Below, in pieces: positions 1 through 34,450 of a stretch of 34,450 bases of DNA. The notes under the pieces were generated by a model that was not told the origin of the DNA, made no database searches, and saw nothing but the letters and a program-made list of their open reading frames with translations. Position numbers and translations under genes: made by a program. The stretch lies in assembly GCA_002869005.1 (NCBI GenBank), contig PKTU01000182.1, forward strand, positions 1 through 34,450. Direction: 5' to 3'. The DNA comes from Deltaproteobacteria bacterium (GTDB taxonomy: Bacteria > Desulfobacterota > Deferrisomatia > Deferrisomatales > BM512). The first letter of the stretch is position 1; every line of letters starts with the position of its first letter.

Positions 1-779
1 ATCAGGCGGGCAATTTCATAATGTTGAGGATCAATGAAGAGGGAGAGCGTATCCCCCTCACCGTGGCCGACAAGGACGCCGAGAAGGGGACCGTTACCCT
101 CGTCTTCCAGGCGGTCGGCAAGACCAGCGCCGAGCTCGCTGAGCTCTGCGTGGGCGATTCGCTCCTTGACTTCGTAGGCCCCCTCGGTAAGCCGACCCAC
201 ATCGAAAAGTTCGAAGGGGTAGTCGTTTGCGTCGGCGGCGGCATAGGCGTCGCCCCCGTACACCCCATAGCTTGCGCCTTAAAGGAGATCGGCAATCGCG
301 TTATCTCCATCATCGGCGCGCGCTCAAAGGAGCTCCTCATAATGGAGGAGGAGATGAAGGCGACCAGCAACGAGCTTATCGTCTGCACCGACGACGGCTC
401 CTACGGCAAGCAGGGCTTCGTCACCGAAGCGCTGGACGAGGTCATTAAACGGGAGGGCAAGGAGAATGTCGCCCTCGTAGTCGCCATCGGCCCCGTCCCG
501 ATGATGCGCTTTTGCGCTAAGACCACGGAGCCCTACGGCGTTCACACAGAGGTCAGCCTCAACCCCATCATGGTGGATGCCACCGGTATGTGCGGCGCGT
601 GCCGCGTGACGGTTGGCGGAGAGACGAAGTTCGCATGCGTCGACGGCCCCGAGTTCGACGGCCACAAGGTCGACTTCGACGAGCTAACCAAGCGCCTCGC
701 CATGTACAAGGAGAGCGAGGCCCGCGCGATGAAAATTTATGAGGAGGCGAGCCACGGTGGTAAACGCTGCTGGGAATAG
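1..779 (+). CDS. nfnA: NfnA-type ferredoxin:NADP+ reductase subunit (5' partial)
   Basis: Small subunit of the NfnAB / SudB family, the FAD and [2Fe-2S] flavoprotein that exchanges electrons with NADH in NADH-dependent reduced ferredoxin:NADP+ oxidoreductase. The reading frame is open to the left edge (codons in phase with base 3, starting QAGNF), so the start lies outside the window and the ATG at 21 is internal. Visible family marks are the FAD-binding ERIPLTVAD segment, a Gly-rich VCVGGGIGVAP nucleotide-binding turn, and a C-terminal MCGACRV...FACVDGPEFDGH segment carrying the cysteines of the [2Fe-2S] cluster. The end of the protein is intact. It is followed after 28 bases by the large subunit, with a clear TGAGGA ribosome site, so the two are almost certainly one operon. 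A dihydroorotate dehydrogenase electron-transfer subunit (PyrK) is the main alternative, but the neighbour makes NfnA much more likely. Confidence 0.93.
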   Translation, partial: QAGNFIMLRINEEGERIPLTVADKDAEKGTVTLVFQAVGKTSAELAELCVGDSLLDFVGPLGKPTHIEKFEGVVVCVGGGIGVAPVHPIACALKEIGNRVISIIGARSKELLIMEEEMKATSNELIVCTDDGSYGKQGFVTEALDEVIKREGKENVALVVAIGPVPMMRFCAKTTEPYGVHTEVSLNPIMVDATGMCGACRVTVGGETKFACVDGPEFDGHKVDFDELTKRLAMYKESEARAMKIYEEASHGGKRCWE

Positions 780-807
780 CCCGTTTTAAGTTATTGAGGA
801 TTTTATA

Positions 808-2208
808 ATGGCCCCGAGAGAGAAGACGCCGCGCCAGCCTATGCCCGAGCAGGAGCCCAAGGTAAGGGCGCGAAATTTTGATGAAGTACCCCTGGGTTAT
901 ACCCCGGAGACAGCTATTGAGGAGGCGAAGCGCTGCCTCCAGTGCAAGAAACCAAAATGCCGCCAGGGCTGCCCGGTCGAAGTTCTGATTCCGCAATTTA
1001 TAGGCAAGATCGCCGAGGGCGATTTCGCCGAGGCGGCTAAGACTTTGAAAGAGAAAAACAGCCTCCCCGCCGTCTGCGGCCGTGTCTGCCCCCAGGAGAC
1101 GCAGTGCGAGGAGCTATGCATTCTCGGCAAAAAGGATGATCCCGTCGCAATAGGCAGGCTTGAGCGCTTCGCCGCAGACTGGGAGCGAAACGAGGGCAAG
1201 GTGGAGATACCGGCGCTCGCTCCCTCCACCGGCAAGAAGGTCGCGGTTATAGGCGCGGGCCCTGCGGGCCTCACCGTCGCGGGTGACCTCATCAAGATGG
1301 GCCACGAGGTGACTATCTTCGAGGCGCTGCACAAGCCGGGCGGCGTCCTCGTCTACGGCATACCGGAGTTCCGCCTTCCCAAGGCAATTGTTGAGGCCGA
1401 GGTAAATTACCTTAAATCGATGGGCGTCAAAATCAACGTCAACGCCGTCATCGGCAAGACGCGCACCCTCCAGGAGCTGATGGAGGAGGACGGCTACGAC
1501 GCGGTCTTTGTAGGCTCCGGCGCGGGCCTCCCAACCTTCATGGGCATAGAGGGCGAGAACCTTAACGGCGTATACTCGGCCAACGAGTACCTTACCCGCT
1601 CGAACCTGATGAAGGCTTATCTCTTCCCCGAATACGATACCCCCGTGGCGCGCGGCAAGCGCGTCGCCACTCTCGGCGGCGGCAACGTCGCGATGGACTC
1701 TGCGCGCACCGCGTTAAGGCTTGGCGCCGAGGCTTCCATCTGCGTCTATCGCCGTGGCCGCGAGGAGATGCCCGCCCGCTCCGAGGAGATACACCACGCC
1801 GAGGAGGAGGGGGTGCAGCTAAATCTCCTCACCAACCCCATAAGGATCATCGGCGATGAGGTGGGGCGCGTCTCGGGGATGGAGTGCATCCAGATGGAGC
1901 TTGGCGAGCCGGACGACTCAGGCCGCAGGCGCCCGCAGCCCATAAAGGGCTCCGAGTTCATCCTTGAGGTGGACACTGTGGTCATAGCGATAGGAAACTC
2001 CCCCAACCCCCTCATCCCGGCTACGACTCCGGCGCTTGAAACCTCCAAGTGGGGTACTATAATCGCCGACGAGGAGACGGGAAAAACGACGATGGATGGA
2101 GTTTACGACGGAGGCGACGTAGTGACCGGCGCGGCCACCGTAATTCTTGCGATGGGTGCCGGACGCAAAGCCGCCACCGCTATCAACGAGTATCTTAAGA
2201 GCAAATAA
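808..2208 (+). CDS. nfnB: NfnB / glutamate synthase small-subunit-like NADPH oxidoreductase
   Basis: Large subunit of the NfnAB complex; the same family is often labelled 'NADPH-dependent glutamate synthase GltA'. The cytoplasmic complex couples NADPH, NADH and ferredoxin. Residues about 43-55 (C-X2-C-X4-C-X3-C) and 90-104 (C-X3-C-X5-C-X3-C) are the ligand-rich N-terminal segments that hold two [4Fe-4S] clusters. GAGPAG at about 149-154 binds FAD, GGGNVAMD at about 290-297 is the NADPH Rossmann turn, and GVYDGGDVVTGAAT near the C-terminus is the second FAD contact. The length of 466 residues is typical. No glutamate synthase large subunit is in view and the neighbour is NfnA, so electron bifurcation is a better guess than glutamate synthesis. 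The ATG at 808 follows TGAGGA. A strong terminator follows about 100 bases after the stop. Confidence 0.93.
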   Translation: MAPREKTPRQPMPEQEPKVRARNFDEVPLGYTPETAIEEAKRCLQCKKPKCRQGCPVEVLIPQFIGKIAEGDFAEAAKTLKEKNSLPAVCGRVCPQETQCEELCILGKKDDPVAIGRLERFAADWERNEGKVEIPALAPSTGKKVAVIGAGPAGLTVAGDLIKMGHEVTIFEALHKPGGVLVYGIPEFRLPKAIVEAEVNYLKSMGVKINVNAVIGKTRTLQELMEEDGYDAVFVGSGAGLPTFMGIEGENLNGVYSANEYLTRSNLMKAYLFPEYDTPVARGKRVATLGGGNVAMDSARTALRLGAEASICVYRRGREEMPARSEEIHHAEEEGVQLNLLTNPIRIIGDEVGRVSGMECIQMELGEPDDSGRRRPQPIKGSEFILEVDTVVIAIGNSPNPLIPATTPALETSKWGTIIADEETGKTTMDGVYDGGDVVTGAATVILAMGAGRKAATAINEYLKSK

Positions 2209-2224
2209 CGCGCGTTCGTCTGAG

Positions 2225-2241
2225 GGCTTTCCAGGAAAGCC
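2225..2241. repeat. Small perfect inverted repeat between nfnB and its terminator
   Basis: GGCTTTCC and GGAAAGCC flank a single A, giving a 17-base odd palindrome that can form a 6-bp hairpin with a 5-base loop. It has no T tract. It lies 17 bases after the nfnB stop, upstream of the strong terminator at 2310. It may protect the mRNA 3' end or be a protein site; no function is shown. Confidence 0.4.
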
Positions 2242-2309
2242 GCTGAGCTTTCGTCGTAGTGAGAAAAGCCATCATCGCGGCGTATGGGTGATGAGAGAAA
2301 TTTAAGCAA

Positions 2310-2345
2310 AAGGAAGCGGCCCAAAAGGGGCCGCTTCCTTGTTTT
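2310..2345 (+). terminator. Strong intrinsic terminator of nfnAB
   Basis: A 13-bp perfect stem (AAGGAAGCGGCCC at 2310-2322 pairing with 2328-2340) closes on a 5-base loop and is followed by GTTTTT. It separates the nfnAB unit from leuS. Confidence 0.92.
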
Positions 2346-2429
2346 TACACCGCCGATATGCTAGTTTTCGCCGGACGGTTATAGCCGTTTTATACCTCAA
2401 ATTTTCTATCCTTTCGGAGATTGTTATTC

Positions 2430-5000
2430 ATGGATTCAAAGTACCGCCCCCAGGAGATTGAAGAGAAGTGGCAAAGAAGGTGGGATGAGGAGCAGACCTT
2501 CGCCGTCACCGAGGAGAAAGGACGCGATAAATACTACGTCCTGGAGATGTTCCCCTACCCCTCGGGGCGCATACACATGGGCCACGTAAGGAATTACACG
2601 ATAGGCGACGTCGTGGCTCGCTATAAATCCATGCGAGGCTACAACGTTCTTCACCCGATGGGGTGGGACGCCTTTGGCATGCCCGCCGAGAACGCGGCTA
2701 TAGACAGAGGCGTTCACCCGGCAAAGTGGACGCGCGAGAACATCGCCTACATGCGCGGACAGCTTAAGCGGATGGGCTTTTCATACGACTGGGAGCGCGA
2801 GCTGGCTACATGCGACCCGGAGTATTACAAATGGGAGCAGTGGCTCTTTCTCAAGATGGTGGAGAAGGGGCTCGCCTACCGTAAAAAAACCAGCGTCAAC
2901 TGGTGCGACGAGTGCGCCACCGTGCTCGCCAACGAGCAGGTTGAGCAGGGGCTCTGCTGGCGCTGCTCAACGCTGGTTCGCCAGAAAGACCTCTATGGTT
3001 GGTTTTTCAAGATAACGGATTACGCCGATGAGCTTTTGGCTTGCATAGAGGATATGGGCGGCTGGCCGGAGAACGTCCTCGCCAGCCAGAGAAACTGGAT
3101 CGGGAAATCCTACGGCTCCGCCGTCCGCTTCCCCTGGGTGGGACGTGAAGGCGAGGTTGAGGTCTTTACCACCCGCCCCGACACCCTCTACGGCGTCACC
3201 TTCATGAGCCTCGCCGCCGAACACCCTCTTGTAGAGGAGCTTGTCGCGGGCACTGAACATGAAGATGAGGTGATGGCCTTCGTAAACAAGGTCAAGGGCG
3301 AGGACAAGATCTCGCGCACCGCCGAGGATTATGAAAAAGAGGGTGTCTTCACTGGCGCTTACGTAAAAAATCCCCTCACCGGCGATGAAGTGCCGGTGTA
3401 TGTAGCTAATTTCGTCCTGATGGACTATGGTACCGGCGCGGTCATGGCGGTTCCCGCCCACGACCAGCGCGACTTCGAGTTTGCCAAAAAGTATGATCTG
3501 CCGATAAAGGTTGTCATCCAGCCGGAGGGAGAGGCCCTTGACCCCGCCGCCCTCGCGGAGGCCTACGTAGACCCCGGCGTGCTGGTAAACTCCGCTCACT
3601 TTGACGGTACCCCCAACAAGAAGGCGATCGACGATATAACCGCCTACCTCGAAGGGGAGGGGCTCGGAGAGAAGACCGTCAACTTCAGAATCAGGGATTG
3701 GGGCATCTCACGCCAGCGCTACTGGGGCGCGCCTATCCCCATCATACATTGCGACAAGTGCGGCGTGGTCCCCGTTCCAGAGAGCGAGCTGCCTGTAAGG
3801 CTCCCCGAAGACGTGGAGTTCCCCGAAGGGCGCGTGCTGCCCCTAGCGGAGATCCCCTCATTCTACGAGACCGCCTGCCCCATCTGCGGAGGGGCGGCCA
3901 GGCGCGAGACCGACACTATGGACACCTTCGTCGAGTCCTCCTGGTATTACATCCGCTACGCCTGCTCCAACTTCGACGAGGCAATGTTCGACCGCGCGGC
4001 GGTGGACTACTGGCTGCCCGTTGACCAGTACATCGGCGGCGTCGAGCATGCCGTGCTGCACCTCCTCTATTCCCGCTTTTACACCAAGGTGCTGCGCGAC
4101 ATGGGGATAGTCTCCTTCGGAGAGCCCTTCACCAACCTCCTCACTCAGGGGATGGTCTGTAAGGAGACTGTAAGGTGCCCGCAGCACGGCTGGCTCCTCC
4201 CCGAAGAGCTGGCGGAGGACAATAAGTGCGCCAAGTGCGGTAAGGATGTAGAGTTCGGGCGCACGGAGAAGATGTCAAAATCTAAGAAGAACGTCGTTGA
4301 CCCTGAAGCGCTCATCGCCGGTTACGGCGCCGACACCGCGCGCCTCTTCAGCCTCTTCGCCGCCCCGCCGGAGAAAGACCTTGAATGGTCGGAGCAGGGA
4401 GTTGAGGGCTCTTACAGGTTCCTTAGGCGCGTCTGGAAGTTGGCGGCTGACAATCAGGAGTGGCTGATGACCACCGCGCCCTTCAAGGGCGGCGAACTAA
4501 AGGGCGCCGCGAAGGATATACGCCGCAAGGCTCATGAGACCATAGTAAGGGTCACGGGCAACATCGAGGACCGCTTTCACTTCAATACCGCTATCTCCGC
4601 TTCGATGGAGCTCGTAAACGACCTCTCCTCCTTCACCCCGGAGGATGATACGGACCGGGCGGTCTTCCGCGAGGCGGTTGACATACTCGTCACCCTCCTC
4701 TCCCCGATGGTTCCCCACTTCGCCGAGGAGCTATGGGAAGCGCTGGGCAACGGGACACGCCTCTTCGACACTCCCTGGCCCGACGCGGATGCGGCCGCCC
4801 TGGTAAAGGAAGCCATAACCATCGTTGTGCAGGTGAACGGCAAGGTTAGGGGACGTCTAGAAGTGTCACCTGAAGCCGAAGAGGCTGAGGTTGACGCAGC
4901 GGCGCGCGCCGACGAGAACGTTGTACGCCACCTTGAGGACAAGACGGTAGTAAAGGTCGTCTACGTCAAGGGGAGGCTCCTCAACATAGTGGTTAAATGA
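2430..5000 (+). CDS. leuS: Leucyl-tRNA synthetase
   Basis: Class I aminoacyl-tRNA synthetase that charges tRNA-Leu in the cytoplasm. The HIGH signature appears as HMGH at about residues 49-52, the KMSKS loop is at about 614-618, and the CP1 editing domain shows TTRPDTLYG and HDQRDFEFA. Two CXXC pairs (WCDEC and CWRC, then CDKC and CPIC) form zinc-binding elements. The length of 856 residues is normal for bacterial LeuRS. The ATG at 2430 is chosen over the in-frame TTG at 2421 because CGGAGA sits 9 bases before it and the protein then begins MDSKYRP. The stop overlaps the next start as ATGA, so leuS, lptE and holA are translationally coupled. Confidence 0.98.
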
Positions 5001-5506
5001 TAAGGTCCCGCTTACTCGTCGCCGCGCTCTTTTTGAGCCTTATGACCCTTGCGGGGTGCGGCTACCACCTCGTAGGCAGCGAGCTCTCCGGCGGCAGAGG
5101 CTTTGCGGCGGGGCCGGTGGACGATTTGAGCCGGGAGCCGCTTTTCGGCCCCTACCTGCGGGCGGCGATGGCTTCGCGAATAGTGGAGCGTGGCGGCGCA
5201 GGCGAAATAACCATATCAGTCCTGCTCCACCGCGTGGATGAACGCGCCCGCGCCTTCGTCGTGGGTGACATACCCAGGGAATACCTGCTCACCGCTACCG
5301 CCGATTACACCCTCATACGTGGGGGCGAGACGATCTTCAAGGAGACCGGCGTTACCGCCGAACAGGAGTTCGCTGCCGGGCTTGATATAAACGCAACGCG
5401 CTCCTTCAAGGAAGCGGGGCTCAGAACGCTTGCCAAAACGTTGGCAGACAAGATCCTTGTTCGCGCGACTTTGGCGATGTCGAGGGAGGAGCGGGCGAAA
5501 AGATGA
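4997..5506 (+). CDS. lptE: LPS-assembly outer-membrane lipoprotein LptE
   Basis: Outer-membrane lipoprotein that plugs the LptD barrel and helps insert LPS into the outer leaflet. It has a lipoprotein signal: positive MIRSR, a hydrophobic stretch, then the lipobox LAGC with the modified Cys at residue 21, followed by GYHLVG, the usual LptE opening. The remaining 148 residues are soluble and of expected size. It overlaps leuS by 4 bases upstream and holA by 4 bases downstream, the classic leuS-lptE-holA order of many proteobacteria, which supports the assignment more strongly than the weakly conserved sequence. It is direct evidence for a Gram-negative envelope. Confidence 0.9.
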
Positions 5507-6456
5507 ACGCTCCGCCGGTAGTGCTCCTCCAGGGTGATGAGTCCTTTCTCGTGGATAGGGAGCTGAAGGCCCTTGAAGCCGCCGCCGAGATAACATCGCC
5601 GGAAGATATGAACAGGCAGGTCTTCGACGCCTCCGAGAGCAACGTGGGAGAGGTCGTCAACTCCGCCAAGACCATTCCCTTTCTGGGCTCCAGGCGGCTC
5701 ATAATAGTCAAGGGGGCGGACAAGTGGAACGCGTCGCAGTGGGATACTTTAACCGCCTATCTTGAAAAACCAAACCCCTCCACGACGCTGGTTCTCATCG
5801 CGGAGAAGCTGGATAAGCGCCGCGCGTACTGGAAGACCCTTAAAAAAGCCGCGCACATAGTCGAATGCGCGAAACCATCCGATAGCGAACTCACCGGCTG
5901 GATCAGGCGCATTTCTCAGGAGGCAGGCTTTGAGGTCGGAGCAAATGTGGCTCAGTCCCTGGTGTTGCGTGTGGGGCCGGACCTTCAGCTACTCTACCGT
6001 GAAATTTTAAAGCTTCAGGTCTTCGCCGGTGAAAAAGGGCGGGTTACCGTAGAGGATGTGGAGGTGTTGGTCGGCGAGTCGCGGGGTACCACCGTATTCG
6101 TCCTCTGCGACGCGCTGGGCATGAAGCAGCTCGGCCCATCCCTGAAGGCGCTTAGAAAGCTACTGGAACTCGGCGAGGCGCCGGTGAAGATCATCTACAT
6201 GATCGCCCGCCATTTCAGGATACTCACCAAGGCAAGGTATCTGAAGGAGAGGGGCGGCCGCGTAACCCCCGGAGAGGCGGCTTCAGCCCTAGGCGTCCCC
6301 CCCTTTGTCGCTCGCAAAGCGATGGATCAGGCGGCGAGGTGGAGCAGGGCGCGTCTCGACAAGGTGGTTCGTGACCTCCTCCACGCCGATTATATGTTGA
6401 AGAGCGGCGGTAAAGAGGAGGTCGTTGAGAAGCTGATCATAGACCTCTGCACTTGA
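5503..6456 (+). CDS. holA: DNA polymerase III delta subunit
   Basis: Delta subunit of the clamp loader, which opens the beta sliding clamp and helps load it on primed DNA. The protein (317 residues) opens with PPVVLLQGDESFLVDRELKAL, the family's degenerate AAA+ start, and has the TIPFLGSRRLIIVKGADKW segment. The rest is the helical HolA collar region (ALRKLLELGEAPVKIIYMIARHFR). The ATG overlaps the lptE stop as ATGA. No Walker A is expected in delta, and none is seen. It is the last gene of the leuS unit. Confidence 0.93.
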   Translation: MNAPPVVLLQGDESFLVDRELKALEAAAEITSPEDMNRQVFDASESNVGEVVNSAKTIPFLGSRRLIIVKGADKWNASQWDTLTAYLEKPNPSTTLVLIAEKLDKRRAYWKTLKKAAHIVECAKPSDSELTGWIRRISQEAGFEVGANVAQSLVLRVGPDLQLLYREILKLQVFAGEKGRVTVEDVEVLVGESRGTTVFVLCDALGMKQLGPSLKALRKLLELGEAPVKIIYMIARHFRILTKARYLKERGGRVTPGEAASALGVPPFVARKAMDQAARWSRARLDKVVRDLLHADYMLKSGGKEEVVEKLIIDLCT

Positions 6457-6509
6457 TACGGCACAATGCCGGAGCCCTTTTTCATTTTTCACAGGAGGCT
6501 TAGGCGCCG

Positions 6510-7106
6510 ATGGAAATTAATAACAGTAAACTCGCGGAGTTGGTCAGGGGCGCTAAAAGCGCCGGAGCGTCAGACGCGCGCGTTGTGGAGGTCTCTTCCA
6601 TTGTCGTCGACGATGGCCTGGCGGAAAAATGTGTCGAGCCCAGATGCCCGAACTATGGTCTCGCCTTAAGCTGCCCTCCAAACGTGGAGGGCCCGGATGG
6701 CTTTCGGGATAAGCTAAAGCATTTCACTAAAGCAATAGCCGTAAGGCTCGATGTGCCCTACAAACTCCTCTATTCAAAGGAGTCATACACCGCCTTCAAG
6801 AGGCTTGGTGAACTGGCGGTGGAGGTCGAGGAGCTTGCCGTCGAGGCCGGTTTTAAAGACGCTCTTGCCTACACGGGCGGTTCCTGCAAGGTTATCTTCT
6901 GCAAAGATGAAGAGCGTTGCCGGGCGCTTACGGAGGGTGGCGAGTGTAGGCATCCGAGATATGCCAGGCGTTCGACGTCCGGGTATGGGGTTGATGTGGC
7001 CGCGCTGGCCGCAGAGGCCGGGTGGAAGCTCTCCTGGAGCGGAGTCGAGCCGGAAGACGGGGGCGGGAAGGTTGCCAGCGTCTATGGGTTGGTGCTTGTT
7101 TATTAG
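6510..7106 (+). CDS. DUF2284 family predicted metal-binding protein
   Basis: A 198-residue protein of the DUF2284 family (predicted metal-binding, common in anaerobes; biochemical role unknown). Family marks are CVEPRCPNYGLALSCPPN near residue 38, GGSCKVIFC near 123, and a later C...GGECRHPRYARRS...GVDV segment; together they give about seven conserved cysteines likely to bind a metal or Fe-S cluster. The ATG at 6510 follows AGGAGG by 12 bases, slightly long. It starts 53 bases after holA and may or may not be in that transcript. No signal peptide or membrane segment is seen. Confidence 0.85.
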   Translation: MEINNSKLAELVRGAKSAGASDARVVEVSSIVVDDGLAEKCVEPRCPNYGLALSCPPNVEGPDGFRDKLKHFTKAIAVRLDVPYKLLYSKESYTAFKRLGELAVEVEELAVEAGFKDALAYTGGSCKVIFCKDEERCRALTEGGECRHPRYARRSTSGYGVDVAALAAEAGWKLSWSGVEPEDGGGKVASVYGLVLVY

Positions 7107-7113
7107 CATTTTT

Positions 7114-7146
7114 TGCCCCCACTCTTTGGGGCATCTTTGATTTTTT
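7114..7146 (+). terminator. Probable intrinsic terminator after the DUF2284 gene
   Basis: TGCCCC at 7114-7119 pairs with GGGGCA at 7128-7133 across an 8-base loop, followed by a T-rich run interrupted by GA and ending in TTTTTT. It is of medium strength and lies just before the GNAT gene, so partial read-through is possible. Confidence 0.55.
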
Positions 7147-7158
7147 AAGCGAGGAGTT

Positions 7159-7581
7159 ATGGAGTTCGAGATAGTGAGGGATTGCTCGGGGATCGACTGG
7201 GAAGAGGTCGCCGGCATCCTTGAGGAAGTGGGTATGGGTACGCTGGGCGCCGATATCAGGAAGGTCGCCTTCGAAGCGAGCTACGCAAAGGTTTTTCTCT
7301 TTAACGAGGGGCGTTTGGCGGGCTTTGGCAGGGCGCTCTCCGACGGGGTCCATGAGGCTGCGATCTACGATGTCGCCTTGAGGCCCGAGTGCCAGGGGAG
7401 CGGTGGCGGACGCATTATTTTAGAGGAGCTCCTGGCGGCTATCCCGGGGGTGAACTTCATCCTCTATGCGCGGCCAGGTAAAGAGGGCTTCTATGAAAAA
7501 ATGGGCCTCAGCAAGATGAAGACGGGAATGGCCCGCTTCTCCAATTCCGATTACATGCGCCAGCGTGGCTTCACTAGCTAG
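7159..7581 (+). CDS. GNAT-family N-acetyltransferase
   Basis: A 140-residue single-domain acetyl-CoA-dependent acyltransferase. The core is recognisable from VFLFNEGRLAGFGRALSDG, AAIYDVALRPECQGSGGGRIILEELL (motif A; R/Q-x-x-G-x-G/A appears as CQGSGGGR) and the C-terminal ARPGKEGFYEKMGLSKMKTGMARF. The substrate cannot be deduced; the motif order resembles small GNATs related to aminoglycoside or protein N-acetyltransferases. The ATG is preceded by CGAGGAG. It lies directly after a probable terminator and 39 bases before the ABM gene. Confidence 0.85.
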   Translation: MEFEIVRDCSGIDWEEVAGILEEVGMGTLGADIRKVAFEASYAKVFLFNEGRLAGFGRALSDGVHEAAIYDVALRPECQGSGGGRIILEELLAAIPGVNFILYARPGKEGFYEKMGLSKMKTGMARFSNSDYMRQRGFTS

Positions 7582-7620
7582 CCGCCCTGTCGTCTCTGTC
7601 ATGCTTTCGAGGAGTATTAA

Positions 7621-7926
7621 ATGGTCAGTGTCATAGCTTCCATTAAAGTGAAATCAGGCTGCAAGGACCTCTTTCTCACGGCTTTCAAAGCCAACGTCCC
7701 GGCGGTCCTCGCGGAGGAAGGGTGCCTGGAGTACGCCCCGATGGTGGATCTGGAGACCAAGTGGCCGGTTCAGGCGCTGGACGGCAACGTAGTTACGATA
7801 ATAGAAAAGTGGGAGAGCCTTGACGCATTAAAGGAGCATTTGGCATCCGAGCACATGGCGGCTTACAGGGAAAAGACGGAAGACCTGGTTATGGAAGCGG
7901 CGGTGAAAATTTTAACCGCGGCTTAA
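7621..7926 (+). CDS. Putative quinol monooxygenase (ABM domain)
   Basis: A 101-residue protein with the antibiotic-biosynthesis-monooxygenase fold, a ferredoxin-like dimeric barrel related to E. coli YgiN. Visible features are SVIASIKVKSGCKDLFLTAFKANVPAV at the start, EEGCLEYAPM, then IIEKWESLDALKEHLASEHMAAY with the conserved W-x-S/D and HxxxxH-like segment. These proteins act without a cofactor on quinols or have uncertain roles. The ribosome site CGAGGAG lies 9 bases before the ATG. The next downstream element is a strong terminator at 8045. Confidence 0.85.
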   Translation: MVSVIASIKVKSGCKDLFLTAFKANVPAVLAEEGCLEYAPMVDLETKWPVQALDGNVVTIIEKWESLDALKEHLASEHMAAYREKTEDLVMEAAVKILTAA

Positions 7927-8044
7927 AACCGTTGATAGGAGCCGAAATAAATATCTTGCTATTACTGTAAAAAGAGATTATTGTCCGCACCACATTACGG
8001 CCTGTTGAATTTGGGCCGAAGAGAAAAGCACTGTTTACGACACC

Positions 8045-8080
8045 AAAAGGGAGAGGCGACAGAAGCCTCTCCCTTTTTTT
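8045..8080 (+). terminator. Strong intrinsic terminator after the ABM gene
   Basis: AAAAGGGAGAGGC at 8045-8057 pairs perfectly with 8065-8077 across a 7-base loop and runs into seven Ts. Because the left arm begins with four As, it could also work in the other direction, but no minus-strand gene reads into it. Confidence 0.9.
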
Positions 8081-8156
8081 AGTTTTCCGGCGTGAATTTC
8101 TCGCGCCGCTAATAGCAATTGGATGGATATGCACACAAATATGGGATCAACCTCTC

Positions 8157-8222
8157 TTGCAGTGCTCTTTACCATCGCAGTTGCGTGAGCATGGGACGAA
8201 GATGCCCTGCAATGAAAGGTTG
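8157..8222 (+). promoter_or_regulatory. Structured 5' leader of the cold-shock gene
   Basis: Upstream of the cold-shock start, TTGCAG at 8157-8162 can pair with CTGCAA at 8207-8212, and inside it TGCTC at 8163-8167 can pair with GAGCA at 8187-8191. The helix ends just before the GAAAGG ribosome site at 8214-8219. Long folded leaders that rearrange with temperature are known for cspA-type mRNAs; that this one does so is inference. Confidence 0.45.
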
Positions 8223-8227
8223 TCAAA

Positions 8228-8431
8228 ATGGCAAAAGGTACAGTCAAGTGGTTCAACGATCAGAAAGGTTTCGGCTTCATTACCCCCGATAACGGCGGTA
8301 GCGACCTCTTCGTTCACTTCAGCGCGATCCAGGGCGACGGTTTCAAAACCCTCTCCGAGGGTCAGCCGGTAGAGTACGACGAGGGGATGGGCCAGAAAGG
8401 TCCCCAGGCTACCAACGTACGCCCCAACTAA
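8228..8431 (+). CDS. cspA: Cold-shock protein, CspA family
   Basis: A 67-residue OB-fold protein that binds single-stranded RNA and DNA and acts as an RNA chaperone. It carries both RNA-binding motifs: KGFGFI (RNP1) near residue 15 and LFVHFSAI (RNP2) near 27, and begins [10 protein letters not shown] as the family does. The ribosome site is GAAAGG, 8 bases before the ATG. It stands alone between two terminators with a folded leader. Its position before a DEAD-box helicase is sensible, because both remodel RNA at low temperature, but a terminator separates them. Confidence 0.97.
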
Positions 8432-8446
8432 ATCAGCTCCAATTGG

Positions 8447-8478
8447 AAAAGCGGCTCGTTTACGGGCCGCTTTTCTTA
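8447..8478 (+). terminator. Intrinsic terminator of the cold-shock gene
   Basis: AAAAGCGGC at 8447-8455 pairs with GCCGCTTTT at 8466-8474 across a 10-base loop, followed by CTTATT. It ends the cspA transcript 16 bases after the stop. Confidence 0.85.
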
Positions 8479-8508
8479 TTAAATTAAACACCATTCAAGG
8501 ACTACATA

Positions 8509-9639
8509 TTGAGTTTTAAATCATTAGAGCTAGATGAAAAGATAGCTTCCAATATAAAGAGAGCGGGCTATGAGACGCCTACGCCGATACAGGCGGCTGC
8601 GATTCCCAAGGCGCTCGCGGGCAATGACATTCTAGGGATTGCAGAGACGGGAACCGGTAAAACGGCGGCTTACGTCCTACCCATCCTACAGCGACTGCTC
8701 GAAGGCCCCAGGAACAAGGTCCGCGCCCTCATAGTCGCCCCGACAAGAGAGCTCGCCGAGCAGATACATGAAAGTATAAAGGGGCTGAGTCGAAAGACCG
8801 GACTCCGCAGCATGACTATTTACGGAGGGGTGGGTTTTAATCCGCAGATTGACAAGCTGCGCCGAGGTTTTGAGATAGTCGTATCCTGCCCCGGCCGCCT
8901 TCTGGACCACGCAGGGCGCGGGACCATCGACCTTTCAGGGGTGGAGGTTCTTGTGCTGGATGAGGCGGACCGCATGTTCGACATGGGGTTTTTGCCTGAG
9001 GTGAGAAGGATAACCGCGCTTTTGCCCGCCACGCGTCAGACGCTCCTTTTCTCGGCGACGATGCCCGAAGAGGTGCGCCACCTGTCGTCGGAGGTGCTTA
9101 CCGCCCCGCAAATAGTCAAAGTCTCCCGTAGGGCTATGGCTGATACCGTGAGGCACTCGCTCTTCCCCGTCGAGAAAAGCAAAAAGGGCGCGCTTTTGCT
9201 TGAGCTATTGGCAACCACCGAGACCAACTCGGTGCTCATCTTCACCCGCACGAAGCACCTTGCCAAGCGCATAGCCGAAAAGCTCGCCAAAAACGGCCAC
9301 AAGGCGACCTCTCTGCAAGGGAACCTCTCCCAGAACCGTCGTCAGGCAGCGATGAAGGGCTTCAAGGATGGCACCTATACGATACTGGTCGCGACGGACA
9401 TAGCCGCGCGAGGGATAGACATATCCACCGTTTCCCATGTCATCAACTACGACATGCCCAAAACCGTGGAGGACTACACTCACCGTACAGGGCGTACAGG
9501 CAGGGCGCGCCGCTCCGGAGACGCTTTTTCTATGGTTACCGGCGAGGACCGCGCAGTGGTGAGGAAGATAGAGAAGATAATGAACGCCCGGATCGAGCGC
9601 CGCGCAGTCGAGGGGCTTACGGTAAATAACGCAGCTTAA
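8509..9639 (+). CDS. rhlE: DEAD-box ATP-dependent RNA helicase, RhlE type
   Basis: ATP-dependent RNA helicase of 376 residues with a complete motif set: Q motif PTPIQ, Walker A AETGTGKT, PTRELAEQI, VLDEADRMFDMGF, LFSATMP, then IFTRTKHLAKRIAEKL, ARGIDI and HRTGRTGRA. The core length and the MSFKSLELDE opening match RhlE, which acts in ribosome maturation and RNA decay. There is no long basic C-terminal tail. The start is TTG at 8509, preceded at 7 bases by AAGGA; no ATG fits the conserved N-terminus. It converges with the minus-strand cytochrome gene 20 bases later. Confidence 0.93.
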   Translation: MSFKSLELDEKIASNIKRAGYETPTPIQAAAIPKALAGNDILGIAETGTGKTAAYVLPILQRLLEGPRNKVRALIVAPTRELAEQIHESIKGLSRKTGLRSMTIYGGVGFNPQIDKLRRGFEIVVSCPGRLLDHAGRGTIDLSGVEVLVLDEADRMFDMGFLPEVRRITALLPATRQTLLFSATMPEEVRHLSSEVLTAPQIVKVSRRAMADTVRHSLFPVEKSKKGALLLELLATTETNSVLIFTRTKHLAKRIAEKLAKNGHKATSLQGNLSQNRRQAAMKGFKDGTYTILVATDIAARGIDISTVSHVINYDMPKTVEDYTHRTGRTGRARRSGDAFSMVTGEDRAVVRKIEKIMNARIERRAVEGLTVNNAA

Positions 9640-9650
9640 CCGATCAGCCT

Positions 9651-9676
9651 TGTGGAGGCTTACCAGAACCTCCACA
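9651..9676. repeat. 8-bp inverted repeat between convergent genes
   Basis: TGTGGAGG at 9651-9658 is the reverse complement of 9669-9676, with a 10-base loop that covers the stop codon of the minus-strand gene. There is no T run on either side, so it is not a classic terminator, but it is the only hairpin between the two convergent genes and may limit read-through. Confidence 0.45.
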
Positions 9677-10571
9677 TACCTACGACAAGCAATATCCCGA
9701 AAGCCACGGCGAGGTTTACATAGGCCATCACGTAAAGCAGCCGCACCTCTTTCGTCTCCAGCTTAAGTTCACCGTTCGCCATCGAGAATGTTGGGAAGCC
9801 CTCCAGCTTCTCGATGCCGTGCGGCGCATCCTTGAGTGCCGAGGTCATATCCTCCCCAGCCTGATGGCGTCCAAAGTGGCTACCTTCTTTCCACCTTTCG
9901 CTGCCGCTTAGATCATAGAGCACCTCATCGACTCGCACCCACGCCGGGCGCCCCTCCATACCGTCGTTTACCTGCCATCCGGCCCTGAGCTTCTTCAGCT
10001 TGGGGCTCAGGATTTGGGAGACGTATATAGCCGATAGGACGAGGAAGAGGTATAGCCCGATCTTCACCAGCAGCAACTTGCCGGAGGTTGAGTCGAGGAG
10101 CGCGCCGGGGTGGTGGTATCGCATCTTCGTCAGAATCACCCCGGTTACCCCGAGGACCAGTATCGATGCGAAAGCTATGCGCGTCTCGGTCTTGGGCAGC
10201 CCGCCCTTTGCGTACTTCGGCTTTAGTACCAGATGGACGTAGAGTATGGTGCCTATCCAGGCGAAGGCCGCTATGAGGTGCGCCATTCCCAGGAGTATTT
10301 TCAGTATGCGTTCCCCCGCCGTCTTCGGCGCTCCTATCGAGGTCTTTGGCGGCGGCCACTCGTAGCCGGAGGTAAGAAAGGCATCACCCACCGGGGTAAG
10401 GGTTCCACCGCCGGTTTCGTCGATATGGCAGGTTTTGCAGGGCTCTTTGCTCTGCATGGCGAACTCCTCTGTGGCCCGGGAGACGCTCACACAAAATAGC
10501 GTAGTCAGAATGAGGGCAGCCAGGAGTAGCTTTAGCTGAGCTTTTAAAGACATTGTCCACGCCGGTATCAA
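9660..10571 (-). CDS. CopD-like membrane protein with c-heme motif and cytochrome b5 domain
   Basis: A predicted inner-membrane redox protein of about 303 residues. After a hydrophobic N-terminal segment (about residues 13-31, signal or anchor) there is a CKTCH c-type heme motif at about 45-49. Three hydrophobic helices follow (about 90-112, 131-150, 168-188) with CopD-like character. Next is a cytochrome b5-like heme domain (about 211-252; AWVRVDEVLYDLSGS and later KDAPHG), and a last helix ends in MWRFW. A c-heme plus a b5-heme in one polypeptide suggests electron transfer across or near the membrane. The start is uncertain: TTG at 10571 is chosen because AGAGGTG precedes it at 6 bases. ATG at 10553 would still keep the signal, and ATG at 10607 would overlap the upstream gene. 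It follows the DUF5714 gene by 5 bases, so co-translation is likely. Confidence 0.8.
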   Translation of the reverse strand: MIPAWTMSLKAQLKLLLAALILTTLFCVSVSRATEEFAMQSKEPCKTCHIDETGGGTLTPVGDAFLTSGYEWPPPKTSIGAPKTAGERILKILLGMAHLIAAFAWIGTILYVHLVLKPKYAKGGLPKTETRIAFASILVLGVTGVILTKMRYHHPGALLDSTSGKLLLVKIGLYLFLVLSAIYVSQILSPKLKKLRAGWQVNDGMEGRPAWVRVDEVLYDLSGSERWKEGSHFGRHQAGEDMTSALKDAPHGIEKLEGFPTFSMANGELKLETKEVRLLYVMAYVNLAVAFGILLVVGMWRFW

Positions 10572-10576
10572 TGCGT

Positions 10577-11377
10577 TCACCTCTTTTCGCCGGTGAAGTA
10601 GGGGCATTGCCCCTCCCGGCAGCCGTGGGGATGCGCGCTGCTGAATTCGCAGGCCGATGGGGCGGATATGGGAAGGACTACCTCGAGCGCCTCGGCGAGA
10701 TAATCAGCCGCTACCGCTATTGAGGCTAGCATGTACGCTTTGCAGCAGCTGGGCCCCGTGAGCCCGGTTATCGCGCTTGAGGTTCGCGTAGCAGCCTCCA
10801 TGGTTATGCGCTGCTCCCCATTTGTGCCGCACTTTGACCCAGTGAGCAGGGCGAAGACTGCCCCAATCGCAGGAGTAATGCCGCAAACCCCCGTAAGGCC
10901 GCAGTACCCGCCGATGGCTTGTCTGTCCAGCCTGGAGAAGACCTCGTCCACTTCGGCCTCTTTTATATTAAATGCCCCCTTATTTCGAAGCGCGCCCAAC
11001 AACGCCCCCGCCGCGATGTAGGCGTGTTGGCAGCCGAGCATGGCAAGGCGGGGGTCGCGCAGCATCTGCTCCGCCAGTTGAATGGGGTCCATAGAGGAGG
11101 AGGATAACGCCGTCCGTTTAAAGCTCTTGAGTGAATCGGCGTTGCAACAAGCGTCACAGAGAAAATGACCGTCAGGGCAACGAATGTGCGCGCGCTGCTC
11201 TCTGCCGCAGAGGTCGCAATTCAGGGTTGCCGCGCGGGTCAGGTACTCCAGGGGGGTCCCGCATGTCAGGCAATGGGTGACTTCTTGCGGCGTCGAAGGT
11301 GTTGCAGCGCTTTCGGAGTGCCGACCGGCACTATCCTCCGGAGCTCAACAGCTTTGATTGATTTTTATTTCATCCAT
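10577..11377 (-). CDS. DUF5714 protein, probable selenoprotein (UGA at codon 11)
   Basis: The main domain (from residue 96, where an internal ATG lies at 11092) matches DUF5714: GCQHAYIAAGALLGAL, GGYCGLTGVCG, PSCCK, and a HPHGCREGQCPYF end rich in cysteine. Read upstream in the same frame, the protein continues through a zinc-ribbon-like region: C36-X2-C39, C54-X2-C57, CPDGHFLCDACC at 67-78. This N-terminus is what I recall for family members. No ATG, GTG or TTG exists in frame between residue 96 and a TGA at 11345-11347. Beyond the TGA the frame stays open to an ATG at 11377, preceded by CGGAG at 12 bases; the next upstream stop is 11402-11404. Read as selenocysteine, the N-terminus is MDEIKINQSCU, and a GGUC-loop hairpin follows the UGA. 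The product would be 266 residues. A frameshift or a rare start codon is the alternative. Biochemical function is unknown. Confidence 0.78.
11317..11332 (-). promoter_or_regulatory. Candidate bacterial SECIS element
   Basis: On the minus strand the bases after the in-frame UGA (11345-11347) form a perfect 6-bp stem AGUGCC / GGCACU closed by the tetraloop GGUC. The loop occupies nucleotides 19-22 after the UGA. From memory, the GGUC of the E. coli fdhF SECIS, which SelB recognises, sits at the same distance. A bulged U like that of fdhF is not obvious, although two more G-C pairs can form below an AU bulge. The hairpin lies wholly within coding sequence, as bacterial SECIS elements do. Confidence 0.7.
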
Positions 11378-11529
11378 CTTCGAACAGGGCTCCGATGGCT
11401 GTTAGCCGCCGTCTCATCGATTGGCTGGCAAAAGAAGTTAGTGAAGCCCAAACCTTATCACGCCTCTCTTGTCCTTGCCAGATGGGAGAAGTTCCCAATC
11501 GAAAAGAGACTCGGGCAAAGCCTCGCCGG

Positions 11530-11559
11530 TTGACCCCGGTGGCTTAGTGGCCGCAGAAT
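11530..11559 (+). promoter_or_regulatory. trmO: Candidate sigma-70 promoter of trmO
   Basis: TTGACC at 11530-11535 is followed after 18 bases by CAGAAT at 11554-11559. This would give a leader of about 50 bases with GAGGT 11 bases before the trmO ATG. The match is moderate and no experiment supports it. Confidence 0.4.
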
Positions 11560-11618
11560 AAAGGGGTAGAGTTAACTATCGCCCGCCACCTGCCGGGCAG
11601 CAATGAGGTCGGACAGCC

Positions 11619-12086
11619 ATGAAGTTCGAAATATCCCCCATAGGAATCATCCATACCCCTTTCAAAGAGAAATCAGAGTGCCCTGTTCAGACTAGGGCTG
11701 CCGGTGAAACCATGGGAAGGGTAGAGCTATTGCCGGAGCTGGCGGCCGGCCTTAAAGACATAGAGCTTTTTACGCATATCTATCTCTTTTACATCTTCGA
11801 CAGGGCAGGGGAGGTAGAGCTCCTCCGCCACCCTTTCCTCGACGATGAGCCGCACGGGATCTTCGCCACACGCCACCCATGCAGGCCCACCCCCCTTGGC
11901 TTGTCAATAGTTGAGCTCTTGGAGCGGCGGGATAATATGCTCACGGTAAAGGGGATCGACGTGCTGGACGGCACCCCCCTCATTGACATAAAACCATATG
12001 CACCCAAATTCGATGAGATTCGCGGCGCCTCAAACGGGTGGCTTGAGGGTAAGGATTGGCGTCATAAACCGGAGGGCCGGGAGTAG
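11619..12086 (+). CDS. trmO: tRNA (N6-threonylcarbamoyladenosine37-N6)-methyltransferase, TrmO/TsaA family
   Basis: SAM-dependent enzyme that adds a methyl group to t6A37 of tRNA (family formerly TsaA/UPF0066, YaeB in E. coli). The 155-residue protein starts FEISPIGIIHTPFKEKSECPVQ, has IELFTHIYLFYIFDRAG, then the diagnostic GIFATRHPCRPTPLGLSIVELLER, VKGIDVLDGTPLIDIKPYAPKFD and a short end. E. coli TrmO has an extra C-terminal domain; this short form is common. The ATG is preceded by GAGGT. Followed by its own terminator. Confidence 0.9.
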   Translation: MKFEISPIGIIHTPFKEKSECPVQTRAAGETMGRVELLPELAAGLKDIELFTHIYLFYIFDRAGEVELLRHPFLDDEPHGIFATRHPCRPTPLGLSIVELLERRDNMLTVKGIDVLDGTPLIDIKPYAPKFDEIRGASNGWLEGKDWRHKPEGRE

Positions 12087-12130
12087 TTGGATGATCGCCA
12101 AGGTTTAAGGTGGCTATGACTTAATGTAGT

Positions 12131-12159
12131 GAGCCCAGGCAAAGTGCCGGGGCTCTTTT
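12131..12159 (+). terminator. Intrinsic terminator of trmO
   Basis: GAGCCC-A-GGC (12131-12140) pairs with GCC-G-GGGCTC (12146-12155) with one A/G mismatch and a 5-base loop, followed by TTTTA. The T run touches the stop codon of the convergent thioesterase gene. Confidence 0.85.
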
Positions 12160-12565
12160 ATCCGTCAACTTTAAGGCCAAAGTCATCCAGGAGCTTTTGA
12201 GTGAGCTCCACCGGCCGGCCGGTTTTAAGCGATACTATTACGAAGGTGACATTGGCGTCCGCTACGACCTTGTCGCTTCCCTCCAATAGCACTAGCTGGT
12301 GGATCACTGCGCTCTTGTTGCCGGTTGAAATCAACTCTGTTTGGATTTCCAGCGCCTCACCCTGAAAAGCGGGTCGGCGGTAGTCTATATTTATATTAAC
12401 CACGCTAAACCCAAGCCCCTCTTTGACTACATTCTCGAAGGCGCCGACCTTCTCGAACCACTGCCAGCGCCCCTCCTCCAGAAACTCCAGGTAGCGCGCG
12501 TTGTTTACGTGTCCATACATGTCAAGGTGGTAGCCCCTGACCTTGATTGTTGTCTTGACCTTCAT
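12158..12565 (-). CDS. Hotdog-fold acyl-CoA thioesterase (YbgC/FadM type)
   Basis: A 135-residue 4HBT-family thioesterase that hydrolyses acyl-CoA thioesters; the chain-length preference is not deducible. The signature GYHLDMYGHVNNARYLEFLEEGR carries the catalytic Asp (about residue 15) in the usual loop before the long helix, and the later strands VVNINIDYRRPAFQGEALEIQT and ADANVTFVIVSL fit the fold. The ATG is preceded by GGGAGA at about 8 bases. It is monocistronic, transcribed towards trmO, and lies downstream of the histidine kinase terminator. Confidence 0.88.
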   Translation of the reverse strand: MKVKTTIKVRGYHLDMYGHVNNARYLEFLEEGRWQWFEKVGAFENVVKEGLGFSVVNINIDYRRPAFQGEALEIQTELISTGNKSAVIHQLVLLEGSDKVVADANVTFVIVSLKTGRPVELTQKLLDDFGLKVDG

Positions 12566-12655
12566 AACTGGATCTCCCGCAAATTATTTTATGAATAGCG
12601 GTTCATTATGTTCTGCGTGCCTCTACTTTGCACGCGAAAAAAGCTACAATGAAAT

Positions 12656-12682
12656 AAAAAAGCCCCGCTCGCCGTGCGGGGC
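12656..12682 (-). terminator. Intrinsic terminator of the hybrid histidine kinase
   Basis: On the minus strand GCCCCGC pairs with GCGGGGC (plus-strand 12676-12682 and 12662-12668) around a 7-base loop and runs into TTTTTTA. It lies 19 bases after the kinase stop codon. Confidence 0.9.
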
Positions 12683-12701
12683 CTAAGCGGATACTACAAG
12701 A

Positions 12702-15398
12702 TTAAACTACTTCCGAGAGGACCGCGCTGACCTTACTGGTCAAGTCAGTTGGCCTGTATGGCTTTTGGATGAAACCGGCGAGCCCTTTGCTATCGAAGTG
12801 GTCGGTTGCTTCCTGCTCTCCGTAGCCGCTGGAGAGGATTATTTTAATGGCGGGGTTCAATTCCCTGAGCGCCAGGTAGGCCTCCTCGCCCCCCATCCTC
12901 GGCATAACCATATCTAGCAGTACAAGGTCGAAGGGCACCGATGCTTCGCGGAAAATTTCAAGCCCCTCTACGCCGTCCATTGCGGTAACGACCTCAAGGC
13001 CGGTCCGTTCAAGTACACTTTTTGCAAATTCGCACACCACCGGCTCATCGTCGATGACCAGTACCCTTCCTTTCAATCGTTCGCTGCCGATTTCAGCAAC
13101 AGGGGAGTCGTCCGGCATATGTTTTTCCGGTGTTCCCTCGGAGGCGGGCAGATAGACCTTTACGCTCGTTCCCTTTCCGACCTCGCTCTCAATCTTTATG
13201 GCGCCCCTATGCCCACGGACTATCCCCAGTGTCGCAGCCAAACCCAGGCCACGTCCGGCGAACTTGGTTGTAAAGAAGGGGTCGTAGACCCTCCCAAGGG
13301 TCTCTTCATCCATGCCGCAACCCGTATCCGTGACCTCTATGTAGATGAAAAGCCCCTCTCCGGCGTTTTCGCTGGCGGACATATCATAGAGGTCGCCTTT
13401 GGAAAGCTCCCTTGTCCCCGTGCTGACACGTATCTCGCCCTTGCCCCCCTCCATAGCTTCAGCTGCATTTGTTATCAGGTTCATGAAAACCTGTCTTATC
13501 TGGGTGGCGTCTGCGTCTATTGGGGGGAGATCTTCGGCAAGGTCGAAATGAAGGGTGGCGCGTTTTTCCGTGCTGGACTCCAGCAGCGCGGTCATCTCCA
13601 CCGCCATCCGGTTTATATCCATAGTCTCTACAACAAAGTGGCCCTTGCCTGAGTAGGCAAGCATCTGCCGCGCCAGGTCAGCGGCGCGAATCGATGACGC
13701 GAGAATGCTCTCGACGTTGCCGCGAAGAGCGCTTTTTTCATCTAATTTCATGAGCGCCATCTCCGCATTGCCCATGACACCGACGAGGAGATTGTTGAAG
13801 TCGTGAGCTATTCCTCCAGCCAACACGCCCAGGCTCTCCAGCTTCTGCGCATGCTCCACCTGGCGCTGTAGTTTCAGGCGCTCAGACTCGGCTTTTTTCC
13901 GTTCGGTTATGTCTATACATGACTCGATGATCTGTACCACCTCGCCACCCTCATTGAAGATTGGCGCGGCTATTACCTCTGTTATCCGAGCGTTGCCATC
14001 TTTGTCCAGATGTGTGTGCTCAGTGGTCAGCTTTCGGCCGGTCTTGAAGATGATATTGACGGGGCAGTCGTTCTCCGCCTCAGGGCAGGGATGGGCTTCG
14101 CCGTGATTTACCTCGAAGCAGTAGAGGTAATCCGCCTCGCTATGCCCTGATGAGCTCCTGTCTTTCGCCGCTTGATTCATCATGGCGATAGAGTGGTCGG
14201 CGTTGATCACCAGTATGGATTCGGGGAAGCTGTCGATAATAGTCTGCAAAAACTCCTTTGACTGCCTCAGCTTTGCCTCGCTCTCCTTTATCTCTGTTAT
14301 GTCGAGGGCCGTGAAGGTGATACCCTTTGAAAAATCGCCGCCGTCTATGGGGGTGCTGCTAAGGAAGATGTCTACTATCTCGCCATCTTTCCTTTTGAAT
14401 TTGGTTTCAATCGAGCCTACGCCCGCCTTAGTCATCTGGTTTTGTGTCTCTACTCCTACCGCCTTGTACTCCTCCTCGCTTCTATATATAAGGCGAGCTT
14501 TCTTTCCCAAAAGCTCCTCATCGGTGTAGCCGGTAATTATCTGGAACTGTTCGTTTACCCAGGTGAACACCCTGTTGACGACTATGCCGATGCCAACCGG
14601 CGCGACGCGAGAGACGCTTTCGAGCATTGAGGCGCTTTTTAGCCATGCCGCTTCCGCCTCCGCCTGCTTTAGCATCTTTTCCCTTATGTTTCGGGAGCCG
14701 GCGAATAGGCCAAGCATCCCGAGAGCCCATATCGTAAAGTGGAGGCCTCCCATCTGAAGAGCCCTTACGTTGTGAAGGCGCAGGTATTCATCCATGGGTA
14801 CCGAAACGCTTACGCCGCCACGGACGTTGCCCCCCGCTACGCCCCCTCCGGCGTGGCAGCCGCCGCACCCCTCGCCACCGACGACCGGCTTTATTATCCT
14901 GTAGTAGGTTTCACCATCTATTTTTGAGAGCCCCTTGACCTCGTCACCATTGCCGGTAAAGCTTTCAAGCGCGGCACGCTCCCAAGGGTCTGGCTCATTA
15001 TCTTCGCGCATCGGGTCCAGGCTTGAGAGATGGCCCCTTATGCCGCCGGGAATGCCTCCGATGTCATGGAGCTGGCGGGTGACATAGGCGGGGTTCATCA
15101 GCGTCAACCTTTTGCCTCCATCGGTCGTGGCGTACTTGTCGCTATCTTCCGGTATTAGGGGATTCGGCGGGGTCTCTTCGCTTATCTCAACGTAGATGCC
15201 GTTGTGGGAGAGGACCCAGCTCCTTAGGACGAACTCCTTTTCTAGTACAAGCTTCGCCTGCTGCTCTGCTATCGCTAACATATTGCTTCGATTAGAATAT
15301 GAGTCCCAGAAGAAGGATAGCAGTGAAAGAGTCGTCCAGATAAGCGCTAGGAGCAGGGTAGTTCGCTTTAGCGTAACTACCTGGGTGTCAATCGACAA
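12702..15398 (-). CDS. Heme-type hybrid sensor histidine kinase (DUF3365-PAS-PAS-HisKA-HATPase-REC)
   Basis: An 898-residue membrane hybrid kinase. Helix 1 is at about residues 13-30. The periplasmic part (about 31-215) resembles DUF3365/Tll0287-like sensors and has a c-type heme motif CGGCH at 178-182, pointing to redox, gas or electron-donor sensing. Helix 2 is at about 216-234. Two PAS domains follow (about 255-370 and 380-500; the second has a Cys-rich HPCPEAENDCP insert). HisKA has the phospho-acceptor His532 in GGIAHDFNN; the ATPase has FMNLITNAAE, DTGCGM and GRGLGLAATLG. A C-terminal receiver has Asp829 (LVLLDMVMP) and Lys879. No separate response regulator is adjacent. Start is TTG at 15398 with AAAGGA 8 bases upstream; no ATG fits before helix 1. 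The leader is strongly structured. Confidence 0.93.
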   Translation of the reverse strand: MSIDTQVVTLKRTTLLLALIWTTLSLLSFFWDSYSNRSNMLAIAEQQAKLVLEKEFVLRSWVLSHNGIYVEISEETPPNPLIPEDSDKYATTDGGKRLTLMNPAYVTRQLHDIGGIPGGIRGHLSSLDPMREDNEPDPWERAALESFTGNGDEVKGLSKIDGETYYRIIKPVVGGEGCGGCHAGGGVAGGNVRGGVSVSVPMDEYLRLHNVRALQMGGLHFTIWALGMLGLFAGSRNIREKMLKQAEAEAAWLKSASMLESVSRVAPVGIGIVVNRVFTWVNEQFQIITGYTDEELLGKKARLIYRSEEEYKAVGVETQNQMTKAGVGSIETKFKRKDGEIVDIFLSSTPIDGGDFSKGITFTALDITEIKESEAKLRQSKEFLQTIIDSFPESILVINADHSIAMMNQAAKDRSSSGHSEADYLYCFEVNHGEAHPCPEAENDCPVNIIFKTGRKLTTEHTHLDKDGNARITEVIAAPIFNEGGEVVQIIESCIDITERKKAESERLKLQRQVEHAQKLESLGVLAGGIAHDFNNLLVGVMGNAEMALMKLDEKSALRGNVESILASSIRAADLARQMLAYSGKGHFVVETMDINRMAVEMTALLESSTEKRATLHFDLAEDLPPIDADATQIRQVFMNLITNAAEAMEGGKGEIRVSTGTRELSKGDLYDMSASENAGEGLFIYIEVTDTGCGMDEETLGRVYDPFFTTKFAGRGLGLAATLGIVRGHRGAIKIESEVGKGTSVKVYLPASEGTPEKHMPDDSPVAEIGSERLKGRVLVIDDEPVVCEFAKSVLERTGLEVVTAMDGVEGLEIFREASVPFDLVLLDMVMPRMGGEEAYLALRELNPAIKIILSSGYGEQEATDHFDSKGLAGFIQKPYRPTDLTSKVSAVLSEVV

Positions 15399-15420
15399 AG
15401 TCGCGGTCCTTTCCCCGGCG

Positions 15421-15516
15421 GGGCAGGACCATTAGCCTGCCCCAAATAAAAGGGTATAGGTCGGGCGCGTTGAGGTATGGAAAGCGCCCTAAGCCTCAAC
15501 TTTAGAGTCGGGGCTT
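15421..15516 (-). promoter_or_regulatory. Structured leader upstream of the heme kinase
   Basis: The 120 bases before the kinase start hold many pairings. GGGCGC (15463-15468) matches GCGCCC (15484-15489), and GTTGAGG (15469-15475) matches CCTCAAC (15494-15500); these two stems interleave, so they are either mutually exclusive or a tight pseudoknot. AAGCC (15491-15495) can also pair with GGCTT (15512-15516). Nearer the start, GGGCAGG / CCTGCCC (15421-15442) forms a hairpin about 20 bases before the ribosome site. I do not recognise a known riboswitch class. Confidence 0.45.
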
Positions 15517-15594
15517 AACTTGGATGATTTTCCCACAAAATAGCACAGTAAAGGTAGGCGTGTAAGGGGAGGTCGATGCCGCGTTTATTGATTT

Positions 15595-16380
15595 TTATAG
15601 ACCAAATACCACCGAGCGCATGGAGACACTCCTGTTTTGCATAACCTCGCAAGGAAAGGTGACGCTGTCGTGCTCTTTCTTTAAGGCAGCCGCCCAGAGC
15701 AGGGGCAGGTAGTGGTCCCTCGTCGGTACGCTGTATCTGGCATCTCCGCCCCAACGCTCATAATGCACGAGCGAGTCCAGATCTCCCGTCTCAAGAGCGC
15801 TTTTGGCTAGCGCATCAAAACGGAGGCCGCGTGGGTCCGGCGGCGCGTTCTCATTCATAAGATCGGCGTCGAAGAGGTTGTGGACAATATTGCCGCTGGC
15901 GAGGATCAGCACCTCCTCTTCGCGCAGGGGAGCCAAGCGCTGTGCCAACGTTGCGTGGCGGCTTGCGGGGGCCTCCATGTCGACGCTTATTACCGTGATA
16001 GGTATATCGGCATTGGGGTAGAGGAATTTCAATACAGCCCAACCGGCATGGTCGTCTCCCCAGCTATCGTCCAATAACACCCCTTCGGCTTCCCCGCCCA
16101 TCAGTTTATGCGCTTTTCTCGCCACCGGAGGCGCGCCTAGAGGCTCGTAGCGTATGTCATAGAGCTCTTGTGGAAAGCCGTAGAAGTCGTAGATCTGCCG
16201 CGGGTTCGGCGAGTCGGTTATGTGCGTTCCCGAGGTTTGCCAATGCGCCGAGATTATTACTATAGCCTTTGGGAGAGGGAGGCGGTCCCGTAGTGCTGTC
16301 AGGCTGCGGGTGTATTCGTTGTCCAGGACCATGTTCATCGGGCTGCCGTGACCGATGAATATTACCGGCATGCTCTTCAT
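15595..16380 (-). CDS. ygiD: 4,5-DOPA dioxygenase extradiol-like protein (YgiD/DODA family)
   Basis: Class III extradiol ring-cleavage dioxygenase family, 261 residues. Bacterial members such as YgiD can open DOPA, but natural substrates are mostly unknown. Visible metal and active-site regions: MPVIFIGHGSPMN near the N-terminus (His ligand), IVIISAHWQTSG (His ligand), DDSWGDDHAGWAVL with the catalytic-site His, and ASGNIVHNLFDAD. The ATG at 16380 has AGGGGAG 6 bases before it; an in-frame ATG at 16446 would add 22 hydrophobic residues that overlap the upstream rpsT terminator, so it is rejected. Confidence 0.88.
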   Translation of the reverse strand: MKSMPVIFIGHGSPMNMVLDNEYTRSLTALRDRLPLPKAIVIISAHWQTSGTHITDSPNPRQIYDFYGFPQELYDIRYEPLGAPPVARKAHKLMGGEAEGVLLDDSWGDDHAGWAVLKFLYPNADIPITVISVDMEAPASRHATLAQRLAPLREEEVLILASGNIVHNLFDADLMNENAPPDPRGLRFDALAKSALETGDLDSLVHYERWGGDARYSVPTRDHYLPLLWAAALKKEHDSVTFPCEVMQNRSVSMRSVVFGL

Positions 16381-16440
16381 TAGCTGCTCCCCTTTTAGCT
16401 GAGAGATTTTGGGGTACAGGATAAAGATAACGCAAAATAT

Positions 16441-16478
16441 AAACAAAGAGAGCCCCGGCTGTTATGACCGGGGCTCTC
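16441..16478 (-). terminator. Strong intrinsic terminator of rpsT
   Basis: An 11-bp perfect stem (GAGAGCCCCGG on the minus strand, pairing plus-strand 16448-16458 with 16468-16478), a 9-base loop and then TTTGTTT. It lies 26 bases after the rpsT stop and ahead of the dioxygenase gene. Confidence 0.9.
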
Positions 16479-16503
16479 CAATGCTAAAAAAGCTAGGCGG
16501 GCG

Positions 16504-16770
16504 TTAACCCTCCATCGCCTCCACCTGCTTGGTGAGGCGGGAGATGTGTCTCGCGGCCTTGTTGGCGTGTATGACGCCCTTGGAGGCGGCGCGCTGGAGA
16601 TAAGGCGCCGCTGCTTTAAGGGCTTCCTTCGCCTGGGCGCTGTCGCCGCCATCAACCGCGACGCGCACGGCCTTGATGAGGTTGCGGTAGCGTGTGCGGA
16701 CCGATTTGTTGCGCTCATTGCGCTTTTTGTCCTGGCGAATCTTCTTCAAAGCGTTCTTATGGTTAGCCAA
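16504..16770 (-). CDS. rpsT: 30S ribosomal protein S20
   Basis: Primary 16S rRNA-binding protein of the small subunit, 88 residues, all helical and very basic, with ANHKNALKKIRQDKKRNERNK at the N-terminus and KGVIHANKAARHISRLTKQV near the end. Two in-frame TTG codons lie 6 bases apart; the second (16770) is chosen because GGAGG then sits 7 bases upstream and the protein begins MANHKNALKK like other S20s. A TTG start is also characteristic: in E. coli, rpsT starts with UUG and S20 represses its own translation, so similar autoregulation is plausible here. Confidence 0.96.
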   Translation of the reverse strand: MANHKNALKKIRQDKKRNERNKSVRTRYRNLIKAVRVAVDGGDSAQAKEALKAAAPYLQRAASKGVIHANKAARHISRLTKQVEAMEG

Positions 16771-16873
16771 AATCAAACCTCCCGTGGCAAACGGATTTTT
16801 TCGTGTTTTTTTGAGAGCCGCATATCTAACACCACGGCAAGCGGTCTGTCAACCCCATCTATGGGGCAAAAGT

Positions 16874-17617
16874 TCAAAAAACCCGCTGGAAATCCGGCGT
16901 GACGTCAACAAATTCCGTCGTACAGGGGTGGCCCGGTGCGAAAAGGAACTTTGTTACCCTCCCCCCGGAGTCAACCCTTATGATTGAAGAGGAGGATGTT
17001 CCAAAGCCGGGCGGCCCCTCCTCATGTACGCAAAGTGGTGTGAATTGGCCCTTTGAGAGGTGGTGGTCGCCGAGGAATTCGGAGAGGTCTCCATCGTCAA
17101 GGCGCCCCTGCCTTATCATATCGTTTAGCCGCAATACCGACCGCTCGGCCTTTGTGTCGCCAGCCTCGCCGAAACGCCGGTTAGTTATGACGTGTGGGCC
17201 TGGTTTAAGAGGATGCAGCCTTAACTCACCCATGGCGTTTTCCGCGACGAAGGCAACGTTTGGGTCCGCGATGAGCATCGTGTAGGATTTGCATGCAGGC
17301 GCAATCGCGCGTGCGAAGTCCACGGCTTCGGCGGCGTTCTCATGGCGAAGCGTCTCCTTTACAACATAGCCTCGCGAACAAAGCGAGCCGCCGGAGGAGA
17401 GGGTCCCCTCGTGGTTGGCGAGGGCAACCAAGAGCCCGCACTCGTTTACACCTGTCCATGTGCCGCCGCCGGCAAGGTCCCGTGGGCCGTAGATTGCGGG
17501 AAGCCGTGAAAGCTCTCCCGGCCACTCCCATTCCCGCGCAAGGAATTCATCCCGATTTGCCGCGAAGAGGAGAGGTTCCCCCGGAGCGCATTTGAAGAGA
17601 AGGTGAAGGGTACACAT
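16874..17617 (-). CDS. NRDE family protein (TANGO2-like)
   Basis: A 247-residue member of the NRDE/TANGO2 family. It begins MCTLHLLF, with Cys2 conserved as a probable N-terminal nucleophile after Met removal, and contains the name-giving ANRDEF at about residues 19-24, then GPRDLAGGGTWTGVN. The biochemical role of bacterial members is unclear; eukaryotic TANGO2 is linked to heme and lipid trafficking. No signal peptide. GGAG lies about 12 bases upstream of the ATG. Transcribed towards rpsT with a 100-base gap. Confidence 0.9.
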   Translation of the reverse strand: MCTLHLLFKCAPGEPLLFAANRDEFLAREWEWPGELSRLPAIYGPRDLAGGGTWTGVNECGLLVALANHEGTLSSGGSLCSRGYVVKETLRHENAAEAVDFARAIAPACKSYTMLIADPNVAFVAENAMGELRLHPLKPGPHVITNRRFGEAGDTKAERSVLRLNDMIRQGRLDDGDLSEFLGDHHLSKGQFTPLCVHEEGPPGFGTSSSSIIRVDSGGRVTKFLFAPGHPCTTEFVDVTPDFQRVF

Positions 17618-17691
17618 TTTTTTAAGAGCTCCAGTTGTCTACTGGGTTGAAAAAACCTTGAAAATCAGAGCCTTTTCAGAGCCGCTCGCGC

Positions 17692-17870
17692 TTTTCCACC
17701 ACCGGTTGTGGATAACTTGCATAAAAGTCTGTAGAAAACTGAAAAAATCGTTAAAAACAGGACGCGTTATCCAAGGTGATTAAATTTTGTGCAAATAAAA
17801 AACACTGTAATATCAATATGTTGCACATGTAGCTTGTAGGCTGCCAAATCCCGCAGTGTATTTATCGACA
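17692..17870. other. DnaA-box-like cluster in an AT-rich gap (possible origin or DnaA-regulated site)
   Basis: The 291-base gap holds a perfect 9-mer TTATCCACA on the minus strand (17707-17715). An inverted weaker copy TTTTCCACC is at 17692-17700 (7/9), TTATCCAAG at 17767-17775 (7/9), and TTATCGACA at 17862-17870 (8/9). The stretch 17745-17830 is much more AT-rich than the surroundings. This resembles an origin or a DnaA-binding regulatory region. No dnaA, dnaN or gidA is nearby, so the call is tentative. Confidence 0.35.
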
Positions 17871-17908
17871 GTTTAGGTTCCAAATAACGCTTTGGTGCGG
17901 AAAAGCGG

Positions 17909-18715
17909 CTATTTTCCGGGCGAAATCTCCTCCATCCCATACCTGAACAGGGTGAAGTCGTAACGTAGCGGATCATTTGGTTCAAAATGCCTGAGTGAGG
18001 TTGTAATCTGCTCCGCCATCTTCCAGCCGGGGCTTTTCAGCGAGGTCAGGCCAAAATGCCTTCCCACGCGGCCAACGTGCACGTCAAGAGGCACCACCAG
18101 CTTTTTATGGTCAATTTTCCCGAGCCAATAACCCGGGTCCAGGGCATCTCTTCTAACCATCCACCTTAAAAAAAGGCAGAGGCGTTTAGCCGCACCGCCG
18201 CTGGCGGGTGAGGATAAGAGGTGGCGCACCGGGTGGCCCTTCGGCAACGTTGCCGTTGAAAGTATCGGACGCGCATCCCCAGCGAGTAGCTCCTGTGTAA
18301 AAGCGCTCATCTGCTCTTTTATCTTAGTATAGCGCGCTTTAGTGAATATGTTAACAAGCGAGCCGTTGCGCTCGATAGCCTGTCTCAGAAGCCAGAAAAA
18401 AAGTGATATGTCTTCAACCTTGTGAAAGCGGTACGCGAAGCCCGCGAATCTTTCTGTCCACTTCTCCGGTGGGGTCGACAATATCGCTTCTTTTGGATTT
18501 TGGCCCAGCTCGTCGAAGATGAGGGTAAGGTTCTTCACTATCTGTTTGACATTGCCGTAGGCAAAGACGCCCGCTATCAGCCCTGCGAGCTCTCCTTCAA
18601 GAGGGTCGTTAAAACCCCTCGCAAAAATTAGTGGGTCAGGCGCCAAGTTTTCCAGCCTGTGATGTTTATCGTAGAGCTCTTCTAGGAACTCGCGGGTCAA
18701 TTCCGGTCGCTTCAT
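17909..18715 (-). CDS. TIGR02757 / DUF2400 family protein
   Basis: A 268-residue cytoplasmic protein of the TIGR02757 (DUF2400) family, uncharacterised and widespread. Family marks are DPLIFARGFNDPLEGELAGLIAGVFAYGNVKQI, FAYRFHKVEDISLFFWLLRQ, LCLFLRWMVRRDALDPGYWL and VPLDVHVGRVGRHFGL. The last segments resemble helix-hairpin-helix DNA glycosylase folds (HhH-GPD), which hints at a nucleic-acid repair role, but this is inference. The ATG follows GGAGGTGAG. Divergent from lexA, with 124 bases between the starts, so the promoter regions may overlap. Confidence 0.88.
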   Translation of the reverse strand: MKRPELTREFLEELYDKHHRLENLAPDPLIFARGFNDPLEGELAGLIAGVFAYGNVKQIVKNLTLIFDELGQNPKEAILSTPPEKWTERFAGFAYRFHKVEDISLFFWLLRQAIERNGSLVNIFTKARYTKIKEQMSAFTQELLAGDARPILSTATLPKGHPVRHLLSSPASGGAAKRLCLFLRWMVRRDALDPGYWLGKIDHKKLVVPLDVHVGRVGRHFGLTSLKSPGWKMAEQITTSLRHFEPNDPLRYDFTLFRYGMEEISPGK

Positions 18716-18803
18716 CTCACCTCCAATCGGCTAAATATAACACGTAATAAGGTAAAAAATGGAGATTGAAACCGTGAAATAAGCAGTCAAATCAATTATC
18801 TCC

Positions 18804-18832
18804 TTGACTTACGCATAACATACGCATACACT
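18804..18832 (+). promoter_or_regulatory. lexA: lexA promoter with direct-repeat operator candidate
   Basis: TTGACT (18804-18809), a 17-base spacer, and TACACT (18827-18832) make a good sigma-70 promoter. Within it TACGCATA occurs twice, at 18810-18817 and 18821-18828, with an 11-base period (one helical turn), so a repressor bound there would block RNA polymerase. This is the natural place for a LexA autoregulatory site. The expected start of transcription (about 18839) coincides with the ATG at 18840. Confidence 0.6.
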
Positions 18833-18839
18833 TTCAACC

Positions 18840-19451
18840 ATGAGAAAAGGAGCCATTACACCGAAGCAAAAGGCGATGCTCGACTACATCGGCGATTTCA
18901 CCGAGAGCATGGGGTACGCGCCATCGCAGCGTGAGATAGCGGACCACTTCGGCTACTCCTCTTTGGGTACGGTTCAGAATTTCCTCGTGCGCCTGGAAAA
19001 GGCGGGCTGGCTTGAGCGGAGCTGGAACGCCAAGCGCGCTTTGAAAACTTTAAGCGCCCGCACTTCAGCCGGGTCCTATGAGTTGCCAATGCTAGGTTTT
19101 GTGGCGGCGGGTAAACCCATTGAAGCTGTCGAGTCGCCTGACACAATGGAGGTGCCCGAGACGATGATGGGGCGCGGAGAGAACTTCGTCCTTAAGGTTG
19201 AGGGGGATTCCATGGTTGGCGACGGCATTTTAGATGGGGACATGGTTGTGGTCACCAAGGCCTCATACGCGAATAACGGGCAAACGGTAGTCGCCATGGT
19301 TGATGGGGAGGCGACGGTCAAACATTTTCACCGTGTCAAAGAAGGTATCGAACTTAGAAGCGCAAACCCACTTGTGCCCACTATTAACGTCACTCAGGAG
19401 AATGAATTCAGGATAGGGGGGATAGTGGTAGGCGTCATTAGGCACTGCTGA
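18840..19451 (+). CDS. lexA: LexA SOS repressor
   Basis: Transcriptional repressor of the SOS response that cuts itself when RecA filaments form on damaged DNA. 203 residues. The winged helix-turn-helix spans about 20-60 (APSQREIADHFGYSSLGTVQNFL), the cleavage bond is Ala90-Gly91 in FVAAGKP, and the catalytic pair is Ser124 (EGDSMVGDGI) with Lys161 (GEATVKHF). All key residues are present. No ribosome site precedes the ATG and the promoter abuts it, so translation is probably leaderless. The operator seems unlike the E. coli CTGT-N8-ACAG or the Gram-positive GAAC-N4-GTTC; the recognition helix differs accordingly. Confidence 0.96.
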   Translation: MRKGAITPKQKAMLDYIGDFTESMGYAPSQREIADHFGYSSLGTVQNFLVRLEKAGWLERSWNAKRALKTLSARTSAGSYELPMLGFVAAGKPIEAVESPDTMEVPETMMGRGENFVLKVEGDSMVGDGILDGDMVVVTKASYANNGQTVVAMVDGEATVKHFHRVKEGIELRSANPLVPTINVTQENEFRIGGIVVGVIRHC

Positions 19452-19486
19452 GCTTATTGCGAAGCTTTTTGTCATGGAGGCAGATA

Positions 19487-19837
19487 ATGTTTTCAAAATT
19501 CTTTAAAATTTCTTTAGCAGGCGTAGGATTTTTCATAGGTTTTCTCTGGGTTTTGCAGCGTTGGGCGGGCAGCGATGTTTTAACTCTGCTTTTAGAAAAC
19601 AGCGGCCTGCTCTCCGCTGCAATCGGAGTTTACGCGCTGATGCTGCTTATGCTTGTTGCATCATCGTCAAAGCGTGAACGTGAGAGGGCGCGCACGCGGG
19701 CGGCGCTAAAAATGCGGGCGGGTGGAGACGCCGCGCTCTACTCTTCCGTCAAGGCTATAGTCGCGCCACTTCTCTTCTTCGGCTCCTTTATCCTCGGCGC
19801 CACCGGCATGGGCACCGCTCTCTGGCTTATAGTCTAG
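19487..19837 (+). CDS. Small membrane protein of unknown function
   Basis: A 116-residue protein with three likely transmembrane helices: about residues 6-25 (SLAGVGFFIGFLWVL), 35-57 (SGLLSAAIGVYALMLLMLVA) and 90-114 (APLLFFGSFILGATGMGTALWLIV). A very basic cytoplasmic loop SSKRERERARTRAALK lies between helices 2 and 3. I do not recognise the family. The ATG at 19487 has GGAGG 8 bases upstream; an in-frame earlier ATG-like start at 19457 overlaps the lexA tail region and lacks a ribosome site. It starts 36 bases after lexA, so it may share the lexA transcript and could be SOS-regulated. Confidence 0.7.
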   Translation: MFSKFFKISLAGVGFFIGFLWVLQRWAGSDVLTLLLENSGLLSAAIGVYALMLLMLVASSSKRERERARTRAALKMRAGGDAALYSSVKAIVAPLLFFGSFILGATGMGTALWLIV

Positions 19838-19916
19838 GCGGATAGGATTTTCTTTTACTCATGACGGGCGGGCTCATATCGAGCCGCGTTAAGAGCAGTT
19901 AAATACAAATTCAATG

Positions 19917-19954
19917 CCCCCCTCAAGGCCCATTCGTGTTGCCCGTGAGGGGGG
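19917..19954. repeat. GC-rich hairpin between the membrane protein and dGTPase genes
   Basis: CCCCCCTCA at 19917-19925 pairs perfectly with TGAGGGGGG at 19946-19954 across a 20-base loop. No T tract follows, so it is at best a factor-assisted terminator or an mRNA-end stabiliser. Confidence 0.5.
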
Positions 19955-20013
19955 TATCTGTTAGCTTTAAGCCTTCATTAATTAACTCCCAGAGTGAGAG
20001 ATAATCATCAGCG

Positions 20014-21150
20014 ATGAGAGGCGAACGAGCGGACCTCGCCCCCTACGCCGCCAAGAGCGCGTTGAGTCGTGGGCGCGAGCACGAAGAGTTTCTGAAAGAT
20101 GACCGGCCCGCCTTTGAGCGTGATCGTGACAGGGTTATCCACTGCGCGGCGTTCAGGCGGCTGGAGTACAAAACACAGGTATTCGTAAACCACGAAGGCG
20201 ATTACTACAGGACCCGCCTTACGCACAGCCTTGAAGTTGCTCAAATAGCGAGGGGACTGGCACGTAGGCTAGGTCTTAACGAGGACCTTTCGGAGGCATT
20301 GGCTCTTGCCCATGACCTCGGCCATACACCCTTCGGCCATACCGGTGAAGATGTCCTGGACTCGCTCATGAAGGGCTCCGGCGGCTTTGAGCACAACCTT
20401 CAAGGGCATCGCGTCGTCACCCTCCTTGAGAAGCGCCACCCTGATTTCGAGGGGCTGAATCTGACATGGGAGGTTCGGGAGGGTATCGTTAAACACTCCT
20501 CCAGCTGGGATTCCCCTGATATACTGGCGGCCGAGGGCTACGACCCTGAGCGCCAGCCCCTCCTTGAGGCGCAAATTATCGACTTCGCCGATGAGATTGC
20601 CTATAACAACCATGACATAGACGATGGGCTCGAAGCGGGGTATATAACAGCCGAGGAGTTGGCGGAGGTCACCATTTGGCGGGAGGTCGGCGGTGCCGTC
20701 GAGGAGGCTATGCCGGCAATCTCCGGGCGCGCCAAAGTTAGCCAGACGATCTCATACCTGATAGGCGCGATGATGGCTGACCTTGTGGCTGAGACCTCCG
20801 CGGCAATATCCCGCGCAGGAGTGGGGTCGCAAGAGGAGGTGGGTAAGGCTGGAAGGCTTGTCAACCGCTCATCGGAGATGGAGAGTAAAAACAGGGAGCT
20901 TAAAGAATTCCTATATAGGTCGCTATACCGTCACCCGAAGGTGGAGACGATGCGCTTTAAGGCGGAGTCGATATTGACCGCGCTCTTTTCCGCGTACATC
21001 GACAATCCGGGCCTTCTGCCCCGGAATCTCGCGCCAAGCGTTGAGCGGTGGGGCCTTGAGCGCACGGTATGCGATATGATCGCCTCGATGACTGACAGGG
21101 AGTGCATCGAGGAGCACAGCAGGTTATTCGACCCCTATCGCAAGGTATAG
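20014..21150 (+). CDS. dgt: dGTP triphosphohydrolase-like HD protein
   Basis: Deoxynucleoside triphosphate triphosphohydrolase family (Dgt-like), 378 residues, which cleaves dNTPs to deoxynucleoside plus triphosphate. The HD-domain metal ligands are visible: H in RLTHSLEVAQIA, HD in ALAHDLGHTPFGH, and D in IIDFADEIAYNNHDIDDG. The opening RDRDRVIHCAAFRRLEYKTQVF is the family's substrate-loop signature. The exact dNTP preference is unknown. The chosen ATG has GAGAGA upstream but at a long spacing. Next gene gmhB follows 17 bases later. Confidence 0.93.
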   Translation: MRGERADLAPYAAKSALSRGREHEEFLKDDRPAFERDRDRVIHCAAFRRLEYKTQVFVNHEGDYYRTRLTHSLEVAQIARGLARRLGLNEDLSEALALAHDLGHTPFGHTGEDVLDSLMKGSGGFEHNLQGHRVVTLLEKRHPDFEGLNLTWEVREGIVKHSSSWDSPDILAAEGYDPERQPLLEAQIIDFADEIAYNNHDIDDGLEAGYITAEELAEVTIWREVGGAVEEAMPAISGRAKVSQTISYLIGAMMADLVAETSAAISRAGVGSQEEVGKAGRLVNRSSEMESKNRELKEFLYRSLYRHPKVETMRFKAESILTALFSAYIDNPGLLPRNLAPSVERWGLERTVCDMIASMTDRECIEEHSRLFDPYRKV

Positions 21151-21167
21151 GGAGTGAGGGTTAATAG

Positions 21168-21725
21168 ATGAAGAAAGCAGTGTTTCTCGACCGTGACGGC
21201 ACGATTGTCGAAGAGGTCGAGTTTTTGTCAAAGGTCAAGGATATGAAAGTTATCGAGGGCGCCGCCGAGGCGCTCTCGCAACTTGGCGAGGCGGGATACC
21301 TCTTGATTGTAGTCTCGAATCAGTCCGGGGTGGCGAGGGGGCTATTTGACGATGCCGTGGTAGAGAGGATCAACGTTGCCCTTGCCAAGGAGTTAAAGGC
21401 TTCCGGCGCAAAGGTTGAGATGTTTCTCTGGTGCCCACACCACCCGGATTTCTCAGGGGGGTGCGGCTGCCGTAAACCATCGCCGGGGATGATCCTCGCC
21501 GCCGCGCGTGAACTCAATGTGGACTTGTCCGCCTCTTGGACGGTGGGTGATAAGTTATCGGATATTGAGGCCGGACGGAGCGCCGGTACACGCACGGCGC
21601 TGGTGAGGACCGGCTACGGTAAATCCGTTGAAAGTTCGATGAAAAAAAAGGGAGTTATACCCGACGGCGTATTCGATGATATCGGCAAGTTCGCCGATGC
21701 TCTCCTCGGCGGGGCAAAGGATTAG
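21168..21725 (+). CDS. gmhB: D-glycero-beta-D-manno-heptose 1,7-bisphosphate 7-phosphatase
   Basis: HAD-family phosphatase that removes the 7-phosphate in ADP-heptose synthesis for the LPS inner core. 185 residues: FLDRDGTIVEE carries the nucleophile and acid/base Asp pair, VSNQSGVARG is motif II, CPHHPDFSGGCGCRKPSPGMI is the zinc-binding Cys/His loop plus motif III Lys, and VGDKLSDIEAG is motif IV. The ribosome site GAGGG lies 8 bases before the ATG. It opens the LPS cluster. A histidinol-phosphatase of the same family is the alternative, but the heptosyltransferases and the heptose kinase in the same cluster settle it. Confidence 0.95.
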   Translation: MKKAVFLDRDGTIVEEVEFLSKVKDMKVIEGAAEALSQLGEAGYLLIVVSNQSGVARGLFDDAVVERINVALAKELKASGAKVEMFLWCPHHPDFSGGCGCRKPSPGMILAAARELNVDLSASWTVGDKLSDIEAGRSAGTRTALVRTGYGKSVESSMKKKGVIPDGVFDDIGKFADALLGGAKD

Positions 21726-21727
21726 CG

Positions 21728-21907
21728 ATGGCGCTCACAAAAGAAGTCCTTGAGCTTTTAGTCTGCCCCAAATGCAAAGGGGAGCTCCAACACAAAGAGG
21801 AGGTGCCCGCCCTTGATTGCGAAAGCTGCCTGCTCCGCTACCCGGTTGAGGGCGACATCCCGGTTCTCATAATAGACAAAGCTCTCTTGCTTGAAGGTAA
21901 GAAGTAA
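21728..21907 (+). CDS. Trm112 family / YcaR-like zinc-ribbon protein
   Basis: A 59-residue protein: MALTKEVLELLVCPKCKG, then LDCESCLLRYPVEGDIPVLI. Two CXXC pairs make a zinc ribbon of the Trm112 type (UPF0434, YcaR in E. coli, which sits in the lpxK-kdsB LPS region). Eukaryotic Trm112 activates methyltransferases; in bacteria the role is largely undefined. The stop TAA is directly followed by the ATG of the glycosyltransferase (TAAATG), and it starts 2 bases after gmhB, so it is firmly inside the LPS operon. Confidence 0.92.
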   Translation: MALTKEVLELLVCPKCKGELQHKEEVPALDCESCLLRYPVEGDIPVLIIDKALLLEGKK

Positions 21908-22675
21908 ATGCCCAAGCCCATCACCGCTACGATCATCACGTTGAATGAAGAGGCCAACATAGAGGGCGTTATCGCCTCCGCAGCGCGTCTTTGCGACGAG
22001 GTGATCGTGGTGGATTCAGCTTCAACGGATCGCACTGTTGAGCTCGCCGAGGCTGCCGGGGCGAGGGTCTTCGTTCAGCCCTATCTAGGCGATGGGCCAC
22101 AAAAGAATTACGGCGTAAAGTTCGCCAAAAACGATTGGATATTCTCCATCGACGCCGACGAGCGTTTTGAAGATGACGCCGTCGAAGCGCTGCTTGCACT
22201 CGACCTCGAACGCGCCGAAGCCGACGCTTACGCTGTGAGACGTAAAACTTTTATAGGCGACCGATGGATAAAGCTCTGGTATCCCGATTGGGTTACGCGC
22301 CTCTACGACCGCAGGGTCTGCGCCTATGAGGACAGCATCGGGCACGCCTCCGTGAAGGGCGGACGGGTAAAAAAGGTGCCTTGCGATCTGCTCCACTACT
22401 CCTATAGAGACTACAGCGACATAGTAAAGCGTGTGGACAAGTTCGCGGCGCGCGGCGCAAAGCAGGTGCTGGCGCGCGGCGGTATGATAACCCCGGCAGC
22501 GCCCCTTTTACACGGCATAAGCAGGTTCTTGAAACAGTATCTAATAAGGGGCGGAGTTCTTCAGGGGGTCGACGGGCTGAACGTCTCGGTGATATCGGCC
22601 TTTGGCGCCTATATGAAGTATGCGATGGCCCTTGAGGCGCGCAGGAGCGGTGCGGCAACGGAGAGGAAACCTTAG
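21908..22675 (+). CDS. Family 2 glycosyltransferase, WaaE/KdtX-like
   Basis: A 255-residue GT2 enzyme that adds a sugar to the LPS inner core, by similarity to WaaE (beta-1,4-glucosyltransferase acting on heptose I). TATIITLNEEANIEGVIASA is the donor-binding opening, DEVIVVDSASTDRT follows, and SIDADERFEDDA holds the DxD metal site (DAD). The C-terminus LLHYSYRDYSDIVKRVDKFAARGAK is typical of this subgroup and contains the membrane-facing basic helix. The exact sugar is not certain. The start is immediately adjacent to the Trm112-like stop. Confidence 0.88.
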   Translation: MPKPITATIITLNEEANIEGVIASAARLCDEVIVVDSASTDRTVELAEAAGARVFVQPYLGDGPQKNYGVKFAKNDWIFSIDADERFEDDAVEALLALDLERAEADAYAVRRKTFIGDRWIKLWYPDWVTRLYDRRVCAYEDSIGHASVKGGRVKKVPCDLLHYSYRDYSDIVKRVDKFAARGAKQVLARGGMITPAAPLLHGISRFLKQYLIRGGVLQGVDGLNVSVISAFGAYMKYAMALEARRSGAATERKP

Positions 22676-22679
22676 AAGT

Positions 22680-23531
22680 ATGCGCCAAAAAAAAAGCATC
22701 TCCGCGATAATCCCCTCATACAACCGCCCGGACCTCCTGGAAAAAACCTTGCACTCCTTTGCCGCCCAATCACTCCTAGTGGATGAGGTGGTTATCGCCG
22801 ATGACGGTTCATCTGTTGATATTCCAGCCGCGCTCCTAAGTACCCTCTCCAAGTTGCCGTTTCGCGTCAAATACGTCTGGCAGGAGGATCTGGGTTTCCG
22901 CGCGGCCAGAGCCAGAAACAATGGCGTGAGGGAGGCAGGAGGCGATTTTTTAGTTTTCGCGGACCAGGACCTCGTCTTCACCACAGATTACGTCAAAACC
23001 TTCGCTGAAAAGTGCCGCGAGGGTGAATTCCTGGTATCTCACCCCGTACGCTTAACTAGGGAAGAGAGCGAGCTGGTAACCTTGGCTATGGTGGCGGCCG
23101 GCGATTATGCCGGTGTGCTATCCGAGGAGAAGTTGGGCGAGGTCGCGAGGCTTTGCCGAAAAGACCGCCTCTACTCTTTGTTGAATCGCCTTGGCCTGAG
23201 ACCCATCGGGCCGAAGCTGCGCTCCGGGGTTTTCGCCATTCGGCGCGACGACCTCCTCAGCGTCAACGGTTTTGACGAAAAATACAAGGGGTGGGGCAAT
23301 GAGGATGATGACCTCGGCTGGCGGCTTCACTACGCCGGGGTGCGCGGCAGAAACGTAACCCGACGTGAGGTGCCGATACACCTGTGGCATGAGTGCAAAG
23401 CCGTGATGCGCTCAAACAAGGAGTATTACAGAGCTAGGCGTAAGGATATAAAGGCTGGAGACGTCCGAGCCCAATACGGTATAGACAACACCCTCGATGA
23501 GGACCCCTATAGGGTGGAAATTCTTAAATAG
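22680..23531 (+). CDS. Family 2 glycosyltransferase with GT7-like C-terminus
   Basis: 283 residues. SAIIPSYNRPDLLEKTLHSFAAQ and VDEVVIADDGSS form the nucleotide-sugar site, FADQDLVF holds the D-x-D, and GWGNEDDDLGWRLHYAGVRG is the galactosyltransferase/GT7-type acceptor motif seen in chondroitin-polymerase-like enzymes. It probably extends LPS core or O-antigen; donor unknown. The ATG at 22680 (4 bases after the previous stop) has GGAAAC upstream; an in-frame ATG at 22620 lies inside the previous gene and is less likely. Ends in an 8-base convergent overlap with the minus-strand pyruvyl transferase. Confidence 0.85.
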   Translation: MRQKKSISAIIPSYNRPDLLEKTLHSFAAQSLLVDEVVIADDGSSVDIPAALLSTLSKLPFRVKYVWQEDLGFRAARARNNGVREAGGDFLVFADQDLVFTTDYVKTFAEKCREGEFLVSHPVRLTREESELVTLAMVAAGDYAGVLSEEKLGEVARLCRKDRLYSLLNRLGLRPIGPKLRSGVFAIRRDDLLSVNGFDEKYKGWGNEDDDLGWRLHYAGVRGRNVTRREVPIHLWHECKAVMRSNKEYYRARRKDIKAGDVRAQYGIDNTLDEDPYRVEILK

Positions 23532-24387
23532 TGGCTGCGGGCTTTATTGGCAGCGCCGCCAAAAGCTCATCCCGTCTGAATGTCGGCTTTAGCCATTCCC
23601 TCTCAACCAGAAGCTCACCCGCCGCCAGGGGCTCCGGCGCTTCCCTATCCGTTGAGAGGTAGTAATCATGAAACTTGAATTTTCCGCCCACCACTTTGTC
23701 CGAGAGCATCATCCAATCCGCCGCTATGCCGTAGCTCTCGGCTATTATGACTCCATGTAGAGAAGAGGATACGACCCGCTCACAGGAGATAAGTTCCTCT
23801 AGAAAGAGCTCGGGCGGCGATAGAATGTCTATGACCTTGAAGGCAGGGTCGCATGGCAGCGGGATATTCCTGTCGCTATAGTGGGGAATGAAGCCCACCC
23901 TCTTTCTTTCCTCGGCTGCTTTCCCCGGAGGGTGTATTAGGGGGAGGAGGATCGCCGGGTCGCCATAGCACTCAGGGCAATCGACGCCCTCCGAGAGGAG
24001 CCTTGCCCTCGTAAGGGGGCCCCTTACCGCGGTAACGAGAATATTCTTTGAACGTAGAGTTGAATTCCCGCCTATAAAACCAGTACCCCAAACCACGTCA
24101 CCAGCGCGCGCCTGATTGAGGACGGAGCCCACGGCCAGCATCTTTGGCGAATCCCTCTTCTCGGCCCTCGCCACCTCCCTCCCGGTGAAGTGCGAAACGA
24201 TGATGGGGGAGATTACATCTCCAAGATTTTGGTTGTTTCCGCCGGAGAACCAGTAGAGCTTAACGGCGTCTCCGGCGAGGCACCTTTTGGCGGAAGGTTT
24301 TCTAAGCGAATTTAAAAAGGGAATATTCATACTCTTTAAGGGGTTTAAAGATGGCTCCGGTCGGGTTGCATTTCTCGGTTGCTTCAT
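23524..24387 (-). CDS. Polysaccharide pyruvyl transferase family protein
   Basis: A 287-residue member of the CsaB/WcaK family that attaches ketal pyruvate to polysaccharide sugars. Supporting segments are KLYWFSGGNNQNLGDVISPIIVSHF (NxGD near the start), VVWGTGFIGG, VTAVRGPLTR and CERVVSSSLHGVIIAESYG with the conserved SSxHG. The real start may be the ATG at 24330 (19 residues shorter); neither has a convincing ribosome site. It is the only gene on the minus strand inside the LPS cluster and overlaps the preceding gene by 8 bases tail to tail. Likely makes an acidic modification on LPS or exopolysaccharide. Confidence 0.82.
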   Translation of the reverse strand: MKQPRNATRPEPSLNPLKSMNIPFLNSLRKPSAKRCLAGDAVKLYWFSGGNNQNLGDVISPIIVSHFTGREVARAEKRDSPKMLAVGSVLNQARAGDVVWGTGFIGGNSTLRSKNILVTAVRGPLTRARLLSEGVDCPECYGDPAILLPLIHPPGKAAEERKRVGFIPHYSDRNIPLPCDPAFKVIDILSPPELFLEELISCERVVSSSLHGVIIAESYGIAADWMMLSDKVVGGKFKFHDYYLSTDREAPEPLAAGELLVEREWLKPTFRRDELLAALPIKPAATI

Positions 24388-24462
24388 TCATTCTATGCAA
24401 TCCTGGGGCGAATGTAACCAATTTGTTTGGGCGCCATAAAACTGATGTATAATCGGGGCTAT

Positions 24463-25485
24463 ATGAAATTCAACCGCATCCTAATATTGCAGACGGCATT
24501 TCTGGGTGACGTGGTGCTCACCACGCCCCTCTTCCGCGCCGTAAAGCGCCTTTACCCCGAAGCGCACCTGACCCTCCTGACTACGCCGGCGGCCAAACCC
24601 TTGGTGGAGGAAGACCCCCATCTGGACGAGATCATCACCTTCGACAAGAAGGGCGGCGAGGGGATGACTTCAATAATATCCCGGGTAAGAGAGGGGAGAC
24701 ATGACCTTATAATCTCCCCACACAGGAGCCACCGCACATCGATCATCGCGATGCTCTCGGGCGCATCCGTGCGCGTTGGCTATCGGGAGGCGGGGTTCTC
24801 CTTCGCTTACAACCGGCGGGTACAAAGACCTATGGAACTCCATGAGGTAGACCGCATTCTGGCACTTTTAAAACCGCTGGGTGTGGCGGTTGAGGATTCC
24901 GACAGGACCCTTTACGCAGGCTACACCTGGGAGGAGCGGGAGCTGGTTGACGGCCTCTTGAAGGAGGCAGGCTTCGCCCCCGGAGAGAAGATACTGGGCC
25001 TTGCCCCCGGCTCGGTCTGGGCCACGAAGAGGTGGCGCGCCGAGGGCTTCGCCGAGGTGGCGAGGGAGCTTAAAAACAGGGGTTACCGCATAGTGATAAT
25101 CGGCGGCCCCGACGATCTGGCGGCCGCCGGCGCGGTGGAGGACCTAATAGGCGGCGAGGTTCTGAATGCGACGGGAAAAACGCCATTAAAAGCCCTCGCG
25201 GCATGGCTCGATTCATTTGCGCTCTTCGTCACCAACGACTCCTCGCCTCTTCACATCGCAGCGGCGCGGGGCGTTCCCACCGTCGCGGTCTTCGGCGCAA
25301 CTGTAAAGGCGCTTGGCTTTTACCCCTTCCATGAGAGATCGAGGCTGGTGGAGCATGACCTCCCATGCCGCCCCTGCGGGCTGCATGGCGGCGACGATTG
25401 CCCTGAGGGCCACTTCGACTGCATGGGCCTTGTTACGGCGGATGACGTTCTTCGCGCCCTTCAAGAGCTTGAGGGGGCGGCGTGA
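24463..25485 (+). CDS. waaF: Lipopolysaccharide heptosyltransferase II
   Basis: GT9 enzyme that transfers L-glycero-D-manno-heptose from ADP-heptose to heptose I of the LPS inner core. 340 residues. RILILQTAFLGDVVLTTPLFRAVKRLYP and the C-terminal FVTNDSSPLHIAAARGVPTVAVFGATVKALGFYPF match WaaF. The tail CRPCGLHGGDDCPEGHFDCM is a Cys/His-rich signature of one GT9 subgroup. ATG at 24463 is chosen because the protein then starts MKFNRILILQ; in-frame earlier codons at 24427 and 24445 are possible. A TATAAT at 24448-24453 falls just before it, so the leader may be very short. Ends with GTGA overlapping the next start. Confidence 0.92.
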   Translation: MKFNRILILQTAFLGDVVLTTPLFRAVKRLYPEAHLTLLTTPAAKPLVEEDPHLDEIITFDKKGGEGMTSIISRVREGRHDLIISPHRSHRTSIIAMLSGASVRVGYREAGFSFAYNRRVQRPMELHEVDRILALLKPLGVAVEDSDRTLYAGYTWEERELVDGLLKEAGFAPGEKILGLAPGSVWATKRWRAEGFAEVARELKNRGYRIVIIGGPDDLAAAGAVEDLIGGEVLNATGKTPLKALAAWLDSFALFVTNDSSPLHIAAARGVPTVAVFGATVKALGFYPFHERSRLVEHDLPCRPCGLHGGDDCPEGHFDCMGLVTADDVLRALQELEGAA

Positions 25486-26573
25486 AGATTCTCCATATCG
25501 ATACCGGCAAGGGGTGGAGAGGGGGCCAGCAGCAGGTCTTCAATCTGCACCTTGAGCTTACCCGCGCGGGGGTGGATTCACACCTGATCACCCAGCGTGG
25601 TGGAGAGCTTTTAAGGCGTTCCGAGGGCGCCGGGCTACCTGTTTACGGGCTGCCGCTGCTCGGAGAGTGGGACCTCTACTCCGCCCTTAAGATCGCAGGG
25701 AGATTAAAGCGGGGCGGCTTTACACACCTGCATCTTCACTCAAGCCACGCTCAGGGTATTGGCGTCTTAGCGGCTATGCTCTCTGGATTTAGGAACGTCA
25801 TAGCAACCCGCCGGGTGGATTTCGAGCCGAAAAGCGGCGTGTTAAATAGGATTAAATACGGCGGCAGGATCAAGCGTTTCGTCGCGATAAGCGAAGCGAT
25901 AAAGGCTATCCTCCTGGCTTTCGGCGTGCCTGAAGAGAAAATATCACTTGTAAACAGCGGCGTGGACCCCGACAGGATCAAGCCGGGCTCCGGCAACCCT
26001 TTCCGGGGCGAGTTGGGCATCAGTGAGGGAGCGCTGCTGATAGGTAATATCTCCGCGTTAACGGACCACAAAGGGCAGCGTTACTTTATCGAAGCCATCC
26101 CGCAGATACTTCTGAAGGCACCCGAGGCGCGCTTTGTCATTGTCGGCTCCGGCGAGCTTGAAGAGGCCCTTAAAGCTCAGGCGGCTGGACTGGGGTTAAA
26201 TGATGCGCTTACCTTTACGGGGTTTCGCAGCGACGTTGATGAGATTATGGACGCGCTGGACATCTTTGTGATGTCCTCGCACATGGAGGGGCTTGGCACG
26301 ATAGTCATGGACGCCCTGGCCGCGTCGAAGCCCGTGGTGGCGACGCAGGCGGGAGGCATACCGGAGATAATCGGCGAGGACCGTGGCGCGGGCCTCCTTG
26401 TACCCCCAAAAGATCCAGCTGCGATCGCCGATGCCGTCTTGGAGCTCATCGAAGATGAGGGTCTTGCGGTGTCCCTGGCAGCCGCAGGTCGTAAGCGGGT
26501 GGTCGACAAGTTCAGCGCCAAGGCGATGATGGAGGGCAACCTGGCCCTCTACAGAGAGCTTGACTATGGCTAG
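25482..26573 (+). CDS. Family 4 glycosyltransferase
   Basis: A 363-residue GT-B enzyme. KILHIDTGKGWRGGQQQVFNLHLELTRAG is the acceptor-side start; LHSSHAQGIGVLAAML, VAISEAIKAILLAFGV and INSG-type VNSGVDPDRI follow. The C-terminal domain has SALTDHKGQRYFIEA (K in DHKG), then SSHMEGLGTIVMDALAASKPVVATQAGG with the retaining E-x7-E motif. It probably adds a core sugar such as glucose or galactose. It begins with GTG overlapping the waaF stop (GTGA), a sign of translational coupling. Confidence 0.9.
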   Translation: MKILHIDTGKGWRGGQQQVFNLHLELTRAGVDSHLITQRGGELLRRSEGAGLPVYGLPLLGEWDLYSALKIAGRLKRGGFTHLHLHSSHAQGIGVLAAMLSGFRNVIATRRVDFEPKSGVLNRIKYGGRIKRFVAISEAIKAILLAFGVPEEKISLVNSGVDPDRIKPGSGNPFRGELGISEGALLIGNISALTDHKGQRYFIEAIPQILLKAPEARFVIVGSGELEEALKAQAAGLGLNDALTFTGFRSDVDEIMDALDIFVMSSHMEGLGTIVMDALAASKPVVATQAGGIPEIIGEDRGAGLLVPPKDPAAIADAVLELIEDEGLAVSLAAAGRKRVVDKFSAKAMMEGNLALYRELDYG

Positions 26574-27543
26574 CCCCCGCGTATTGATTGTCCGCCTCTC
26601 CTCCCTCGGCGATGTTGTCCTTGCGACCTCTGCCGTCGAGCGGTTCGCCGTAGCAAAACCCGGCGAAAGGGTTGATATCCTCACAAAGCCGGCCTTCGAG
26701 GAGATATTCAGGGACAACCCCGCTGTCGGGGAGGTGCTTTTGTGGGGTGCTGACGATTCCCCCTTAGCGGTTGCCAAGCGCCTAAGGAAGCGCGGCTACG
26801 ATCACATAATTGACCTCCACGATAATTTGCGTACGCGCGCGCTGCGCTTCTTGGTTAGAGGGGTCAAGTGGAGCGTCTACAAAAAAGGTTCGATAAGGAG
26901 ACGCTATGCTGTGGCGAGAAGGTCTCCCGGCAGCCTAGATGGGAAACATGTGGTTGAGCGCTATACAGATGCGCTGGCTCCACTCGGCATACACGGCGGG
27001 ATAACCCTCCCAAAACTCTACCCCTCCAAGGCGGATGAAGCGTGGGCAGCGGAAATACTAAAGGGTAAGGACAGCTCACCACTTCACCCCGTGGCCTTTG
27101 CCCCCGGCGCGAAGTGGGCGACCAAGGGGTGGCCCAAGGGTAAATGGGCCGACCTTTTGGGCGTAACCTTAAAAGATGAGGGGGTATTCCCCGTCATGAT
27201 AGGTGGCGTCGACGAGAGGGGACTTTGCGCCGACATTTTGGCGGAGGGGGGTATAGCTGGGGTAAACGCAGCGGGCGAGGGTAGCATCCTACAGAGCGCG
27301 GCCCTCATCGGCGCCTGCGAGGCTTTGGTGACGGGGGACTCCGCGCCACTTCATATCGCTTGCGCCGTAGACACTCCGGTTGTGGCGATCTTCGGCCCGA
27401 CAGTCAGGGGCTTCGGCTTTTACCCGCTTGGAGTAGATGACAGGGTAGTTGAGACAGAGCTCGACTGCCGCCCCTGCTCGCTACATGGAGACGACTCCTG
27501 CCCCAAAGGGCACTTTAAGTGCATGGAGTCGATATCTCCGTAG
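26566..27543 (+). CDS. Family 9 glycosyltransferase, heptosyltransferase-like; possibly truncated by TAG
   Basis: A 325-residue WaaC/WaaF-like heptosyltransferase. VLIVRLSSLGDVVLATSAVERF, FAPGAKWATKGWPKGKWADLL and VTGDSAPLHIACAVDTPVVAIFGPTVRGFGFYPL match GT9, and the tail CRPCSLHGDDSCPKGHFKCM is shared with waaF upstream. The ATG at 26566 overlaps the previous gene by 8 bases; TTG at 26560 is the alternative. The gene ends in TAG at 27541, but the same frame continues for 16 sense codons with a typical GT9 final helix and ends in TGA at 27592-27594, overlapping the next ATG. The stop looks like a recent GAG-to-TAG change. Loss of the last helix may or may not destroy activity. Confidence 0.88.
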   Translation: MASPRVLIVRLSSLGDVVLATSAVERFAVAKPGERVDILTKPAFEEIFRDNPAVGEVLLWGADDSPLAVAKRLRKRGYDHIIDLHDNLRTRALRFLVRGVKWSVYKKGSIRRRYAVARRSPGSLDGKHVVERYTDALAPLGIHGGITLPKLYPSKADEAWAAEILKGKDSSPLHPVAFAPGAKWATKGWPKGKWADLLGVTLKDEGVFPVMIGGVDERGLCADILAEGGIAGVNAAGEGSILQSAALIGACEALVTGDSAPLHIACAVDTPVVAIFGPTVRGFGFYPLGVDDRVVETELDCRPCSLHGDDSCPKGHFKCMESISP

Positions 27544-27590
27544 CGTGTTTTCGACGCGCTCAACGACGTGCTGGCTTTGGGTGTGCAGAG

Positions 27591-28730
27591 ATGAAGATTC
27601 TCCAGATTGTGCAAATTCACTGGTACAACGCGGAGGTGCAATATTGCTATGACCTCTCCGAAGGGCTCATCGCTCTGGGCCACGAGGTCCACATCCTGAC
27701 CCGAAAAGACTCCCTCTCCGCAGCTAAGGCCGTTGAGAGGGGCTTTAAGGTCTTTGAGGAGGATGGCTTCAACGGCAAGGGGCTAGCAGCCTTCGGCGCT
27801 TTCGCCGCCACCGGAAGGCTCCTTGAGCTTTTGAAACGTGAACGCTACGACATTGTCGAGGTTCACCGTTCTGAAGGCCTCTTTTTAATAGGTTGGGCCT
27901 GTAGGAGGGCGGGGGTGCCGGTTGTGCGTGTCAGGGGGGAGATGCGCCCGGTGAAGGCGAACTTTGCAAACCGCTACGTTTACAGACGCCTCGTGGACGG
28001 AGTCATAGCGACAAATTCCACAATATTCAAGGGGCTTGGTGAGCGTGTCGGCGGCATGGATAACCTCGCCACAATCCATGGCGGCGTTGATGAGAAGGAA
28101 TTTTCACCGAGGGGCGAGCCTTCGGACCTGAGAAAATCGCTTGGCTTTACGGCAGGAGACTTTCTCGTAGGCATCGTCGGGCGGCTCTCTCCAGTCAAAG
28201 GGCACGCGCATTTCATCGAAGCGGCGAAAAGAGCGTTGAAGGAGAATGACCGACTTGGTTTTGTCATCCTTGCCAAATCATTCTCCGCGAAGCCCGAAGA
28301 GCTTGAGCGCCTTAAGTCACTCCTCGGGGACAACAACCCCCTCCACCTGGAGCGCATACGCTTCGTAGACCACCGCGCCGACCTCCCGGGTACCCTGAGG
28401 GAGTTTGACCTTGGCGCGGTCACCTCGGTCGGCAGCGAGGCCAACTGCCGGGTCGGGCTGGAGTGGATGGCCTCGGGCAAGCCACTCGTGGCTACCACGA
28501 TAGGGGTTCTTCCTGATATCGTTGAGGAGGGGGTGACGGGGCTACTCATCCCCCCCGGCGATCCAAAAGCGCTCTCAAATTGCTTCCTCTCACTGGCGCG
28601 CAATCGGGAAAAGACCCGCCTCATGGGGGAACGCGCACGCTCGCGTATAAAAGAGCGCTTCACCGTCGAAAAGCTCGCTAGCGCGCATGAAAGGTTCCTG
28701 TCGGATATTCTTTCCAGCGGCGCCCATTGA
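27591..28730 (+). CDS. Family 4 glycosyltransferase
   Basis: A 379-residue GT-B enzyme: KILQIVQIHWYNAEVQYCYDLSEGLIALGHEVHILTRK at the start, GVIATNSTIFKGL and IHGGVDEKEFSP in the middle, and GRLSPVKGHAHFIEAAKRAL with the donor-binding K. VGSEANCRVGLEWMASGKPLVATTIGVLPDIVEEGVTGLLIPPGD carries the E-x7-E motif. The ATG at 27591 is chosen because the ORF upstream of it lacks any family similarity, and it forms an ATGA overlap with the apparent original end of the preceding GT9. Sugar specificity unknown; LPS core or O-antigen. Confidence 0.88.
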   Translation: MKILQIVQIHWYNAEVQYCYDLSEGLIALGHEVHILTRKDSLSAAKAVERGFKVFEEDGFNGKGLAAFGAFAATGRLLELLKRERYDIVEVHRSEGLFLIGWACRRAGVPVVRVRGEMRPVKANFANRYVYRRLVDGVIATNSTIFKGLGERVGGMDNLATIHGGVDEKEFSPRGEPSDLRKSLGFTAGDFLVGIVGRLSPVKGHAHFIEAAKRALKENDRLGFVILAKSFSAKPEELERLKSLLGDNNPLHLERIRFVDHRADLPGTLREFDLGAVTSVGSEANCRVGLEWMASGKPLVATTIGVLPDIVEEGVTGLLIPPGDPKALSNCFLSLARNREKTRLMGERARSRIKERFTVEKLASAHERFLSDILSSGAH

Positions 28731-28840
28731 TCTTATACTCAAAATTTCACGGTGGGCGCAGAGTTGTTTTTATCCAAATGATTGAGGCAAAACCTAAGCA
28801 CCGCCCTTAACACCCCCGATTGGCGAAGAGCGAATAAGCT

Positions 28841-29830
28841 ATGACAGTTAACAGACATTTCAGCGAGGATGCCATAAAATCGCTCCTCGGGAAGATGGCG
28901 CAAAAGCGTATCGCCGTAATCGGCGATCTGATCCTCGACAAGTTTCTGTATGGAGCCGTCTCCCGCATCTCTCCGGAGGCTCCTGTCCCGGTGGTCGACC
29001 TGCGTGAAGAGCGGCATCTGCTCGGAGGGGCCGCGAACGTAGTGAGGAATATAGCCTCCCTCGGCGCCACGCCGGAGCTTGTAGGCGTAGCTGGTGAAGA
29101 CGCCGAGGCGGCTGAATTTTTAGCCCTTCTTGAGAAGGCCGGGGGGCGCGGCAAGGGGATCGTGACCGATCCAAGCCGCCCGACGGCGGTGAAGACCCGC
29201 GTCATTGCTCAGCACCAGCAAGTAGTCCGCTTTGACCGTGAGGAGAAGGCCCCCTTGCCGATGGAGATAGCTCTCAAAGTGAGGGAGCGAGCCCTTGACG
29301 CGGTGAGCCGCGCAGATGCGGTTGTAATATCGGATTACGGCAAGGGGATAATAACCCGTGAGCTCTTCACCGCAGTGACGGGGGTGGCAAAGGAGCGGGG
29401 TATCCCTCTCGCGGTGGACCCGAAACCGCTAAACACCAACTGCTACAAGGGGGCGGGGGTTTTGACCCCCAACGCCAAGGAGACGGAGGAGATGAGCGGC
29501 CTTTCCGTCACCACCGACGAGGAGGCCGAGGCCGCCGGAACAAAACTCATGGATATGCTTGACGCTGGCGCGATGCTTGTCACCAGAGGCGAACGGGGGA
29601 TGACCCTGGTGCGGCGCGATGGCGTTACAACGCACATACCTACCCAGGCAAAGGACGTCTACGACGTGACAGGCGCGGGCGACACGGCGATTTCGATCCT
29701 CACCCTTGCCTGGGCGGCGGGCGCCGACCTTACGGAAGCGGCCCTGCTGGCTAATATCGCCAGCGGCATAGTGGTGGGCAAGTTGGGGACGGCGGTGGTT
29801 ACTCCCGCCGAGTTGATTGAGGGGGCTTAG
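28841..29830 (+). CDS. hldE1: D-glycero-beta-D-manno-heptose-7-phosphate kinase
   Basis: PfkB/ribokinase-family enzyme that phosphorylates heptose 7-phosphate at O1 in ADP-heptose synthesis; also called RfaE1 or HldA. 329 residues: RIAVIGDLILDKFLYGAVSRISPEAPVPVVDL, LGGAANVVRNIASLGA, VVISDYGKGIITREL and the catalytic DVTGAGDTAISIL with the base Asp. Unlike E. coli HldE it lacks the fused adenylyltransferase half, which must be encoded elsewhere. A 110-base gap separates it from the GT4 gene. It supplies the substrate for gmhB, which is earlier in the cluster, and for the heptosyltransferases. Confidence 0.93.
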   Translation: MTVNRHFSEDAIKSLLGKMAQKRIAVIGDLILDKFLYGAVSRISPEAPVPVVDLREERHLLGGAANVVRNIASLGATPELVGVAGEDAEAAEFLALLEKAGGRGKGIVTDPSRPTAVKTRVIAQHQQVVRFDREEKAPLPMEIALKVRERALDAVSRADAVVISDYGKGIITRELFTAVTGVAKERGIPLAVDPKPLNTNCYKGAGVLTPNAKETEEMSGLSVTTDEEAEAAGTKLMDMLDAGAMLVTRGERGMTLVRRDGVTTHIPTQAKDVYDVTGAGDTAISILTLAWAAGADLTEAALLANIASGIVVGKLGTAVVTPAELIEGA

Positions 29831-29854
29831 CGCCCGGCTGAAAGGATAAAGCAG

Positions 29855-30742
29855 ATGATAAGGTCAATGACAGGGTACGGCTCCGCAGAGGGGGAGGTCG
29901 CGTCCAAACACCTGTATGTGGATTTCAAAGCGGTAAACCACCGCTATTTTAATTTCTTTGCAAAGCTCCCGCAGGACCTGGCGCCCCTTGAGACCAGCAT
30001 ACAAGCGCTTGCCAAGGAGCACCTTTCTCGCGGCCAGATCTCGGTCTTCGCCAGCTGGAACAAGGGGGGAGCTTCCCAGCAGGATCTAAAGATAAACAAA
30101 AAGGCCGCCGGAGGGGTGATAAAGGCGCTGACGGAGCTAAAGGAGGAGTACGGCCTCCAAGGGGGCATAGAGCTCTCTCACCTGCTTGGCTTTGGAGAGC
30201 TTTTTAGCCAGTCGGAGCTTGACATGACCCAGGATGAGCTTTGGGAGGCGATTAAGCCGATCTTTGAAGAGGCGCTAAAGGACCTCGACGCGCTGAGGCT
30301 GCGCGAGGGCAGAGACCTCCACGCAGACCTGCTGGACAGGTTGGAGCTTTTCGAGGGGCTCGTCTCCGAGGTGGGTGAGCACCGGCCACAGATAATAGCC
30401 GAGCAGCGAAGCCGCTTTGAAAAGAGGATAGTAGAGCTCGCCCCCGATGGGGTTGATGTCAACGCGATCGCCGACCGCGTCGCGCTAGAGGTCGCCCTCT
30501 TTGCCGATCGCGCCGATATCTCCGAAGAGATAACACGCCTTATGAGCCATCTTGACAAGTTCCGCGAACTCCTGGACAGCGAGGGAGCTGTGGGGCGAAA
30601 GATTGACTTCCTGATTCAGGAGATGAACCGGGAGACCAACACCATCGGCTCAAAGTCGCCTGATGCCGCCGCTGCGCGGGTAGTCGTAGAGATGAAGGCT
30701 GAGCTTGAGAAGATACGCGAACAGGTACAGAACGTAGAATAA
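29855..30742 (+). CDS. yicC: YicC family protein (endoribonuclease-like)
   Basis: A 295-residue YicC/YloC protein. E. coli YicC has been linked to RNase activity and small-RNA turnover. MIRSMTGYGSAEGEV is the invariant N-terminus, followed by KAVNHRYFNFFAKLPQDLAPLE. The C-terminal domain shows the hallmark DISEEITRLMSHLDKFRELL and GRKIDFLIQEMNRETNTIGSKS. No signal or membrane segments. GAAAGGA lies 9 bases before the ATG. It follows hldE1 by 24 bases and precedes dnaE by 24, so it likely belongs to the same long operon. In many bacteria yicC precedes gmk, which is not seen here. Confidence 0.95.
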   Translation: MIRSMTGYGSAEGEVASKHLYVDFKAVNHRYFNFFAKLPQDLAPLETSIQALAKEHLSRGQISVFASWNKGGASQQDLKINKKAAGGVIKALTELKEEYGLQGGIELSHLLGFGELFSQSELDMTQDELWEAIKPIFEEALKDLDALRLREGRDLHADLLDRLELFEGLVSEVGEHRPQIIAEQRSRFEKRIVELAPDGVDVNAIADRVALEVALFADRADISEEITRLMSHLDKFRELLDSEGAVGRKIDFLIQEMNRETNTIGSKSPDAAAARVVVEMKAELEKIREQVQNVE

Positions 30743-30766
30743 CAACTGTAGACTCAGGATATAAAT

Positions 30767-33700
30767 ATGCCGGGCCACGCCAACTTCACCCACCTCCATC
30801 TCCACACGGAGTACTCACTGCTTGACGGGGCGATCCGCCTTCCGGACCTCTTTCAGAAAGCCAAGGAGCTGAGGCTCCCCTCCCTCGCGATGACCGACCA
30901 CGGCGCGATGTACGGCACCGTGGAGTTTTACAAGGCCGCTATGAAGGCTGGGGTGAAGCCAATTATCGGCTGCGAGGCGTACGTCGCTCCCGGGCGCATG
31001 GGCGACCGCACCCCCGGCCCCGACGGAGAGAACTACTATCACCTTATATTGCTCGCCAGGAATCAAGAGGGGTATTCAAACCTCTGCCGCCTCGTCAGCG
31101 CCGCGAACCGTAAAGGCTTTTACTACAAGCCGCGCATAGACAAGGAGATCCTGCAAGAGCTCTCGGGCGGGCTGATTGGCCTAACCGCCTGCCTTCAGGG
31201 CGAGGTCCCGTTCAATCTGAGGCGCGGGCGCGTGGAGAAGGCAAAGCAGGTCGCGGAGGAGTACGCGGGCATCTTCGGTGAGGGGAACTTTTACTTCGAG
31301 TTGATGGAAAATGGTTTCGCCGAGCAAAAGGAGGTCAACTCCGGGCTCATCGACCTTGGGCGGGAGCTCTCCATCCCACTCGTAGCCACCAACGACTGCC
31401 ACTACCTCGAACGTGAGGACGCCTTAAGCCACGAGGTCCTTCTTTGCATCCAAATGGGCAAGACGATGGCGGATGAGAAGAGGATGCGAATGGAGACCGA
31501 CGCCCTTTACGTCCGCTCTCCAGAGGAGATGAGCGAGCTTTTCGCCCACTGCCCCGAGGCGATAACGAACACCATAGAGATAGCCAACCGCTGCAACGTA
31601 GAGCTCAACTTCAACACCTACCACTTTCCAAAGTATGACACGCAGGAGGATGAATCCCTCGCCGACTGCATGGACCGCCTCTCCCGCGAGGGACTTCAAA
31701 AACGCCTGGAGCACTTCCAATTCGACTCGCCGGAGGCTGAGGCGGCGACAAGGAAGAGCTACGAGGAGCGGCTGGAAACTGAGCTCAGAGTCATCCGGGA
31801 GATGGATTTCCCCGGCTACTTCCTCATAGTTCAGGACTTCATCAACTGGGCCAAGGAGAATGACGTAGCGGTGGGGCCGGGGCGCGGCTCGGCGGCTGGG
31901 AGCCTGGTCGCGTGGGCTCTGCGCATAACGAACATCGACCCGATTCCCTACGACCTCCTCTTCGAGCGCTTTTTAAATCCAGAGCGTATTTCGATGCCTG
32001 ATATCGACGTGGATTTCTGCTTTGAAAACCGCCAGAAGGTCATCGATTACGTCACCAGCCACTACGGCTCCGACCAGGTCGCGCAGATTACAACCTTCGG
32101 GAAGATGCTCGCCCGCGCCGTCATACGAGATGTTGGCCGTGCGCTCGACGTCCCGCTCTCCGAGGTTGACCGTATAGCCAAGCTCGTCCCAGACCAGCTT
32201 GGGATCACCTTAAAAGAGGCACTTGTAAAGGAGCCGGAGATAAAGAAGGCGATGGACGCGGACCCGCGTATCGCCGAGCTTATAAAACATGCGCTCCGCC
32301 TTGAGGGGCTTAACCGCCACGCATCAACCCACGCGGCGGGCATCGTCATCTCGGACAAGCCCCTGGAAAATTTCCTCCCCGTTTACAACGGTAAGGAGGG
32401 GGAGACGGTTACCCAGTTCGCGATGAAGGCGGTTGAGTCGATCGGGCTCATTAAGTTCGACTTTCTGGGGCTCAAGACCCTCACCGTAATCGAGACCGCG
32501 CTAGACCTCATCGCAAAATCGCACCCGGGCGAGGAGCCGATAGACATCGACCATATCCCCATGGATGACGCCGCAGTATATGACCTCCTGAGCAGGGGCG
32601 AGACTACAGGCGTATTCCAGCTTGAGTCCTCGGGGATGAAGGAGCTAATGGTCAACCTTAGGCCCTCGGTATTCGAGGATATCATCGCCCTCGTAGCTCT
32701 ATATCGGCCCGGCCCCCTCGGCTCGGGGATGGTCGAGGACTTCATCAGGAGAAAGCACGGCGAGATACCTACCGTATACGAGCTGGAGCAGTTGGAGCCG
32801 ATCCTGAAGGATTCCTATGGAATTATCCTCTATCAGGAGCAGGTCATGAAGGTGGCCCAGGTCATCGCCAATTACAGCCTTGGAGAGGCGGACCTGCTGA
32901 GGCGTGCGATGGGCAAGAAGATCGCCGAGGAGATGGAGAAGCAAAAGGAGCGCTTCCTCACCGGGGCGAGGGAGAACAAGATCCCTGAGGCGAAGGCGGT
33001 AAAAATCTTCGACCTTATGGCGGAATTCGCGAAGTACGGCTTCAATAAATCCCACTCGGCAGCATACGCGCTTATCGCCTACCAGACCGCTTATCTTAAG
33101 GCGCATTACCCGGTCGAATTCATGGCGTCGCTTTTGACCAACGACCGCGCTCACTCCGACAAGATCGTGAAGAACTTAAACGAGTGCCGGGAGATGCACA
33201 TAGAGGTTCTGCCCCCCGACATCAACGAATCGGATATATTCTTTTCAGTCTCCGCCGGGAAGATACGCTTTGGGTTGGCGGCGGTAAAAAATGTTGGCGA
33301 GGGCGCTATAGAGTCGATAATAGAGGCGCGCGACAAGGAGGGCCCTTTCACCGGCCTTGTGGACTTCGCGGAGCGGGTGGACCTAAAGCGCGTCAATCGC
33401 AAGGTCACCGAGTCCTTGATAAACTGCGGCGCTTTCGACTCATTGGGCGGACTGCGTTCACAATACCTCGCCTACCTTGATCTGGCGCTTGAGCGAGCCT
33501 CCGTAATCCAAAAGGACCGCGCAAGGGGGCAGTTCAACTTTTTCGACGCGTTGGCTCCGGAGCCCTCCGGCAATGAGGATGATGAGGGAACCGACAGCCT
33601 CCCGGACCTCCCCGACCTCTCCCCGGCCGACAAGCTGCGGGCGGAAAAAGAGCTCCTAGGCTTCTATGTCTCCGGTCACCCCTTGAGAGAGTGGAGCGAG

Positions 33701-34264
33701 CTTTTGGCGGCACACACCGATGGAACCATCGCCGCAATTGTAGAGGGCGGGGCGGACAAGAGCCAGGTAACCCTCGGTGGGTCGGTGGCGTCTCTTAAGG
33801 AGAAGATCACCAAGAACGGCAAGAAGATGGCCTTCGTCCTCCTTGAGGATATGGAGGGGGCGATAGAGATAGTGGTCTTCCCGAACGTCTACGAGGCTAC
33901 TATGGAGCACCTGCGCTCCGAGGAGCCGATAATCGTGCGCGGCTCCCTCGAACGGGGTGACGATGCCGCAAAGGTGCTAGCCGACCGAATAGTACCCCTC
34001 GCCGAGGCGACGGAGGTTCTAACCCGCTCGGTCAGGATAAAGTTCAATGCGGGGCTGCACTCCGAGGCCGATGTCAACGCGTTGACCAGCGTGCTGGCTT
34101 CGGGGCAATTCAGGGGCGAGTGCCCCGTACGCATAGATGTCGAGTTCCCCGGAAAGGGGACGACGGTTTTGAAAGTTCCCGAAAAATACTGGGTGGCTCC
34201 CTCGGCCGCGCTGAAAAAGTCAATATCGGACCTCTTCGGCGCGCAGGTCCTCACCTTCAGGTAG
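30767..34264 (+). CDS. dnaE: DNA polymerase III alpha subunit
   Basis: Catalytic subunit of the replicative polymerase, 1165 residues (DnaE1 class). The PHP domain opens FTHLHLHTEYSLLDGAIRL. The polymerase core has GPGRGSAAGSL and PDIDVDF with Asp412 and Asp414, and the third catalytic Asp565 in IKFDFLG. An internal beta-clamp motif QFNFF lies at about 922, near the equivalent position of the E. coli motif (about 920). The OB fold (about 1000-1075) includes LGGSVASLKEK and MEGAIEIVVFPNVYE. There is no proofreading exonuclease insertion, so this is not PolC. The ATG has AGGA 7 bases upstream. It is followed by miaB after 15 bases. Confidence 0.98.
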   Translation: MPGHANFTHLHLHTEYSLLDGAIRLPDLFQKAKELRLPSLAMTDHGAMYGTVEFYKAAMKAGVKPIIGCEAYVAPGRMGDRTPGPDGENYYHLILLARNQEGYSNLCRLVSAANRKGFYYKPRIDKEILQELSGGLIGLTACLQGEVPFNLRRGRVEKAKQVAEEYAGIFGEGNFYFELMENGFAEQKEVNSGLIDLGRELSIPLVATNDCHYLEREDALSHEVLLCIQMGKTMADEKRMRMETDALYVRSPEEMSELFAHCPEAITNTIEIANRCNVELNFNTYHFPKYDTQEDESLADCMDRLSREGLQKRLEHFQFDSPEAEAATRKSYEERLETELRVIREMDFPGYFLIVQDFINWAKENDVAVGPGRGSAAGSLVAWALRITNIDPIPYDLLFERFLNPERISMPDIDVDFCFENRQKVIDYVTSHYGSDQVAQITTFGKMLARAVIRDVGRALDVPLSEVDRIAKLVPDQLGITLKEALVKEPEIKKAMDADPRIAELIKHALRLEGLNRHASTHAAGIVISDKPLENFLPVYNGKEGETVTQFAMKAVESIGLIKFDFLGLKTLTVIETALDLIAKSHPGEEPIDIDHIPMDDAAVYDLLSRGETTGVFQLESSGMKELMVNLRPSVFEDIIALVALYRPGPLGSGMVEDFIRRKHGEIPTVYELEQLEPILKDSYGIILYQEQVMKVAQVIANYSLGEADLLRRAMGKKIAEEMEKQKERFLTGARENKIPEAKAVKIFDLMAEFAKYGFNKSHSAAYALIAYQTAYLKAHYPVEFMASLLTNDRAHSDKIVKNLNECREMHIEVLPPDINESDIFFSVSAGKIRFGLAAVKNVGEGAIESIIEARDKEGPFTGLVDFAERVDLKRVNRKVTESLINCGAFDSLGGLRSQYLAYLDLALERASVIQKDRARGQFNFFDALAPEPSGNEDDEGTDSLPDLPDLSPADKLRAEKELLGFYVSGHPLREWSELLAAHTDGTIAAIVEGGADKSQVTLGGSVASLKEKITKNGKKMAFVLLEDMEGAIEIVVFPNVYEATMEHLRSEEPIIVRGSLERGDDAAKVLADRIVPLAEATEVLTRSVRIKFNAGLHSEADVNALTSVLASGQFRGECPVRIDVEFPGKGTTVLKVPEKYWVAPSAALKKSISDLFGAQVLTFR

Positions 34265-34279
34265 GAGATAAGAGAAGTT

Positions 34280-34450
34280 TTGAAGAAGGGAAGATTCTAC
34301 ATACAGACCTTCGGGTGCCAGATGAACGACCACGACTCGGAGGCGATGGCGGGTATAATGCGCGGCGCGGGGTACGAGGAGGCGTCGCGTCCGGCGGATG
34401 CCGACGTTATCCTGGTCAATACCTGCGCCATCCGCGAGAAGGCGGAGCAG
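34280..34450 (+). CDS. miaB: tRNA-2-methylthio-N6-dimethylallyladenosine synthase (3' partial)
   Basis: Start of the radical-SAM methylthiotransferase that thiomethylates i6A37 of tRNAs. The 57 visible codons read [21 protein letters not shown], then [15 protein letters not shown]; the Cys in TFGCQMN and NTCAIR are the first two N-terminal cluster ligands, diagnostic of MiaB rather than RimO or MtaB (which differ in this segment). The start is TTG at 34280; GGAG lies 12 bases upstream and AGAG nearer. The third ligand and the radical-SAM core are beyond the window edge. Confidence 0.95.

Follow-up and report, generated by a model that had tools for sequence, protein, structure and literature searches.

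The window (the whole stretch of DNA analysed here, 34,450 nucleotides) raises the question of whether a UGA codon close to the beginning of a DUF5714 reading frame is translated as selenocysteine (Sec), and of what a Cys-Sec pair at such a place in the protein might do. The reading favoured here, with a probability of roughly 0.88 and judged from sequence, is that the gene encodes a selenoprotein with a functional Cys-Sec arm.

The reading frame, the hairpin and the selenocysteine machinery

The gene is located on the minus strand at positions 10577-11377 and comprises 266 codons and a stop, running from ATG 11377 to the TGA at 10579-10577 (frame 11377-10580). Direct translation gave MDEIKINQSC-UGA-APEDSAGRHSES..., with a single in-frame UGA at 11345-11347 (minus strand), placed immediately 3′ of the Cys10 codon as the candidate Sec codon for residue 11, and the N terminus MDEIKINQSC-U that the original prediction had read from ATG 11377 was thereby borne out. 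The encoded domains are arranged in the order N-terminal Cys-Sec arm, zinc-site domain and DUF5714 core. Past the UGA, the earliest in-frame ATG, GTG or TTG is ATG 11092, in agreement with the earlier statement that the zinc-site N terminus has no such start downstream of the UGA. Conventional gene calling would probably yield only the shortened ORF that begins there (10577-11092, minus strand; 171 amino acids), as had been anticipated; this ORF retains most of the DUF5714 domain and lacks C36, C39, C54 and C57 as well as C67, H71, C74 and C77. The final TGAs of the window gene and of three relatives (L020, L022 and L024) were also read through in search of a second Sec domain. None was found, and these TGAs are considered ordinary stops because the frames beyond them fall apart.

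A SECIS-like hairpin is present after the UGA at 11332-11317 (minus strand), as predicted, with a 6 bp stem (AGTGCC pairing with GGCACT) enclosing a GGTC loop at 11326-11323. The loop occupies nucleotides 19-22 after the UGA, with 18 nucleotides between the UGA and the loop.

The genome of the organism itself (2.6 Mb, 92% complete, a draft of 192 contigs) was searched for the Sec machinery, and all four genes were present: selA (E=5e-173), selB (372.7 bits, above the cut-off), the tRNA-Sec gene selC (anticodon TCA, 75.4 bits) and selD (L143, contig C1:18486-19412). The SelD protein holds an in-frame UGA of its own within SGUGAK, the known Sec site of this enzyme, so that at least one further gene of the organism very probably has a UGA translated as Sec.

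The Cys-Sec arm, its core and their possible chemistry

A structural model prepared with AlphaFold2 on a 61-sequence alignment had a mean pLDDT of 87.1 and a pTM of 0.84. The N-terminal arm with Cys10-Sec11 covers residues 1-35 (11273-11377, minus strand); the pLDDT dropped below 50 at residues 11-30, and this segment is predicted to be a disordered arm on a confident core. It is followed by a putative double zinc-binding domain (11147-11272, minus strand) built on the motifs C36xxC39/C54xxC57 and C67xxxH71xxC74xxC77. The eight Cys and His residues concerned were invariant in the 61 sequences, and matches of the domain to Pfam Zn-ribbon and RING families were weak and mixed. The remainder is the DUF5714 core (PF18978; 10595-11116, minus strand; residues 88-261), Cys-rich and mostly helical, which was recognized by Pfam with E=1.4e-41 and a score of 142.3 bits against a gathering threshold of 26.2. 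PDB and viral fold searches with the predicted model gave no match at E<=0.001, and a PDB search by sequence returned nothing convincing.

In the mechanism proposed, ribosomes would start at ATG 11377, and SelB, tRNA-Sec and the downstream hairpin would together cause the UGA at 11345-11347 to be read as selenocysteine. The product would be a protein of 266 residues in which a disordered arm bearing Cys10-Sec11 precedes the double zinc-site domain and the Cys-rich helical DUF5714 core. The vicinal Cys-Sec pair may form a selenenylsulfide, and the arm could swing and exchange with the core cysteines either electrons or a metal(loid) or organometal(loid) species bound by thiols. This proposed action is modelled on the Cys-Sec tail of thioredoxin reductase (GCUG) or the C-terminal CC tail of the mercuric reductase MerA, where a flexible vicinal pair serves another active site. 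The window protein has neither a flavin domain nor sequence kinship with these enzymes, and the comparison is a working analogy only. A redox or metal-binding role for the arm is likely, and metal(loid) substrate chemistry in particular is a tentative suggestion, at somewhat less than even odds.

Thiol-metal(loid) chemistry is suggested by the company that the domain keeps in relatives, namely fusions to ArsM-like, radical SAM, DUF2284 and AhpD domains and neighbours of the ars type. A single scan of genome contigs yielded 80 loci spanning Nitrospirota, Thermodesulfobacteriota and other deltaproteobacterial lineages, Bacillota, Actinomycetota and Spirochaetota; many of the relatives come from draft metagenome assemblies. 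An ArsR-type regulator was encoded within ~5 kb in 25 of the compared loci (one representative was confirmed as HTH_5). Locus L116 is flanked by genes for an ArsP_1 permease and a Thioredoxin_3 protein, with similar genes, by cluster and sequence, at L121 and L141, and the latter also has neighbours encoding an SBF-family transporter and DGC and DUF2703 proteins. No ars-type neighbours were found in the window, and the search of the organism's own genome for an arsenite methyltransferase (ArsM) gave none over the cut-off, only methyltransferase matches below it. Several clusters of shared neighbours were set aside as artefacts or lineage-specific features: opposite-strand shadow ORFs, a B12-binding radical SAM protein, and a polyketide-synthase-like protein beside C-terminal Sec forms. 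A separate observation concerns a conserved protein of ~90 residues, weakly FeoC-like, which is often encoded directly upstream of the selenoprotein, with the ArsR-type regulator further upstream (L070:292-561, L125:4451-4720 and 15 further loci).

A more conservative view is that the protein works simply as a thiol-disulfide (selenenylsulfide) oxidoreductase or senses redox state, the link to metal(loid)s belonging to other family members only. Most Sec proteins are indeed redox enzymes (PMC13188914), and the immediate genomic context could be read in the same way. The probable operon partner in the window (9660-10553, minus strand) is a membrane protein with a signal-like N terminus, one CxxCH motif and a CopD-like region (Pfam CopD, E=8.3e-9), starting either at ATG 10553, 24 nucleotides past the selenoprotein stop, or at ATG 10607, which would make the genes overlap. 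The same type of CxxCH/CopD-like gene comes after the selenoprotein gene in a congener, the nearest relative; it is the only conserved partner and could be an electron carrier. The Cys-rich core of 21 out of 61 relatives also matches the redox family C_GCAxxG_C_C (PF09719) weakly (best E=7.8e-5), and this family is itself listed with Sec forms (PMC13188914); the window protein has no match of its own, which leaves distant kinship at most. Against a purely redox function stand the ArsM-like, radical SAM and DUF2284 fusions and the ArsR and ArsP neighbours of relatives, together with a core unlike any solved redox fold. The purely redox view is held as a minority reading, less likely than not. 

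Kinship with MbdU and conservation of the Cys-Sec pair

The original prediction knew of no description of Sec at this position in the DUF5714 family, and this part has to be given up. NCBIfam family NF045648 (MbdU, 'metal-binding double selenoprotein') contains the CU half and appears in Table 1 of a 2026 review, with the motif CU and two Sec residues; the table names Haft and Tolstoy 2025 as the source (PMC13188914). The NF045648 model matched residues 4-264 of the window protein with 335.4 bits (E=5.7e-100; profile positions 2-269 of 468), so that the N-terminal Cys-Sec arm, the zinc-site residues and the DUF5714 half are all aligned. On the strength of this match, the gene might be regarded as MbdU in the strict sense and hence as already described. 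This is very unlikely, as the curated cut-off of NF045648 is 600 bits and the window protein ends after DUF5714, having neither the DUF2284 domain nor the second Sec. A true MbdU from Nitrospira sp. (L065), by comparison, scored 832.7 bits over the whole model, has both DUF5714 and DUF2284, and carries its second Sec in SGPAGATUPSGE. Strict membership is thus refuted, the score falling short of the cut-off and a domain being missing, while the kinship stands: the window protein, as predicted from its sequence, is related to the two-Sec fusion MbdU and differs from it in standing alone and carrying a single Sec. 

The window does contain a stand-alone gene for DUF2284, the domain type of the second half of MbdU, at 6510-7106 (plus strand). 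It was considered as a separate MbdU second half and rejected, being on the opposite strand at a distance of ~3.5 kb, without Sec and with a weak MbdU match. Among the papers searched, none names DUF5714, and the 2026 review was the only relevant source on MbdU; it lists no stand-alone DUF5714 selenoprotein (PMC13188914), and Haft and Tolstoy 2025 may mention a stand-alone form.

Other known systems are less close. Fusions of radical SAM, ArsM-like and DUF5714 domains, which are distant Cys forms (e.g. L060), share the DUF5714 core and the zinc-site residues and, in several cases, a CC linker. Unlike the window protein, they are ~1,000-1,130 residues long, have radical SAM and ArsM-like methyltransferase domains N-terminal to DUF5714, and contain no Sec. 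The selenoproteins ArsM-DUF2284 (NF041536), ArsM-AhpD (NF041537) and MduS (NF045649) have exchangeable partner domains in common with DUF5714 proteins, but their core is a methyltransferase and not DUF5714, and the window protein matches none of the three models.

Conservation of the pair itself was examined first in the congener (68% identity), which keeps the UGA, the peptide MDxxKINQSC-UGA-APEDxAGRHSE and the hairpin. Its full frame is conserved, and a tree of the core grouped the two proteins with 99/99 support. A phylum search yielded further relatives in which C-UGA precedes the codons for the zinc-site residues, and C-UGA together with the hairpin was found in dozens of loci across several phyla. 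A UGA lies in the N-terminal tail of 54 relatives, and in 51 of them the codon immediately before it encodes Cys. The three exceptions are L109 (GU), L136 (GUC) and L085 (UDU), the last being an MbdU-type protein with an unusual U-D-U in its N-terminal tail instead of C-U. Of 15 distant Cys forms examined, 8 carry a CC pair, located in the linker or the N-terminal tail, and the others have CxC or no pair. The alignment suggested earlier for residues 10-11 therefore gave CU in the close homologues and CC in several distant Cys forms.

The hairpin was then compared across 50 C-UGA sequences. Loop positions clustered at 18 and 21 nucleotides past the UGA, and within the tested interval 44 of the 50 had a stem of 5 bp or longer, whereas ~23% of control positions inside the genes did. 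When the stem was held in those two registers, pairing was seen in 253 of 300 cells, compared with a mean of 164 in shuffled sequences (sd 6.5, maximum 187). These figures are somewhat generous because the better of the two registers was taken for each sequence and the shuffles leave coding constraint and relatedness uncorrected; the excess of pairing is far larger than the bias from these sources. Real stems also contained more pair types than the shuffles did, and the stem covaries. The GGUC loop is typical rather than universal, since GGTC was found in 22 of the 50 relatives and GGGG, GGGC or similar often took its place elsewhere. The proposed check for a SECIS element thus came out in favour of a conserved SECIS-like hairpin, paired well above the shuffles.

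The distribution of selB was consistent with these results, in that selB was found in every genome tested that has an N-terminal C-UGA. Two close relatives lack the Sec codon. In one (G015/L029), neither C-UGA nor a selB match was found. The other (L110; L110:2819-2920) carries CGC (Arg) in place of the Sec codon, with the TCTGGTCAGA hairpin sequence still recognizable, and its draft genome gave no selB over the cut-off, only an EF-Tu-sized match; it looks like a recent loss of Sec. The joint absence of the Sec codon and a selB match in L029 and L110 fits loss.

With the machinery, the conserved C-UGA and the hairpin all pointing the same way, residue 11 is almost certainly Sec in a CU pair. 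The competing possibility is that the UGA is a real stop, with translation initiated from ATG 11092 or from an uncommon start (CTG 11269 or ATT 11185) and the upstream frame a remnant. The 171-residue ORF that this would produce does exist and holds most of DUF5714, and the CTG and ATT codons are in frame. The idea is nevertheless extremely unlikely given that the upstream peptide, the UGA and the hairpin are conserved across phyla, where the original prediction would have been undermined by homologues without conservation ahead of the TGA, and given that the eight invariant Cys and His residues lie upstream of 11092 and the Sec machinery is present. A sequencing error at 11345-11347 (a sense codon such as TGC or TGT, a single base from TGA, in a draft assembly of 192 contigs) or a degenerating gene is barely credible when assemblies made independently in many projects have this UGA too, as does the complete genome of the cultured Clostridium carboxidivorans P7, and when the frame is otherwise intact with a highly conserved core changed mostly at third positions.

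Cys/Sec arms at either end of DUF5714 proteins

The role of the arm can be viewed from a second group of relatives. In 17 Nitrospirota loci encoding stand-alone DUF5714 proteins (L084, L090, L091, L093, L106, L108, L097, L100, L102, L104, L117-L119, L124, L126, L128 and L130), the arm is missing from the N terminus and a Cys/Sec arm (CU or CxxU) stands instead at the C terminus, beside the stop, with ends such as GGSCUK*, NCUR*, SCURP*, CVTUKP*, CHTUKP* and similar. An N-terminal C-UGA was seen in none of the 17. Most have a strong hairpin beginning 14-22 nucleotides past the UGA and overlapping the stop codon or lying beyond it. Two of the genomes, both drafts that may be incomplete, gave less clear results for selB: no match over the cut-off was found with L104, and the L126 genome has a selB fragment just below the cut-off. 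The C-terminal arm of DUF5714 proteins is apparently undescribed so far. In the core tree, the 17 forms fall in two groups, which points to two changes in the position of the arm, though a single origin may also fit.

Fusions of DUF5714 to AhpD/CMD with the motif CxxU (GCQPUTDYC) were also found (L068, L096, L127, L139 and L141), and no NCBIfam model over the cut-off was obtained for the two that were tested. Some of these fusions carry a further Sec near the C terminus. In L068 there is a C-terminal arm (DCUTP*) and no N-terminal one, and L141 apparently has Sec at both ends; an either-or placement is for this reason limited to the stand-alone forms. Within that limit, DUF5714 selenoproteins probably have a movable Cys/Sec arm, at the N or the C terminus and not at both, which could serve the core as a modular relay for redox equivalents or metals.

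For annotation, the finding corrects the reading of a group of genes that probably appear cut short at the UGA, with loss of the Cys-Sec pair and the zinc-site residues. For the family, it indicates that the DUF5714 half of MbdU is widespread by itself as a one-Sec protein, and the C-terminal forms provide candidate bacterial SECIS hairpins that extend past the stop codon. The exchange of the arm between the two ends would be a natural test of the function of a flexible Cys-Sec arm, and a testable working model is offered for DUF5714, a domain for whose predicted fold no counterpart was found among solved structures.
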